A stretch of DNA of 64,000 bases from Halomonas aestuarii (GTDB taxonomy: Bacteria; Pseudomonadota; Gammaproteobacteria; Pseudomonadales; Halomonadaceae): positions 1,736,001 to 1,800,000 of the forward strand of contig NZ_CP018139.1 in the NCBI RefSeq assembly GCF_001886615.1. The letters are read 5' to 3'. The notes beneath the pieces are model-generated. The model ran no database searches and had not been told where the DNA came from. It saw nothing but the letters and a program-made list of their open reading frames with translations. Numbering within the stretch: the first letter of the stretch is position 1; every line of letters starts with the position of its first letter. This document shows, piece by piece, positions 1 to 64,000 of this stretch. The position numbers and the translations under genes were made by a program.

Positions 1-702
1 TCAGGAGTGATTCGGGATGGGGTGTTGCGAGGGCTCCCGCTGGCGTCGCCCGACCAGCGGTGGCGGGGCGCCGAGATTCTGGCGGGCCCAGTTCACCGCC
101 TGCAGGCGGTTGTGTACCTTGATCTTGCGGAAGATGTTGTAGAGGTGGGACTTGACGGTGTGTTCGCTGACGAACAGCTGGTCGGCGATCTCGATGTTCG
201 AGGCCCCCGTGCCCAGCATGGCGATGATCTCCAGTTCCCGGTGCGTCAGGCCGCAGACCGGCCGGTAGGAGTTGAGCTGCTGGCGACGGAAGAACTGGAT
301 CATCCGGGTCATCAGCGAGCGAGACATCCACAGGTTACCTTCCAGCAGGATGCTCAGCCCCTTGCAGATCATCTCCAGCGAGTCGCTGCGATAGAAGACC
401 CCCTGCAGGTTCATGGCCGACAGGACCTCGACGGCATGTTCCTCGTCCCGCAGGTTGAAGGCCGCCAGGGACATGTCGTTGGCCTCGGCCGCCTTGACAT
501 GCCACTGCTGCATGGTGGCCTCGTCGATGTGATCCGCATCGAGCAGGACCACGGTCGTCTCGGAATCCTTGCCCTTCCACTCCGTGGTCGGCGCAACGAC
601 TGAGACCTGGCAGTCGAGCTGCTGGTGAAGATAGTCGATGAAAAGTTGCGACTGCGGGTTACTGGCAGTCACCAGCAATACCAGGCTCTGTCCCTTATCC
701 AT
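1..702 (-). CDS. CsgD-family LuxR-type transcriptional regulator
   Basis: Predicted DNA-binding regulator of 233 residues. Residues ~153-210 form a LuxR/FixJ helix-turn-helix; the segments GASNIEIADQLFVSEHTVKS and LQAVNWARQNL closely match the HTH of E. coli CsgD, master regulator of curli and biofilm matrix. The N-terminal ~130 residues resemble a degenerate receiver domain (LLDAD strand, GVFYRSDSLE region), as in CsgD, so phosphorylation is uncertain. The ATG at 702 follows an AGGGG-type ribosome site. The stop codon sits exactly at the window edge, so what lies downstream is not visible. No curli or cellulose genes are in the window, so the target genes are unknown. Its upstream region is markedly AT-rich for this genome. 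Confidence 0.85.
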   Translation of the reverse strand: MDKGQSLVLLVTASNPQSQLFIDYLHQQLDCQVSVVAPTTEWKGKDSETTVVLLDADHIDEATMQQWHVKAAEANDMSLAAFNLRDEEHAVEVLSAMNLQGVFYRSDSLEMICKGLSILLEGNLWMSRSLMTRMIQFFRRQQLNSYRPVCGLTHRELEIIAMLGTGASNIEIADQLFVSEHTVKSHLYNIFRKIKVHNRLQAVNWARQNLGAPPPLVGRRQREPSQHPIPNHS

Positions 703-1109
703 GATCTCGATCCCCTGCAGAAGTGCTTGCCACGAATGTTCTGGTGAGGCAATCAGACGAATGTGGCATGCTCGCCACTCTGGTTCTCAGTCTTGGACAT
801 AATGTAAGTTTTAGTTACTAGCTTTTGGCTATTTCATTATCTCTTTTTATATTCTTTTTCGTGATGCCGTCGGGTCATTGTTGGCAATCAAAGGCTTGGC
901 TCTGGAAAATGCCTCGACGCTGCGGCCTTCTGGAATGCCTTTCAAGGAAAATCAGCCTGAGACTTGTAGCGCCTTAATCGAGTTTTTAATGCATATTAAT
1001 GATTTTTTTCATACTTAAGAATGTCACACGATCAGATCATGACCCGGTCGTTTCCCTGGCGGGATCGGGCTCGTAGAATGGGCACCCCCGTCGTCGTGGA
1101 GAATCAACA
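703..1109. promoter_or_regulatory. AT-rich divergent intergenic region
   Basis: This 407-bp gap separates the leftward CsgD-type gene from rightward rdgB. About 790-1020 is strongly AT-rich (long T and A runs near 835-865 and 985-1015) in an otherwise GC-rich window. No ORF, RNA fold or repeat is convincing here. A long AT-rich leader is typical upstream of csgD-like genes, where several regulators bind, so a regulatory role is inferred. Confidence 0.5.
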
Positions 1110-1721
1110 ATGACCCCAGCCCTGCTGGTCCTGGCCAGTGGCAATGCCGGCAAGCTTCGCGAGTTTCACCAGCTGCTCGCTCCCCTGGGCATCGAGGTGC
1201 GCGCCCAGGCCGACTTCGCGGTGGCCGATGTCGAGGAGACCGGCCTGACCTTCGTCGAGAACGCCCTGCTCAAGGCCCGGGAGGCCAGTCGCCTCAGCGG
1301 CTTGCCTGCCCTGGCCGATGATTCGGGGCTGGAGGTGGATGCCCTGGAGGGGGCTCCCGGCATCCATTCGGCCCGCTATGCCGGCGAGCCCAGGAGCGAT
1401 GCCCGCAACAACGCCCGGCTGCTCGATGCCCTGGCCGAGGTGCCGGAGGGACGCCGGAGCGCACGGTACTGGTGCGTGCTGGTCCTGCTCCGGCATGCCG
1501 AGGACCCCGTCCCGTTGATCGTCCAGCGCAGCTGGGAGGGCGAGATCCTGCAGGCGCCTCGCGGCGACGGCGGATTCGGCTACGATCCGCTGTTCTGGAT
1601 ACCCGAGCAACAGGCCACGGCCGCCGAGCTCAGTGCCGAGCAGAAGAACCGGCTCAGCCACCGGGGCCGGGCCCTGCAGGCGCTGGTCGCCGCCATGGGC
1701 CCGGGGCCCGGCCGGCCATGA
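1110..1721 (+). CDS. rdgB: XTP/dITP diphosphatase (non-canonical purine NTP pyrophosphatase)
   Basis: Cytosolic Ham1/RdgB-family enzyme that hydrolyses dITP, XTP and ITP to monophosphates and so keeps deaminated purines out of DNA. The 203-residue protein has the family motifs in order: SGNAGKLREF at residues ~10-19 (substrate and phosphate binding), ADDSGLEVDAL near 68 (catalytic acidic residues) and GGFGYDPLF near 154. Length matches the family (~197-205). The ATG follows a GGAGAAT ribosome site. Its stop overlaps the hemW start as ATGA, so the two are translationally coupled, as in many gammaproteobacteria. Confidence 0.95.
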   Translation: MTPALLVLASGNAGKLREFHQLLAPLGIEVRAQADFAVADVEETGLTFVENALLKAREASRLSGLPALADDSGLEVDALEGAPGIHSARYAGEPRSDARNNARLLDALAEVPEGRRSARYWCVLVLLRHAEDPVPLIVQRSWEGEILQAPRGDGGFGYDPLFWIPEQQATAAELSAEQKNRLSHRGRALQALVAAMGPGPGRP

Positions 1722-2914
1722 GCGGATCCCTCCCCGCCTCGTCCGGCCTGCCGCCCCTGTCGCTCTACGTGCATGTGCCATGGTGCGTTCGCAAGTGCCC
1801 CTACTGCGACTTCAACTCCCATGGCGTCGGGCGCGGTGCCGACCTCCCCGAGGCCGCCTATCTCGAGGCCCTGGTGGCCGACCTCGAGGCCGACCTGCCG
1901 CTCGCCGCTGGGCGTGAGCTGGTCAGCGTCTTCATCGGCGGCGGCACCCCGAGCCTGATGTCGGCCGGCTTCTACGAGCGCCTGCTCCAGGCCGTGGCCA
2001 GCCGGCTGCCGATGGCCCGGGATATCGAGATCACCCTGGAGGCCAATCCCGGCACCCTGGAGCGGGGGCGTTTCGCCGGCTATCGGGCGGCGGGGATCAA
2101 CCGGCTCTCGCTGGGGGTGCAGAGCTTCCAGGATGCACAGCTGTCATCCCTGGGACGCATCCACGGCGGAGACGATGCCCTGGCCGCCGTCGACGAGGCG
2201 CGTCGGGCCGGCTTCGACAACCTCAACCTCGACCTGATGCACGGGCTGCCCGGTCAGACACCGGCCCTGGCGCTGGCGGATCTGGACCAGGCCCTGGCCC
2301 TCTCCCCCGAACATCTCTCGTGGTACCAGCTGACCCTGGAACCCAACACCGAATTCCACTCCTTCCCTCCCGCCCTTCCGGAGGAGGAGGTGCTGTGGGA
2401 TATCCAGGACGCCGGACATGAGCGCCTCGAGGCCGCCGGTCTCGAACGCTACGAGATATCCGCCTATGCCCGTCCCGGCCTGTCGTCACGCCACAACCTC
2501 AACTACTGGCGCTTCGGCGACTACCTGGGCATCGGGGCCGGTGCCCACGGCAAGCTCAGCGTGCCGGGCATCGAGGGCCTGGCGATCGAACGTCGCTGGA
2601 AATCACGGCTGCCCGAGGCCTACCTCCGACGGGCCAACGATCCCCGTGGCTTCGTTGCCGATCGTGCCGGCATCGAGCGGCGGGAACTGCCGCTCGAGTT
2701 CGCCATGAATGCCCTGCGCCTTGTCGAGGGGGTGCCCCTCTCGACATGGCAGGCCCACACGGGGCGCGACCCACGGGTACTGCTGTCGAGGCTGGTACCG
2801 GCTCGGGAAAAAGGACTTCTTGTGGAAGATGCCGACTGGCTTAGGGCATCACCTCAAGGTCTACTATTCTTGAACGAGTTGCTGGCAATGATCGACGATG
2901 TCGAGCCAGTGTAA
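1718..2914 (+). CDS. hemW: HemW, radical SAM heme chaperone (CPO-III-like)
   Basis: 398-residue radical SAM protein formerly annotated as oxygen-independent coproporphyrinogen III oxidase; HemW is now regarded as a heme-binding chaperone. The cluster motif CVRKCPYC supplies cysteines 23, 27 and 30, followed by DFNSH. FIGGGTPSLM (SAM binding) and NRLSLGVQSF follow in family order. The start is the ATG overlapping the rdgB stop (ATGA). A longer in-frame extension back to 1472 lies in a wrong frame of rdgB and was not used. The HemW/HemN C-terminal domain is present to the end. Confidence 0.94.
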   Translation: MSGSLPASSGLPPLSLYVHVPWCVRKCPYCDFNSHGVGRGADLPEAAYLEALVADLEADLPLAAGRELVSVFIGGGTPSLMSAGFYERLLQAVASRLPMARDIEITLEANPGTLERGRFAGYRAAGINRLSLGVQSFQDAQLSSLGRIHGGDDALAAVDEARRAGFDNLNLDLMHGLPGQTPALALADLDQALALSPEHLSWYQLTLEPNTEFHSFPPALPEEEVLWDIQDAGHERLEAAGLERYEISAYARPGLSSRHNLNYWRFGDYLGIGAGAHGKLSVPGIEGLAIERRWKSRLPEAYLRRANDPRGFVADRAGIERRELPLEFAMNALRLVEGVPLSTWQAHTGRDPRVLLSRLVPAREKGLLVEDADWLRASPQGLLFLNELLAMIDDVEPV

Positions 2915-2950
2915 GGATGATACTTGCCAACCCAAGGAGTAGAGCACGCG

Positions 2951-3634
2951 ATGAGAAGATCAATTCGACTGGTTGCCCCGCTGGCCGCCGCCGCGCTGCT
3001 GGTGGGCTGTACCACCACCGATCCCTATAGCGGTGAGACACAGCGTAGCCAGACCGGGACGGGTGCCGCCATCGGCGCGGCCATCGGGGCCGCTGCCGGT
3101 GCACTCAGTGGTGACGGCAGCACCAGCCGGCGCGATCGCGCCCTGATCGGTGCCGCCGTGGGGGCGGCAGCCGGGGGTGGCATCGGCGCCTACATGGACA
3201 AGCAGGAAGAGCAGCTCCGCCAGGACATGCAGGGCACGGGGATCGGCGTGGATCGTCGTGGTGACGACATCGTGCTCAACATGCCGAGCCAGGTGACCTT
3301 CGGCTTCGATTCCAGCGACCTGACCATGAGTGCAAGCAATGCGCTCAACAATGTGGCCTCCGTGCTCCAGCAGTATCCGGACACGCGGGTGAACATTGCC
3401 GGTCACACCGACAGTACCGGCGACGCCGGCTACAACCAGCGGCTCTCCGAGCGGCGGGCCAATGCGGTAGGCAACTACCTGGCCCGGTCCGGCGTCTCGA
3501 GCGGTCGCCTCTACATGACCGGCTATGGCGAGAACCAGCCCATCGCCAGCAACGAGTCCGAGCAGGGACGTGCCCAGAACCGGCGTGTGGAGATCACCCT
3601 GACGCCGATCCAGGAGCGCTTCCAGCAGCAGTAA
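2951..3634 (+). CDS. OmpA-family outer-membrane lipoprotein (YiaD-like)
   Basis: 227-residue lipoprotein. A signal peptide ends in the lipobox LLVGC with the lipidated Cys at residue 20. A Gly/Ala-rich glycine-zipper segment follows (~36-85, GAAIGAAIGAAAGAL and GAAVGAAAGGGIGAYMD), then an OmpA C-terminal peptidoglycan-binding domain (~105-220) with HTDSTGDAGYNQRLSERRA and the terminal NRRVEITL. The order matches E. coli YiaD. I chose the ATG at 2951 because an AAGGAGT site lies ten bases upstream and the signal peptide begins there; an in-frame TTG at 2924 is less likely. It probably anchors the outer membrane to peptidoglycan. A strong terminator follows. Confidence 0.9.
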   Translation: MRRSIRLVAPLAAAALLVGCTTTDPYSGETQRSQTGTGAAIGAAIGAAAGALSGDGSTSRRDRALIGAAVGAAAGGGIGAYMDKQEEQLRQDMQGTGIGVDRRGDDIVLNMPSQVTFGFDSSDLTMSASNALNNVASVLQQYPDTRVNIAGHTDSTGDAGYNQRLSERRANAVGNYLARSGVSSGRLYMTGYGENQPIASNESEQGRAQNRRVEITLTPIQERFQQQ

Positions 3635-3654
3635 CCCCTGGCGCCATGCCACCC

Positions 3655-3688
3655 GGGCCCGCCACTGTCCAAGTGGCGGGCCCTTTTT
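3655..3688 (+). terminator. Rho-independent terminator after the OmpA-like lipoprotein
   Basis: A perfect 12-bp GC-rich stem (3655-3666 with 3672-3683) with a 5-base loop is followed by five T residues. It lies between the lipoprotein gene and rlmJ, so rlmJ would need its own promoter or read-through. Confidence 0.93.
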
Positions 3689-3715
3689 GTCTTGCCGACT
3701 CACGGATCCCCTTCC

Positions 3716-4564
3716 ATGCTTTCCTATCAGCATGCCTACCATGCGGGCAATTTCGCCGACGTTCACAAGCATCTGACGCTTTTTGCCGTCATCGACCATC
3801 TGTTACGTAAGAAATCATCTGTTACGTATATGGACACCCATGCCGGTCGTGGCCTCTACCCCCTGGCGGCCGAGGAGACGTCGAGGCTGCAGGAGTACCG
3901 CGAAGGGGTCGCCCGGCTGTGGCAGGCCCGTGAGCGCCTGGGCGATGAGCCGCTGCTCGGCGACTGGCTGTCCGCTCTGGGGCGCGTCCAGTCCCGGGGA
4001 AGCGGGCTCGACCAGTACCCCGGTTCCCCCTGGTGGCTGTCGGACCGGTTGCGTCCGCAGGATCGGCTGATGCTCTTCGAACTCCATCCCGGCGAGCATG
4101 GCCATCTGGCCCGTCAGGCGCTGCCGGATAACGTGGAGCGCATCCATGGGGATGGGCTCCAGGGGCTGGTGAAGCGACTGCCGGTGCCCACGCCGCGTCT
4201 CTGCGTGCTGGTCGATCCCAGCTACGAGCGTAAGGCGGAGTACGTCGAGGTGGCCGAGGCCGTGCTCCAGGCCATGCGCAAGGCGCGCCACGCCGTGATG
4301 CTCGTCTGGTACCCCCTGTTGCCGGCGGGTCGCCATCTCGAGCTGCTGGAAGGGCTGCGGGAAGGGGGACTGCGCAAGATCTGGCGCAGCGAGCTGAGGC
4401 AGCGAGAGCCTGGGGGGGGCGAGCGCGGCATGTTCGGCAGTGGCATGCTGGTGATCAATCCGCCCTGGGGGCTCGATGAGCGCCTGGGGACCGCCATGGA
4501 GAGGATCCTGCCGATGTGGGGCGAGACCAGTCGCCACCGCGGCGACTGGTGGGTGGGCGAGTAG
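3716..4564 (+). CDS. rlmJ: 23S rRNA (adenine(2030)-N6)-methyltransferase
   Basis: 282-residue RlmJ-family enzyme (E. coli protein ~280 residues) that methylates A2030 of 23S rRNA using SAM. Visible family features are the N-terminal MLSYQHAYHAGNFADVHKH, the SAM loop MDTHAGRGLYPL near residues 42-53, the VDPSYE motif near 165 and INPPWGL near 249. The start is the ATG at 3716, which matches the conserved N-terminus; the in-frame TTG at 3692 adds non-conserved residues inside the preceding terminator zone. Codons for Gly-Gly near 4412-4419 form a run of eight G, but the frame is intact. The gene runs head-on toward mnmE across the repeat array. Confidence 0.93.
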   Translation: MLSYQHAYHAGNFADVHKHLTLFAVIDHLLRKKSSVTYMDTHAGRGLYPLAAEETSRLQEYREGVARLWQARERLGDEPLLGDWLSALGRVQSRGSGLDQYPGSPWWLSDRLRPQDRLMLFELHPGEHGHLARQALPDNVERIHGDGLQGLVKRLPVPTPRLCVLVDPSYERKAEYVEVAEAVLQAMRKARHAVMLVWYPLLPAGRHLELLEGLREGGLRKIWRSELRQREPGGGERGMFGSGMLVINPPWGLDERLGTAMERILPMWGETSRHRGDWWVGE

Positions 4565-4675
4565 GGGGGCTGCCTGGCGGCCAATGCGGACGCTGCCGAG
4601 GATCCCGCACGGCGGCCATCGGGTGAGCCGGCGCTTCAGCGCCGACGGCTGGGGTGCCCTGACCGGGCAATGACG

Positions 4676-4693
4676 TTACTTGCCGATGCAGAA
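4676..4693 (-). other. Third copy of the mnmE attB-like 18-mer
   Basis: Exact copy of the same 18 bases, a further 101 bp away. The flanking bases carry one substitution (4700 region) relative to the other copies, so this is probably an older duplicate. Confidence 0.6.
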
Positions 4694-4776
4694 ACTGCCA
4701 AAGATCTCCCCGGCAGCCATCGTGTGAGCCGGCGCTTCAGCGCCGACGGCTGGGGCGCTTAGTCCGGGCAATCGCG

Positions 4777-4794
4777 TTACTTGCCGATGCAGAA
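4777..4794 (-). other. Second copy of the mnmE attB-like 18-mer
   Basis: Exact copy of the 18-base mnmE end, 101 bp downstream (in the mnmE direction) of the genuine one. It lies in non-coding DNA, as an attL/attR scar or a tandem duplication would leave it. Confidence 0.6.
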
Positions 4795-4877
4795 ACTGCC
4801 GAAGATCTCCCCGGCAGCCATCGTGTGAGCCGGCGCTTCAGCGCCGACGGCTGGGGCGCCCAGTCCCAGCAATCGCG

Positions 4878-4895
4878 TTACTTGCCGATGCAGAA
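4878..4895 (-). other. attB-like 18-mer at the true mnmE 3' end
   Basis: The last 18 bases of mnmE (TTCTGCATCGGCAAGTAA on the coding strand) correspond to the segment of trmE/mnmE used as chromosomal attachment site by SGI1 and related integrative elements. The sequence is seen directly; use as an att site in this organism is inferred from the known target preference. Confidence 0.6.
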
Positions 4896-6248
4896 ACTGC
4901 CGAAGATCTCGCCCAGCAGGTCGTCCGCGCTGAACTCGCCGGTGATCTCGCCGAGGGCCTGCTGGGCATCGCGCAGGTCCTCGGCCAGCAGCTCACCGGC
5001 ACCGTGGCCGGCCAGCTGTGCCTCGCCGTTGCGCAGGGCGCTGTCGGCCCGGTCCAGCGCATCGAGATGGCGCCGACGGGCCGAGAAGCGGCCCTCGGTG
5101 GTGGCCGCGAAGCCCATCACCGACTTGAGGTGCTCCTTCAGGCTGTCGACTCCCGCGCCGCTCTTCGCCGACAGTCGGATCACCGGCCTCTCTGTGGAGG
5201 TGTCGAGGCCGGGGGATTCGTGGCTGGCGTCGATCTTGTTGCGCACCAGGGTCAGCCGCGAGGGATCCTGAAGGCGAGCGACGAACTCCGGCCAGATGGC
5301 CATGGGATCGATGGCGTCGGTGGTGGCGGCATCCACCATCAGCAGCACCCGGTCGGCCTTCTCGATCTCCTCCCAGGCACGCGCCACGCCGATCTTCTCC
5401 ACGGCATCCGGGGTGTCGCGCAGGCCGGCGGTATCGATCACGTGAAGCGGCATGCCGTCCAGGTGGATGTGCTCGCGCAGCACGTCCCGGGTGGTGCCCT
5501 CGATGTCGGTGACGATGGCGGTGTCCTGTTCCGTCAGCGCGTTGAGCAGGCTCGACTTGCCGGCGTTGGGTCGCCCGGCGATCACCACGCTCATCCCTTC
5601 CCGCATCAGGGCGCCCTGGCCGGCGGCGGCCCGCACCTCGGCAAGGTCGCTCTGGATACCGGCCAGCTTGCCGGCCACGTGCCCGTCGGCGAGAAAGTCG
5701 ATTTCCTCCTCGGGGAAGTCGATGGCCGCCTCCACGTACATGCGCAGCTCGATCAGCCGCTGGACCAGCGTCTCCACCCGGCGAGAGAACTCGCCCTGGA
5801 GGGAGCGCAGCGCGTTCTCGGCGGCGCCCCGGGAGCTGGCCTCGATCAGGTCGGCGATGGCCTCGGCCTGGGCCAGGTCCAGCTTGTCGTTGAGGAAGGC
5901 CCGCTCCGAGAACTCGCCGGGACGCGCGAGCCGGGCGCCGAGCTGCACGCACCGCTCGAGCAGCAGGTCCATGATCACCGGCCCCCCATGCCCCTGCAGT
6001 TCCAGCACGTCCTCTCCGGTGAAGGAGTGGGGGCCAGTGAAGAACAGCGCGATGCCCTCGTCGATGACCTCCCGTGCGCCCCGGAAGGGGCCGTAATGGG
6101 CCTGGCGAGGGGCAGGGCAGTGGCCGAGCACGGCCTCGGCGATCGTCTCGCACGCGGGCCCGGAGACGCGGATGATCCCCACGCCGCCGCGACCCGGCGG
6201 GGTGGCCAGGGCGGTGATGGTGTCCTGATCATGGAGGCTGGCAGTCAT
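4878..6248 (-). CDS. mnmE: tRNA uridine-5-carboxymethylaminomethyl modification GTPase MnmE
   Basis: 456-residue GTPase that with MnmG modifies U34 of tRNAs. The N-terminal formyl-tetrahydrofolate-binding region starts [20 protein letters not shown] (~9-28). The inserted G domain has GRPNAGKSS at 225-233 (P loop), GTTRD at 251-255, DTAGLRDT at 272-279 and NKID near 340. The protein ends in FCIGK with the catalytically needed Cys. The ATG at 6248 matches the family N-terminus; a longer reading to 6914 runs antisense-frame through yidC. In Pseudomonas mnmG follows mnmE, but here the repeat array and rlmJ follow instead. Confidence 0.97.
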
Positions 6249-6330
6249 GGACGGATCCTGTGCTCGACGGTTTGGTGGAACGGGGACATTGTCCGGGGCG
6301 GGGGGCCTGAACACTAGCCCCCCAAACGCC

Positions 6331-6354
6331 AGACCCCCGCCGGGGCGGGGGTCT
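6331..6354 (-). terminator. Hairpin terminator after yidC
   Basis: An inverted repeat of 11 bp (6331-6341 with 6344-6354), extremely GC-rich, lies 22 bp beyond the yidC stop. Only a short TTT follows on the minus strand, so termination efficiency is uncertain. It would separate yidC from mnmE transcription. Confidence 0.6.
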
Positions 6355-6376
6355 GTAGGCTCGGGAAGGGACCCGG

Positions 6377-8068
6377 CTACTTGGTCTTCATGCCCTTGCC
6401 GATACTCGGATCGGCCTCGATCCTGCGGGTGATGGTGTACTGCTGAATGATGGAGATGCAGTTGTTGACCACCCAGTAGATGACCAGGCCCGCCGGGAAC
6501 CACAGGAAGAAGAAGGTGAAGACGATCGGCAGCATCTTCATGATCTTCGCCTGCATGGGGTCCGGAGGGGTCGGGTTGAGCATCTGCTGGACGAACATCG
6601 AGGCGCCCATCAGGATCGGCAGGATGAAGTACGGATCCTTCACCGACAGGTCCTGGATCCAGAACATGAAGGGCGCGTGGCGCAGCTCGACGGACTCCAG
6701 CAGCATCCAGTACAGGGCGATGAACACCGGCATCTGCACGAGGATCGGCAGGCAGCCTCCCAGAGGATTGATCTTCTCCTTCTGGTAGAACTTCATCATC
6801 TCCTGGGACATCTTCTGGCGGTCGTCGCCGAACTGCTCCTTGAGACGCTGCATTTCCGGGCCCAGCTTGCGCATGCGGGCCATGGACTTGTAGGCCTTGG
6901 CGGAGAGGGGCCACAGGGCCGCCTTCACCAGCATGGTCAGCAGGACGATGGACCAGCCCCAGTTGCCGATCAGGTCATGGATATGGTCGAGCAGCCAGAA
7001 CAGCGGGTTGGCGATGAACCACAGCCAGCCGAAGTCCACTGTCAGCTCCAGGTTGGGTGCCACGGCCTCCAGTCGATCCTGGACCTTGGGGCCCATGTAG
7101 AGGGTCGCGGCCAGGGTCGCCTCGCCGTTGCCGGCCACGTTGCTGGTCGGGCCCGCGAAGGCGGCCACGTTGCGCCCCCGGCTATCGGTGGTGGCGTAGA
7201 AGAGGTTCTGCTGGTTCTGGGCCGGCACCCAGGCCGAGGTGAAGTAGTGCTGGATCATGGCGACCCAGCCGCCCTCGACGTCGCGGTTGTTGAAGGCGCC
7301 TTCCTGGATCTCCTCGAAGTCCACCTTCAGGTAGCGGTCCTCCGGGGTGGAGTAGGCGGCCCCCAGGTAGGAGCGCATGCCCATCTTCGGCCCGCTCGAG
7401 GGGTCGCTGCTGTTGTCCCGGGCCAGCTGGCCGATGAAGCGGGCCGTGACCGGCTCCTCGGTGTTGTTGGCCAGGAAGTACTCCACGTCGACCGCGTAGC
7501 TGTCCCGCTCGAAGGTGAGGCGCTTGATCACCTCCACCCCGTTGACCTCGGCGGTCATGTCGACCTCGAGCCGGTCGTCGTTCTCGCCCAGCCGGTAGTC
7601 GGTCGCCTCCGGGGTAAAGGTGATGCGACCCTCGTGGCCCTCGAGCTGGAGGCCCGAGCGTGCCACATAGCTGCGGGTCTCGCTGTCGGAGAGCAGCACG
7701 TAGGGGCGTTCGGAATCGAGGCTGAAGCGATGATCCGGCAGCGCCGCATAGACGATGTCACCGCCCTGAGGGTCGATGCGCACATCCAGCACGTCGGTCA
7801 CCACGGCCACCAGGTCTCGGCTGCCCGTCGGGGCGTCGGCCTCACCGGGGATCCCGCCGGTCATGTCGTCCGCCGACGAGGCGGTGGCGGGGACCGAGAG
7901 GTCATCGCCGCCGGAGGCGGCCTGGCGGTTGCCGTCCGGGGCGCTGCTGGTCACGGCGGGAGCTTGCGGCTCAGGGGATACCTGTCCGTAGTCCTGATTC
8001 CACTGGACCATCAAGAGGTAGGCGAGTACCGCCAGGGGAATCAGCAGGAGTAGTCGTTTTACGTCCAT
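6377..8068 (-). CDS. yidC: Membrane protein insertase YidC
   Basis: 563-residue inner-membrane insertase that works with SecYEG or alone to insert and fold membrane proteins. An N-terminal transmembrane helix ([15 protein letters not shown], residues ~5-19) is followed by a large periplasmic domain (~50-340) and the conserved five-helix core from ~350, with [18 protein letters not shown], the loop around [20 protein letters not shown] and a basic C-terminus. The ATG at 8068 starts the signal-anchor helix; the upstream in-frame extension to 8170 lacks homology and overlaps a terminator hairpin. Its position in the rpmH-rnpA-yidC-mnmE run is standard, but yidD is absent between rnpA and yidC. 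Confidence 0.97.
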
Positions 8069-8134
8069 GAGGAGTCTGCCCGATGGGTAGTGAACATTCC
8101 GATGGCGCAACGCAGGTCGCACGCCCGAGATACA

Positions 8135-8157
8135 CGAAAGCCTGCCGTTGGCAGGCT
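8135..8157 (-). terminator. Hairpin terminator between rnpA and yidC
   Basis: On the minus strand AGCCTGCC-AAC-GGCAGGCT (stem arms 8139-8146 and 8150-8157) is followed by TTTCGTG. It is a compact terminator-like hairpin in the 207-bp gap where yidD usually lies. Partial termination or a processing site is inferred. Confidence 0.6.
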
Positions 8158-8275
8158 GGATAACGCACACAGGCCGGTGGCATCCGACGCGTCGGCGTGA
8201 AGGGTCGCGGCGAGATGGGCGGTGCTCATGCTCATGCAGGCTCCGGGATACGCTGGCGCTCAGGGGGGCCGGTCA

Positions 8276-8689
8276 TCATTCGCGGTGCGCGGCTGCGCTC
8301 CGCTTGCCGTGCATGTCCGACTCGCGGGTGGACTTGCCCACCTCGCGCTCAAGGCGACGCCACATCCCCTGGAGCTGGCGATGCACGGTGTCGTTGTCCA
8401 GTTCATGGACTCCCCGTCTTGCCAGTACCACGATATCCACGGCGGGAAGCTGGTGCTGTCGGAGCCGGATGGAGTCACGCACGAGGCGCTTGAGGCGATT
8501 GCGGTCGACGGCCCTGCGCACATTCTTCTTGCTGAAGATCAGGCCGAGACGCGGGTGGCCGAGCGCATTGGGCGAGGCCAGAGCCATCAGCCCCTTGCCA
8601 TGGACCTTGTATGCAGCCGTTTCGAAGACACGTCGATAGTCCCCGGCAGTCAGCAGTCTCAGCTGCCGGGGATAGCCCTGACTGGACAC
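8276..8689 (-). CDS. rnpA: Ribonuclease P protein component
   Basis: 137-residue basic protein subunit of RNase P, which binds the catalytic RNA and aids 5' maturation of tRNAs. The N-terminal part carries LTAGDYRRVFETA; the RNR signature region is KKNVRRAVDRNRLKRLVRDS (~54-73), with the conserved FSKKN just before. The start is GTG at 8689, 13 bases after the rpmH stop, and fits the family N-terminus. The C-terminal ~25 residues (after LEREVGKS) are a variable tail. It is cotranscribed with rpmH. Confidence 0.95.
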   Translation of the reverse strand: MSSQGYPRQLRLLTAGDYRRVFETAAYKVHGKGLMALASPNALGHPRLGLIFSKKNVRRAVDRNRLKRLVRDSIRLRQHQLPAVDIVVLARRGVHELDNDTVHRQLQGMWRRLEREVGKSTRESDMHGKRSAAAHRE

Positions 8690-8702
8690 GCGAGGGCCGC
8701 TA

Positions 8703-8837
8703 TCAGGCGCTCAGGCGCTTGCGGCCCTTGGCACGGCGACGGGCCAGCACGGCACGACCGTTCTTGGTGGCCATGCGCGCACGGAAACCATGCACGCGCT
8801 TGCGCTTGAGGACGCTCGGTTGAAAAGTACGTTTCAT
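8703..8837 (-). CDS. rpmH: 50S ribosomal protein L34
   Basis: 44-residue, highly basic ribosomal protein. It reads [18 protein letters not shown] at the start and ends in [10 protein letters not shown], the near-invariant L34 sequence. It is the first gene leftward from the origin and is followed after 13 bases by rnpA. A good sigma-70 promoter lies ~100 bases upstream. Confidence 0.98.
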
Positions 8838-8933
8838 AACTGGCTATTCCCACGTGGTTTTCTGAATGACTTGATCACTCGTAGACATCCGGATGCCGCA
8901 ATCGGACCCGGGGTATTCGATTCAAGACCGGAA

Positions 8934-8962
8934 ATTGTAGTGATTTGCGCCCCGGGGTGCAA
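8934..8962 (-). promoter_or_regulatory. Sigma-70 promoter for rpmH-rnpA
   Basis: On the minus strand TTGCAC (8957-8962), a 17-base spacer and TACAAT (8934-8939) form a near-consensus promoter pointing at rpmH, giving a leader of about 90 bases. Confidence 0.65.
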
Positions 8963-9074
8963 TTCTTACGTGCGCTCCGGCCCTCTTTGCGCCGCCGGCA
9001 AGGCGCGTGATCCTGGAGGCCAATGCCTCGAGGTCGTCACGGTCGCTCCCTTCCTGTGGTCACTATTGGGGATG

Positions 9075-9335
9075 AAGATTGTGGGCAACTCTTATTAATT
9101 GTTTATTATCAATGTTCTGAAGGTTAAATCTTGCTGTGGAAAAGGTGGGGGCGATGCGGAAAAGGGCCGGGTTCCCGTGGTGGTGTCCCTTCCGTTGCCC
9201 GACGGGCTCACCGCTTCGGGTCCACGCCGATGCCTCTCGGGTCATGACCAAGCGACGACTGATCAGGACAGGTTTTCCACAGGGTGAGGCGGCGGGGTGG
9301 TCATGTGGATAACCCGGAGCCCGAACGATACAATA
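9075..9335. other. oriC: Probable chromosomal replication origin (oriC)
   Basis: The 530-bp gap between rpmH and dnaA (8838-9367) holds no ORF. It contains a perfect DnaA box TGTGGATAA (9304-9312), two one-mismatch boxes, TTTTCCACA (9273-9281) and TGTGGAAAA (9135-9143), and a weaker TGTGGGCAA (9080-9088). An AT-rich stretch at ~9088-9132 is a candidate unwinding element, next to the boxes. Genes diverge from this point: mnmE-yidC-rnpA-rpmH leftward, dnaA-dnaN-recF-gyrB rightward. This rpmH-dnaA location is where Pseudomonas has its origin. Exact limits are not determinable by eye. Confidence 0.85.
9306..9334 (+). promoter_or_regulatory. dnaA promoter overlapped by a DnaA box
   Basis: A -10-like TACAAT (9329-9334) lies 17 bases after a -35-like TGGATA (9306-9311), which sits inside the perfect DnaA box 9304-9312. 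The overlap suggests DnaA autorepression; this is inferred from position. Confidence 0.5.
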
Positions 9336-9367
9336 GGCGGTCGTTTTCAATGCAAAGGTGAGGTCGC

Positions 9368-10834
9368 GTGTCACTGGCTCTATGGCAACAATGTCTGGAT
9401 ACCCTGCAGGATGAACTGAATTCACAGCAGTTCAATACCTGGATCCGTCCGCTGCAGGCGGAGGAAGGGGAATCCAACCAGTTGCGCCTGCTGGCGCCGA
9501 ACCGCTTCGTGCGCGACTGGGTCAGTGACAAGTACGCCAAGCGGATCAGTGAACTGATGCGCGAGCTCTCGCCGGCCAAGCCGCCCAAGGTGGTGCTGAC
9601 GGTGGGCAGTCGACGCGCCGCAGCGCCGAATCCGCAGCCCCGTGAGCTGGGCAACCCTGTCTCGGCCACCAAGCGGGCGCCAGCGGCACCGGCCGTCCAA
9701 GTGCCGCCCAGGGGCGACGTCGGGGACGAGCGCGAGATCGACCAGCTGCGGGAGGAGGGGGCCGACCAGCGCCGTGGCGAGCGCCAGGTGCAGGTGGAGG
9801 GCAGCCTCAAGCACAACAGCGGCCTCAATCCCAACTTCACCTTCGAGACCTTCGTCGAGGGCAAGTCCAACCAGCTGGCGCGCGCCGCCTCCCGCCAGGT
9901 CTCCGAGAACCCAGGCGGGGCATACAACCCGCTGTTTCTCTATGGCGGCGTCGGCCTGGGTAAGACCCACCTGATGCATGCCGTAGGCAACGCCCTGGCG
10001 ACCCGTCGCGAGAATGCCCGCGTCGTCTACCTTCACTCGGAGCGCTTCGTGGCCGACATGGTCAAGGCGCTGCAGCTCAACGCGATCAACGATTTCAAGC
10101 GCTTCTATCGCAGCGTCGATGCCCTGCTGATCGACGACATCCAGTTCTTTGCCGGCAAGGAGCGCTCCCAGGAGGAGTTCTTCCACACCTTCAATGCGCT
10201 GCTCGAAGGCGGCCAGCAGATGATCCTGACGTCCGACCGATATCCCAAGGAAATCAGTGGGGTAGAGGAGCGATTGAAGTCCCGTTTCGGCTGGGGGTTG
10301 ACGGTGGCCATCGAGCCGCCGGAGCTGGAGACCCGGGTGGCCATCCTGATGAAGAAGGCCGACCAGGCCAAGGTGGACCTGCCTCATGATGCCGCCTTCT
10401 TCATCGCCCAGAAGATCCGCTCCAACGTGCGCGAGCTGGAGGGGGCGCTGAAGAAGGTGATCGCCGATTCCCACTTCATGGGCAAAACGATCACCCAGGA
10501 CTTCATCCGCGAGTCGCTCAAGGACCTGCTGGCGCTGCAGGACAAGCAGGTCGGGGTGGACAATATCCAGCGCACCGTGGCCGAGTATTACAAGATCAAG
10601 CTGTCCGACCTGCTCTCCAAGCGCCGCTCGCGGTCGGTGGCCCGCCCCCGCCAGGTGGCCATGGCGCTGGCCAAGGAACTGACCAATCACAGCCTGCCGG
10701 AGATCGGGGACGCCTTCGGCGGCCGCGATCACACCACGGTGCTGCATGCCTGCCGCAAGGTGAAGTCGCTGCAGGAGGAGAGCGCGGATATCCGCGAGGA
10801 CTACAAGAATCTGCTGAGGCTGTTGACCAGCTGA
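9368..10834 (+). CDS. dnaA: Chromosomal replication initiator protein DnaA
   Basis: 488-residue AAA+ ATPase that binds DnaA boxes and opens the origin. Domain I is residues 1-~75 (starts [17 protein letters not shown]). A variable, Pro/Arg-rich linker runs ~80-150. The AAA+ domain starts at [15 protein letters not shown], with Walker A GGVGLGKT at 193-200 and Walker [10 protein letters not shown] near 255. The C-terminal DNA-binding domain carries the DnaA signature [14 protein letters not shown] near 455. The start is GTG, preceded by AGGTGAGG. Length is slightly above the E. coli protein (467) because of the linker. Confidence 0.98.
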
Positions 10835-10895
10835 ACGGAACACCAGCGGTCGGGACGCCGGCCTCAATCCCTCCAGGACAAGTAGTGGAGTCGAC

Positions 10896-11999
10896 ATGAA
10901 ATTTTCCATCTCCCGAGAAGCGCTGCTGCGCCCGCTGACGCTGGTTGCCGGCGTGGTGGAGCGTCGCCAGACCTTGCCGGTACTCTCCAACGTGCTGATC
11001 CAGGTCGATCAGGATCAGGTATCGCTCACCGGCACCGATCTCGAGGTCGAGCTGATCGGGCGCACCGCGGCCAGCCTGGTGGAGGAGCCGGGGTCCGCCA
11101 CGGTGCCCGCTCGCAAGCTGATGGATATCTGCAAGTCCCTGCCGGACCAGTCGGAGATCCAGCTGTCCCTCGAAGAGGGGAGGGCCGTTCTCCGTAGTGG
11201 TCGGTCACGCTTCACCCTTTCGACCCTGCCGGTGGCGGAATTCCCTAACATCGAGGATGACCAGGGCAACGTGGAGCTCAGCCTGCCCCGGGGCACGCTC
11301 AAGCACCTGATCGACGCGACCTCCTTCGCCATGGCCCAGCAGGACGTGCGCTACTACCTCAACGGCATGCTGCTGGAGATGGGGACCAACCTGGTGCGCA
11401 CGGTGGCCACCGACGGCCACCGCCTGGCCGTCTGCTCACGCTCCGCCGACATCCAGGTGGAGCCCTCCCAGAAGCTGATCGTGCCTCGCAAGGGGGTCAT
11501 GGAGCTTGTCCGCCTGCTCGACGACGGTGACGAGCCCGTGAGCCTGACCCTCGGCGCCACCCACGTCCGTGCCCACACCGGTGACTTCACCTTCACCTCC
11601 AAGCTGGTGGACGGCAAGTTCCCCGACTACGAGCGGGTCGTGCCGCGCGGGGGCGACAAGGTCTTCATTGCCGACCGTGCGGAGCTCCGCCAGGTACTGT
11701 CGCGGACGGCCATCCTCTCCAACGAGAAGTACCGTGGCGTGCGCCTGAACCTCGAGGAGGGCAACCTGCGGGTGATGGCCAACAACCCCGAGCAGGAGGA
11801 GGCCGAGGAGAACGTGGCCATCGAATACAGTGGACCGGCCATGGAGATCGGCTTCAACGTCGGTTACCTCGTGGATGTGCTCAGCGTCCTTGACGAGGAT
11901 CGGGTGCAGATGACCCTGGCCGATCCCAACAGCAGCGCGCTGATGGAAGAACCCGGTGGTGGCGACGCCATGTACGTCGTCATGCCCATGCGCCTCTGA
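10896..11999 (+). CDS. dnaN: DNA polymerase III sliding clamp (beta subunit)
   Basis: 367-residue beta clamp, the processivity factor encircling DNA. It begins MKFSISREALLRPLTLV and ends in the conserved VVMPMRL, which forms part of the cleft for client peptides. Three structurally similar domains of ~120 residues are expected across the length. It lies 61 bases after dnaA in the usual dnaA-dnaN-recF-gyrB order, with ribosome site GTGGAG before the ATG. Confidence 0.98.
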   Translation: MKFSISREALLRPLTLVAGVVERRQTLPVLSNVLIQVDQDQVSLTGTDLEVELIGRTAASLVEEPGSATVPARKLMDICKSLPDQSEIQLSLEEGRAVLRSGRSRFTLSTLPVAEFPNIEDDQGNVELSLPRGTLKHLIDATSFAMAQQDVRYYLNGMLLEMGTNLVRTVATDGHRLAVCSRSADIQVEPSQKLIVPRKGVMELVRLLDDGDEPVSLTLGATHVRAHTGDFTFTSKLVDGKFPDYERVVPRGGDKVFIADRAELRQVLSRTAILSNEKYRGVRLNLEEGNLRVMANNPEQEEAEENVAIEYSGPAMEIGFNVGYLVDVLSVLDEDRVQMTLADPNSSALMEEPGGGDAMYVVMPMRL

Positions 12000-12009
12000 G
12001 ACACCGTCT

Positions 12010-12032
12010 GGCGGCACCCGAGAGGTGCCGCC
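12010..12032 (+). other. Stem-loop between dnaN and recF
   Basis: GGCGGCACC (12010-12018) pairs with GGTGCCGCC (12024-12032) around a 5-base loop, in the 55-bp dnaN-recF gap. There is no T tract, so it is more likely an attenuator, mRNA-stability element or weak terminator lowering recF expression. Confidence 0.45.
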
Positions 12033-12054
12033 GTGACGCTGTAGAACCTTCCTG

Positions 12055-13170
12055 ATGTCTCTCGATCGCCTCACCTTCCACGGCCTGCGCAACCTGCAGG
12101 CCGTTGAGCTCGCGCCGGGGCCGCGTATCAATCTCCTGACCGGTGCCAATGGCAGTGGCAAGACCAGCCTGCTCGAGGGCATTCACGTCCTCGGGATGGG
12201 GCGCTCCTTTCGCGCGCGCCAGCTGCGTCATGCCATCGCCCACGACGCCGACGCCATGACGCTGCACGCTCGGCTCGTCGGCGAGCCGCCCGTGACCATC
12301 GGCGTGCGTCGTCATCGCGAGGGCGGTGAGCTGGAGATGCGCCTGTCCGGGGAGCGCCTCGATCGTGTCTCGCGTCTGGTGCAATGCCTCCCCCTGCAGC
12401 TGATCAACCCCGACGCCTTCCGCCTGCTGGAGGGGCCGCCGGCCGGCCGTCGCGAGTTCATGGACTGGGGCGTGTTTCACGTGAAACACGATTTCCTCGA
12501 TGCCTGGCGACGCTTCCGGCGCGCGCTGAAACATCGGAATGCGCTTCTCAGGCATGGTAGAATATCAGATGCTTCTCTGGATGCCTGGGAACAGGAGCTG
12601 GTGCTCTGGGGAGGGCACCTGGACGGCATGCGGCGGGAATGGATCGACAGCTTCCTGCCCGTGTTCGAGGACACCCTGGGGGAATTGATCTCGCTTCCCG
12701 GGTTGGCCCTGCGCTACTCGCGAGGCTGGGACCGCAAGCGCGAGCTGGGCGAGGTCCTTCGCCAGGCGCGCGACACCGACCACCAGATGGGCTTTACCCA
12801 GCAGGGACCCCAGCGCGCCGAGCTGGGTATCCGTCTCGGCAAGCGGCCGGCGGTGGAGGTGCTCTCCCGCGGCCAGCAGAAGCTGGTAGTGAGCGCCCTG
12901 AAGCTGGCGCAGGGGCGCCTTCTCGAACAGCTGACCGGCCGGGCCTGCATCTACCTGATCGATGACCTGCCTGCCGAGCTGGACAGCGAGCATCGGCGTG
13001 TGTTCTGCAGGTGGCTGGAACGCATGCAATGCCAGGTATTCATCACCAGCGTCGACCCCGATGCCCTGGCGGGCCTCTGGCAGGCGGACACCCGGGTGGC
13101 GATGTTTCACGTGGAACATTCCGAATCAGGCCAGGGGCAGGTGCTGCCAATGGACAGACAGACTTCATGA
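12055..13170 (+). CDS. recF: DNA replication and repair protein RecF
   Basis: 371-residue SMC-like ATPase that helps load RecA at gaps (RecFOR pathway). It has Walker A GANGSGKT (30-37), the ABC-type signature region LSRGQQKLVVSALKLAQG near 266-283 and Walker B YLIDDLPAELD near 301-311. It lies in standard position between dnaN and gyrB. Unusual: two 16-bp parS-like sequences lie within the coding frame, encoding FHVKH near residue 141 and MFHVEH near 350. They replace local residues without breaking the frame. Confidence 0.96.
   Translation: MSLDRLTFHGLRNLQAVELAPGPRINLLTGANGSGKTSLLEGIHVLGMGRSFRARQLRHAIAHDADAMTLHARLVGEPPVTIGVRRHREGGELEMRLSGERLDRVSRLVQCLPLQLINPDAFRLLEGPPAGRREFMDWGVFHVKHDFLDAWRRFRRALKHRNALLRHGRISDASLDAWEQELVLWGGHLDGMRREWIDSFLPVFEDTLGELISLPGLALRYSRGWDRKRELGEVLRQARDTDHQMGFTQQGPQRAELGIRLGKRPAVEVLSRGQQKLVVSALKLAQGRLLEQLTGRACIYLIDDLPAELDSEHRRVFCRWLERMQCQVFITSVDPDALAGLWQADTRVAMFHVEHSESGQGQVLPMDRQTS
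12471..12490. promoter_or_regulatory. parS: parS-like site 1 (inside recF)
   Basis: A perfect 20-bp palindrome with core TGTTTCACGTGAAACA (12473-12488) matches the bacterial parS consensus recognised by ParB/Spo0J. It lies in the recF coding sequence, 3.1 kb from the putative origin. Confidence 0.85.
13103..13118. promoter_or_regulatory. parS: parS-like site 2 (3' part of recF)
   Basis: TGTTTCACGTGGAACA, differing from a perfect palindrome at one symmetric position pair. It is coding for the MFHVEH residues near the RecF C-terminus. Confidence 0.82.
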
Positions 13171-13178
13171 CGGAGTAG

Positions 13179-15602
<2,424 letters not shown>

Positions 15603-15613
15603 CATCGCCCGGA

Positions 15614-15629
15614 TGTTCCACGTGGAACA
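15614..15629. promoter_or_regulatory. parS: parS-like site 3 (after gyrB)
   Basis: TGTTCCACGTGGAACA, a perfect 16-bp palindrome identical to the canonical parS core. It sits 12 bp past the gyrB stop, upstream of the terminator. Confidence 0.88.
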
Positions 15630-15640
15630 CCGACAGCAAA

Positions 15641-15678
15641 CGACGAGGCCGGCTACTTGAAAGCCGGCCTCGTCGCGT
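15641..15678. terminator. Bidirectional terminator between gyrB and gmhB
   Basis: A perfect 14-bp stem (15641-15654 with 15662-15675) has a 7-base loop. It is followed by CGTTT on the plus strand and by TTTG on the minus strand, suiting the convergent gyrB and gmhB genes. Confidence 0.82.
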
Positions 15679-15711
15679 TTGGGGGATGCGTCCAGCCGCC
15701 TCCTGCATCCA

Positions 15712-16281
15712 TCACCGACCAGGGACTTGCTCCGTGGACAGCAGCCAGTCCACGAAGGTGGCCAGGTCATCGAAGACCCTGGCCTGGTCCAGGCCCTCTC
15801 CCTTTTCCTCCGTGCGATGCCCCTTGCCGGTCCTGACCAGAACCGGATGGCATCCCATGGGTTGGCCGGCCTGAAGGTCCCGCAGGCTGTCGCCGACCAT
15901 CCAGCTGCCGGCCAGGGTCTCCAGGCCCAGGGCCTGCCGGATCTGCTCTAGAAGCCCCGTCAGCGGCTTGCGGCAGTCACAGCCGTCATTCGGACCGTGG
16001 GGGCAGTAGGCGATATGGGCGATCTCGCCGCCGGCCTGTTGCACCAGGTGGCGGAGTCGGCGATGCATGGCGTCCAGCACCGCCTCACTGTAGTAGCCGC
16101 GGGCGATGCCGGACTGGTTGGTGGCGACGGCCACGGTCCATCCCGCGCGGCTCAGCCTGGCGATGGCCTCGATGGCGCCCGGGTAGGGCACCCATTCGTC
16201 CAGGGACTTCACGTACGCATCGGAGTCATGGTTGATGACCCCGTCACGGTCGAGAATGACGAGCTTTGAGGGTTGCGGCAT
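15712..16281 (-). CDS. gmhB: D-glycero-beta-D-manno-heptose-1,7-bisphosphate 7-phosphatase
   Basis: 189-residue HAD-superfamily phosphatase that removes the 7-phosphate in ADP-heptose synthesis for the lipopolysaccharide inner core. Motif I is LDRDGVINHDS (~9-19), motif II is VATNQSGIARGYY (~51-63), the zinc-loop CPHGPNDGCDCRKP comes near 92-105, and motif III/IV is MVGDSLRDLQAG near 129. The ATG at 16281 fits the family N-terminus; extension to 16401 would translate a parS site and non-conserved residues. It cooperates with hldE and hldD in this window. In Pseudomonas gmhB also lies between gyrB and glyS. Confidence 0.95.
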   Translation of the reverse strand: MPQPSKLVILDRDGVINHDSDAYVKSLDEWVPYPGAIEAIARLSRAGWTVAVATNQSGIARGYYSEAVLDAMHRRLRHLVQQAGGEIAHIAYCPHGPNDGCDCRKPLTGLLEQIRQALGLETLAGSWMVGDSLRDLQAGQPMGCHPVLVRTGKGHRTEEKGEGLDQARVFDDLATFVDWLLSTEQVPGR

Positions 16282-16324
16282 CGGTCGGACCCGTTGGTCA
16301 GCAGAAGGGGAGGGCTGGCAGGAG

Positions 16325-16340
16325 TGTTTCACGTGGAACA
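16325..16340. promoter_or_regulatory. parS: parS-like site 4 (gmhB-glyS gap)
   Basis: TGTTTCACGTGGAACA, the same 16-mer as site 2, in the intergenic region 44 bp upstream of gmhB. Confidence 0.85.
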
Positions 16341-16419
16341 TCGCCTGCCAAGGGGGCGGTGATCCCAGCGTGGACTGTGGGATATGAACGTGGCCTGACA
16401 TCGAGCGCGACGCCCGGGA

Positions 16420-16435
16420 TGTTCCACGTGAAACA
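16420..16435. promoter_or_regulatory. parS: parS-like site 5 (gmhB-glyS gap)
   Basis: TGTTCCACGTGAAACA, the reverse-complement form of sites 2 and 4, 80 bp from site 4. The inverted pair lies in one intergenic region. Confidence 0.85.
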
Positions 16436-16456
16436 TCCCGGACATGAAACGGGCAT

Positions 16457-16485
16457 GAAAAAGGCCGACGATCGCTCGTCGGCCT
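16457..16485 (-). terminator. Terminator after glyS
   Basis: A 10-bp stem (16462-16471 with 16476-16485) with a 4-base loop is followed on the minus strand by a T5 run. It terminates glyQ-glyS transcription. Confidence 0.88.
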
Positions 16486-16519
16486 CGTTCACGTCTCTTC
16501 GAGGGCGAAGGTCTCGCTA

Positions 16520-18585
16520 CTACTGCTGTAGCAGGGCGATGTCCGCCACCTCGAGGAAAAGAGCCTGCAGACCAGCCAGCAGCGCCAGCCGGTTGCGACG
16601 CACGGCCGGATCCTCGGCCATGACCATCACCTGGTCGAAGAAGTGGTCCACCGGCTCGCGAAGGGTCGCCAGGGCATCCAGGGCCTGGCTGTAGCGCGCC
16701 TCGGCGAACAGCGGCATCACCCGGTCACGGCACGCTTCTATTGCCTCGTAGAGCGCCTTCTCGGCGGGCTCCTGCAACCGGTCCGCATCCACCCGGATGT
16801 CGACGTCGTGCGCCTGCTTGGCGAGGATGTTGGAGACACGCTTGTTGGCGGCGGCCAGGGCAGCGGCTTCTTCCCGGCGAGCGAACCCCTGTACGGCACG
16901 CAGCCGGCGGGCGAAGTCGAGCGGCTCGGTCACCGGCCGGGCGCGCACGGCGAGGTAGACCTCGGTGCCGATCCCCTCGTCACGTGCCCAGGCGCGGAAG
17001 CGATCGAGCATGTAGGTCAGGACCTCATCGACCAGCCCCTCGGCATAGGGAAGCTCCTGATGCTGGGCGGCGGCAAGCTCCAGCAGCTCACGGAGGTCGA
17101 GGTCCAGCTCCCCCTTGACCAGGATGTTGATCACGCCGATGGCCGCACGGCGCAGGGCGAAGGGATCCTTGGTGCCGCTGGGGCGCTGGCCGATGCCGAA
17201 GATGCCGGCCAGGGTGTCGAGGCGGTCGGCGAGGGCCAGCGCCAGGCCGGTCCGGCTCTGCGGGATCGCATCGGTGGCGAAGCGGGGGAGGTACTGTTCC
17301 TCGAGGGCCTGGGCCACCTCGCCGGGCTCACCGTCGTTGGCGGCATAGTAGCGCCCCATGATGCCCTGGAGCTCGGGGAACTCGAGCACCATCTCGGTGA
17401 CCAGGTCGCACTTGGCGAGCTCCGCGGCCCGCCGGGCGTCGTGCACGTCGCCATCGATCCTGCCGGCAATGAAGGCGGCCACGGCGGCGTTGCGGTGCGC
17501 CTTGTCGGCCAGGCTGCCCAGCTGCTTCTGGAACACCACGCCGGCCAGCTCCGGGGCACGGTCGCCCAGGGACCGCCTGCGGTCGGTGTCGTAGAAGAAG
17601 GCGGCGTCGGCCAGGCGAGGGCGGATCACCCGCTCGTTGCCCTGGATCACCTGCTCGGGATCGGCGCTGTCGATGTTGGAGATGGTGATGAACAGGGGCT
17701 TGAGTCGGCCCTCCTCATCCAGCAGGTGGAAGTACTTCTGGTTGGCCTTCATCGACGAGATCAGGCACTCGGGGGGCACCTCGAGGAAGCGCTCGTCGAA
17801 GCTGCCTGTCAGGGCCACCGGCCACTCCACCAGGCCGCTGACCTCGACGAGCAGGTCCTCGTCGATCACCGCATTGGCCTCCTGGACCTCGGCCTCGGCC
17901 AGCACCTGCTCGCGGATCCGCTCGCGGCGCTTGTCACGGTCGGCCAGCACCCAGGCGCCCTCCAGGGCCGCGAGGTAATCCTCGGCATGGGCCAGCTCGA
18001 TGGGCTCGGGCGCATGGAAACGATGGCCGCGGGTGGTGCGACCGGCCTCAAGGCCCAGGGCGCCGGCCTCGACCACCTGGTTCCCGTAGAGCATCACCAG
18101 CCAGTGGACGGGGCGGGAGAACTCGACGCGCGAGGCCCCCCAGCGCATGTTCTTGGGCACCGGCAGGGCGCCGATGGCCTGCTCGACGATGCCGGGCAGC
18201 AGGGTGGTTGTGGCCTCTCCCTGCTGCTGCTCGCGATAGCCCAGCCAGGTGCCCTTGTCGGTCTCCAGGTGGATCAGCTGGTCGACGGCGACACCGCAGG
18301 AGCGCGCGAAGCCCTCTGCGGCCCGGGTCGGCTGGCCGTCCTTGAAGGCGGCGGCCAGGGCCGGGCCACGGCGCTCGACCTCGCGGTCGGGCTGCTTGTC
18401 GGCCAGTTCCCGGATCTGCACGGCCAGGCGACGGGGGGTGGCGTAGGCGAGCACCTCCCCGGCGTCGATGTCGGCCTCGGTCAGGCCACGGCGGATGCCC
18501 TCGGCCAGCGCGTCGGACAGCTCATCGATGGCGCCCGGCGGCAGTTCCTCGACACCCAGTTCGACCAGTAGGGTATTGGCAGCCA

Positions 18586-18586
<1 letters not shown>
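16520..18586 (-). CDS. glyS: Glycyl-tRNA synthetase beta subunit
   Basis: 688-residue subunit of the alpha2-beta2 glycyl-tRNA synthetase; the beta chain carries tRNA recognition. It begins with NTLLVELGVEELPPGAI, the conserved beta-subunit N-terminus, and ends with a DALR/anticodon-binding-like helical domain. Length matches E. coli GlyS (689). Its start overlaps the glyQ stop (ATGA), so the subunits are coupled for stoichiometric production. Confidence 0.97.
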
Positions 18587-19548
<962 letters not shown>

Positions 19549-19584
19549 TGGAAGCACCGTTGGCCATGAATTCACGAGCCGTCA

Positions 19585-19594
19585 AGTATACAAT
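19585..19594. promoter_or_regulatory. Overlapping -10 elements serving glyQ and hldD
   Basis: The sequence AGTATACAAT reads TATACA/TACAAT rightward (toward hldD) and TATACT leftward (toward glyQ). The partly symmetric -10 suggests one bidirectional promoter. The -35 regions on either side are weak. Confidence 0.5.
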
Positions 19595-19642
19595 CACAGG
19601 CACATCGGTTATAGGCGCAGGCCCGGAGACGAGAGGATTCCC

Positions 19643-20599
19643 ATGATCGTAGTAACAGGCGGGGCCGGCTTCATCGGCTCGAATCTGGTCAAGGCGCTCA
19701 ATGCCCGTGGCCGCGAAGATGTCCTGGTGGTCGATGACCTCAGCGACGGCACCAAGTTCGTCAATCTCGCCGACTGCACGCTGGGCGACTACCTGGACAA
19801 GGATGACTTCCTGGCCCGGGTGAAGGCGGCGATGGCCGGTGAGGCGTCGGACCTGCCCCCCATCGAGGCGATCTTCCACGAGGGGGCCTGCTCGGACACC
19901 ACCGAGTGGGACGGTCGCTTCATGCTGGAGAACAACTTCGAGTACTCCAAGGTGCTGCTGCACTTCTGCCAGCGCGAGGGCATTCCCTTCATCTATGCCT
20001 CCTCGGCGGCTACCTACGGCGGCAGCGAGGTGTTCTACGAGGCCCCGGAACACGAGAAGCCCCTCAACGTCTACGGCTACTCCAAGCTGCTGTTCGACCA
20101 GTACGTGCGGGCCCGCCACGACCAGTTCGACAGCCAGGTAGTGGGGTTCCGCTACTTCAACGTCTACGGCCCGCGGGAGCAGCACAAGGGCAAGATGGCC
20201 AGCGTCGCCTACCACAACCACACCCAGATCCGTGACGGCCACAACCTCCGCCTGTTCGGCGCCTGGGATGGCTACGAGGCCGGCATGCAGAGCCGCGACT
20301 TCGTCTACGTGGGGGACGTGGTGGACGTGAACCTGTGGTTCCTCGACCACCCCGAGGCCTCCGGCATCTTCAACCTGGGCACCGGCCGGGCCGAGCCCTT
20401 CAAGGCCATCGGCGAGGCGGTCATCGACCACTACGGTCGCGGCGAGATCGAGTACATCGACTTTCCCGACGAGCTCAAGGGGCGCTACCAGAGCTATACG
20501 CGCGCCGACATCTCCCGCCTGCGCGAGGCCGGCTACGATCGCGAGTTCCGCACCGTGGCAGAGGGGGTGAGCGCCTACCTGGAGTGGCTGAATGGCTGA
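19643..20599 (+). CDS. hldD: ADP-L-glycero-D-manno-heptose 6-epimerase
   Basis: 318-residue extended short-chain dehydrogenase that converts ADP-D,D-heptose to ADP-L,D-heptose, the last step before transfer to lipid A-Kdo. The NADP loop is [10 protein letters not shown] (5-14). The catalytic YGYSK motif appears as [14 protein letters not shown] near 143-156, with SSAATYGG upstream. YFNVYGPRE and the conserved [12 protein letters not shown] follow. The ATG at 19643 follows GAGAGGA and fits the nucleotide-binding N-terminus. It overlaps waaF by 8 bases. Confidence 0.97.
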
Positions 20600-21632
20600 A
20601 GCCGGACGGCAGGCCGTCGGGGAAGGGGAGCGCATCCTGGTGGTGGGCCCCTCCTGGGTCGGCGACATGGTCATGGCCCAGAGCCTGTTCAAAACGCTCA
20701 AGGCACGCCGGCCGGGCTGCCGCATCGGCGTCGTGGCGCCGACCTGGTCCCGGCCGATCCTCGAGCGCATGGAGGAGGTCGACGAGGTGGCGGGGCTCGA
20801 GGTGGGTCACGGCCAGTTCGGCCTGGCCAGCCGGCGGCAGCTGGCCCGCTCCCTGCGGGGGCGCTTCGACCGAGCCATCGTGCTGCCGCGTTCCTGGAAA
20901 TCGGCCCTGGTGCCCTTCCTGGCGCGCATCCCCCGGCGGACCGGCTTCACCGGCGAGCAGCGCTACGGGCTGCTCAACGATCGCCGCGTCCTCGACAAGG
21001 CGACGCTGGACCAGACCGTCAAGCGCTTCGTCGCGCTGGGCCTGCCCCGGGAGGAGGCCGACGCCGGCGACTTCGCCCTTCCCCGTCCCGCCCTGCGCCT
21101 GGATATCGACAACCTCATCGAGCAGCGGATCGCGCTGGGGCTGTCGTCCCGCCCGGCCATCGGCATGATGCCGGGGGCCGAGTACGGCCCCGCCAAGCAG
21201 TGGCCCCTCGTGTATTTCCACGAGCTGGCCAGGGCCCTGGTGGGCGAGGGGTTCGAGGTCCGGGTGCTGGGCGGGCCCAAGGACGTCGACGCCGGCGAGG
21301 TGATCGTCGAGGGGTTGCCCCATGCCCACAACCTGTGCGGCAGGACCCGGCTGGCGGACGCCGTCGACCTGCTGGGCGACTGCCGGCAGGTAGTGACCAA
21401 TGACTCCGGGTTGATGCACGTGGCCGCGGCGGTGGGGACCCGGATACAGGCCCTCTACGGCTCGTCGTCACCGGCCTACACGCCGCCCCTGACGAACCTG
21501 GCCGAGATCCACTATCTTGCCCTGGACTGCTCGCCCTGCTTCCAGCGCACCTGCCCGCTCGGCCACACCAACTGCCTGAAACAGCTCGCGCCCGAGCGGG
21601 TCCTTCAGGCGGTGCTGGCGACGACGGCCTAG
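20592..21632 (+). CDS. waaF: Lipopolysaccharide heptosyltransferase II
   Basis: 346-residue GT9 enzyme that adds the second heptose to the lipopolysaccharide inner core from ADP-heptose at the cytoplasmic face. The N-terminal motif is [18 protein letters not shown] (~17-34). [14 protein letters not shown] near 195-208 and [14 protein letters not shown] near 272-285 are the nucleotide-sugar contacts. The C-terminus has the conserved Cys pair in [14 protein letters not shown]. It is translationally coupled to hldD (8-base overlap) and convergent with the OpgB-like gene, overlapping it by 4 bases. Confidence 0.95.
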
Positions 21633-23305
21633 GGCAGCTCATCGAGGGTCTCGACGGGCATCTCCCCGGGAGACTCGAGGATCTGCTCGACGACCGACTC
21701 GCCTGCAGCCAGGCCCTCCGGGGGCTGCGGGGGCTCCAGTCCCTTCCACAGGCGCTCCTGGAGGGCCGTCTCCTCCCTCAGGCGGGTGTTCAGGGTCTCC
21801 AGCCCGTGCGCTTCGACCAGCGTCGGCTCGCCCGAGAGCAGCGACACGCCGAGCCCGGCCCGGTGCCAGTCGATGACGAACCCCATGGCCTCGAGCATGG
21901 TGGGAAGCACATCCATGGTCGAGGCCTCTACCCTGACCCGGCGCGGCTCGATCTCCTCGCCCAGCAGCATGAAGGTGTTCTCCCGCCGTTCGGCGACCAG
22001 GCTCTCCCAGGCGGAGACGCGCATGGTGAGGTGGTCGCTGGCGACCACCACCAGGGTGTTGTCCAGGAGCCCCTCGTCCCGGAGTCGCTCCACCAGGCGG
22101 CGGACCAGCCAGGCGGAGCACTCGACCGAGTAGAGGATATCGGTGCCGTCGTACTCGCCCTGGCGCTCCCGGCAGGCGCGCGCCGGATAGCCGTGGGGGG
22201 CATGGCCGGAGATGCTGAGGTTGACCAGCCCCCAGGGCCCGCCTTGCCGCTCCAGCCGGCGAATCTCCTCGACCGTGAGGTCATAGAGGGTATCGTCGTA
22301 CAGGCCCCAGCTGTTGACGTAGTCGGGCTCCTCGAGGCGCGGCTCCAGCTCCTCCCGCCCCATCACCCGGTCGAAGCCATGATCGCGGTAGAACACGCCC
22401 TTGCCGGCGAAGCTGGTGCTGGCCCCGCCCATGAAGGAGAGGGCGTAGCCCCGTTCGGCGAGCAGGTCCCCCAGGCAGTCAACGCCCGGCACGACCTTAC
22501 CGAGCGGCTCGAACTGGCTGTCGTGAAGCAGGCCCGCCGGCATCAGCGGCGTGCCGCACTGGCTGGCGATCATGCCGGCCATGGTCCAGCCGGTGTTGTC
22601 GAGCTGGCGTACCCCCTCGAAGACCATGGCCTGCTCGCCCAGGGTCGCCAGGGGCGCATAGGCATCGCCGAAGCGCTCCCGGTCGGCGTAGGTGTGCTCG
22701 AGGCTCTCGAGATAGAGCAGCAGCAGGTTGGGCGGCGAGGCGGGGGCATCGAGGATGACCGGCGCCACGTACTGACGGTCCAGCCAGGCCCCGTCATCGG
22801 TGACGATGGCGGCACCCCGCTGCCCGAGGCCATAGAGCATGGGGTTGCCGGCCAGCAGCACCATGGCCAGCAGGCGCTCCGCGGGTCGCCAGCGATGGTC
22901 GACCCGCACCAGCCAGGTGAAGGCGACGAGCAGCAGGAGCATGGCCAGGGTATGGAGAAGGGCGGAGATGATCCGCTCGCCGCCCCCGTGTTCCGAGATG
23001 CCGGCCTGAAGATGGAAGAACACCGCCCCGAGGTCGACCTCCCCGAAGCTGGCGACCAGGTAGACATACAGGCCCCACAGGACCAGGGGAACGAGCGACC
23101 ATGGCCAGACCCGTGCCACCGGCCGGGGGCGAGCGGGCGCCCCCCAGCGCTGCCAGCGTGCGAGGACCAGCCAGCCGACGGTGACAAGGGGCAGGGCCCA
23201 GGTGGGCAGTCGGGTCACCATGGCCAGGGCATAGCCCAGCCACAGCCCGATGACGAGCAGGGCCCACCAGCGGGGATGACGAAGTCGCACTGCCGCGTCA
23301 GGCAT
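21629..23305 (-). CDS. OpgB/LTA synthase-like membrane phosphotransferase (sulfatase fold)
   Basis: 558-residue membrane enzyme of the alkaline phosphatase/sulfatase superfamily. Four or five hydrophobic segments lie in residues ~14-160, then a large extracytoplasmic catalytic domain. PNLLLLYLESLEHTY starts the domain. The segment NTGWTMAGMIASQCGTPLMP holds the nucleophile threonine and resembles OpgB (phosphoglycerol transfer to periplasmic glucans). SISGHAPHGYP and ASDHLTM supply metal-binding residues. The acceptor is unknown; its place among lipopolysaccharide core genes suggests phosphoglycerol or another phospho-group decoration of core or periplasmic glycans. It overlaps the glycosyltransferase upstream by 8 bases. 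Confidence 0.82.
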   Translation of the reverse strand: MPDAAVRLRHPRWWALLVIGLWLGYALAMVTRLPTWALPLVTVGWLVLARWQRWGAPARPRPVARVWPWSLVPLVLWGLYVYLVASFGEVDLGAVFFHLQAGISEHGGGERIISALLHTLAMLLLLVAFTWLVRVDHRWRPAERLLAMVLLAGNPMLYGLGQRGAAIVTDDGAWLDRQYVAPVILDAPASPPNLLLLYLESLEHTYADRERFGDAYAPLATLGEQAMVFEGVRQLDNTGWTMAGMIASQCGTPLMPAGLLHDSQFEPLGKVVPGVDCLGDLLAERGYALSFMGGASTSFAGKGVFYRDHGFDRVMGREELEPRLEEPDYVNSWGLYDDTLYDLTVEEIRRLERQGGPWGLVNLSISGHAPHGYPARACRERQGEYDGTDILYSVECSAWLVRRLVERLRDEGLLDNTLVVVASDHLTMRVSAWESLVAERRENTFMLLGEEIEPRRVRVEASTMDVLPTMLEAMGFVIDWHRAGLGVSLLSGEPTLVEAHGLETLNTRLREETALQERLWKGLEPPQPPEGLAAGESVVEQILESPGEMPVETLDELP

Positions 23306-24071
23306 GGTCCGAGGAGGCGTTGGCCCGTTCGTTCTCGTGGAGTTCGTTCAACTTCGCATACTTCATGTAGGCATGGAATGCCGTCGTGATGGCCACCGTC
23401 ATGCCATCCGTGCCCTGTAACAGGCCGCCCTTGAGGATCAGCTTCCTGATCATGGCGCTGGCGGCATGCAGGGTGGGGCGCCAGGGCGAGGGGCCCTTAC
23501 CCCGCTCCTTCATGGCCCAGGCATCACGGCTCGAGAGCTGGTCGATGCGGGTGATCCAGTGGGACAGGTCCCGGTAGGTGAAGTGCCGGATGTGGCTGCC
23601 CGTGTCCACGGTGGCGGGGGCCTGCACGGAGGAGTGGGCCTTCTTCGGCAGGTAGCCGGACGTGGTCCGGTTGTAGAGCCGCGTGACCGGGTCGGGGTAG
23701 AAGCCGGCCGCCTTGATCCAGTGGTGCCCGGCAAAGTTCCGGCGGTTGAAGCGATACGCCTTGTCGGGGTCGTCCAGGGCGAGGGAGCGGATCGCGGCGA
23801 CCGCGTCCTCGTCGAGCCGCTCGTCGGCGTCCAGGGCCAGGATCCAGTCGTGGCGTGCCCGGGGGACGGCGAAGGCCTTCTGGGGCCCGTCACCGAGATA
23901 GGGCTGGTGGATGACGGTGGCGCCCAGGGATTCGGCGATGGCCACGGTATCGTCCCGGCTGCCCGAGTCCACGACGATGACCTCGTCGCAGACCGGCCGC
24001 AGCGAGGCGATGCAGTCGGCGATGTTCTCCGCCTCGTCGAGGGTGATGATGATTCCGGTGATGGGCGTCAT
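23298..24071 (-). CDS. GT2 glycosyltransferase, WaaE/KdtX type
   Basis: 257-residue family 2 glycosyltransferase. GT-A features are TGIIITLDEAENIADCIASL (5-24), VVDSGSRDDTVAIAE (~34-48) and the metal-binding ALDADERLD near 78-86. The later signature region YPDPVTRLYNR with a Lys/His-rich segment is typical of WaaE/KdtX/LgtF enzymes that add beta-1,4-glucose to heptose I. The protein appears cytoplasmic with membrane-associated C-terminal residues. It sits between the OpgB-like gene and a GT9 gene with overlapping ends, as one leftward transcription unit. Donor and acceptor are inferred from the family. Confidence 0.85.
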   Translation of the reverse strand: MTPITGIIITLDEAENIADCIASLRPVCDEVIVVDSGSRDDTVAIAESLGATVIHQPYLGDGPQKAFAVPRARHDWILALDADERLDEDAVAAIRSLALDDPDKAYRFNRRNFAGHHWIKAAGFYPDPVTRLYNRTTSGYLPKKAHSSVQAPATVDTGSHIRHFTYRDLSHWITRIDQLSSRDAWAMKERGKGPSPWRPTLHAASAMIRKLILKGGLLQGTDGMTVAITTAFHAYMKYAKLNELHENERANASSDHA

Positions 24072-25162
24072 GGCGTCGTCTCGCGGGTCGGGAGGGGCGG
24101 CAGGCGCTCGGCGATCAGGCTCGCCGCGGCGTCCAGATCGATGCTCGACATGTCGCGCTCGCCCGCGCCCTCCGGGGGGCAGAAGGCGAGGCGATGGGCC
24201 GGCGCATTGCAGGTCTGCCAGCGCAGAGGGGTGGCGGAGCGGCGTGAGGGATAGAAGCCCGCCGTCGGCCGGTCCAGGGCGCCGGCGATGTGCAGCGGGC
24301 CGGTGGAGCCGGCGATGAACAGGTCGGCGGCCGAGAGGCTCAGGGCGAAGTCGTCGATGCCGCCACGGGCCGGCATCCGGTAGGCGGTGAGCGACGCCTC
24401 GGCCAGCCGGTCGCGGAGCCGGTCGGCCGCCGCTTCCTCCCCCGGCCCCGCGGTCAGCACCCAGCTCGGCCGGGTACCGGCGGCCAGGTGTGACTCGACG
24501 GCGCCCACCAGGCGCGCGTACTGGTCGAGGGAGAGGTTGACCGCCGAGCCGCCGCTGCCCGGGTGCAGGAAGACCCAGGGCGTCGAGGCCTCCAGGCCGA
24601 GCTCGTCGATCAGGCGCGCCCGCTGGGCGTCACGGGTGCCTGCCGGCAGCGGCCAGTAGGGCGGCTCGGGGGGAGCCGGCGGCGTGAGGGCGAGCTCGTC
24701 CAGCAGGGCCTCGGCCAGCTCCAGGTTGTAGCGGTATTCGGGTTTCTCGGAGCGCGACCTGCGCTGGGTCACCCGGCGGTTGTAGAATACCTGGGCCCAC
24801 TTGGTGGCCGGCGCCAGGCGCAGCGGTATGCCGGCCCGCCATCCCAGCCAGCCGATGCGCGGGGTGGAGAAGAGGGTCAGCAGCGCGTCGAAGCGGCCCG
24901 CGCGCAGGTTGGTCAGCAAGGCGTGCCGTCCCTCGCGGCCGGCCGCCTCGCCCGGGTCGAGCAGCACCTCGTCGATCCACGGGCATTGCCTGGCCAGCGG
25001 CGCGGTATAGGCCGGCACCAGCACGCTCACATGGGGGGCCGGGTCGGCCGCCTTGAGGCAGGCCAGCGCCGGCCAGGCCAGCATGAAGTCGCCGAGCTTG
25101 TCATTGCGCACCACCAGCAGGCGAGGGCGGTCGCTGTCCCTGGCAGGGGAAAGTGTCATCAT
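24068..25162 (-). CDS. GT9 family glycosyltransferase (heptosyltransferase-like)
   Basis: 364-residue GT9 protein. The N-terminal motif is LLVVRNDKLGDFMLAWPAL, the mid-motif is FLHPGSGGSAVNLSLDQYA near 191-209 and the sugar-nucleotide site is FIAGSTGPLHIAGALDRPT near 290-308. These define a heptosyltransferase fold distinct from WaaF and OpsX in this window, so it could add a third heptose or another sugar. Start: ATG codons occur at 25162 and 25159; the ATG at 25162 is taken. Only 41 bases separate it from the divergent GT4 gene. It overlaps the WaaE-type gene as ATGA. Confidence 0.8.
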   Translation of the reverse strand: MMTLSPARDSDRPRLLVVRNDKLGDFMLAWPALACLKAADPAPHVSVLVPAYTAPLARQCPWIDEVLLDPGEAAGREGRHALLTNLRAGRFDALLTLFSTPRIGWLGWRAGIPLRLAPATKWAQVFYNRRVTQRRSRSEKPEYRYNLELAEALLDELALTPPAPPEPPYWPLPAGTRDAQRARLIDELGLEASTPWVFLHPGSGGSAVNLSLDQYARLVGAVESHLAAGTRPSWVLTAGPGEEAAADRLRDRLAEASLTAYRMPARGGIDDFALSLSAADLFIAGSTGPLHIAGALDRPTAGFYPSRRSATPLRWQTCNAPAHRLAFCPPEGAGERDMSSIDLDAAASLIAERLPPLPTRETTP

Positions 25163-25203
25163 CCGGGCTCCCGGGCCCCGCAACCGCAATGAAGGAGACC
25201 TTC

Positions 25204-26334
25204 GTGTCCCGAAAGGTCATGCATATCTGCCTCTCGAACGGCTGGGGCGGACTGGAAATGTATCCGTCACGCATTATACCCGAGCTGAGGCGACAGGGGT
25301 GGGAGGCCCATGGCCTGGCCCTGGCCGGTTCCCGGGTGGCCGAGAGCCTCGAGGCGGCCGGCATCACGCCGTTGACCGTCGCCTCGCGAGGCCGGGCGCT
25401 GCTGGGGCTGGGTCGGTTGCTGGCCTACCTGAAGGCGAACGAGATCCGCGTGCTGCATTGCCACAAGTCCAGCGACCTGCGGCTGGGCGCCCTGCTGGTG
25501 ACCCTGCGGCCGTCGCTGAGGCTCTTCTTCACCGACCACATGGGCGTCACCCGACCCAAGAAGGATCCCTATCACCGCTGGGCCTATGGCCGCGTCACCC
25601 GGGTGTTCTCCATCAGCGAGGCGACCCGCGCGCGCAACGTGGCGGCCTTCCCCCTGCCGGCGGAACGCATCCAGCGCCTCTACCTGGGCATCGACCCGGC
25701 GCCCTACGCCCCGCGCTTCTCCCACGACGAACGGGCCGCGATGCGCGAGGCCCTCGGCCTTTCCGAGGGCGCCGTGGCGATCGGCCTGGCGGGGCGACTG
25801 ACCCCGGGCAAGGGGCAGCGAGGCTGGGTCGAGGCGCTGGCCTGGCTGGCCGAGCATCGGCCGGAACTGGCCTGGCACGGGGTGCTGGTCGGGGGGCTGA
25901 GCGCCGCCGAGGGCAGCAACGAGGCCTTCGTGGAGGAACTGCGCGCCCGGATCCACGCGCTGGGCCTGGAGGGCCGGATCGGCTTCGCCGGCTTCCGTCG
26001 CGACCTGCCGCGACTGTTCGAGGCGCTGGACATCGTCTGCGTGCCCTCACGCAACGAGGCCTTCGGGCTCACGGTGATCGAGGCCATGGCCGCCGGCAAG
26101 GCGGTGGTGGGCAGCGACAGCGGGGCCATTCCCGAACTGGTCGACGCCGAGACGGGACGCCTCGCCACGCCGGACGACCCGGCGGCCTGGGGCGAGGCCC
26201 TGGCCGAGCTGGCGGGCGACGAGGCGCTGAGGCGGCGGCTGGGGGAGGCGGCACGCCGGCGCGTGCAGGCGCACTTCACCCTGGAGCGCCATGTGGAAGG
26301 CCTGGTGGCAGTCTACGCCGACGCCCTGTCGTAA
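25204..26334 (+). CDS. GT4 family glycosyltransferase, WaaG-like
   Basis: 376-residue GT-B retaining glycosyltransferase. An N-terminal Rossmann region (ICLSNGWGGLEMYPSRIIPE) is followed by the Glyco_transf_1 domain with AGRLTPGKGQRG near 200-211 and the E-x7-E motif EAFGLTVIEAMAAGKAVV near 285. This resembles core glycosyltransferases such as WaaG. The GTG at 25204 is chosen because GAAGGAGA ends five bases upstream; the ATG at 25189 is the alternative and would put that site inside the gene. It stands alone between a leftward GT9 gene and leftward kdkA, with 20 bp or less downstream overlap, so it is transcribed as a single gene. Acceptor unknown. Confidence 0.82.
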   Translation: MSRKVMHICLSNGWGGLEMYPSRIIPELRRQGWEAHGLALAGSRVAESLEAAGITPLTVASRGRALLGLGRLLAYLKANEIRVLHCHKSSDLRLGALLVTLRPSLRLFFTDHMGVTRPKKDPYHRWAYGRVTRVFSISEATRARNVAAFPLPAERIQRLYLGIDPAPYAPRFSHDERAAMREALGLSEGAVAIGLAGRLTPGKGQRGWVEALAWLAEHRPELAWHGVLVGGLSAAEGSNEAFVEELRARIHALGLEGRIGFAGFRRDLPRLFEALDIVCVPSRNEAFGLTVIEAMAAGKAVVGSDSGAIPELVDAETGRLATPDDPAAWGEALAELAGDEALRRRLGEAARRRVQAHFTLERHVEGLVAVYADALS

Positions 26335-27041
26335 CCGCGGCGGATGGCCGCCATGGCGCCGGCGGCGTCGAACTTCTCGAGCGAGCGCTGCAGGCGCGCG
26401 AGATTGGCCTCCTGCCACCGGCCGGGCCGCCTCAGTCGGCAGCGGTCCAGGTCGATCAGCCAGACCTCGCCCTTCGGGTCGACCAGCAGGTTGCGGGCGT
26501 TGAGGTCGACATGGTCGAGGCCGGCGTCATGGAAGCGGCGCACGGTGGCGCCGACCCGGTCGAGCAGGGCGTCATCGGCCTGCTGTCGCACGAGGAGATC
26601 GGCCAGGGCACGGGCGCCGGGAATCCGCACGGTGATCAGGGCCGCCTCGTAGGTGAGGCCATGGCGCGTCACCCCGGCCGCCACCGGGCGGGGCACCGGC
26701 AGGCCGCGGTCGTGCAGGTGGGCGGTCAGGCGACACTCGCGGAAGGCCCGGGTCCGTTCCAGGCCGGTCCAGAGGTAGCGGGCGTCGCTCGCCCGGGCGA
26801 TCAGTCCCCCGCGGCGATAGGGGCGCAGGACCCACTCGGCGCCCTCACCGGCATCCAGGAAGAGGCTGGCGCCGCGGCCCGGGGCCTCGCCGGTGACCCG
26901 GCCGGCCTCACGCCAGCGGTCGGGCTCGAAGCAGTCAGGCGTGATGGGCGCAGCGGTTTGTGGCGGCCGGCCGGCGTCACATAAACTGTCCGCATCATAT
27001 AGAATGCAAGTCTTTCCCGCTCGATACGTTGCCAACCGCAT
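26313..27041 (-). CDS. kdkA: 3-deoxy-D-manno-octulosonic acid (Kdo) kinase
   Basis: 242-residue kinase-fold protein like Haemophilus influenzae KdkA, which phosphorylates Kdo-lipid A at the 4-position. Seen: GEAPGRGASLFLDAG (ATP loop region), RPYRRGGLIARASDARYLW, the invariant-like HVDLNARNLL catalytic loop and LIDLDRCRLRRPGRW, in KdkA order. The ATG at 27041 follows AGAGGA with good spacing. That start codon overlaps the opsX start on the other strand (CATG). The 3' end overlaps the GT4 gene by 22 bases, convergently. Upstream in-frame extension would read through opsX and is rejected. Confidence 0.9.
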   Translation of the reverse strand: MRLATYRAGKTCILYDADSLCDAGRPPQTAAPITPDCFEPDRWREAGRVTGEAPGRGASLFLDAGEGAEWVLRPYRRGGLIARASDARYLWTGLERTRAFRECRLTAHLHDRGLPVPRPVAAGVTRHGLTYEAALITVRIPGARALADLLVRQQADDALLDRVGATVRRFHDAGLDHVDLNARNLLVDPKGEVWLIDLDRCRLRRPGRWQEANLARLQRSLEKFDAAGAMAAIRRGYDRASA

Positions 27042-28137
27042 GAAGCATCCTCTGCCCGACCGGCCCCAGCACATCTGCGTACTGCGCCTCTCCGCCCTGG
27101 GTGATGTCTGTAACCTGGTGCCTACGGTGCGTGCCCTGCAGCGCCAGTGGCCCGAGGCGCGGATCACCTGGATCGTCGGCAAGGGCGAGCACAGTCTACT
27201 GGCGGGCCTCTCCGGGGTCGAGTTCGTCGTCTACGACAAGTCGACCGGGCTTGCCGGCATGCGGGCCCTGTGGCGCGAGCTTTCGGATACCCGATTCGAC
27301 CTGCTGCTGCACATGCAGCAGGCCCTGCGCGCCAGCGTCCTCTCCCTCGGGCTCAAGGCCGACCTGCGAGTGGGCTACGACAAGGCCCGCGCCAAGGATG
27401 CCCAGCACTGGTTCACCCAGCGGCAGCTGGCGCCCCATCCGCACGCCCACGTGCTCGACTCCTACCTCGACTTCGCGCGCCTGCTGGGCGTCGAGGATCT
27501 CTCCCTGACCTGGGATCTGCCGGTGCCCGAGGCCGCCGTCGAGGAGGCGCGCGGCATCACCGGGGAGGCGCCCTACCTGCTGATCAGCCCCTGCGCCAAC
27601 CCCCGGCTGCGCAACTTCCGCAACTGGTCCGCGGAGGGCTATGCGGCGGTGATCGAGCATGCCTGGCGCCAGCACGGCCTGACGACGGTGCTGACCGGCG
27701 GCGGCAGCACCCAGGAGCGCGAGCTCGGCGAGCGCATCCGGGCCCTCTGTCCCCCCGAGGTGGTCACCGACGTCATCGGCGACACCTCGCTCAAGGGGCT
27801 GCTGGCCCTGATCCGGGACGCCCGCGCGGTGATCGCCCCGGATTCGGGGCCGGTGCACATGGCCAATGCCCTGGGGGCCCCGGTGGTGGGGCTCTACGCC
27901 ACGACCAATCCCGACCGGGCGGGCCCCTACCTGTGGCGGGCGTTCGTGGTCGACCGCTACCCGGACGCCGTGCGCACCTATCTGCACAAGTCACCCGCGG
28001 ACCTTCCCTGGGGCCAGCGGGTCCGCCATCCCGATGCCATGTCGCTGATTCGTGCCGAGGACGTGATCGACCGCCTCGAGGCACTGCTGGCCCAATCCGA
28101 GTCCCCCATCGAGACGGAGTCCCCCGATGAAGCTTGA
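27040..28137 (+). CDS. opsX: OpsX-type lipopolysaccharide heptosyltransferase I
   Basis: 365-residue GT9 enzyme. [20 protein letters not shown] (~10-29), [18 protein letters not shown] and [14 protein letters not shown] resemble H. influenzae OpsX, which transfers heptose I to Kdo-phosphate-lipid [16 protein letters not shown] and [20 protein letters not shown] carry the nucleotide-sugar site. The adjacent divergent kdkA supports the call, as the same pair occurs in Haemophilus. Start: ATG 27040 has no clear ribosome site; an in-frame ATG at 27004 adds 12 residues and is possible. It overlaps hldE by 11 bases, heading an opsX-hldE-waaA unit. Confidence 0.88.
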
Positions 28138-29557
28138 CCTGACCGCCCTGGAGCACTCCCGCCTGCTGGTGGTGGGCGACGTGATGCTCGACCGCTACTG
28201 GCACGGGGGCACCTCGCGTATCTCGCCGGAGGCCCCAGTGCCGGTGGTCAGGGTCGACGAGTCCGAGGACCGCCCCGGTGGCGCCGCCAACGTGGCCCTC
28301 AACATCTCCTCCCTCGGGGCCCATGCCGCCCTGGCCGGCCTGGTGGGGGACGACGACAACGCTGACCGGCTGGTGTCCCGGCTCGAGGATGCCGGAGTGA
28401 ACACTCGCTTCGCGCGTAGCCCCGGAATTCCCACCATCACCAAGCTGCGGGTGATGAGCCGCAACCAGCAGCTGATCCGTCTAGACTTCGAGGAGGGCCT
28501 CGGCGACGTCGATACCTCGGGGCTGCTGGCCCAGGTCGAGGCGGCCCTGCCCGACTGCGACCTGGTGATCCTGTCCGACTACGGCAAGGGGACCCTGAAC
28601 CGGGTCGAGGAGCTGATCCAGCTGATCCGGGGTGCCGGCAAGCGGGTGCTGGTGGACCCCAAGGGCAGCGACTTCCGGCGGTACCGCGGGGCCAGCGTGA
28701 TCACCCCCAACCTGGGCGAGTTCGAGGCGGTCATGGGCCACTGCCGGGACGACGCCGAGCTCGCCGCCCGCGGCGAGGCGATGCGCGCCGAGCTCGAGCT
28801 CGAGGCCCTGCTGATCACTCGCAGCGAGAAGGGCATGACGCTGATCCGCGAGGGTCATGATCCCCTGCACCTGCCCACCCGGGCCCGCGAGGTCTATGAC
28901 GTCACCGGTGCCGGCGACACCGTGATCGGCGTGCTGGGCCTGGCCCTCGCCGCCGGGCACGGTTTCCCCGAGGCGATGACCCTGGCCAACCTGGCCGCCG
29001 GCCTGGTGGTGGCCAAGCCAGGCACCGCGACACTGTCCATCGCCGAGCTCTATACCGCCCTGCACGGCGACAAGCTGGCCGAGTTCGGGGTCATCGAGGA
29101 GGCCCCGCTGATCGAGGCGGTGCGCGCCGCCCAGGCCCGCGGTGAGCGGGTGGTGATGACCAACGGCTGCTTCGACATCCTGCATGCCGGCCATGTCGCC
29201 TACCTGGAGCAGGCCCGCCGTCTCGGCGACCGCCTGGTGGTGGCCGTCAACGACGACGCCTCCATCGGCCGCCTCAAGGGCCCCAAGCGCCCCATCAACC
29301 CCCTGGTGCGGCGCATGCAGGTGCTGGCTGGCCTGGGCGCCGTCGACTGGGTGGTGCCCTTCGGCGAGAACACCCCCCAGCGCCTGATCGAGGCCGTGCT
29401 GCCCGACGTGCTGGTCAAGGGCGGTGACTACCGGCCCGAGGATATCGCCGGCGGCGAGGCCGTGCGCCAGGCGGGGGGCGAGGTGAAGGTGCTGGGCTTC
29501 GAGGACGGCGTCTCCACGACTGCGATGATCTCCACCATCCTCGACCGCGAGACCTGA
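28127..29557 (+). CDS. hldE: Bifunctional heptose-7-phosphate kinase / heptose-1-phosphate adenylyltransferase
   Basis: 476-residue fusion enzyme that makes ADP-heptose for the lipopolysaccharide core. The ribokinase-like domain (1-~320) has [11 protein letters not shown] near 18, [12 protein letters not shown] near 53 and the catalytic [12 protein letters not shown] near 260. The nucleotidyltransferase domain (~340-476) has [20 protein letters not shown] and the C-terminal VSTTAMI. Both halves appear complete and in the E. coli HldE order. With gmhB and hldD in this window it gives a nearly complete pathway; only gmhA is not seen. Confidence 0.97.
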
Positions 29558-30858
29558 TGGCGGTCTCGCCCCCCTGGGCCCGCCGAGCCTATTCGGCGGC
29601 CCTCTATCTCCTTGCCCCGCTGGTCTGGTCGAGGGTCTGGCGCGAGCAGCTCCCCGGACGCGATCGCCGTGAGCGGCTGGGCCTCATCCCTCGCTCCCGC
29701 GAGGAGGAGCGGGTCATCTGGCTGCACTGCGCCTCGGTGGGCGAGGTGCAGGCCGCCCGGCCGCTGATCGCGGCGCTCGTTGAACGCTGGCCTGGCCATC
29801 GCCTGGTCGTCACCACCATGACCGCCACCGGGGCCCAGCGGGTGCTGGCGTTGTCAAAGACCCCAGGTGAAGAAAGGACTGCAGGCGAAGTGAGCCATCA
29901 CTTCGTGCCGCTGGATTTCCCCGGCGCCGCGCGCCGCTTCGTCACCCGCCTGCGCCCGGCCCTGGCGATCTTCTTCGAGACCGAGCTGTGGCCCAACCTG
30001 CTGGCCGCCTGCGACCGGGCCGAGGTGCCGGTGGGGGTGGTCAACGGCCGGCTCTCGCCCCGGGCCTTCCGGGGGTACCGCCGCCTGGGTCCCCTGATGA
30101 AGGATGCCCTGGGGCATGTGACCTGGCTGGCGGCCAAGTCCCCGGACGATGCCCGGCGGTTCCATGACCTGGGCATGCCCGCCGAACGGAGCGAGGTGGT
30201 GGGGAGCCTGAAGTTCGACCTCGCCGTCAACGACGAGGCCCGGGCGGTGAGTGAGCGCATGCGTGACCGGCTGGGGCGACGGCCCGTCTGGGTGGCCGGC
30301 TCCACCCACCCGGGCGAGGATGAGCGGCTGCTGGACGCCCATGCGCGCCTGAGACGGAGCCTGCCCGAGGCCCTGCTGGTGCTGGTGCCGCGCCATCCCC
30401 GGCGCTTCGAGGCCGTGGCGGAGCTGTGCCGCCAGGCGGGCCTCGCCGTGGCTCGCCGTTCCCGCGACGAGTGGCCTCGGGACGCGACCGCCGTCTACCT
30501 CGGGGACACCATGGGCGAGCTGCTGGCGCTCTATGGCGCGGCGGACCTGGCCTTCGTGGGTGGCAGCCTGGTGCCCATCGGCGGCCATAACCTGCTGGAG
30601 CCAGCGGCGATGGGCGTGCCGGTGCTCACCGGCCCGGAGCTGGCCAACTTCAGCGACGTGGCCGAGGTGATGCGCGAGGCAGGCGCCCTGACGGAGGTGG
30701 CCGATGCCGAGGCGCTGGCCGACACCCTGGTGCGACTCTTCGATGACGCGCCGGCGCGTCGGCGTCTGGCCGAGGCCGGACGCGCCGTGGTGACCGCCAA
30801 CCGGGGGGCCCTCGAGCGGACCCTGGCGGGCCTGGAGAGGCTCCTGAAGCCGGAGTGA
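29557..30858 (+). CDS. waaA: 3-deoxy-D-manno-octulosonic-acid transferase
   Basis: 433-residue WaaA/KdtA, which transfers Kdo from CMP-Kdo to lipid IVA at the inner membrane. It has an N-terminal hydrophobic helix (AYSAALYLLAPLVW), WLHCASVGEVQAARPLI with the catalytic Glu region, VNGRLSPRAFRGYRRL and the C-terminal FVGGSLVPIGGHNLLEPAA, which are conserved in the family. It shares one base with the hldE stop (TGATG). Whether one or two Kdo are added cannot be read from motifs; the presence of kdkA and opsX suggests a single phosphorylated Kdo. Confidence 0.96.
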   Translation: MAVSPPWARRAYSAALYLLAPLVWSRVWREQLPGRDRRERLGLIPRSREEERVIWLHCASVGEVQAARPLIAALVERWPGHRLVVTTMTATGAQRVLALSKTPGEERTAGEVSHHFVPLDFPGAARRFVTRLRPALAIFFETELWPNLLAACDRAEVPVGVVNGRLSPRAFRGYRRLGPLMKDALGHVTWLAAKSPDDARRFHDLGMPAERSEVVGSLKFDLAVNDEARAVSERMRDRLGRRPVWVAGSTHPGEDERLLDAHARLRRSLPEALLVLVPRHPRRFEAVAELCRQAGLAVARRSRDEWPRDATAVYLGDTMGELLALYGAADLAFVGGSLVPIGGHNLLEPAAMGVPVLTGPELANFSDVAEVMREAGALTEVADAEALADTLVRLFDDAPARRRLAEAGRAVVTANRGALERTLAGLERLLKPE

Positions 30859-30879
30859 AAGCTTACTTCGCGGCGAGTG

Positions 30880-31554
30880 TCAGGCCGGCAGCAGCCGTTC
30901 CACGCCCCGGTCGGTGCCGAGCAGCAGCAGGTCCGCGCCCCGGGCGGCGAAGAGCCCGTTGGTGACCACGCCGACGATCGCATTGAGGCGCGCCTCCATG
31001 GCGACCGGGTCCTCGATCATGAACTCGAAGCAGTCCAGGATCTGGTTGCCGTTGTCGGTGACCACGCCCTGGCGATAGACCGGATCGGCCCCCAGCTTGA
31101 CCAGTTCCCGGGCCACGTAGGAACGCGCCATGGGAATCACCTCGACCGGCAGCGGGAAGTCGCCCAGCGTGGCGACCTTCTTCGAGCCGTCGGCGATGCA
31201 GATGAAGCGTTCGGCGCAGGCCGCCACGATCTTCTCGCGGGTCAGGGCCGCGCCACCGCCCTTGATCATGTGCAGGTGCGCATTCACCTCGTCCGCGCCA
31301 TCGACATAGACGGGCACCGTCCCCACCTCGTTGAGCTCGTAGAGATCGATGCCGTGGCCACGCAGGCGCTCGGCGCTGGCCTCGGAGCTGGCCACGGCAC
31401 CGCGGAAGTCGCCGCGCAGCTCGGCCAGCCGGTCGATGAAACGGTCCGCGGTGGAGCCGGTGCCGACGCCGATGACGATATCGTTCCCGAGGTGCGGGCG
31501 GATCTCGTCGATGGCGGCGGCGGCCACGGCGTCCTTGAGTTCGTCCTGGGTCAT
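30880..31554 (-). CDS. rpiA: Ribose-5-phosphate isomerase A
   Basis: 224-residue isomerase of the pentose phosphate pathway that interconverts ribose-5-phosphate and ribulose-5-phosphate. Seen: [15 protein letters not shown] (phosphate loop, ~29-43), [20 protein letters not shown] (81-100, catalytic Asp and Lys-Gly-Gly-Gly) and [16 protein letters not shown]. Length is near E. coli RpiA (219). It faces waaA head-on and is divergent from ilvA, as in several gammaproteobacteria where ilvA and rpiA are neighbours. A TATAAT-like -10 lies upstream on its strand. Confidence 0.97.
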
Positions 31555-31592
31555 GTCGTGCTCGCTGTCTGGTGGGTGGCGAATGCGGCGCC

Positions 31593-31598
31593 ATTATA
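31593..31598 (-). promoter_or_regulatory. -10 element of a probable rpiA promoter
   Basis: On the minus strand a perfect TATAAT lies 39 bases upstream of the rpiA ATG. The -35 side is not close to consensus, so the promoter call is tentative. Confidence 0.45.
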
Positions 31599-31707
31599 GG
31601 CCATGGCGCCGATGGATGCTGGACGCCACGGCCGCCGGAATGCTACCAATAAGGGTTCCTCGCGGCGCCGTTCACGGTGCCCCTCGCGTCACTTCTGGGA
31701 TATCAGG

Positions 31708-33222
31708 ATGCTCGAAGCTACCGTCAAGAAGATTCTCCAGGCCCGGGTCTACGAGGCCGCCCGGGAAACCCCCATCTCGCCGGCCCCCTTCCTTTCCCGT
31801 CGTTTCAACAACCAGATCCTGATCAAGCGCGAGGACCTGCAGCCGGTCTACTCCTTCAAGATACGTGGCGCCTACAACAAGATGGCCCAGCTCGACGATG
31901 AGCAGAAGGCCAAGGGCGTGATCGCCGCCTCCGCGGGCAACCATGCCCAGGGCCTGGCCATGGCGGCGAAGCTGATGGGTGTCAAGGCGGTGATCGTCAT
32001 GCCGCGCATCACCCCGGAGATCAAGGTCCAGGCGGTGCGGGCCCGGGGCGCGAAGGTGGTGCTCAAGGGCGATGCCTTCGCCGAGGCGGCGGCGCATGCC
32101 CAGGAGCTGATCGCCGAGCACGGCTACACCTATATCCCGCCCTTCGACGACATCGACGTCATCGCGGGGCAAGGCACCATCGCCGTGGAGATCCTGCGCC
32201 AGCATGGGGGCGAGATCGACGCCATCTTCGTGCCGGTCGGCGGCGGCGGCCTCATCGCCGGCATGGCCGCCTACATCAAGTACCTGCGGCCCGAGATCAA
32301 GGTGATCGGCGTGGAATCCGAGGACAGCGCCTGCCTCAAGGCGGCGCTGGCGGCCGACGAGCGCGTGGTGCTGGACCAGGTCGGGGTGTTCGCCGAGGGC
32401 GTGGCCGTGGCGCAGATTGGCGAAATCCCCTTCTCGATCCTTCGCGACCTGATCGATGACGTCATCACCGTCAACACCGACGAGATGTGCGCCGCGGTGA
32501 AGGACATCTTCGAGGATACTCGGGCGGTCGCCGAGACCTCGGGGGCGCTGTCGCTGGCCGGCCTGAAGAAGTACATCCAGCAGACCGGTGCCGAGAACCA
32601 GACGCTGGTCTGCATCAACTCCGGGGCGAACACCAACTTCGATCGCCTGCAGCACATCGCCGAACGTACCGAGCTGGGCGAGCAGCGCGAGGCGATCCTC
32701 GCCGTGACGATCCCCGAGCGACCCGGCAGCTTCAAGAAGTTCTGTCGCACCATCGGCAAGCGCATGGTCACCGAGTTCAACTATCGCTACGCGGACCCCG
32801 AGAATGCCCACATCTTCGTCGGGGTCCAGGTGAAGCCCGGCGGCGAGGATCGCCAGGCGGTGATCGACCGACTGCGCGACGCCGGCTACCCGGTGGAGGA
32901 CCTCACCGACAACGAGCTCGCCAAGCTGCACATCCGCCACCTGGGCGGTGGCCGGCCGCGGGAGCACTTCGACGAGGAGGTCTACCGCTTCGAGTTCCCG
33001 GAGCGCCCCGGCGCGCTGATGAACTTCCTCACCCACCTGCCCCATGACTGGAACATCTCGCTCTTCCACTATCGTAACCACGGGGCCGCCTATGGCCGGG
33101 TGCTGGTCGGCATGCAGGTGCCCAACGACGACCGCACCCACGTCGAGGAGTACTTCGACGCCATCGGCTATCGCTTCTGGAAGGAGAGCGACAATCCGGC
33201 GTATCGGCTCTTCATGGCCTGA
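31708..33222 (+). CDS. ilvA: Biosynthetic threonine ammonia-lyase
   Basis: 504-residue PLP enzyme converting threonine to 2-oxobutanoate, the first step of isoleucine synthesis. The PLP lysine is K51 in SFKIRGAYNKM. The phosphate-binding loop is PVGGGGLIAGM near 182-192. Two ACT-like regulatory domains occupy ~325-504 (each begins near AVTIPERPGSFKKF and YRFEFPERPGALMNFL), the architecture of the isoleucine-inhibited biosynthetic form. The ATG at 31708 follows CAGG and gives the conserved N-terminus; the in-frame start at 31603 lies in non-homologous DNA. Regulation other than ACT feedback is not visible. Confidence 0.97.
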   Translation: MLEATVKKILQARVYEAARETPISPAPFLSRRFNNQILIKREDLQPVYSFKIRGAYNKMAQLDDEQKAKGVIAASAGNHAQGLAMAAKLMGVKAVIVMPRITPEIKVQAVRARGAKVVLKGDAFAEAAAHAQELIAEHGYTYIPPFDDIDVIAGQGTIAVEILRQHGGEIDAIFVPVGGGGLIAGMAAYIKYLRPEIKVIGVESEDSACLKAALAADERVVLDQVGVFAEGVAVAQIGEIPFSILRDLIDDVITVNTDEMCAAVKDIFEDTRAVAETSGALSLAGLKKYIQQTGAENQTLVCINSGANTNFDRLQHIAERTELGEQREAILAVTIPERPGSFKKFCRTIGKRMVTEFNYRYADPENAHIFVGVQVKPGGEDRQAVIDRLRDAGYPVEDLTDNELAKLHIRHLGGGRPREHFDEEVYRFEFPERPGALMNFLTHLPHDWNISLFHYRNHGAAYGRVLVGMQVPNDDRTHVEEYFDAIGYRFWKESDNPAYRLFMA

Positions 33223-33317
33223 CGCCCGGCGAGCCCGGCGCATGCGAGTGAGCGCTGACTATCCGTGTAGCCGGGGTCGCCAGAGTGTTGAGAAATGTAA
33301 CGCTCGAAGTATGCTGG

Positions 33318-33346
33318 TTGTCATACGCAGGCACGAGCCCTATAGT
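33318..33346 (+). promoter_or_regulatory. Strong sigma-70 promoter for a small ORF
   Basis: TTGTCA (33318-33323), a 17-base spacer and TATAGT (33341-33346) form a near-consensus promoter in the 211-bp ilvA-downstream gap, pointing at the 35-codon ORF 88 bases on. Confidence 0.7.
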
Positions 33347-33433
33347 CATGGCATTGTCACGGACGCCGTGGCGACACCATAACAACGTCCTCGACGGACC
33401 CTCGAGGTCCTGTCATCAAGGGAGTCCACCACA

Positions 33434-33541
33434 ATGAAGCGCAAGCCTGATCTGGTCATGGCCCTGGTGCTGGTCTTCTGCATCGGGGTCGTGGCGACCG
33501 GCTATGCCCAGGCGCTGGCGGGGGCTGAGGCCTCCCGATGA
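33434..33541 (+). CDS. Small single-pass membrane protein (35 residues), function unknown
   Basis: The ORF MKRKPDLVMALVLVFCIGVV... is not a recognised family to me. It has three basic residues in the first four positions after Met (KRK), a hydrophobic segment at ~7-22 and a short acidic/polar tail, as in small inner-membrane proteins. GGGAG lies 11 bases upstream of the ATG, a strong promoter upstream and a 17-bp hairpin downstream, so it has a complete small transcription unit. It is too short to be found by usual gene-length cutoffs. A non-coding RNA with a spurious ORF is the main alternative. Confidence 0.65.
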   Translation: MKRKPDLVMALVLVFCIGVVATGYAQALAGAEASR

Positions 33542-33573
33542 CGGCGGGGGATCACCCTGCCGGTCGATGCCTG

Positions 33574-33611
33574 ACGACGACGGCCGATGCTTCTGCATCG
33601 GCCGTCGTCGT
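33574..33611. terminator. Large hairpin between the small ORF and the ygfA-type gene
   Basis: A perfect 17-bp stem (33574-33590 with 33595-33611) with loop TTCT. No long T run follows, but its place between convergent genes suggests a bidirectional terminator. Confidence 0.7.
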
Positions 33612-33629
33612 ATGCGGGCACCTAGGTGC

Positions 33630-34262
33630 TCAGGGACGAATCAGTCGAGCATCGCTGGCGATGACATCCAGGGGCACGTCCCAGGGGGCCGCCGGCAGCG
33701 CTGCGACCCGCTGACAGTCATGGGCCAGGCCGATCAGCCGGGGTCTCGGCCCGGGCCGTCGGGTGAAGGCCAGGGTGCGGTCGTAGAACCCGCCGCCCAT
33801 GCCCATGCGCTGGCCGTGATCATCGAAGCCCACCAGGGGCAGCAGGATCAGGTCCAGGGCCCAGGCCGGCGTTCGCCGCGCACGGTGTGCCCCATGACGG
33901 GTCTCGGGTTCGGGGATGCCGAAACGGTTGGTCACCATGGGTGTGCCGGTGTGGTAGTGCACGAACCACAGCTGGTTGCGGGAGAGCGGCTTCAGGACCG
34001 GCAGGTGCACGCGGCTGCCGCGGTGCTCGAGCCACTGCATCAGGGGGGTGGGGTCGATCTCGCCGTCGTTGGGCAGGTAGAGGGCCACGCGACGGGCGCG
34101 CTGGAGCTCGGGAAGACGGCGAAGCCGTCGGCAGAGTCGCTCGGACGCCTGCTGGCGCTGTCGGGGCGTGAGCTCGCGTCGGCAGCGACGCAGTTCGCGT
34201 CTCAGCCGGCGACGGTCATCGTCGGTCGGGGGTGGTGCGGCGGTATCCTGCATGAGCGTCAT
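33630..34262 (-). CDS. ygfA: 5-formyltetrahydrofolate cyclo-ligase
   Basis: 210-residue enzyme converting 5-formyl-THF to 5,10-methenyl-THF. It has an Arg-rich N-terminal helix (RRRLRRELRRCRRELTPRQR), NDGEIDPTPLMQWL and the C-terminal nucleotide-binding loop MGMGGGFYDRTLAF. The ATG at 34262 lies at the end of the 6S RNA gene, the conserved ssrS-ygfA arrangement, so the mRNA is made by read-through of ssrS. The first ~30 residues are low-complexity and the start is less sure (a second ATG is at 34253). Confidence 0.88.
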   Translation of the reverse strand: MTLMQDTAAPPPTDDDRRRLRRELRRCRRELTPRQRQQASERLCRRLRRLPELQRARRVALYLPNDGEIDPTPLMQWLEHRGSRVHLPVLKPLSRNQLWFVHYHTGTPMVTNRFGIPEPETRHGAHRARRTPAWALDLILLPLVGFDDHGQRMGMGGGFYDRTLAFTRRPGPRPRLIGLAHDCQRVAALPAAPWDVPLDVIASDARLIRP

Positions 34263-34270
34263 GTCGGATG

Positions 34271-34458
34271 AGGGTTCCCCAGAGTGCCGCTGTCGTTCTG
34301 GCCCTTGAACCCAGTGGTTCAAGGTGGGTGGCCGCAGCCGAACCGTCAGGCTTTCCGACGCACGGACATGCACACGGGTTCGGCTAGCATTTGGCCCCCT
34401 GGGTACTGCGCATAGGCTCGAGGGACGATAACGACTGGCAAACACCCCAGGGAACCCC
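34271..34458 (-). ncRNA. ssrS: 6S RNA
   Basis: About 187 nt transcribed leftward between zapA and the ygfA-type gene, the conserved 6S location. The two ends pair (GGGGTTCCCTGGGG with TCTGGGGAACCC), forming the closing stem. Internal 6S signatures include GTCCCTCGAGCC, CCTTGAACC...GGGTTCAAGG hairpin and GACAGCGGCACTCTGGGG. It binds sigma-70 RNA polymerase in stationary phase. A -10-like TAGGAT lies just upstream. Exact ends are estimated. Confidence 0.93.
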
Positions 34459-34497
34459 TACATCCTATCAGAGGCGCCGGCGGGGCCAAAGGGATGA

Positions 34498-34809
34498 TTA
34501 CCCGCCGGCGCCGCGCGTGGGGACGTCGTCCAGCGCCTTCTCGAGGCGGGCCGTGAGCGCGTTGAGGTTCGCCTCGCCGGCGCGCTGGTCATCGAGGGCC
34601 TCGAGCAGCTCATGGGCGATGTTGAGCGCGGCCATGATGGCGATCTTCTCGCGGTCGATCACCCGGCCCCGGGAGTGGATGCCCTGCATGGCGCGGTCCA
34701 GGTAGCGGGCGGCGCGCTCGAGCTTGTCCTGCTCCTCCGGGGGGCAGGCAATGGAGTAGCTGCGCTCCAGGAGGGTGATCTCGGTGGTCGGCCGTGTAGG
34801 CTCGGTCAT
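34498..34809 (-). CDS. zapA: Cell division protein ZapA
   Basis: 103-residue ZapA-family protein that cross-links FtsZ filaments at the Z ring. It has the N-terminal ITLLERSYSIACPPEEQDKL and the helical MQGIHSRGRVIDREKIAIMAALNIAHEL region, typical of the coiled-coil dimer. The ATG at 34809 begins TEPTRPTTEITLL; upstream extension to 34911 is not conserved. It is divergent from ygfB and upstream of ssrS, the common zapA-ssrS-ygfA order. Confidence 0.93.
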   Translation of the reverse strand: MTEPTRPTTEITLLERSYSIACPPEEQDKLERAARYLDRAMQGIHSRGRVIDREKIAIMAALNIAHELLEALDDQRAGEANLNALTARLEKALDDVPTRGAGG

Positions 34810-34971
34810 GGCAGGCTCCGGCAAGGGCCAGTGGCAGGGGGGTGCACACCAGATGCGCGTCACGAGGGGCCGATGCGTTAACATCAAGGCCTCTAGATGA
34901 ATGCCAGTCACTATAAGAGAGCCGTTTGCGGGCGGTCAACGCGCCCGGCGGCCCCACCAACGGATCTTGCC

Positions 34972-35550
34972 ATGTCACTGATCAACGAGCGCCAGGACTT
35001 CTCGACCATCGCCGACACCTTCCTGCTCCACGGCAGCATGCAGTCGCCGGCCTTCCTCGACGGTCGTCTTTGCGCCTCCCTCGCCCTGCACGACATCACC
35101 GCCGAGGCCTGGCTGGAGGAGGTCTGCCTGAGCCTCGGGGTCGAACAGCCCCGCGACGAGTCCAGTGCCGAACGGCTGCTGGGCTGGCGGCGGCAGACCC
35201 TCGACGCCCTCTCGGCGGCTGAGCTCAACTTCGAGCCGCTGCTGCCCGACGAGCTGTTCTCCCTCGCCGAGCGGGCCCAGGGCCTGCAGGAGTGGACCCT
35301 GGGCTTCCTCGAGGTGGTGGCCGATGCCGGGGACGAGCCGCGTCGAGCCTGGTCGGCGGCCCTGCGCGAGGCCCTGGAGGACCTCGAGGGCCTGACCTCC
35401 ATCGAGACCGACCTCGAGGACAGCCCCGAGAACGAGAACGACCTCTTCGCGCTCACCGAGCATGCCCGCATGGCCGCCATGCTGCTCTACACCGAGCAGC
35501 ACCCCGGCAAGCCCCAGGTCGAGCAGGTCGACGAGCCGACGCACCACTGA
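34972..35550 (+). CDS. ygfB: YgfB/UPF0149 family protein
   Basis: 192-residue acidic protein of the UPF0149 (YgfB/YecA) family. Conserved stretches are FLLHGSMQSPAFLDGRLCAS, LPDELFSLAERAQGLQEWTLGFL and FALTEHARMAAMLLYTE. The molecular role is not established generally; in Pseudomonas YgfB modulates alginate/AmpDh3-linked gene expression. The ATG at 34972 fits the family; an upstream ATG at 34897 adds unrelated residues. It precedes pepP by 34 bases, and ygfB-pepP-ubiH-ubiI is a conserved gammaproteobacterial order. Confidence 0.9.
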   Translation: MSLINERQDFSTIADTFLLHGSMQSPAFLDGRLCASLALHDITAEAWLEEVCLSLGVEQPRDESSAERLLGWRRQTLDALSAAELNFEPLLPDELFSLAERAQGLQEWTLGFLEVVADAGDEPRRAWSAALREALEDLEGLTSIETDLEDSPENENDLFALTEHARMAAMLLYTEQHPGKPQVEQVDEPTHH

Positions 35551-35584
35551 CCCGGTCCTCCCATCCCCCTACCCAGGAGCCGTG

Positions 35585-36922
<1,338 letters not shown>

Positions 36923-36987
36923 CCAGGGCGAGGAAGGCGCCCGATGCCTTTATGTAATGTACGTTACGAAACTTCAGGACGGTGACC

Positions 36988-38199
36988 ATGACCTCGACGC
37001 GGCAAGAGCGGGTGGATATCGCCATCATCGGCGGCGGCCTGGTGGGGGCCAGCCTGGGCTGCGCCCTGGCCTCCCAGGTCGAGCGGACGGGCCTCAAGGT
37101 CGCGGTGATCGAGGCGGCGCCGCTGGACCGGCAGCTGGCCGAGCCCTGGCAGCCCAGCTTCGATGCCCGGGCCAGCGCCATCGCCAGCGGGTCGGCGCGA
37201 CACTTCGAGACCCTCGGCGTCTGGGACGCGATGGCCGAGATGGCGTCGCCGATCCGCACCATCCATGTCAGCGAGCGGGGTCGCCTGGGCGTGACCCGGA
37301 TGCGCGCCGCGGAGCTCGGCGTCGAGGCGCTGGGCCACGTGATCCCGAATGCCTGGATGGGTCGGGTCCTGCACGGCCGCCTGGGCGAGCTGCCGCTCGC
37401 CTGGCACTGCCCGGCGACGGTGGAGGCGATCGAGCCCCGGGCCGAGGGGTACCGACTGGGGCTGTCCGACGGCAGCGCGCTCGAGGCCGGCCTGACGGTG
37501 CTGGCCGACGGCGGTCGTTCGGGGCTCAAGGAGCGCCTGGGGATCGAGAGCCGCGAGCGGCCCTACGACCAGGTGGCGCTGATCGCCAGCGTGGAGGTCA
37601 GCCGCCCCCACGGTGGGGTGGCCTATGAGCGCTTCACCCCCGAGGGCCCCATCGCCCTGTTGCCCCTCCCGGGCCAGGCCATGGAGCTGGTGTGGACCCA
37701 TGAGCGCGGCCAGGAGGGTCGGCGCCTGTCGCTTTCCGATGGTGACTTCCTGGCCGAGCTTCAGCATGCCTTCGGCGACCGCGTCGGGCACTTTCGCCGG
37801 GTCGGCCGCCGACATGCCTACCCGCTCTCGCTGATCACGGCCCGGGAGACCGTGCGACCGGGCCTGGCCGTCCTCGGCAATGCGGCCCACTCGCTGCATC
37901 CCGTGGCCGGACAGGGGTTCAATCTGGCACTGCGCGGGGTCATGGACCTGGTGGCGGCCATCGAGGCCGGCAGTGAGCTGGGCGAGGCACCGGGGAGCCC
38001 CGCCGTGCTGCAGGACTTCGAGGGACGCCGCGACGGTGACCGTGATGACGTCATCCGCTTCAGCGACGGCCTGATCCGGCTTTTCGGCCTCGACCATCCG
38101 GTGCTCTCCCATGCCCGGGCGGCGGGTCTCGTCGGCCTGAACCTGGTGGGTCCGCTGCGCCGCACCCTGGCGCGTCGGGCCATGGGACTGGAAAGATAG
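36988..38199 (+). CDS. ubiH: 2-octaprenyl-6-methoxyphenyl hydroxylase
   Basis: 403-residue FAD-dependent monooxygenase of ubiquinone synthesis. It has the dinucleotide motif IAIIGGGLVGASLGCAL (~12-28), the central DGGRSGLKERL (GD/NG motif) near 172 and NAAHSLHPVAGQGFNLALRG near 302-321, with Asn in the place of the common Asp, as in E. coli UbiH. The ATG at 36988 has AGGAC seven bases upstream; the GTG at 36982 would leave one base. It is followed by a second hydroxylase after 130 bp. Confidence 0.93.
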   Translation: MTSTRQERVDIAIIGGGLVGASLGCALASQVERTGLKVAVIEAAPLDRQLAEPWQPSFDARASAIASGSARHFETLGVWDAMAEMASPIRTIHVSERGRLGVTRMRAAELGVEALGHVIPNAWMGRVLHGRLGELPLAWHCPATVEAIEPRAEGYRLGLSDGSALEAGLTVLADGGRSGLKERLGIESRERPYDQVALIASVEVSRPHGGVAYERFTPEGPIALLPLPGQAMELVWTHERGQEGRRLSLSDGDFLAELQHAFGDRVGHFRRVGRRHAYPLSLITARETVRPGLAVLGNAAHSLHPVAGQGFNLALRGVMDLVAAIEAGSELGEAPGSPAVLQDFEGRRDGDRDDVIRFSDGLIRLFGLDHPVLSHARAAGLVGLNLVGPLRRTLARRAMGLER

Positions 38200-38329
38200 T
38201 GGCAGGAACGATAGGGACGGGAATCCGGGAGCCTGACGGACAGGGCGGGAGTCACAAGGGGCGACGCGTGGGCATCCACAGGGTGAACGGACAGCATGGC
38301 CATCGGGGCCATCACGAGGAGCAGACGCT

Positions 38330-39592
38330 ATGAGCGAAGAACAGGGACGCGTGCCGACGCCGTTCGAGGTGATCGTCGTCGGTGGCGGCATGGTGGGCAG
38401 CGCCCTGGCCTGCCTGCTGGGTCGGGCAGGGCTATCGGTGGCCCTGCTGGATGCCCGCAAGGCCCCGCTCGACGCCGACGCCGTGGGGCAGGGGCGGCCC
38501 TCGATGCGCGTCAGCGCCCTGACCCCGGTCTCCCGGCAGCTGCTGGAGGGGCTGGGCGCCTGGCAGGGGATGGCCGCCCGCCGGGTCAGCCCCTACCGCT
38601 TCATGCAGGTATGGGACGGCGAGGGCAGCGGGGAGGTGAACTTCTCGGCGGACCAGGCCGGGGTGCCGCTGCTGGGACATATCGTCGAGAACGACGTGAC
38701 CCTGGCCGCCCTGGAGGCGAGCCTGGCCGACCTGCCGACGGTCACGGTCCGGCTCGGCGCCCGGGTGGCCGGCCTCGACGATGGGCGAACGGTCGTGCTG
38801 GAGAATGGCGACCGTCTCCAGGCCCCCCTGGTAGTGGCCGCCGACGGTGCCAGGTCGGCGCTGCGCGAGAAGGCCGGCATCGCGGTCAGCGAGCGCGACA
38901 CGGGCCAGGTGGCGGTGGTCACCACGGTGCGGACGCGCCTCGGGCATGGCGGCGTGGCGCGCCAGGTCTTCCTGGCGACGGGGCCGCTGGCCTTCCTGCC
39001 GCTGAACATCGAGGGCGACGACGGCCATTGCTCCATCGTGTGGTCCACGACGCCGGCCGAGGCCGAGCGCCTGACGGCCCTGACCGCGGACGATCTCGGC
39101 CGGGCGCTGGGCGCGGCCATCGAGCATCGCCTGGGGGAGGTGACGGTGGTCGACCGGGCCCTGGCGGTGCCGCTGATCCAGCGTCACGCCGAGCACTACG
39201 TGCGGCCGGGCTTCGCCCTGGTGGGGGATGCGGCGCACAGCATCCACCCGCTGGCGGGCCAGGGGGTGAACCTGGGACTGATGGATGCCGCGGTGCTGGC
39301 CGAGGAGGTGGTCGAGGGGCGCCGCCGGGGGCTGTCGCCCGGCGACGAGCACGTGCTGGCGCGCTACGCCCGTCGTCGCCGCGGCGACAACGCGGCCATG
39401 CTGGCGCTGATGGACGGCTTCCGGTTGCTGTTCGGGGCACGCCATCCGGCCCTGACGCTGGCGCGCAACCTGGGACTCTCCGGGGTGGACCGGCTCGGGC
39501 CGGTCAAGCGGCTGCTGATGCAGCAGGCGACCGGCCATCGCGGCCGCCTGCCGGCCTCCTGTCGGCCGGTCAGCCGCCGCGACGCTGGCTGA
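38330..39592 (+). CDS. UbiI-like FAD-dependent 2-octaprenylphenol hydroxylase
   Basis: 420-residue second UbiH/COQ6-family monooxygenase. It has IVVGGGMVGSALACLLGRAG (~15-34), ADGARSALREKAGI near 170 and GDAAHSIHPLAGQGVNLGLMD near 300 (Asp form). Position after ubiH supports UbiI (VisC, C5 hydroxylation). UbiF or a Coq7-independent role cannot be excluded from sequence alone. The ATG at 38330 follows GAGGAG. The end overlaps the convergent protease gene by 23 bases. The preceding 130-bp gap has no clear promoter. Confidence 0.85.
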   Translation: MSEEQGRVPTPFEVIVVGGGMVGSALACLLGRAGLSVALLDARKAPLDADAVGQGRPSMRVSALTPVSRQLLEGLGAWQGMAARRVSPYRFMQVWDGEGSGEVNFSADQAGVPLLGHIVENDVTLAALEASLADLPTVTVRLGARVAGLDDGRTVVLENGDRLQAPLVVAADGARSALREKAGIAVSERDTGQVAVVTTVRTRLGHGGVARQVFLATGPLAFLPLNIEGDDGHCSIVWSTTPAEAERLTALTADDLGRALGAAIEHRLGEVTVVDRALAVPLIQRHAEHYVRPGFALVGDAAHSIHPLAGQGVNLGLMDAAVLAEEVVEGRRRGLSPGDEHVLARYARRRRGDNAAMLALMDGFRLLFGARHPALTLARNLGLSGVDRLGPVKRLLMQQATGHRGRLPASCRPVSRRDAG

Positions 39593-40877
39593 GCACGTTG
39601 AGGGCCTTGAGCAGGTTGAGGGCCTCGCCCAGCTGGTAGTCCTCGCGCAGCCGCTGGCTCACCTCGCTGGTGGCGCGCTGGGCGTCCGGGGCGCGCAGGT
39701 GGCCGGCCAGGTCCGATTCCCGCACGTCCAGGTTGCTGCTCTCGGCCACCTCGAGGCGGCCGCGGATCACCTCCACGTCCGGGGCAATGCCCTGGGCCTG
39801 GATCGAGCGGCCATCGGGCGTGAAGTAGAGCGCCGTGGTCAGCTTGAGCCCCTCTCCGTTGCCCAGCGGCATGATCTGCTGCACCGAGCCCTTGCCGAAG
39901 CTCTGGGTGCCCATCACCACTCCGCGGCGCTGGTCCTGAAGGGCGCCGGCGACGATCTCCGCCGCCGAGGCGCTGCCGCCGTTGATCAGCACCACCAGGG
40001 GAACGTCGGGGGCCGCGGTCTCGCGACCGGCGGAGAAGCGCATCTCGCTGTCCGGCAGGCGGCCCTCGGTGTAGACGATCAGCCCGCTGTCGAGGAAGGC
40101 GTCGGCCACGTCCACCGAGGCCTGCAGCACCCCGCCTGGGTTGTTGCGCAGGTCGAGGACCAGGCCGTCGAGGGGTCCGTCGTCCTCCAGTTGTCGGATG
40201 GCGTCGACCACCTGCTGGCCGGTGCGGTTCTGGAACTGACTGACCCGCAGGTAGCCATAGCCGGGTTCCAGCAGTTCGCTCTTCACGCTCCGGGTGCGGA
40301 TGACCTCACGGGTCAGGGTGACCTCCCTCGGGGCATTCTCGCCCTGGCGAAGGATGGTCAGGCGGATCTGGGTACCGGGTTCGCCCCGCATCAGGTTGAC
40401 CGCCTCCTGCAGCGAGAGTCGGTCGGTGGGGGTGTCGTCGATGCGCAGGATCCGGTCGCGGGACTGCAGGCCGGCCCGGAAGGCCGGGGTGTCGTCGATG
40501 GGCGTGATCACCGTCAGCTGGCCGTCTTCCATGCCCACCTCGATGCCCACGCCGCCGAACTCGCCCTGGGTGGATTCGCGCAGGCTCTCGAACTCCTCGC
40601 TGTCCAGGTAGGTGGAGTGGGGATCGAGTTCGCTGAGCATCCCGCGCATGGCATTGCGCAGCAGTTCCTTGTCCTCGACCTCCTCCACGTAGGCGCGCTT
40701 GATGCGCTCGAACACCTCGGCGAAGGCCTGGATCTCGGCCACCGGCAGGGCATCGTCCTGGCTCGACGCGTCCTGGGCGGCGACGGGAAGGGGGGCGATG
40801 GCCAGCAGGGCGGTCGGCAGCAGCACCGACACCAGGCGGTGCATCACGGTGGGCCGTGCGGCGGGACGTAGGGGCAT
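39570..40877 (-). CDS. Carboxy-terminal processing protease (S41 family)
   Basis: 435-residue secreted or periplasmic protease with a signal peptide at ~10-38 (hydrophobic LVSVLLPTALLAIAPL, AQA-like cleavage near VAAQD). A PDZ domain is at ~105-185. The S41 domain has NGGSASAAEIVAGALQD with the catalytic Ser and GTQSFGKGSVQ with the Lys of the Ser/Lys dyad. This is CtpA-type processing activity on envelope proteins. Start: ATG 40877 (GAGAG upstream) or 40844, which begins directly with the hydrophobic core; both are plausible. Same-strand neighbours envC and gpmI upstream form the E. coli-like gpmI-envC run. Confidence 0.9.
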   Translation of the reverse strand: MPLRPAARPTVMHRLVSVLLPTALLAIAPLPVAAQDASSQDDALPVAEIQAFAEVFERIKRAYVEEVEDKELLRNAMRGMLSELDPHSTYLDSEEFESLRESTQGEFGGVGIEVGMEDGQLTVITPIDDTPAFRAGLQSRDRILRIDDTPTDRLSLQEAVNLMRGEPGTQIRLTILRQGENAPREVTLTREVIRTRSVKSELLEPGYGYLRVSQFQNRTGQQVVDAIRQLEDDGPLDGLVLDLRNNPGGVLQASVDVADAFLDSGLIVYTEGRLPDSEMRFSAGRETAAPDVPLVVLINGGSASAAEIVAGALQDQRRGVVMGTQSFGKGSVQQIMPLGNGEGLKLTTALYFTPDGRSIQAQGIAPDVEVIRGRLEVAESSNLDVRESDLAGHLRAPDAQRATSEVSQRLREDYQLGEALNLLKALNVLSQRRGG

Positions 40878-40948
40878 GCAGACTCTCGCGGTTCCGGTGA
40901 GGGCAGCCCAGCATAGCTCGCGGCCCGGCATCTATGGAATAGCCGGCC

Positions 40949-42142
40949 TCACGGCCGGCCGGCGATCCAGCTCCGCGGGTCGATGGGCTCGCCGTTCCGG
41001 CGCACCTCGAAGTAGAGGCCCGGCTGGCCCTGGCCGCCGCTGGCTCCCACCGCGCCCAGCGTCTCGCCGCGGGAGATCTCGGCTCCGACGCCGGTGGTGA
41101 AGCGCTGCAGGTGGGCATGTAGGGTCATCACCTGGTCGCCGTGGTCGACGATCAGCAGGTTGCCGAAGCCGCGCATCCAGTCGGCGAAGACCACCCGGCC
41201 CGGATGCACGGCCGTGACGGGGGTGCCCTCGGCGGCGCGGATCAGCAGGCCGTTGAGGTGGACGCCCTCGCCGTTGTGGAAGGAAGAGACGATGCGCCCC
41301 TGGACCGGCCAGGGCAGGTCCCCCCGGGTCTGCTCGATGGCGGTGGAGGGGGGCGGGCGCTCGAGGCGTGCCAGCCGTTCCTGCACCTCGCGCAGGGTCC
41401 GTTCGGCATGGGCGCGGTCCTGGGCGAGGGTCGCCAGCCGCGCCTCCTCGCTGGCGAAGCGCTCGTCCAGCTCGGCCACCAGCGAGGCGCGGCGTTGGAT
41501 CTGGTCGGCCAGGTCGGCGCTGCGCTCGGCCAGCTCCTCCGCCACGGCCGCCAGTCGCTCGCCGCGCTGCTCCAGGGCCCGGCGCGTGTCCGCGAGCTCC
41601 GCATCCAGGCGCTTCAGGGCGTCGAGCCGCTCGTGGCGCGCGCGCGCCAGGCGGTTGAGGTAGTGCTGCAGGCGGTCGAGCCGGGACGGGTCGTCCTGGT
41701 TGAGCAGCAGCTTGAGCTGGGGGGTGAGGCCCAGGCGGTACAAGGCGTCGAGCTGGACCTTCAGCGCCTCGACCTGCTCGCGTCGCTCGTCGGCGAGCGC
41801 CTCGCGCCGCGCCTCGAGGTCCGCGATCTCGTCATTCAGGTCGCGGCGCTCGGCCTGGAGGGCGTCGAGGCGGCGGTGGGTCTCGGCCAGGGCGGTCTCC
41901 ACCTCGCGCAGGGCGTCGCTGGCCTCGTCACGGGCCTCCCGGGTGGTGGAGAGTCGCCCGGAGGCGGCGCGGATCTCCTCGCCGAGGGCGTCGAGGCGCG
42001 CCTGGGCCTCCTGCTCGGACGGCGCGGCGGGAAGCGTCGAAATCATGCCCAGGGTCAGGCCCAGGATCAGGCACACGGCCAGGACGAGGCCCGGCACCCG
42101 GCCCGGCAGGCTGCTTGACGGGGTCGCGCCAGCGGTCGCCAT
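40949..42142 (-). CDS. envC: EnvC-like murein hydrolase activator
   Basis: 397-residue exported protein. An N-terminal signal helix (GLVLAVCLILGLTLGMI, ~18-34) is followed by long coiled-coil heptads (~40-250, rich in Glu/Arg/Leu) and a C-terminal M23/LytM-like domain (from ~280, VQGRIVSSFHNGEGVHLNGL). The zinc-binding set is incomplete (HLNGL in place of an H-x3-D motif), as in EnvC, which activates the amidases AmiA and AmiB without cleaving peptidoglycan itself. A HAH pair remains. It follows gpmI by 21 bases. Confidence 0.92.
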   Translation of the reverse strand: MATAGATPSSSLPGRVPGLVLAVCLILGLTLGMISTLPAAPSEQEAQARLDALGEEIRAASGRLSTTREARDEASDALREVETALAETHRRLDALQAERRDLNDEIADLEARREALADERREQVEALKVQLDALYRLGLTPQLKLLLNQDDPSRLDRLQHYLNRLARARHERLDALKRLDAELADTRRALEQRGERLAAVAEELAERSADLADQIQRRASLVAELDERFASEEARLATLAQDRAHAERTLREVQERLARLERPPPSTAIEQTRGDLPWPVQGRIVSSFHNGEGVHLNGLLIRAAEGTPVTAVHPGRVVFADWMRGFGNLLIVDHGDQVMTLHAHLQRFTTGVGAEISRGETLGAVGASGGQGQPGLYFEVRRNGEPIDPRSWIAGRP

Positions 42143-42163
42143 TCCCTGGCTCCTCGGCCCGGC

Positions 42164-43732
42164 TCAGTCGAACTCGATCAGCACGCGGCCGGTCATCTCC
42201 TCGGGGATCGGCTGGTCCATCATCGTCAGCAGGGTCGGCGCGATGTCGCAGAGCCGGCCGTCGTCGAGCAGCCGAGCCGGGCGGGGGCCGACGTAGACCA
42301 GCGGCACCTCGAAGGTGGTGTGCGCGGTCTGGGGCGCCCCGGTCTCGGGGTGGATCATCTGCTCGGCGTTGCCGTGGTCGGCGGTCACCAGGCAGGCCCC
42401 CCCGGCGCGCTGGATCGCCTCCACCACCCGGCCGACGCAGGCGTCCACGGCCTCGATGGCCTTGACGGCGGCGTCGAAGTTGCCGGTGTGGCCGACCATG
42501 TCGCCGTTGGCATAGTTGCAGACGATCAGGTCGTAGTGGTGGGAATCGATGGCCTCCACCAGGCGGTCGGTGACCTCCACGGCGCTCATCTCGGGCTTCT
42601 CGTCGTAGGTCTTGACCTCCTGGGGGGAGGGCACCAGCACCCGGGTCTCGCCCCGGTACTCCGCCTCGCGGCCGCCGGAGAAGAAGAAGGTGACGTGGGC
42701 GTACTTCTCGGTCTCGGCGATGCGCAGCTGGGTGAGGTCGCGCTTCTCCATCACCTCGCCCAGGGTGTTGACGAGCTCCGCCGGGGGGAAGGCGGCCGGG
42801 GCCGGAATGTCCGCGGCGTACTGGGTCAGCATCACCAGGCCCTCGGCGGCGAGCGCCGGCCGGACGCGACGCTCGAAGCCCGCGAAGCCGTCCTCGACGA
42901 AGGCGCGGGTCAGCTCCCGGGCCCGGTCGGCGCGGAAGTTCATGAAGATGCCGGCATCGCCGTCGGCCATGGCCACCGGTGCGCCGTCGGGACGGATGCT
43001 GGTGGCGGTGACGAACTCGTCGGTCTCGCCGCGCGCGTAGGCCTGCTCGAGGCCCTGCTCGGCGCTTTGTGCCGTGAACTCGCCCTCGGCCTCGGTGATC
43101 AGGCGGTAGGCCTTCTCGACGCGGTCCCAGCGGTTGTCGCGGTCCATGGCGAAGTAGCGACCGATGATCGAGGCCACGAAGCCGTTCTCGGGGCCCACCA
43201 GCTCGGCGAGGCGGGCATTGGTGCGCTCAAGCGAGGCCATGGCGCTCTTCGGTGCCGTGTCGCGGCCGTCGAGGAAGGCGTGGACGAGGATCCGCCGGGC
43301 CCCGCGGCGGGCGGCCATCTCGGCCATGGCCAGGATGTGCTCCTCATGGCTGTGGACGCCGCCCGGCGAGAGCAGGCCGAGCAGGTGCACGGCCTGGCCC
43401 GCGGCCACGGCGGCATCGATCGGCGCGGTCAGGGCGTCGATGGTGTCCAGCTCGCCGTCCTCGACGGCCTTGGTGATGCGCGTGAAGTCCTGGTAGACGA
43501 TGCGCCCGGCGCCGAGGTTCATGTGGCCGACCTCGGAGTTGCCCATCTGGCCATCCGGCAGGCCCACGAAGCGCCCGTCGGTATGGATCAGGGTGTGGGG
43601 CTGCTCCTGCCACAGGCGGTCCATCACCGGCGTGCGGGCGGCGAGGACGGCGTTGTCGTCGGGCGATTCGTTGTGGCCGTAGCCATCGAGGATGATAAGG
43701 GCTACCGGACGCGGGGTACGGGGTTCGGTCAT
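42164..43732 (-). CDS. gpmI: 2,3-bisphosphoglycerate-independent phosphoglycerate mutase
   Basis: 522-residue Mn-dependent phosphoglycerate mutase of glycolysis and gluconeogenesis. [13 protein letters not shown] near 11-23 gives metal ligands. The nucleophile serine is in [16 protein letters not shown] near 56-71. The phosphatase-half His/Asp set appears in [17 protein letters not shown] and [12 protein letters not shown]. Slightly longer than E. coli GpmI (514). The ATG at 43732 is used; further extension is not conserved. It is divergent from the rhodanese gene, as gpmM-yibN in E. coli. Confidence 0.96.
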
Positions 43733-43882
43733 GGGGAGGGCCTCGTTGTCGTGGTCGCTCCCGGCAGCCGCACGGGCCGTCACCAGGGTCGCGACTTGCA
43801 TCTGCTTGCGGCATCATATCGCACGGCACCGCCGGACGTCATTTTGGCCGGCGTCCGGGCCGCGGCGCGACGCGGCTTCGTG

Positions 43883-43888
43883 TATACT
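43883..43888 (+). promoter_or_regulatory. -10 element of a yibN promoter
   Basis: TATACT, in the longer context CGTGTATACTGTCCGCC, which recurs exactly upstream of xseB at 55083-55099. It lies 62 bases before the rhodanese ATG. No good -35 is evident. Confidence 0.5.
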
Positions 43889-43950
43889 GTCCGCCGCCGC
43901 GACTGGCCGGCCCCGTTCACCGAGCACCCGAAAAAGAGTTAGCCGAACCC

Positions 43951-44373
43951 ATGATCGATCAGCTGTTCGAATTCGTGCAGAATCATCCCCTGCTGGTGGG
44001 GGCCTTCCTGGTGGTGTTGACCGCCTGGGTCGCCTACGAGGTCCGCAACAGCAGCACCGGAGGCGTGACCTCCGGCGAGGCCACTCAGCTGGTCAATCGC
44101 GAGGACGCCGTGGTGGTGGACCTGCGCGAGGCCAATGACTTCAAGGCGGGCCACATCGCCGGCGCGCGCAACATTCCCCAGAGCAAGCTCGACGAGCGCA
44201 TGCGCGAACTCGAGAAGTTCAAGGGCAAGCCGATTATCGTGGCCTGCAAGCACGGCCAGAGTGCCGGCGTCGCCCAGGCCAAGCTCACCAAGGCGGGCTT
44301 CGAGCGCGTGCTCAAGCTCCGGGGCGGCATGGCCCAGTGGCAGGCGGATGGCCTGCCGGTCGTCAAGAAATAG
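43951..44373 (+). CDS. yibN: Membrane-anchored rhodanese-like protein (YibN type)
   Basis: 140-residue protein with an N-terminal transmembrane helix (LLVGAFLVVLTAWVAYEV, ~14-31) and a cytoplasmic or membrane-peripheral rhodanese domain (~40-138). The catalytic Cys lies in ACKHGQSA near 98-105, in the six-residue active-site loop. GARNIP and WQADGLPVV are typical. In E. coli yibN is followed by grxC and secB; here secB follows directly and grxC is absent. Sulfurtransferase activity has not been shown for this sequence. Confidence 0.9.
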   Translation: MIDQLFEFVQNHPLLVGAFLVVLTAWVAYEVRNSSTGGVTSGEATQLVNREDAVVVDLREANDFKAGHIAGARNIPQSKLDERMRELEKFKGKPIIVACKHGQSAGVAQAKLTKAGFERVLKLRGGMAQWQADGLPVVKK

Positions 44374-44431
44374 GCAGCACGCACCAGCGACGCATCGCCG
44401 TCACGTATTCACCGGATAAAGGACCTTTCCC

Positions 44432-44956
44432 ATGGCGGAAGAGAACAACCAGAACGCCGGCGCCAACGGCCAGGCGTCCGGCCAGCAGGACAAGCCGCAG
44501 CTGCAGTTCGCCCTGCAGCGCATCTACGTCAAGGACCTCTCCTTCGAGGCCCCCAACTCGCCGGCGATCTTCCAGCAGCCGTTCAAGCCCAAGGTGGGCC
44601 TGGACCTGAACACCACCCACCAGCAGGTCGGTGAAGGGCTCTACGAGGTGGTGATCAAGGTTACCGCCCAGGTCACCCACAGCGAGGAGGGCACCACCTC
44701 CTTCCTGGCCGAGGTCGAGCAGGCCGGCTTGTTCCGCATCGGCGGCATCGAGGGGCAGCAGCTCGACCATACCCTGGGCGCCTTCTGTCCCAACGTGCTG
44801 TTCCCCTATGCCCGCGAGTGCATCGACAACCTGGTCAACCGGGGCGGCTTCCCGCCGCTGATGTTGGCGCCGGTCAACTTCGAGGCGATCTACGCCCAGA
44901 AGAAGAAGCGCGAGGCCGAGCAGGCCCAGGCGTCGGGCGAGCAGGCCACCCAGTAA
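44432..44956 (+). CDS. secB: Protein-export chaperone SecB
   Basis: 174-residue tetrameric chaperone that keeps preproteins unfolded and hands them to SecA. The conserved stretch LQRIYVKDLSFEAPNSPAIF (~29-48) and PFARE-like FCPNVLFPYARECIDNLV near 116-133 are seen, with PPLMLAPVNFEAIY. Extra N-terminal (Asn/Gln-rich) and C-terminal (Glu/Ala/Lys-rich) tails make it ~20 residues longer than E. coli SecB. AAAGGA precedes the ATG. Confidence 0.96.
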   Translation: MAEENNQNAGANGQASGQQDKPQLQFALQRIYVKDLSFEAPNSPAIFQQPFKPKVGLDLNTTHQQVGEGLYEVVIKVTAQVTHSEEGTTSFLAEVEQAGLFRIGGIEGQQLDHTLGAFCPNVLFPYARECIDNLVNRGGFPPLMLAPVNFEAIYAQKKKREAEQAQASGEQATQ

Positions 44957-44989
44957 GCCGGGGGCCGTAACCATGAGCGATTGCCGCCC

Positions 44990-45715
44990 ATGAAGGCGCC
45001 GCGCATCCACGTCGCCGCCGACTTCCACGTCGGCGGCGACGTCGTTCTGCCCGAGGGGCCGGCCCGCCATGTGGCGCGGGTGCTGCGGCTGGGCGAGGGG
45101 GCCGAGCTGCGCCTCTTCGACGGCGCCGGCCAGGAGGCCAGGGCGGTGATCGTCGAGGCCTCCCGCAAGCGGGTGGTGGCGCGCCTCGAGGCTTTAGAGC
45201 GCGGACGCGGCGAGTCGCCGCTGTCGGTGCACCTCGGCCAGGCGATCTCCAAGGGGGATCGCATGGACTACGCCATCCAGAAGGCGGTCGAGCTCGGAGT
45301 GGCCGCCATCACCCCCCTCTACACCGATCACGGCGACGTGCGCCTCAAGGGCGAGCGCGAGGCGAAGAAGCTGGCGCACTGGCAGGCCGTGGCCGCCAGC
45401 GCCTGCGAGCAGTGTGGCCGCGCGACCCTGCCGCCCGTCCACCCCCCGACCGGCCTGGCCGACTGGCTCGCCGGTCGCGACGAGGCGCTGCGCCTGGTGC
45501 TGCATCCCGGCACCGACGGCGCCCTGGCCGAGGCCGAGGCCCCCGCCACCGCCGCCCTGCTGATCGGCCCGGAGGGCGGGCTCGCCGAGGCTGAGGTCGA
45601 GGCCGCCCGTGGCGCCGGCTTCGCGCCTCTCGCCCTCGGGCCGCGCGTGCTGCGCACCGAGACCGCGCCGGTGGTGGCCCTGTCGCTGCTGCAGTACCGT
45701 TTCGGGGACCTCTGA
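44990..45715 (+). CDS. rsmE: 16S rRNA (uracil(1498)-N3)-methyltransferase
   Basis: 241-residue SPOUT-class methyltransferase acting on U1498 of 16S rRNA. It has an N-terminal PUA-like domain (RHVARVLRLGEGAELRLF) and the C-terminal knot with LIGPEGGLAEAEVEAA near 190 and LGPRVLRTETAPV near 214. Length matches the family (~243). ATG 44990 is preferred to the TTG at 44981. There is no clear ribosome site, so the start is moderately sure. Confidence 0.94.
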   Translation: MKAPRIHVAADFHVGGDVVLPEGPARHVARVLRLGEGAELRLFDGAGQEARAVIVEASRKRVVARLEALERGRGESPLSVHLGQAISKGDRMDYAIQKAVELGVAAITPLYTDHGDVRLKGEREAKKLAHWQAVAASACEQCGRATLPPVHPPTGLADWLAGRDEALRLVLHPGTDGALAEAEAPATAALLIGPEGGLAEAEVEAARGAGFAPLALGPRVLRTETAPVVALSLLQYRFGDL

Positions 45716-45764
45716 CCCCCGCGCGCCGTCACGGCCATCCTCCACCCACCACTGGATTCCCGCC

Positions 45765-46499
45765 ATGTCCGATTCCCGCGACCGACGCCCGCCGCGCTCC
45801 CCCTCGTCGCGCCCTGCCGCGGCACGCCCCCCTCGCGCCCCTCGAGCCGCCGTCGGTGAGGTGGCCTACCTCGAGGTGGTGACCGTGAACGAGACGGGCG
45901 CCTTCCTCGACTGGGGGCATCCCCGCGACCTGCTGCTGCCCTACGGCGAGCAGCGCTTCCGCCCCAGCGTCGGCCGGCGGGTGCTGGTGATGATCTACGA
46001 GGACCAGCAGGGCCGGCCGGTGGCCTCTCAGCGCCTCGACCGCTTCCTGGCGGACGAGGCCGAGGGCCTGGCGGCGGGTGACGAGGTGGCACTGGTGATC
46101 GCCGAGGCGACCGACCTGGGGTACAAGGTGGCGGTGGACCAGCGGTTCTGGGGACTGCTCTACCGCGACGACGTGAACCGGCCGCTGCGCCGTGGCCAGC
46201 GGCTCACCGGCTACGTGAAGCGGCGCCGTGACGACGGTCGCCTGGACCTGTCACTGCTGCCGCCGGGCCCGGCGCGGATCGACGTGGTCGGGGAGCAGGT
46301 GCTCAAGGCCCTGCGTGAGAGCGGTGGCTACCTGCCGCTGGGCGACGCCTCCCCGGCGGGGGAGATCAAGGCGCGCCTGGGCGTGAGCAAGAACGCCTTC
46401 AAGCAGGCCATCGGGCGGCTCTACAAGCAGCGGCGGATCCTCCTGGAGCCCGGCGGGATTCGCCTGGCGCCGAGCGGCGAGGGAGAGGAGGACCCCTGA
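45765..46499 (+). CDS. S1/CvfB-like RNA-binding protein
   Basis: 244-residue protein of the CvfB (YitL) family. After a basic, disordered N-terminus (~1-28, Arg/Pro/Ala-rich) come S1-like beta segments with VTVNETGAFLDWGHPRDLLL (~35-54) and GYVKRRRDDGRLDLSL near 146. A winged-helix C-terminus contains LGVSKNAFKQAIGRLYKQRR (~205-224). The family is known as RNA-binding virulence regulator in Staphylococcus; the role here is unknown. It is 49 bases after rsmE. ATG 45765 begins the basic tail, so the start could lie elsewhere, but homologous sequence begins near residue 30. Confidence 0.85.
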   Translation: MSDSRDRRPPRSPSSRPAAARPPRAPRAAVGEVAYLEVVTVNETGAFLDWGHPRDLLLPYGEQRFRPSVGRRVLVMIYEDQQGRPVASQRLDRFLADEAEGLAAGDEVALVIAEATDLGYKVAVDQRFWGLLYRDDVNRPLRRGQRLTGYVKRRRDDGRLDLSLLPPGPARIDVVGEQVLKALRESGGYLPLGDASPAGEIKARLGVSKNAFKQAIGRLYKQRRILLEPGGIRLAPSGEGEEDP

Positions 46500-46504
46500 G
46501 CGCC

Positions 46505-46534
46505 TTGGTGTTGTCCCGGGCCCTGCGGCATACT
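46505..46534 (+). promoter_or_regulatory. Possible gshB promoter
   Basis: TTGGTG, an 18-base spacer and CATACT. It is only a partial match to the sigma-70 consensus, located in the 73-bp cvfB-gshB gap. Confidence 0.3.
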
Positions 46535-46572
46535 GCGGGCATCCACTCCCTGAACCCTGGAAGCCCTGCCCG

Positions 46573-47538
46573 ATGAGCGATCGCCCCTTGAAGGTCGGCG
46601 TGGTGATGGATCCCATCGCCGACCTCACCTACAAGAAGGACACCAGCCTGGCCATGCTGTGGGCCGCCCAGGATCGTGGCTGGTCGCTGCACTACCTGGA
46701 GCAGCAAGACCTCTTCCTGCGCGAGGGGCGCGCCTTCGGTCGGATGCGCCGCCTCGACGTGCATCGCGACCCCGGGCACTGGTTCGACCTGGGCGAGCCC
46801 GAGGCGGAGCCCCTGGCGACGCTCGACGTCATCCTGATGCGCAAGGATCCCCCGGTCGACGGCCACTTCCTCAATGCCGTCTACCTGCTGGGCTTCGCCG
46901 AGCGCGAGGGCGTGCTGGTGGTCAACCCCACCCAGGCGCTGCTGGAGTGCAACGAGAAGCTCTTCGCCCAGCAGTTCCCCCACTGCTGCACCCCCACCGT
47001 GGTCTCCTGCGACGAGCGCGTGCTGCGGGATTTCCATGCCGAGCACGGCGACGTGATCTTCAAGCCGCTGGACGGCATGGGCGGCAGCGGGATCTTCCAC
47101 GTGCGCCCCGAGGGCCGCAACCTCGGGTCCATCATCGAGATGCTGAGCGATCGCGGGCAGCGCCAGATCATGGCCCAGCGCTACATCCCCGAGATCTCCG
47201 AGGGCGACACCCGGATCCTGCTGGTGGACGGCGAGCCGGTGCCCTACGGCCTCGCCCGGGTGCCCATGGCCGGTGAGACCCGCGGCAACCTGGCCGCCGG
47301 CGGCACGGGGGTCAGCCGCGAGCTCACCGCCCGCGACCACTGGCTGATCGAGCAGGTACAGCCGGTGATCCGCGAGAAGGGGCTGATGTTCGTCGGCCTC
47401 GACGTGATCGGTGACTACATCACCGAGATCAACGTGACCAGCCCCACCTGCGTGCGCGAGATCGATGACCAGCGCGGCACCGACATCGCCGGCCTGCTGA
47501 TGGATGCCATCGAGCGTCGGCTCGGCGAGCAGGGCTGA
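46573..47538 (+). CDS. gshB: Glutathione synthetase
   Basis: 321-residue ATP-grasp ligase that joins gamma-glutamylcysteine and glycine. It begins LKVGVVMDPIADLTYKKDTS, has the ATP-binding KPLDGMGGSGIF (~168-179) and the C-terminal EINVTSPTCVREID region with metal and substrate ligands. Length matches E. coli GshB (316). gshB, a TonB-like gene, algH and ruvX form a run seen also in Pseudomonas. The Glutathione S-transferase in this window could use its product. Confidence 0.97.
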   Translation: MSDRPLKVGVVMDPIADLTYKKDTSLAMLWAAQDRGWSLHYLEQQDLFLREGRAFGRMRRLDVHRDPGHWFDLGEPEAEPLATLDVILMRKDPPVDGHFLNAVYLLGFAEREGVLVVNPTQALLECNEKLFAQQFPHCCTPTVVSCDERVLRDFHAEHGDVIFKPLDGMGGSGIFHVRPEGRNLGSIIEMLSDRGQRQIMAQRYIPEISEGDTRILLVDGEPVPYGLARVPMAGETRGNLAAGGTGVSRELTARDHWLIEQVQPVIREKGLMFVGLDVIGDYITEINVTSPTCVREIDDQRGTDIAGLLMDAIERRLGEQG

Positions 47539-47556
47539 CCCGGGAGGCCGGTGGCC

Positions 47557-48480
47557 ATGTCCAGCACCCTGAGCGATCCGATCCAGTACGCCCCGGTCAG
47601 CGGGGCCCACCGGCACTGGCTCGCCTGGACGCTGGCGCTGCTGCTGCATCTGGTGGTGATCGGGGTGGTGGCGAGCCGCCAGTTCGCCCCGGCTCCCGTC
47701 GAGCAGACCAGCGTCGATGTGGTGCTGGTGAGCCGCCCGGCCGAGGCGCCCGTGGACGCCGAGGCCATCGCCGAGGCCGACCAGCGCGCCGCCGGCACCC
47801 CCCAGGAGCAGGCGCCGGCCGAGGCCCGGGCCGCCCCGATGGAGGAACTGCCCGAGCTGCAGGCCGCCGAGCCCGAGGTGGATCCGGCCACGCCGGCCGA
47901 GCCGCAGAGTGCCGCTCGCCCCGACCCCGACCTCCCCACCGAGGCGCCCGAGCCCCCGGCCGCCGAGCTCCCCCGCGAGGCCGAGGCGACGCCCGAGCCG
48001 CGCGAGAGCGCCCCCCAGCCGGCCGAGACCTCGGCGCCGCCCACCGCCACGGCCCCCTCGGCCTCGGGGCGCGACCTGCTCGCCCAGGCCACCTCCAGCA
48101 TCCGCGACCAGGGGCTCTCGCCCGACTTCGCCGGCGACCAGCCGGGCGAGGGGCGTCCTGCCGCGCAGCAGGCCGCCGAGGCCCGCTACATCGACGACTG
48201 GACCCGTCGCGTCGAGGACTACGGCAATCGCGTGCACCCGGCCCCCCGTGAGCTGGAGGGGCAGCTGCGCATCCGCGTGGTCGTCGGCCGCGACGGTCAG
48301 GTTCGCCAGGCAGAGGTGATACAATCCTCGGGACATGCCGAACTCGACCAGGCGGCTCTGGACACGGTGCACGGTGCCGCCCCCTACCGGCCCTTCGACC
48401 GGGGCATGGGCAACCTGGACAGCCTGTCCATCACGCGGGTCTGGCGGTTCGGCCAAGGCAATCATTACGGCGTGCAATAG
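47557..48480 (+). CDS. TonB-like energy-transducing protein
   Basis: 307-residue protein with one N-terminal transmembrane helix (LAWTLALLLHLVVIGVVA, ~21-38), a long Pro/Glu/Ala-rich linker (~48-180) and a C-terminal TonB-like domain (~205-300) with ELEGQLRIRVVVGRDGQVRQ and ITRVWRF. Such proteins span the periplasm and couple inner-membrane energy to outer-membrane receptors. No exbB, exbD or receptor gene is near, so the partner is unclear. ATG 47557 is used because GGAGG lies nine bases upstream; the GTG at 47551 is too close. The position between gshB and algH matches Pseudomonas. Confidence 0.85.
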   Translation: MSSTLSDPIQYAPVSGAHRHWLAWTLALLLHLVVIGVVASRQFAPAPVEQTSVDVVLVSRPAEAPVDAEAIAEADQRAAGTPQEQAPAEARAAPMEELPELQAAEPEVDPATPAEPQSAARPDPDLPTEAPEPPAAELPREAEATPEPRESAPQPAETSAPPTATAPSASGRDLLAQATSSIRDQGLSPDFAGDQPGEGRPAAQQAAEARYIDDWTRRVEDYGNRVHPAPRELEGQLRIRVVVGRDGQVRQAEVIQSSGHAELDQAALDTVHGAAPYRPFDRGMGNLDSLSITRVWRFGQGNHYGVQ

Positions 48481-48497
48481 GTCCGCCGGGGAGTCCC

Positions 48498-49070
48498 ATG
48501 CAATCCGTGCAACACTTCGGCTTGAAAAACCACTTCCTGCTGGCGATGCCGCATCTGGAAGACCCCAATTTCGCCGGCAGCATCAGCTACCTCTGTGACC
48601 ATGACGAGAACGGCACCATGGGCGTGATCGTCAACCGGCCCCTGGAACTGACCCTGGACGCCCTGTTCGAGCAGCTGGAGCTGGGAGGCGACGAGAGCCC
48701 CCATCGCCAGGCGCCGGTCTACTATGGCGGCCCGACCCACAAGGATCGCGGCTTCATCCTGCACCGCGGGTCCAGCGAGCCCTGGGACTCCAGCATCCAG
48801 GTCGCCGAGGACATCGCCCTGACCACCTCCATGGACATCCTCCAGGCGCTGGCGGACGGCACGGGCCCCGAGCAGTTCCTGGTCTGCCTGGGCTGCGCCG
48901 GCTGGGAGGCCGGCCAGCTGGAGGACGAGCTCAAGGAGAACGCCTGGCTCACCGTGGAGGGCCGCGCCGAGATCCTCTTCTCGGTGCCGCCGGAGCAGCG
49001 CCTCGGCGCCGCCGCGGGCATCCTGGGCGTCGACCTGAACCTGATGACCCGCGAGGCGGGGCACTCCTGA
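48498..49070 (+). CDS. algH: YqgE/AlgH family protein
   Basis: 190-residue UPF0301 family protein. It has FLLAMPHLEDPNFAGSISYL (~14-33), GVIVNRPLELTL (~45-56), YYGGPTHKDRGFILHRG (~75-91) and FLVCLGCAGWEAGQLEDELK. AlgH was named for an alginate-transcription effect in Pseudomonas; the biochemical role is unsettled. ATG 48498 follows GGGGAG. Confidence 0.94.
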   Translation: MQSVQHFGLKNHFLLAMPHLEDPNFAGSISYLCDHDENGTMGVIVNRPLELTLDALFEQLELGGDESPHRQAPVYYGGPTHKDRGFILHRGSSEPWDSSIQVAEDIALTTSMDILQALADGTGPEQFLVCLGCAGWEAGQLEDELKENAWLTVEGRAEILFSVPPEQRLGAAAGILGVDLNLMTREAGHS

Positions 49071-49119
49071 TGCCGGGGCGTGGCTGATCGAGGAGCGTGT
49101 TGATGGAGGGGACGCACTG

Positions 49120-49563
49120 ATGGCCGATGCCGGCTCACGGCTGATCCTGGCCTTCGACTTCGGCACCCGGCGCATCGGCGTGGCGGTCGGCAACGAGCTG
49201 ATCGGCAGTGCCCGGGAGCTCGCGCCGCTGCCGGCCCGGGACGGCATCCCCGACTGGGCGCAGGTGGCCCGGCTGGTGGACGAATGGCGCCCGGATCTGT
49301 TCGTGGTGGGGCTGCCGCTCAATATGGACGACAGCGAGTCGGTCATGAGCACCCGGGCGCGCAAGTTCGGCAAGCGGCTCTATGGCCGCTTCGGCATTCC
49401 CTGCGAGATGGTCGACGAGCGCGGCTCCACCCGCGAGGCCAAGGCGATCGCCCGGGAGGGCGGCCACCGCGGCAACTACCGCCAGGAGAGCGTCGACGGC
49501 ATCGCCGCGGTGCTGATCCTGGAGGGCTGGTTCGCCCGGGACGAGGGGCTGCCGCCGCGCTGA
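49120..49563 (+). CDS. ruvX: Holliday junction resolvase-like nuclease RuvX (YqgF)
   Basis: 147-residue RNase H-fold protein, needed for pre-16S rRNA 5' processing and described also as a Holliday-junction-resolvase homologue. It has FDFGTRRIGVAVGN (~11-24), VVGLPLNMDDSES (~66-78), DERGSTREAKAI (~105-116) and the C-terminal SVDGIAAVLILE with Asp, supplying acidic catalytic residues. In Pseudomonas pyrR and pyrB follow; here pyrB is on the opposite strand and pyrR is absent. Confidence 0.95.
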   Translation: MADAGSRLILAFDFGTRRIGVAVGNELIGSARELAPLPARDGIPDWAQVARLVDEWRPDLFVVGLPLNMDDSESVMSTRARKFGKRLYGRFGIPCEMVDERGSTREAKAIAREGGHRGNYRQESVDGIAAVLILEGWFARDEGLPPR

Positions 49564-49591
49564 GCTCCTTCCCCACCGTCCTGAATCGCGA

Positions 49592-49613
49592 CGCCCGGGC
49601 CATGGCCCGGGCG
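49592..49613. terminator. Perfect palindrome between convergent ruvX and pyrB
   Basis: A 22-bp perfect palindrome (11-bp arms, with no unpaired loop) of G and C with a central AT step lies in the 90-bp gap. No T run follows. A bidirectional terminator is likely; a protein-binding palindrome is the alternative. Confidence 0.5.
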
Positions 49614-49653
49614 GCAGTCGTTGTGAGCAGGGGAAAGGGCGGCGAGCGTCCGC

Positions 49654-50679
49654 CTAGAAGCGGGTATCGTCCACGCCCACGGTGGGGGGCACGTACCAGG
49701 GCACGTCGCGCAGGTCCTGCTCGACCCGGTCCTCGACCTTCAGCAGGGTGGCGAAGATCGCCATGCGCACCGGGATGCCGTTGTCGGTCTGGCGGAAGAT
49801 CGCCAGGCGCGGGTCGCCGTTCAGGTCCACGTCGAGGTCGTTGGCCTCGGGTCGGCTGTCCCGGGGCAGCGGGTGCATGACGATGGTGGAGGCGTTGCAG
49901 CGGCTGTCCAGGAAGGCCCGGTCCACGGTGAAGTCCCGCGAGAGGTTGAAGCCCTCGCTCATCTCGGCGGTGAAGCGCTCCTTCTGGATGCGGGTGGTGT
50001 AGACCACGTCCACGTCGGAGAAGTCCCCGGCCAGGCTCTCGCGGACCTCCACGGTCAGCCCCTGGCGGCTGACGCGCTCGATCAGGTGGTGCGGCATCTC
50101 GAGGCCGGGCGGGGCCACCAGGGTGATGCGCATCGGTGCATAGCGCGCCAGCAGCTTGATCAGCGAGTGCACGGTGCGGCCGTACTTCAGGTCGCCGGTC
50201 ATCAGCACGTGGGCGTCCCTGAGCGTCTTGCCCTGCTGGGTGAACTCCTTGTCGATGGTGTAGAAGTCCAGCAGCGCCTGGCTGGGGTGCTCGCCCGGGC
50301 CGTCGCCGGCGTTGATCACCGGCACGTGGGTGGCGGCGGCGAACTCCGCCACCGAGCCCTGGTCCGGGTGGCGCATCACGATGGCGTCGCAGTACCCGCT
50401 CATCACCCGGCTGGTGTCGTAGAGCGACTCGCCCTTGGCCATGGACGAGAAGGTGAAGCCGGTGGTGTCGCACACGCTGCCGCCGAGCCGGGAGAAGGCG
50501 GCATGGAAGCTGACCCGGGTGCGGGTGCTGGCCTCGAAGAAGAGGTTGCCGAGCACGGCGCCCTCCAGCACCCGGGTGATCTTGCGCCGCTGGGCGATGG
50601 GTTCCATGCGGGTGGCGACGCGCATCAGGTGATCGATGTCGTCACGGGACAGGGAGTCGATGGAGAGCAGGTGGGACAT
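49654..50679 (-). CDS. pyrB: Aspartate carbamoyltransferase catalytic subunit
   Basis: 341-residue enzyme of de novo pyrimidine synthesis, condensing carbamoyl phosphate and aspartate. It has FFEASTRTRVSFHAAFSRLG (STRTR carbamoyl phosphate motif), IVMRHPDQGS, GDLKYGRTVHSL and VMHPLPRDSRPE near the C-terminus. It is ~30 residues longer than E. coli PyrB. No pyrI regulatory gene or pyrR is beside it. ATG 50679 is chosen over the GTG at 50682, which lies one codon upstream. It is convergent with ruvX. Confidence 0.95.
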   Translation of the reverse strand: MSHLLSIDSLSRDDIDHLMRVATRMEPIAQRRKITRVLEGAVLGNLFFEASTRTRVSFHAAFSRLGGSVCDTTGFTFSSMAKGESLYDTSRVMSGYCDAIVMRHPDQGSVAEFAAATHVPVINAGDGPGEHPSQALLDFYTIDKEFTQQGKTLRDAHVLMTGDLKYGRTVHSLIKLLARYAPMRITLVAPPGLEMPHHLIERVSRQGLTVEVRESLAGDFSDVDVVYTTRIQKERFTAEMSEGFNLSRDFTVDRAFLDSRCNASTIVMHPLPRDSRPEANDLDVDLNGDPRLAIFRQTDNGIPVRMAIFATLLKVEDRVEQDLRDVPWYVPPTVGVDDTRF

Positions 50680-50767
50680 CACGGCGGCCTCGGCTGTGGG
50701 AACGGGCGCTAGTGTAACGCCCCGGGGAAAGGGCTTCAGCCATCTCGCGACACGGGGCCCCGATCGC

Positions 50768-51595
50768 CTACCCGGCCTCCGGCACCCGCCCGCCCAGGCG
50801 GGCGGTGATCTCGGCGGCGGTCTCGCGCACCAGCTGGCCGAGCTCGAGCAGCCGTTCCTCGGGAATCCGCGCCACCGGCCCGGAGACGGAGATGGCGGCC
50901 AGCGGGATGCCGTGCTGGTCGTGGATGCAGGCGGCCACGCAGTGCAGGCCGATGGCGTGCTCCTCGCGGTCGCAGGCGAAGCCCTGGCGGCGGATCTCGG
51001 CCAGCCCCTCGCGCAACGAATCGGGCGTGTGCAGGGTGTTCTCGGTGACCCGCGCCAGGCCCCGCTCGTCGAGGATGCGCTCGAGCTCGTCCTCGGGCAG
51101 CCAGGCCATCAGGGCCTTGCCCACGCCGGAGGCGTGCAGCGGTGCCCGGGAGCCGAGCCGGGTGATCATGCGCATCATCTGCGGCGACTCGCTCTGGGCC
51201 AGGAACACCGCCGTGCCGTCGTCGCGCACGCCGAGATTGGCCGTCTCGCCGGTCTGGGCGGTGAGGTGGCGCAGGAAGGGGCGACTGGTGCCGACGAAGT
51301 CGCGGGCCTCGAGGAAGCTGTTGCCGATGCGGAAGGTCTTGACGTCGATCTTCCACACGCCGAGCTCGCTGTCCTGGGTGACGAACCCCTGGCTCTGCAG
51401 GGCCTGCAGCAGCCGGTGGGTGGTGGAGGGGGCGAGGTCCGCCTGCTCGGCCACCTCGGACAGGGCCAGGCCGCCGGGACTGGCCGCCAGGCGCTCGAGC
51501 AGGTTGAGCCCGCGCACCAGCGACTGGCTATGGCCGCTGGTGCTCTTGCCCGACCCGGCGGGCCGTCCCGCTGTCCTGCGCTTGCCTTCGTTCAC
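50768..51595 (-). CDS. IclR-family transcriptional regulator
   Basis: 275-residue regulator. A basic, Ser/Gly-rich N-terminus (~1-22) is followed by a winged helix-turn-helix (~28-90; LNLLERLAASPGGLALSEVA, APSTTHRLLQALQSQGFV) and the effector-binding IclR domain (~100-265; APLHASGVGKALMAWLP, GLHCVAACIHDQHGIPLAAI). The GTG start at 51595 has AGGAGG nine bases upstream. The target is not known; it could be genes such as the neighbouring enoyl-CoA hydratase, but no operator was found. Confidence 0.9.
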   Translation of the reverse strand: MNEGKRRTAGRPAGSGKSTSGHSQSLVRGLNLLERLAASPGGLALSEVAEQADLAPSTTHRLLQALQSQGFVTQDSELGVWKIDVKTFRIGNSFLEARDFVGTSRPFLRHLTAQTGETANLGVRDDGTAVFLAQSESPQMMRMITRLGSRAPLHASGVGKALMAWLPEDELERILDERGLARVTENTLHTPDSLREGLAEIRRQGFACDREEHAIGLHCVAACIHDQHGIPLAAISVSGPVARIPEERLLELGQLVRETAAEITARLGGRVPEAG

Positions 51596-51700
51596 CCGGA
51601 TTGCCTCCTGACGCCTGTTCTCAGGGGCACAGGATACCGTGTCGGCCGGGCGCTGTCGCGGTTTCGGAAATGGCTTCCATCCGGCGACGCCGCCGTGAAC

Positions 51701-52486
51701 TCAGCGGTGCCGCCACTCGGGCGAACGCTTCTCGATGAAGGCATCGATCCCCTCGCAGGCATCCTCGGCCATCATGTTGCAGGCCATGACCTCCGCGGCG
51801 TAGGCGTACGCCTCGTCCAGTGGCAGGGCGAGCTGACGGTGGAACATCGTCTTGCCGGTGCGCACCGCTACCGCGCTCTTGGCGCAGATGCTGGCCGTGA
51901 GCGCATCCAGCGCCTCGTCGAGAGCCTCGTCGTCGGCGACACGGTTGACCAGCCCCCAGTCGCGGGCCTGGTCGGCGTCGATGAACTCCCCGGTGAAGAG
52001 CATCTCCATGGCCCGCTTGCGGCCGACGTTGCGGGAGAGGGCCACCGCCGGGGTGGAGCAGAACAGCCCGGCATTGATCCCCGAGACGGCGAAGCGGGCC
52101 GAGCGGGCCGCCACCGCCAGGTCACAGGTCGCCACCAGCTGGCAGCCCGCTGCGGTGGCCAGCCCCTGGACCCGGGCGATCACCGGCACGGGCAGGGCGA
52201 CGATAGCCTGCATCACCGCCGAGCAGCGTGCGAAGAGCCGCCGGTAGTAGGCCTCATCGGGGGTGGCCCGCATCTGCTTGAGGTCGTGGCCGGCGCAGAA
52301 GGCGCGGCCCTCGGCGGCGATCACCACGCAGCGCACCTGCTCGTCACCGGCCAGTCCGTCGAGGGCCGCGCCCAGGGCCTCGAGCATCTCCTCGGAGAGG
52401 GCATTGAACTGCCTCGGGCGGTTCAGCGTCAGGGTGGTGACGCCGTCGAGGTCGTGGCGCCGTACCAGGGGGGTGTCATCCGGCAT
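51701..52486 (-). CDS. Enoyl-CoA hydratase/isomerase family protein (ECHDC3-like)
   Basis: 261-residue crotonase-fold protein. LTLNRPRQFNALSEEMLEAL is the N-terminal family signature, and AEGRAFCAGHDLKQM (~65-79) forms the oxyanion-hole region. VQGLATAAGCQLVATCDLAVA (~112-132) and GLFCSTPAVALSRNVG resemble the ECHDC3 subgroup rather than classical EchA. ATG 52486 follows a GGAG-like site; the extension to 52582 is unsupported. Substrate unknown. It is 102 bp from the EamA gene and 105 bp from the IclR gene. Confidence 0.85.
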   Translation of the reverse strand: MPDDTPLVRRHDLDGVTTLTLNRPRQFNALSEEMLEALGAALDGLAGDEQVRCVVIAAEGRAFCAGHDLKQMRATPDEAYYRRLFARCSAVMQAIVALPVPVIARVQGLATAAGCQLVATCDLAVAARSARFAVSGINAGLFCSTPAVALSRNVGRKRAMEMLFTGEFIDADQARDWGLVNRVADDEALDEALDALTASICAKSAVAVRTGKTMFHRQLALPLDEAYAYAAEVMACNMMAEDACEGIDAFIEKRSPEWRHR

Positions 52487-52588
52487 GTCGGGGGCTCCGG
52501 GATAGGGGACAGCCCCCAGCCTAGCGCCAGGCGCACCGCTTTCGTCAGGCCTTCGACCAAAGACGGTCCCCCGATGAGCCACGGCCGA

Positions 52589-53479
52589 TCAGTCCGGCGA
52601 CCCGGCCATGCGGCGGGTCAGGCGGTCGCCGAACAGGTAGGCGCCGAGGGCCACCAGGATCAGCGCCGCGCCGGCCAGCATCGAGGCCGAGGGCTGCTCC
52701 TGGTTGAGGGTCATGCCCAGGCCCAGGGCCAGCACGGGCGTGATCAGGGTGACCAGCGCCACGGTGGCGGCATGCAGCCGCGAGAGGATCAGGTAGTAGC
52801 AGAGAAAGCCCACCAGCGAGCCGAACACGGCCAGGTAGAGCACCGCCCAGCGCCCCCGCTCGCTGAGCGGGATGGACAGGGGCTCGCCGCTGGCCAGCCA
52901 GAGGGCCAGGAAGCACGGCAGGCTCATGGCCAGGGCCCCGACGGTCTGCTCCAGGGGACCGAGGCCCGCCGCCACGCGCTGCACGGCGATGCCGCTGCCG
53001 CTGAAGAGCGTCACCGCCACCAGCATCATCACAAGCGCCCCTTGCTGGCCACCGCCCAGGGTCAGGCTGTCGGCGAACACCACGCCGAGCCCCGCCAGGC
53101 CCAGGCCACAGCCAACCCAGTGCCAGCGGCGCAGCCGGATGGCCCCGGGCAGCGCCTGGAGGATCAGTCCCGAGATCAGCGGGGCCATGCCGAACATCAC
53201 CGACAGCATCCCCGAGGGCAGGTGCCGGGAGGCGTGGTAGCTCAGCGCCATGGCGCCGAAGACGCCGGGCACGGCCGCGGCATAGCTCAGCCAGGCCCGG
53301 CGATCCAGGCGTGGGCGATGGCGGCTCACCAGCAGGATGAGCAGGCCGACGATCAGCGCGATCAGCATGCGCAGCATCACGCTGCCCACCGGGGCCCCCG
53401 CCTCGGCGCTCCACTTGATGGCCAGGGGGGTGGTGGCCCATACCAGCACCACGATCAGATAGGCCGGTCCGGTGGGCAT
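52589..53479 (-). CDS. EamA/DMT-superfamily transporter
   Basis: 296-residue inner-membrane protein with about ten hydrophobic helices in two EamA-type halves (helices begin near residues 5, 33, 63, 90, 118, 146, 180, 208, 237, 262). Internal PLAIKW and MFGMAPLISGLILQ segments fit the drug/metabolite transporter superfamily. Substrate cannot be assigned. It lies alone between serA and the hydratase on the leftward strand; a terminator separates it from serA. Confidence 0.85.
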   Translation of the reverse strand: MPTGPAYLIVVLVWATTPLAIKWSAEAGAPVGSVMLRMLIALIVGLLILLVSRHRPRLDRRAWLSYAAAVPGVFGAMALSYHASRHLPSGMLSVMFGMAPLISGLILQALPGAIRLRRWHWVGCGLGLAGLGVVFADSLTLGGGQQGALVMMLVAVTLFSGSGIAVQRVAAGLGPLEQTVGALAMSLPCFLALWLASGEPLSIPLSERGRWAVLYLAVFGSLVGFLCYYLILSRLHAATVALVTLITPVLALGLGMTLNQEQPSASMLAGAALILVALGAYLFGDRLTRRMAGSPD

Positions 53480-53541
53480 GGGCGTATTCCTGAACAGGTG
53501 AATGACGGCAGGAGATCCTCCTGCGGCGTTCCATTATCGCG

Positions 53542-53572
53542 AAAAAAGCCGCCGCGTCGATGACGCGGCGGC
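53542..53572 (-). terminator. Terminator after serA
   Basis: An 11-bp GC stem (53548-53558 with 53562-53572) with a 3-base loop is followed on the minus strand by a T6 tract (53542-53547). This separates serA from the EamA gene. Confidence 0.93.
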
Positions 53573-53609
53573 AGGCGTTACGCTGGGTCTTCCCGGCGGC
53601 TGGGTCGGA

Positions 53610-54860
53610 TCAGCCCTCGAAGCTGGACTCGGAGTAGAGCACCCGGACCCGCTTGGTGTGGGCCACCTGGCTGAGGGCCTTCAGGGCCCGGGCCCCGTAG
53701 TCCTTGTCGACGTCGATGACCACGTAGCCGATGCGCTCGTTGGTCTGCAGGTACTGGCCGAGGATGTTGATGCCGTTCTCGGAGAGCACCCGGTTGATCT
53801 CGGAGAGCACGCCGGGCACGTTCTCGTGGATGTGCAGCAGGCGATGCTTGCCCGGGTGGGCCGGCAGGGCGACCTCGGGGAAGTTGACCGAGCTGACGGT
53901 GGTGCCGTTGTCGGAGTAGGTCACCAGCTTCTCGGAGACCTCGATGCCGATGTTCTCCTGGGCCTCGAGGGTGGAGCCGCCGATATGCGGCGTCAGGATG
54001 ACGTTGGCCAGGCCGCGCAGCGGGCTCTGGAACTCCTCGTCGTTGCCCTTGGGCTCCACCGGGAAGACATCGACGGCCGCGCCGGCGAGGCGGCCCGCCT
54101 TCAGGGCCTCGGCCAGGGCCTCGATCACCACCACGCTGCCGCGGGAGGCGTTGATCAGGATGCTGTCCGGCTTCATCAGGGCAATCTCCGCCTCGCCGAT
54201 CATCCAGCGGGTGGAGGCGAGGTCCGGCACGTGCAGGCTGACCACGTCGGCGCGGGCCAGCAGCTCCTCGAGGCTGCCCACCTGGCGGGCGTTGCCCATG
54301 GCCAGCTTGGTCACCACGTCGTAGTAGATGACGTCGAAGCCCAGCGATTCGGAGAGTACCGAGAGCTGCGAGCCGATGCTGCCGTAGCCGATGATCCCCA
54401 GGGTCTTGCCGCGCGCCTCATGGGAATTCTTGGCCGACTTCAGCCAGCCGCCCTGGTGGGCACGGTGGCTCTTCTCGGGAATGCCGCGCAGCAGCATGAT
54501 GGCCTCGGCCAGCACCAGCTCCGCCACCGAGCGGGTGTTGGAGAAGGGGGCATTGAACACCGGGATGCCGCGCACCAGGGCGGCGTCGAGATCGACCTGG
54601 TTGGTGCCGATGCAGAAGCAGCCCACCGCCACCAGCTTCTCGGCGGCCTCGAAGACGCGCTCGTTGAGCTGGGTCCGCGAGCGGATGCCGATGAAGTGGA
54701 CATCGCGGATCTTCTCGATCAGCGATGCCTCGTCCAGCGAGGTCGGCAGGTGTTCGATGTTGGTGTAACCGGCATTGAGAAGATTGTCCACCGCGCTCTG
54801 GTGGACGCCCTCGAGCAGCAGGATCTTGATCTTGCTCTTGTCCAGGGACGTTTTGGCCAT
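53610..54860 (-). CDS. serA: D-3-phosphoglycerate dehydrogenase
   Basis: 416-residue NAD-dependent dehydrogenase, first step of serine synthesis. It has the catalytic domain GCFCIGTNQVDLDAA, the Rossmann motif GIIGYGSIGSQLSVL (~156-170), catalytic region INASRGSVVVIEALAE with Arg, LTPHIGGSTLEAQ (His) and a C-terminal ACT domain (~340-416, LLHIHENVPGVLSEINRVLS) for serine feedback. ATG 54860 starts AKTSLDKSKIKILLLEG; extension to 54899 is not needed. Length matches E. coli SerA (410). Confidence 0.97.
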   Translation of the reverse strand: MAKTSLDKSKIKILLLEGVHQSAVDNLLNAGYTNIEHLPTSLDEASLIEKIRDVHFIGIRSRTQLNERVFEAAEKLVAVGCFCIGTNQVDLDAALVRGIPVFNAPFSNTRSVAELVLAEAIMLLRGIPEKSHRAHQGGWLKSAKNSHEARGKTLGIIGYGSIGSQLSVLSESLGFDVIYYDVVTKLAMGNARQVGSLEELLARADVVSLHVPDLASTRWMIGEAEIALMKPDSILINASRGSVVVIEALAEALKAGRLAGAAVDVFPVEPKGNDEEFQSPLRGLANVILTPHIGGSTLEAQENIGIEVSEKLVTYSDNGTTVSSVNFPEVALPAHPGKHRLLHIHENVPGVLSEINRVLSENGINILGQYLQTNERIGYVVIDVDKDYGARALKALSQVAHTKRVRVLYSESSFEG

Positions 54861-55082
54861 GGTCGATTCAACCCCTTCGTCGGCGCGCGCCGCATGCATG
54901 TGTCATGAAGATGCTGATGAGCCTGGGCCCGCCGGTGACGCGTTGCCCGGGGCAAGACAGGCTCGGAACAGGGCACATATTCTACCACAGCCGGCATGAG
55001 CCAGGATGAAAATGCTCTGTGCCACGGATGAGTGGCGTGCATGTCGTGCCGGTGGCCGGGGCAGACGCCCCGGGGGGGAGAG

Positions 55083-55099
55083 CGTGTATACTGTCCGCC
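55083..55099 (+). promoter_or_regulatory. Promoter element of xseB-ispA-dxs
   Basis: CGTGTATACTGTCCGCC includes a TATACT -10 (55087-55092), 36 bases upstream of the xseB ATG. The 17-mer is identical to one upstream of yibN (43879-43895). No consensus -35 is seen. Confidence 0.5.
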
Positions 55100-55127
55100 C
55101 CAGGAACATCCACCGGCGAGAGAGGCG

Positions 55128-55421
55128 ATGGCGGAACATCACAGTCAAGGCGGGGACGGGGGCGGTGACGAGCCGGCACCGGCCGACTTCGCTGCCACCG
55201 TCGAGCGGCTGGAGCAACTCGTCGAGCGGCTGGAGTCCGGCGAGCTGTCGCTGGAGGGGTCGCTCGCGGCCTTCGAGCAGGGCGTGCGCCTGACCCGCGA
55301 TGCCCAGCGCCGGCTCGACGAGGCCGAGCTTCGTGTGCGGACCCTCACCGAGGGCGAGTCGGGCGGCGTCGACCTGCAGCCCTTCGCTGCGCCGCCCGCG
55401 GAGGACGATAGTGAGCGCTGA
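55128..55421 (+). CDS. xseB: Exodeoxyribonuclease VII small subunit
   Basis: 97-residue small subunit of exonuclease VII, which degrades single-stranded DNA. The helical core is FAATVERLEQLVERLESGEL and SLEGSLAAFEQGVRLTRDAQ, followed by LDEAELRVRTLTEGE, typical of XseB. The acidic, Gly-rich N- and C-tails are variable. ATG 55128 begins MAEHHSQ. Its end overlaps ispA by 11 bases, in the standard xseB-ispA-dxs operon. Confidence 0.93.
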   Translation: MAEHHSQGGDGGGDEPAPADFAATVERLEQLVERLESGELSLEGSLAAFEQGVRLTRDAQRRLDEAELRVRTLTEGESGGVDLQPFAAPPAEDDSER

Positions 55422-56295
55422 CGAGCTGGCGGCCAGGCTGGCCGCGGACCGTGCCCGGGTCGATGCCCGCCTCGCGTCGCTCTTCGAGGAGCGTGCCGCG
55501 CCCTCGCCGCGCCTGGAGTCGGCCATGCGCCACGCCCTGCTGGTGGGCGGCAAGCGGCTGCGGCCGGTGCTGGTCTATGCGGCCGGCCGCTCCCTGGGCG
55601 CCGCGGATGACGACCTGGACGCCTCGGCCATGGCGCTGGAGCTGGTCCATGCCTACTCGCTGGTTCACGATGACCTCCCGGCCATGGACGATGACGACCT
55701 GCGTCGCGGGCAGCCCACGGTGCACCGGGCCTATGACGAGGCCACCGCCATCCTCGCCGGCGATGCGCTCCAGGCCCTGGCCTTCGAGGTGCTGGCGCGA
55801 AGCGCCCATCCGCGGACGGGCGTGCTGGTCGCCAGCCTGGCCGGGGCGGCCGGGCGCGACGGCATGGTGGCCGGCCAGGCGCTGGACCTGGCCGCCGTGG
55901 GCGGGCATCCGGAAGTGGCCGCGCTGGCGGCCATGCACGGCCACAAGACCGGGGCCCTGATCCGCGTGGCGGTGCGCCTCGGCGGCCTGGTCGCGGTCGA
56001 CGAGGCGGACCCGCGGCTGGCCGCCCTGGACGCCTATGCCGATGCCATCGGCCTGGCCTTCCAGATCCACGACGACGTCCTCGACGTGACTGGCGACACC
56101 GCCACCCTCGGCAAGACCTCCGGGGCCGATGCCGCCCGGGCCAAGCCGACCTACCCGAGCCTGCTGGGGCTTGAGGGGGCCCGCAGGCGGGCCCTCGACC
56201 TGGTCGAACAGGGCGTGGCGGCCCTGGCACCGCTGGGCGAGGGCGCCCAACCCCTGGCCGACCTGGCCCGCTACATGATCGAGCGTGACCACTGA
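55411..56295 (+). CDS. ispA: Farnesyl diphosphate synthase (geranyltranstransferase)
   Basis: 294-residue prenyltransferase producing farnesyl diphosphate for undecaprenol, quinones and heme O. The first Asp-rich motif is in VHDDLPAMDDDDLRRGQPT (~86-104) and the second in FQIHDDVLDVTGDTATLGK (~222-240). GGKRLRPVLVYAAG is the isoprenoid substrate region. Start is GTG 55411, 11 bases before the xseB stop, which fits the homology start; no ATG upstream is suitable. Length fits E. coli IspA (299). Confidence 0.95.
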   Translation: MSADELAARLAADRARVDARLASLFEERAAPSPRLESAMRHALLVGGKRLRPVLVYAAGRSLGAADDDLDASAMALELVHAYSLVHDDLPAMDDDDLRRGQPTVHRAYDEATAILAGDALQALAFEVLARSAHPRTGVLVASLAGAAGRDGMVAGQALDLAAVGGHPEVAALAAMHGHKTGALIRVAVRLGGLVAVDEADPRLAALDAYADAIGLAFQIHDDVLDVTGDTATLGKTSGADAARAKPTYPSLLGLEGARRRALDLVEQGVAALAPLGEGAQPLADLARYMIERDH

Positions 56296-56310
56296 CACCA
56301 CAGGGCCCAC

Positions 56311-58209
56311 ATGAAGCTGTTCGATGACATTCCCGTCGAGCGTCCGGCCACGCCGCTGCTCGATACCCTGGATACGCCGGCCGCCCTGCGCGCCATGAAC
56401 GCCGGCCAGCTGGCCCGGGTGGCCGACGAGCTGCGCGCCTACCTGCTCTACAGCGTGGGCGTCTCCGGCGGCCACTTCGGCGCCGGCCTCGGCGTGGTGG
56501 AGCTCACCGTGGCCCTGCACCAGGCCCTGGAGACGCCCCATGACCGCCTGGTGTGGGACGTGGGCCACCAGGCCTATCCCCACAAGATCCTCACCGGCCG
56601 CCGTGACGCCATGACCCGCATTCGCCAGTACGGCGGCCTGGCCGCCTTCCCCCGGCGGGCGGAGTCCGAGTACGACACCTTCGGCGTCGGCCACTCCAGC
56701 ACCTCGATCTCGGCGGCGCTGGGCATGGCCCTGGCCGCGCGGACCCGCGGCGAGTCCCGCCGGGTCTGCGCGGTGATCGGCGACGGTGCCCTGACCGCGG
56801 GCATGGCCTTCGAGGCCCTGGCCCATACCGGGCACGTCGACGCCAACCTGCTGGTCGTGCTCAACGACAACGAGATGTCGATCTCCGAGAACGTCGGCGG
56901 CATGGCCAGCTACCTGGCGCGCATCCTCACCAGCAAGCCCTACACCAGCATGCGCGAGGGCGGCAAGAAGGTGCTCTCCCACCTGCCCGGCGCCCTGGAG
57001 CTGGCGCGGCGCACCGAGGAGCACATGAAGGGCATGATCAGCCCCGCCACGCTCTTCGAGGAACTGGGCTTCAACTACATCGGGCCCATCGACGGCCACG
57101 ACCTGCCGCTGCTGGTGCATACCCTGCGCAACATGCGCGACCTGGAGGGGCCGCAGTTCCTCCACGTCAAGACCCGCAAGGGCAAGGGCTTCCTGCCCGC
57201 CGAGGCCGATCCCATCGGCTACCACGCCATTACCAAGCTGGAGAAGAACGGCGAGACGCCCCCGCCGTTCAAGCCGGCGAGCCAGCAGCCGAGCCACAAG
57301 CAGAAGTATTGCCGGGTCTTCGGTGACTGGCTCTGCGACATGGCAGCGGTGGACGAGCGGCTGATCGGCATCACCCCGGCGATGCGCGAGGGCTCGGACC
57401 TGGTGCGCTTCTCGAAGGAGTACCCCGACCGCTACTTCGACGTGGCCATCGCCGAGCAGCATGCGGTGACCCTCGCCGCGGGCCTGGCCTGCGAGGCCAT
57501 GAAGCCGGTGGTGGCGATCTACTCCACCTTCCTGCAGCGCGGCTACGACCAGTTGATCCACGACGTGGCGGTGCAGGATCTCGATGTCACCTTCGCCATC
57601 GACCGCGCCGGCCTGGTGGGCGAGGACGGCCCTACCCACCACGGCAGCCTGGACCTCTCCTACCTGCGCTGCATCCCGGGGCTGGTGGTGCTGGCGCCCG
57701 CCGACGAGGCCGAGTGCCGGGCGATGCTCAGCGCCGCCTACCAGCACCCCGGGCCGGCGGCGGTGCGCTATCCCCGGGGGACCGGCCCGGGCGTGCCGAC
57801 CCCTCGCCACCTGGATCCCATCGAGATCGGCAGCGCCGAGATGCGACGCCAGGGGGGCGGCATCGCCCTGCTGGCCTTCGGCAGCCTCAACGGGGCCGCC
57901 GGCGAGGTCGCCGAGCGCCTCGACGCCACCCATTTCAACATGCGCTCGATCAAGCCGCTGGACCGCGAGGCGGTGCTGGCGGCGGCGCGCTATCACGACC
58001 TGCTGGTGACCCTGGAGGAGAACGTGGTCGCCGGCGGGGCCGGCAGCGCCGTCAACGAGCTGCTGATGGCCGAGGGCGTGCGGGTGGAGGTGCTCAACCT
58101 GGGGCTGCCCGATGCCTTCGTCGAGCACGGCAAGCCCGCCGAGCTGCTCGCCGAGTGCGGCCTGGACGCCGACGGCATCGAGGCGTCGATACGCGCCCGG
58201 CTGTCCTGA
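56311..58209 (+). CDS. dxs: 1-deoxy-D-xylulose-5-phosphate synthase
   Basis: 632-residue thiamine diphosphate enzyme, first and flux-controlling step of the MEP isoprenoid pathway. It has [19 protein letters not shown] (~74-92), the ThDP-binding [16 protein letters not shown] (~152-167) with [13 protein letters not shown], and the pyrimidine-domain [16 protein letters not shown] (~379-394) with the catalytic Glu. Length fits E. coli Dxs (620). It is 15 bases after ispA and supplies isoprenoid precursors with it. Confidence 0.97.
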
Positions 58210-58238
58210 TCCCTCCCACCTTCCTGTACGAGGCTGTG

Positions 58239-59000
58239 ATGCTCTTCCTGATACTGATCGGTGCGACAATAGGCTTCCTGGTCGGCGGCCCCCTGGGGCT
58301 GCTGATCGGCGGCGGTCTCGGCTACTGGCTCGTGCGGCGACTGCGCAGGAGCCTGCTGGGCCAGCTGGTCGGGGCCCGGACACAGTTCCTCGACTCGACC
58401 TTCGCGGTCATGGGCTGCATGTGCAAGGCCGATGGCCAGGTCACCGAGGACGAGCTGGAGGCCTCCCGGAAGCTGTGGGACCGGCTGCGGCTCGACGAGG
58501 CCCAGCGTGCCCAGGCCCGCACCGCCTTCAACCGCGGCAAGGCGGCGGACTTCGACCTGGAGGCGGAACTGGCCAGGGTGCGCCAGGTCGTCGGCCGCCA
58601 GCGTGCCCTGCTGCAGGTCTTCCTGCAGGTCCAGCTCGCCGCGATCGCCGCCGATGGCCAGCTGCACCCCGCCGAGCATGAGATGCTGCTGCGCGTGGCC
58701 CGGGGCCTGGGCTGCTCCGAGGCCGAGATCGCCCAGATCGAGGCCATGCTGCGCGGCGGTCCCGAGGCGGCCGGCGAACAGGGCCTCTCCCTGGAGGATG
58801 CCTACCAGGTGCTGGGGGTCGACGCCGAGGCCAGCGATGCCGAGGTCAAGAAGGCCTATCGTCGCCTGATGAGCCAGAACCACCCCGACAAGCTGGCCGC
58901 CAAGGGGTTGCCCGAGAGCATGCGGGAGGTGGCCAAGGAGCGAACCGGCGAGATCGGCAACGCCTACGAGCGGATCCGCAAGGCGCGCGCGCTCGCCTGA
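58239..59000 (+). CDS. djlA: DnaJ-like membrane co-chaperone DjlA
   Basis: 253-residue type III J protein. One glycine-zipper-containing N-terminal transmembrane helix (LFLILIGATIGFLVGG... ~2-28) is followed by a TerB-like domain (~45-165, CKADGQVTEDELEASRKLWD) and a C-terminal J domain (~190-253) with the HPDK motif in SQNHPDKLAAKGL. This stimulates DnaK at the inner membrane. ATG 58239 is used; a GTG one codon upstream is possible. A terminator follows. Confidence 0.93.
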   Translation: MLFLILIGATIGFLVGGPLGLLIGGGLGYWLVRRLRRSLLGQLVGARTQFLDSTFAVMGCMCKADGQVTEDELEASRKLWDRLRLDEAQRAQARTAFNRGKAADFDLEAELARVRQVVGRQRALLQVFLQVQLAAIAADGQLHPAEHEMLLRVARGLGCSEAEIAQIEAMLRGGPEAAGEQGLSLEDAYQVLGVDAEASDAEVKKAYRRLMSQNHPDKLAAKGLPESMREVAKERTGEIGNAYERIRKARALA

Positions 59001-59050
59001 CCCCTTGCGCGCGGGGGGGGCGACGCGCCTCGGAGCGTCCGCCCACGAAA

Positions 59051-59076
59051 AAGCCCCCGGAGATCCGGGGGCTTTT
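59051..59076. terminator. Bidirectional terminator after djlA
   Basis: A 10-bp stem (59051-59060 with 59065-59074) with loop AGAT. Four T residues follow rightward, and on the minus strand a T5 run follows, so it serves both djlA and the convergent small secreted-protein gene. Confidence 0.93.
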
Positions 59077-59099
59077 GTGTTGCTGGACGGGCCTCAGCC

Positions 59100-59378
59100 T
59101 CAGCTGGTGGCTTCGCGGGCCAGGCGGTAGTCGTCATCGCTGGAGGCGAAGTCGGTCTTCACCCGGTGGTCCTGGAGCCTCAGGCGGGCCTTGGCCATGG
59201 CGTCGCTGCCGCCGTCCAGGCGCTGCCTGTCATCGGCCTTCGGAGCGGAGGCGGCCGTCTCGATGGTCGAGAGCGGCTCCTGGTTCAGTTGCAGGGCCTT
59301 GTCGGTGGCCGGGTCGGCCTGGGCGGCCAGGGGCAGGGCGGCAAGCAGCAGGGTGGCGGTCATCATCTTGGTCTTCAT
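59100..59378 (-). CDS. Small exported protein, function unknown
   Basis: 92-residue protein I do not assign to a family. An N-terminal signal peptide (KTKMMTATLLLAALPLAAQA then DP) is followed by a short polar, helix-prone mature chain with many Asp, Lys and Arg, and no Cys. GAGGAA lies eight bases before ATG 59378. It is flanked by a bidirectional terminator and an AT-rich upstream gap. Expression as a periplasmic or secreted protein is inferred from the signal sequence. Confidence 0.75.
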   Translation of the reverse strand: MKTKMMTATLLLAALPLAAQADPATDKALQLNQEPLSTIETAASAPKADDRQRLDGGSDAMAKARLRLQDHRVKTDFASSDDDYRLAREATS

Positions 59379-59567
59379 GGGACGTTCCTCGTCGTGTCGT
59401 TGCGTGATGACGAGCATATTAATAGCAAGCTAAACATTAGAATATTTATTGTATCCCATGGCCTTGATTGAGTCAGCCTATTGAGGAGGGGGCCGGCGGG
59501 GGCGCTCGTCATGGGGCCCGGGGTGCGCTAGCGTGTTGGGATCGATGCCAGGCACAGGAGCCGCCCG
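59379..59567. promoter_or_regulatory. AT-rich divergent gap
   Basis: The 189-bp gap between the small secreted protein and the glutathione S-transferase gene has an AT-rich stretch (59416-59460). Promoters for both genes probably lie here, but no element matches the consensus well. Confidence 0.4.
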
Positions 59568-60197
59568 ATGATCACCCTCTACAGCTTTCCCGCCTCCCGC
59601 TCGCTGCGGGTCGCCTGGACCCTGGAGGAGCTGGGGCTGGAGTACGAGTGCCGCCACGTCGACCTGGGGGGCGGGGAAGGGCAGACCGAGGACTTCCTGG
59701 CGCGTCATCCCGACGGCAAGGTGCCGGTGCTGATGGACGGCGAGCTGACGCTGTTCGAGTCGGCGGCGATCTGTCGCTACCTGGCGGAGCGCTACGGCAC
59801 GCCGGGCGAGCTGCTGCCGGCGGACGTCGAGGCGCGGGCCCGGGTCGACCAGTGGCTCTTCTTCATCATCGGGGAGCTGGAGCAGGCGCTCTGGACCCAG
59901 GCCAAGCACAAGTTCGCGCTGCCGGGCGAGCAGCGCGTGCCGGCGGTGCTGCCGACCGCCGCCTGGGAGTTCCAGCGGGCGATCCGGGCCCTGGAACGGC
60001 GCTTCGACGGCGAGGGCTGGCTGGTGGGGGATCACTTCACCCTGGCGGACCTGCTGCTGGCCCACACCCTGGGCTGGGCCGTGCAGTTCAAGAAGCGCCT
60101 GCCGCCCGCCCTGGACGCCTACCGGCAGCGCGCCATGGCGCGTCCGGCGCGGGCCCGGGCCGAGGCGCGGGAGCGCGCCGCGGCCGCGTCAGATTGA
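59568..60197 (+). CDS. Glutathione S-transferase family protein
   Basis: 209-residue cytosolic GST. The thioredoxin-like N-terminal domain has FPASRSLRVAWTLEELGLEY (~7-26), with catalytic Ser/Tyr region, and GKVPVLMDGELTLFESAAIC (~49-68), including the cis-Pro and the glutathione gamma-glutamyl contact Glu-Ser. The helical C-terminal domain spans ~90-200 with FTLADLLLAHTLGWA. The exact class and substrate are not assignable. Its product glutathione partner is made by GshB encoded at 46.6 kb. Confidence 0.88.
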   Translation: MITLYSFPASRSLRVAWTLEELGLEYECRHVDLGGGEGQTEDFLARHPDGKVPVLMDGELTLFESAAICRYLAERYGTPGELLPADVEARARVDQWLFFIIGELEQALWTQAKHKFALPGEQRVPAVLPTAAWEFQRAIRALERRFDGEGWLVGDHFTLADLLLAHTLGWAVQFKKRLPPALDAYRQRAMARPARARAEARERAAAASD

Positions 60198-60204
60198 GCC
60201 GGGG

Positions 60205-60876
60205 TCACGAGGACCCGAAGGGCAGCACGTCGGTGAAGACCGCGAAGTAGTGGCAGGTGCTGCCGCCCATGACGAACAGGTGCCAGATCGCGTGGTTGAA
60301 GGGGATGGCGCTGATGGCATAGAAGGCCACGCCCAGGGTGTAGGTGACGCCGCCGGCCACCAGCAGGGCGAGGCCCGTGGTGGAGAGGCTGGCCGCCAGG
60401 GCGTCGCCGGCCAGTACGACCAGCCAGCCCATCACCAGGTAGAGGGCGACCCGCAGGACTTCGAAGCGGTGGGGCCAGGCCAGCTTGCAGGCGATGCCCG
60501 CCAGGGCCAGGGACCAGACGGTGGCCAGCAGCGTCCAGCCCGTCGGGCCCCGCAGGTTGACCAGCAGGAAGGGCGTGTAGGTGCCGGCAATCAGCAGGTA
60601 GATCGCGCAGTGGTCCAGGGACTGGAAGAGGCGCTTCAGGCGCGGGTGGCGCACGCCGTGGTAGACGGTGGAGGCCGTGTAGAGCAGCACCAGGCTGGTG
60701 CCGTAGAGGCTGATGCCCACGATCTTCCAGGGGTCCACCTGGGCGGCCAGACCGGCCAGCACGAGCAGGATCGCGAAGCCCGCGAGGCTGAGCGCCGCGC
60801 CGATGCCGTGGCTGATGCTGTGAAGCGCCTCCTCGAAGACACTGAAGGGCGTCTCGCCATGGGGGGGGGTCGTCAT
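60205..60876 (-). CDS. Hemolysin III family membrane protein (YqfA/TrhA type)
   Basis: 223-residue seven-helix membrane protein of the hemolysin III/PAQR-like family. HSISHGIGAALSLAGFAILL (~19-38), STVYHGVRHPRLKRLFQSLD (69-88), AIYLLIAGTYTPFLL and NHAIWHLFVMGGSTCHYFAV show the conserved His, Ser and Asp pattern of the family. Cytolytic activity is not implied; the role is unknown. A run of nine C (coding strand) follows the start codons, in TPP. Confidence 0.9.
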   Translation of the reverse strand: MTTPPHGETPFSVFEEALHSISHGIGAALSLAGFAILLVLAGLAAQVDPWKIVGISLYGTSLVLLYTASTVYHGVRHPRLKRLFQSLDHCAIYLLIAGTYTPFLLVNLRGPTGWTLLATVWSLALAGIACKLAWPHRFEVLRVALYLVMGWLVVLAGDALAASLSTTGLALLVAGGVTYTLGVAFYAISAIPFNHAIWHLFVMGGSTCHYFAVFTDVLPFGSS

Positions 60877-60931
60877 CGGGGTGCCTCCTTCCGAGGAGCC
60901 GCCCCGACGCCGAGTGGCGCGACCCGCTGGC

Positions 60932-61567
60932 TCAGGGCTTGCGTTCGATATCCACGTCGCTGGCCTGGGTGAAGTCGCCCAGCGCCATCATGTGGCCCAG
61001 CTTTCCGGCCTTGGTGGAGAGGTACTGCTCGTTATGGGGGTTTAGACCGGTGGTCAGCGGAACACGTTCCCTCACCACCACGCCGGCCTGGGTCAGGGCG
61101 TCGACCTTGCGGGGGTTGTTGGTCATCAGCCGCAGGGCCGTGATGCCCAGGTGGTCGAGCATCGGCACGCAGAGGTCGTAGCGGCGCAGGTCGGCGGCGA
61201 AGCCCAGCTGCTCGTTCGCCTCCACGGTGTCGGCGCCGGCATCCTGCAGCTGGTAGGCGCGGATCTTGTTGAGCAGGCCGATGCCGCGACCCTCCTGGCG
61301 CAGGTAGAGCAGGACGCCCCGTCCCTCTTCGGCAATGCGCTTGAGGGCTTCCTGCAGCTGGAAGCCGCAGTCGCAGCGCATGGAGAAGAGGGCATCGCCG
61401 GTCAGGCACTCCGAGTGGACCCGACCCAGCACCGGCTCGCCATCGGCCACGTCACCCAGGGTGAGGGCGATATGGTCCTTGCCGGTGGCTTCGTCCTCGA
61501 AGCCGTGCATGGTGAAGGTGGCCCAGGGGGTGGGCAGCCGGGAGGCGGCGATGAATCGAATCGTCAC
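60932..61567 (-). CDS. ribA: GTP cyclohydrolase II
   Basis: 211-residue enzyme opening the imidazole ring of GTP at the start of riboflavin synthesis. The zinc site is [19 protein letters not shown] (Cys-x10-Cys-x-Cys). [20 protein letters not shown] (~96-115) and [11 protein letters not shown] are the substrate and catalytic motifs. Start is GTG 61567 ([11 protein letters not shown]) with GAGGT upstream. It is a stand-alone RibA, not fused to RibB. In Pseudomonas ribA likewise lies near dxs. Confidence 0.95.
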
Positions 61568-61684
61568 GATGTACCTCGGTGGAAGATCACGGCGTTGCCG
61601 ACGTGCGGGACTTCATTCTATCAGGAAGGCCGGGCGGGCTCACCGTGTGCGTCACGGGGCTCATCCCCGGCTCGCTCGATGGGG

Positions 61685-61690
61685 TACAAT
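61685..61690 (+). promoter_or_regulatory. -10 element of hemE
   Basis: TACAAT lies 32 bases before the hemE ATG. A -35 is not recognisable. Confidence 0.4.
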
Positions 61691-61722
61691 GGCGCCCACA
61701 TTTTCCGTGGACGAGCGCCCGC

Positions 61723-62799
61723 ATGGAACTCAAGAACGACCGCCTTCTGCGCGCCCTGGCGCGTCAACCCGTCGACCGCACCCCGGTCTGGATGATGCGT
61801 CAGGCCGGCCGCTACCTGCCGGAGTATCGTGAGGTGCGCGGCCATGCCGGCAGCTTCATGGACCTGTGTCGCAACCAGGACCTGGCCTGCGAGGTCACCC
61901 TCCAGCCCCTGGAGCGCTTCCCGCTGGACGCGGCCATCCTCTTCTCGGACATCCTCACCATCCCGGACGCCATGGGGCTGGGGCTCTACTTCGAGACGGG
62001 CGAGGGGCCGAAGTTCCGCAAGCCGGTGCGCACCGCGGCGGACGTGGATGCCCTGGCGGTGCCGGACGCCGAGCGCGACCTGGACTACGTGATGCGCGCC
62101 GTCTCGACCATCCGCCGCGAACTGAACGGCCGGGTGCCGCTGATCGGCTTCTCCGGCAGCCCCTGGACCCTGGCCACCTACATGGTGGAGGGCGCCTCCA
62201 GCAAGGACTTCCGCCACGTCAAGACGATGCTCTACGACGCGCCGGATGCCATGCACCGGCTGCTCGACATGCTGGCCCACGCGGTCACCGACTACCTCAA
62301 CGCCCAGATCCGCGCCGGCGCCCAGGCGGTGCAGATCTTCGACACCTGGGGCGGCGCCCTCTCCACCCCGGCCTACCTGGAGTTCTCCCTGCGCTACATG
62401 GAGCAGATCGTGGCCGGCCTGATCCGCGAGCACGAGGGGCGCCGGGTCCCGGTGATCCTCTTCACCAAGAACGGCGGCCAGTGGCTCGAGGACATCGCGG
62501 CGGCGGGCTCCGATGCCGTGGGCCTGGACTGGACCACCGAGCTCTCCTCCGCCCGGGCCCGGGTCGGCCATCGCGTCGCCCTGCAGGGCAACCTCGATCC
62601 CAACGTGCTCTTCGCCCGTCCCGCGGCGATCCGCGCCGAGGTGGCTCGCACCCTCGACAGCTTCGGCCCCGGCCCCGGCCATGTCTTCAACCTGGGCCAC
62701 GGGATCAACCAGTTCACCGATCCGGACCACGTCACGGCCTTCATGGAGGCCCTGCATGACCTGAGCCCGGCCTACCATCGCAACATCCCCCATGACTGA
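61723..62799 (+). CDS. hemE: Uroporphyrinogen decarboxylase
   Basis: 358-residue enzyme that decarboxylates uroporphyrinogen III to coproporphyrinogen III in heme synthesis. It has the N-terminal signature [19 protein letters not shown] (~22-40), [16 protein letters not shown] and the C-terminal [16 protein letters not shown]. Length fits E. coli HemE (354). ATG 61723 is correct; the in-frame upstream reading to 61579 lies in the ribA regulatory gap. It overlaps the VanZ-like gene by 8 bases. Confidence 0.97.
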
Positions 62800-63172
62800 C
62801 ACGCCCTGGTGGCAGCGCTGGCATGACCGGCGCCGCCTCTGGGCGGTGCTGGCCCTGCTGGCTTTCCTGGTGATTGCCTGGGGAAGCCTGACGCCGAGCA
62901 GCGAGCTTCCCGAGACGCTGCCCTGGGACAAGGCCAGCCACTTCATCGGCTACGCGGGCCTGGCGGGCCTGGTCGGGCTCGCCGGGGTCCGCCTGCCGCT
63001 GGCCTTCCTCGTCAGCGCCCTGATCGGGGTGGCCATCGAGTTCGCCCAGATCCCGGTGCCCGGACGCTTCGGCGGCGACTGGCGCGACATGCTGGCCAAC
63101 GGCCTGGGCGCGGCGTTCGCGGTGGTGGTGCTGCAGGCCTTTCGCCGCGTCTGTCTTCGTCGCCTCGCCTAG
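62792..63172 (+). CDS. VanZ-like small membrane protein
   Basis: 126-residue membrane protein with about four hydrophobic segments (~16-32, 49-64, 66-84, 100-116). The conserved VanZ-like pattern appears as [18 protein letters not shown] and [20 protein letters not shown], followed by NGLGA. In most bacteria the role of VanZ-like proteins is unknown; resistance is not implied. It overlaps hemE by 8 bases, so the two are coupled. Confidence 0.85.
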
Positions 63173-63194
63173 GCCCTGTCGGGACGCGACCCTG

Positions 63195-63848
63195 CTAGAA
63201 CAGCGGTTCGCGGGCCGCGGGGGGTGCCGACGAATCGCCCTGTTCGTTCCATGCCGATGCCGGTGGCGCCCCCCAGGCCGCCTCCGGCCGGGTGTCCCAG
63301 GTCGGGGCGGGCTGAGGCCCCCATGCCGCTTCCTGCGGCGCTTGCCAGGCGGGGTCCGATGGAGCGGCCCACGCCGATTCGACCTGGGCGCCTGACGCCG
63401 GATCCTGGGTGGGTTCGAGCGGACGTGCCGGCCGGCAGCGCTCGGCGGGGCGAACCACCCGCGGGCTGCCCAGCACGCTCTCCTCGGCATCCACATGCCG
63501 CCCCCCGCGGGTCCAGGCCGCCTCGTCGTCATGGACCGCCGGGCGCCGCTCCCAGGAGCGGGTGACCACGGCGCCGGGGGCGAAGCCGGGACGCTGTGCC
63601 TTCAGGTGGTGGGGCAGCAGGCAGACTTCGGTCAGCAGCCGCAGGGCCAGGGCGGCCAGCAGCCAGAGCCCGCCGCCCAGGGCCAGGGGCGGCCAGGCAT
63701 TGCTCGCCTCGACGGACGGCATGAGCCAGGGCAGGCGGGGCACCAGCCACAGGGCGGCCCCGGCCAGCAGGCCGAGCTGCAGCAGCAGGTGGCAGGTCAG
63801 GATGGTGGCGCGGGCCAGCGGCCGGCGGGGAAACAGGAACTGTCGCAT
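63195..63848 (-). CDS. Two-helix membrane protein with Trp-containing octapeptide repeats
   Basis: 217-residue protein of unknown function. Two transmembrane helices are evident (~17-37 and 52-72) with a short loop. The remaining ~140 residues are cytoplasmic or exported, basic then Pro/Ala/Gln-rich. Residues 158-205 are six consecutive 8-residue units, each with Trp at the third position (W160, 168, 176, 184, 192, 200). The unit is x-A/T-W-x-x-x-x-x. No known domain is recognised. It is convergent with the VanZ-like gene. Confidence 0.7.
   Translation of the reverse strand: MRQFLFPRRPLARATILTCHLLLQLGLLAGAALWLVPRLPWLMPSVEASNAWPPLALGGGLWLLAALALRLLTEVCLLPHHLKAQRPGFAPGAVVTRSWERRPAVHDDEAAWTRGGRHVDAEESVLGSPRVVRPAERCRPARPLEPTQDPASGAQVESAWAAPSDPAWQAPQEAAWGPQPAPTWDTRPEAAWGAPPASAWNEQGDSSAPPAAREPLF
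63234..63377 (-). repeat. 24-bp coding tandem repeat (six octapeptide units)
   Basis: Six in-frame 24-bp units in the 3' part of the two-helix membrane protein gene give an exact eight-residue Trp spacing (SAWAAPSD, PAWQAPQE, AAWGPQPA, PTWDTRPE, AAWGAPPA, SAWNEQGD). The units are diverged in DNA. Confidence 0.75.
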
Positions 63849-64000
63849 CGGGGTCCTCCCGGGGAATGCACATCGTCACGATGGGTCGCACCGACCTCCG
63901 TGTCGGCCGGGGCGTGATGCTACCCCAGATCCCGCCGGCCTGCAGTCCTGGCGTGCCGCCTGCGTTGCAGGTTGACCAACCCCGGGGGGCTTGCCAATGT

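Follow-up and report, generated by a model that had tools for sequence, protein, structure and literature searches.

A hairpin and the 3' end of mnmE repeated in tandem behind mnmE in Halomonas aestuarii and part of its genus

Behind the mnmE stop codon of Halomonas aestuarii, read on the mnmE strand, lie three head-to-tail 101-bp units, followed after 10 bp by the stop codon of the convergent gene rlmJ. Each unit consists of a spacer of about 24 nt, a GC stem-loop and a linker, and ends in a copy of the final ~40 nt of mnmE. Units of this kind occupy the same place in 23 of 87 genomes of the genus, in the same order and always in the forward direction. We consider it somewhat more probable than not that the array is an old tandem repeat, which arose from one tail-flanked hairpin insertion and was driven by slippage or unequal recombination. 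The features lie in a 64,000-nt stretch of contig NZ_CP018139.1, called the window here:

4878..6248, minus strand: mnmE, tRNA modification GTPase, 456 amino acids (Pfam MnmE_helical, TrmE_N and MMR_HSR1; from the ORF list)
4878-4917, minus strand: 3'-terminal 40 nt of mnmE, from which the tail copies derive
4777..4877, minus strand: unit 1, adjoining mnmE; spacer, hairpin 4829-4851, linker, intact tail copy 4777-4816
4676..4776, minus strand: unit 2; spacer, hairpin 4728-4750, linker, tail copy 4676-4715 with one silent change
4575..4675, minus strand: unit 3, distal and decayed; hairpin 4627-4649 intact, tail diverged and without a stop codon
4565..4574, no strand: residual gap of 10 bp from the array to the rlmJ stop codon, comparable to the gap of 3-31 bp seen in most relatives that lack the array
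3716..4564, plus strand: rlmJ, 23S rRNA methyltransferase, convergent with mnmE (Pfam PF04378)

The stem-loop of the unit reads GTCGGCGC-TGAA-GCGCCGGC, and the hairpin sequence GCCGGCGCTTCAGCGCCGACGGC is present in all three units (at 4627, 4728 and 4829). Tandem Repeats Finder reported one array at this place (4593-4919, period 101, 3.2 copies, 90% matches) with a score of 524, the next best tandem array in the window scoring 91. An 18-mer search, whose query differed from all three copies at two bases and which allowed three mismatches, confirmed the three exact minus-strand copies of TTCTGCATCGGCAAGTAA described in the first-pass annotation, at 4676, 4777 and 4878 and spaced exactly 101 bp apart; the same search gave no match in 100 shuffles of the window. 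The copy at 4878 is the end of mnmE itself, so that the extra tails number two intact and one decayed. The fourth, diverged unit of that annotation is present as unit 3, with its hairpin intact and its decayed tail at about 4575-4614. The repeated tail, given there as 18 bases, is a shared stretch of about 40 nt in which the 18-mer is contained, and the intact units do hold the SGI1-type 18-bp attB sequence that had been pointed out.

Units 1 and 2 differ at five positions, four of them in the spacer, and both of their tails are intact; the single silent difference in the tail of unit 2 (TTT/TTC) is real. Compared with unit 1, unit 3 differs at 14 of 41 tail sites and at none of 20 hairpin sites. 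Recent duplication had been offered there as one possibility, and the array is indeed tandem and in part recent; units 1 and 2 are nearly identical, and the tail of unit 3 has decayed. A coding role of the unit was rejected by reading the frames, an ATG being in frame with the copied tail in units 1 and 2 of genome G000 and out of frame in G074.

At E <= 0.001 the array region matched a single place in the genome. Elsewhere in the 3.54-Mb genome GCCGGCGCTTCAGCGCCGACGGC gave no match at up to two mismatches and one match at three, and no known RNA family matched over the array. The RNA family search also returned a chance miRNA match within rlmJ and a sub-threshold RsmY match (25.4 bits against a cut-off of 57) at 6331-6361, in a GC hairpin beside a yidC-like gene; the latter is probably just a hairpin. 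A search of 4400-5100 on both strands for an intrinsic terminator (GC stem and T run) found none. The array (4575-4877) is situated about 4.5 kb from dnaA (9368; gene named by eye from the ORF list), and therefore probably close to the origin of replication, a region that may have a raised copy number and much recombination.

In a search of 90 genomes of the genus, one per species, 87 matched, and the region downstream of mnmE was taken from all of these. At least one extra tail follows mnmE in 17 of the 87 (18-mer, up to four mismatches), and the addition of diverged units gives the 23 carriers, among which the arrays of G049, G050, G012 and G079 were classed by eye and G013 and G027 qualify only at up to six mismatches. 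G063 and G082 gave no tail match, and G010, which is outside the 87, has no array by eye. A count of units per strain had been suggested as a check; with one genome per species it gave one to four per array, varying between species. Units are alike within a genome, and their length differs between species, from 77 to 103 bp, with units of 43 bp in G077, G068, G038 and G080 and a shorter remnant in G012.

The stop-to-stop gap between mnmE and rlmJ has a median of 16 bp in the 60 array-free genomes in which rlmJ was found, being 3-31 bp in 47 and 50-1015 bp in 13. With the ends of the last units set by hand, the gap after the last array tail is 6-23 bp in 13 of the 16 measured and 52, 60 and 88 bp in the other three. 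The picture is one of precise insertion of n copies of hairpin plus tail behind the mnmE stop codon. In eight of the 87 genomes, four of them array carriers, rlmJ was not found within the downstream stretch examined (175 to 8086 bp). G038 (L139), G080 (L157) and G068 (L167) keep the array at mnmE with rlmJ absent within about 8 kb, an RpiR-like regulator gene (named by eye) coming next; the array thus travels with mnmE and not with rlmJ.

In a family search of 275 genomes, 31 of which gave no match at all, at least two tails at up to one mismatch were present in 16 of the 90 genomes of the genus versus two of 185 others. One of the 16, G079, has its second tail copy on another contig. Its array (L236, L239) is broken at a tail, with the parts on two contigs; the broken ends carry AGTGCC and GGCACT and, read by eye, look as if an insertion sequence had entered a unit. 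A different insert, similar in G076 and G054 (L028, L123), which belong to different subclades, consists of 180 bp of GC-rich DNA between mnmE and rlmJ, and its motif is absent from the window at up to three mismatches. A covariance model of the unit, run over 91 loci, revealed no new array: its matches were mnmE's own tails, the known arrays and their remnants (19 of the units had been used to build the model and match by construction), the tails of G176 and G189, and six weak matches elsewhere with E values of 0.03-0.78. The consensus fold of the model pairs the tail part only, since hairpins of the two types are out of register with each other, and so gives no support for the hairpin. A literature search, short of full text, found no earlier report of this array. 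The unstable repeat, which is scattered over the genus, looks like an old one that has grown in place, and not like the scars of visiting mobile islands.

The history of the array was followed on an mnmE tree of 87 genomes and five outgroups, calculated without the last 45 nt of the gene; the tree is of mnmE alone and has weak nodes. Array presence requires 16 changes on it, versus a mean of 20.7 in shuffled data, and 4 of 1000 shuffles were as low. Hairpin type (X1 or X2) requires three changes among 21 carriers, a number reached in 3 of 2000 shuffles. Both characters show phylogenetic signal, and gains or losses have been numerous. As bounds, a single origin entails 23 losses and gains without any loss entail 16 events; the signal favours descent with frequent loss, with regain possible.

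On the tree, the X2 carriers G053 and G087 are placed near the X1 carriers G000 and G019. In its hairpin core the X1 carrier G086 has an identity of 0.82-0.92 with G074, G000, G046, G049, G027 and G019, although at mnmE third positions the identity is only 0.54-0.57; with G030, G081 and G035 it is 0.70-0.76. This likeness of X1 cores across deep mnmE distances may reflect either constraint or transfer. We compared flanks in a subset of 8 of the 13 X1 genomes and 13 of the 60 array-free genomes with rlmJ found, in which X1 carriers resembled one another in the mnmE and rlmJ ends beside the arrays no more than other genomes did. In that subset there was no sign of a recent transfer that included long flanks.

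Within arrays, 19 unit pairs from six genomes differ at 18 of 380 hairpin positions, 3 of 95 in the 5' flank, 12 of 218 in the linker, 78 of 778 in the tail and 80 of 348 in the spacer. That the hairpin is steadier than the tail comes mainly from G000 (0/60 versus 30/122) and is also observed in G074, G046 and G053; in G019 (6/60 and 12/123) and G034 (10/120 and 17/246) there is no such difference. A stem of 6-9 bp is found at a conserved place in 17 of the 18 units tested. Its score was reached in at most 10 of 200 shuffles, which kept single-base content only, for 16 of these units, in 21 for the unit of G049 and in 68 for that of G081, where the stem is broken. Between G053 and G038 there is one compensatory stem pair, read by eye and without statistics.

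The tails behave differently from one genome to the next. Elsewhere in the genus they show substitutions or are without a stop codon, the latter in at least one unit of G074, G046, G034, G035, G013, G077 and G068. Together with the changed tail and unchanged hairpin of unit 3, this speaks against the suggestion that selection generally maintains a functional FCIGK end. We also ranked each tail by its closeness to its own mnmE among those of 86 other species, a test run without G049, G050, G012 and G079. Its ranks are inflated either way by close relatives, and its row for unit 3 of G000 is an indel artefact. Eight of the 19 genomes tested have at least one unit whose tail matches its own mnmE unusually well, with 0-3 of the 86 others as close (G060, G052, G019, G000, G035, and one unit each of G053, G046 and G077). 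For G030, G087, G038, G080 and G034 the number of others as close is intermediate (6-25 of 86), and for G074, G081, G086, G027, G013 and G068 it rises to 30-85 of the 86. Because closeness is mixed, refreshing of tails by recombination with mnmE is a partial feature and not a general one.

We infer the following course for a repeat grown in place. One ancestral event would have put a hairpin segment, bordered left and right by the mnmE tail, in the narrow space that separates mnmE from rlmJ. The direct repeats would then allow expansion, contraction and loss of the array, through replication slippage or unequal recombination, with an intact mnmE end left in every case, as the pattern suggests; copies are head-to-tail, alike within a genome and variable between genomes. 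In some of the genomes, recombination with the live mnmE would refresh the tails of units close to it, and distal units would tend to decay, a pattern visible in G000 and G019. The stem-loop may serve as an RNA 3'-end or as a buffer structure between the convergent genes, and the founding step could have involved a recombinase with a longer core. Several points count against this course. Loss of the array should be easy, so that selection or regain would be needed to explain why 23 lineages still have it, and the likeness of the G086 hairpin to other X1 hairpins across deep mnmE distances could mean transfer. The six genomes whose tails show no special closeness to their own mnmE, the dependence of the steadier hairpin mainly on G000, and the weak nodes of the tree belong here too.

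The first-pass annotation took the ladder of tails either for scars of repeated integration and excision, by islands of the SGI1 type that use the 18 bp at the mnmE end, or for a duplicated landing pad. The intact unit holds the 18-bp attB that this reading calls for, and the site is a used one: PMC9035990 describes SGI1-related elements integrating at the last 18 bp of trmE, also as tandem islands, and one such element at trmE in Halomonas meridiana. Integrase genes are indeed situated just behind mnmE in Modicisalibacter and Marinobacterium. The Modicisalibacter xianhensis island (L044/G275, G275:C16:29036-52238) has about 23 kb between its two tails, and its Phage_integrase gene is separated from mnmE by about 170 bp; the right end of the island is an 18-mer with 14 of 18 bases as in its own mnmE, with a different preceding base and AT-rich DNA before it, and rlmJ follows within about 20 bp. 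In a Marinobacterium MAG (L090/G276) a Phage_integrase gene lies just behind mnmE, and a second tail on another contig (16/18, preceding base different) is probably the right end of the island. What the compared islands have in common with mnmE is limited to the 18-mer, and their borders are AT-rich, at 68% and 70% AT over the final 60 nt, whereas the units share about 40 nt and have a GC-rich spacer. When the 22 nt that precede the 18-mer are compared with the genome's own mnmE, 12-22 of them match in 34 units (unit 3 of G000 left out), and at least 16 do so in 31. Clean excision, moreover, leaves no scar. The islands bounded by the 18-mer that were to be looked for at mnmE did not appear in 90 genus genomes. 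Away from mnmE, the exact degenerate 18-mer occurred only in G049 and G077, in unrelated DNA with no hairpin or longer tail beside it; a reversed-pattern control gave no match, so these two chance matches are slightly above what the control suggests, and two of the 90 genomes (G063, G082) had no match of any kind. Nor was an SGI1-like integrase found near the arrays: five Phage_integrase proteins of this genome, compared by phmmer with the ORFs of the loci, matched only L044 and L090, which places an integrase behind mnmE in two loci among the 80 matches listed (other genera and this one) and in none of the genus, where 86 of 87 loci offer at least 1.4 kb of downstream DNA, although a very distant integrase could escape such a search. 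Scars of SGI1-type islands were rejected on repeat length and borders and are very improbable here. It is at least as improbable, at a slightly lower level, that the array is a selected decoy or landing pad, in which extra attB copies divert incoming islands from mnmE. The copies adjoining mnmE often keep the 18-mer intact, but no element was found in any array, several units lack the stop or the core, and the oldest tail here has decayed where its hairpin has not. Even without extra copies, mnmE is restored when an island integrates at its end. The array may still act as a passive pad.

A more serious competitor, unlikely as we judge it, is a non-autonomous, site-locked mobile unit, in which the hairpin and a ~40-nt mnmE tail were repeatedly and precisely inserted at the mnmE end by a recombinase with a core longer than that of SGI1-type elements. 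It agrees with the precision with which units are inserted where most relatives have a gap of just 3-31 bp, with the patchy presence of the array (16 events if gains alone are allowed), with the two hairpin subfamilies, whose X2 carriers G053 and G087 are placed near X1 carriers, and with X1 hairpins that are alike across deep mnmE distances when their flanks are not. Further agreement comes from the family members G176 and G189 (L237, L238, L240, L241), which carry a 1.45-kb insertion between mnmE and a second tail of ~52 nt. The insertion encodes a Fic/DOC-family protein (DUF4172, Fic and a MarR-like end by Pfam) and contains no integrase, and a hairpin directly precedes its distal tail. On this evidence one may go further and suppose, as a rather doubtful extension, that hairpin and mnmE tail form a minimal unit of ~45-100 bp that is moved in trans, locked to the mnmE end and repairs the gene it enters, with longer relatives that carry cargo such as this Fic gene. 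Against mobility stand the absence of any recombinase found for the unit, the absence of units elsewhere in the genus by tail search or by the X1-type hairpin pattern, and the phylogenetic signal in array presence and hairpin type. Units of 43 bp are also too short for site-specific excision. A phage or plasmid origin was rejected, there being no match in plasmids and no exact-pattern match in viral contigs. Four phage-collection records match only the mnmE-end stretch of the query; two of them, OR845421 and OR850969, are small and unannotated and are perhaps host DNA. As to the founding step of a repeat grown in place, the Fic insertion shows that the family does contain insertions bounded by tails and free of an integrase. 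That a dispersed REP-like repeat lies here by chance is hardly credible. The core of the unit is palindromic, as in such repeats, but the array has one locus in this genome, and a REP family was rejected for this genome on that ground. Across the genus, the X1 hairpin pattern, which covered X1-type hairpins and matched in 6 of 90 genomes, and the unit model over 91 loci placed units only behind mnmE, bar the six weak matches.

The end of mnmE is known as a hot spot for integration, and a genus-wide repeat that resembles a series of attB sites can lead island-finding programs astray. The array also offers natural attB spacings for testing the site preference of integrases. Its record of gain and loss over 87 species is a usable model of a gene end copied into a tandem array, and of a hairpin that recurs in units whose gene tails decay.

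Among known systems, VNTR-type tandem repeats that include part of a gene end have the same head-to-tail order, likeness within a genome, copy number that varies between lineages and distal decay; the present array differs in holding the 3' end of a housekeeping gene and a hairpin across a genus, always at one locus. REP and BIME elements are likewise small, palindromic, extragenic and found between convergent genes, but they are dispersed, whereas the array is at one locus and its unit carries a coding tail. The Fic-gene insertion of G176 and G189 resembles the array in being free of an integrase and in its distal end, a hairpin followed by an mnmE tail repeat; it differs in its gene of about 1.2 kb, its ~52-nt tail repeat, its other hairpin sequence and its single copy. 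SGI1-related elements at trmE/mnmE, as described in PMC9035990, share with the array the mnmE 3' end as target, direct repeats with the 18-bp att sequence and a tandem arrangement, and the array is set apart from them by having neither integrase nor cargo, a repeat of ~40 nt in place of 18, and a GC hairpin in place of AT-rich borders.
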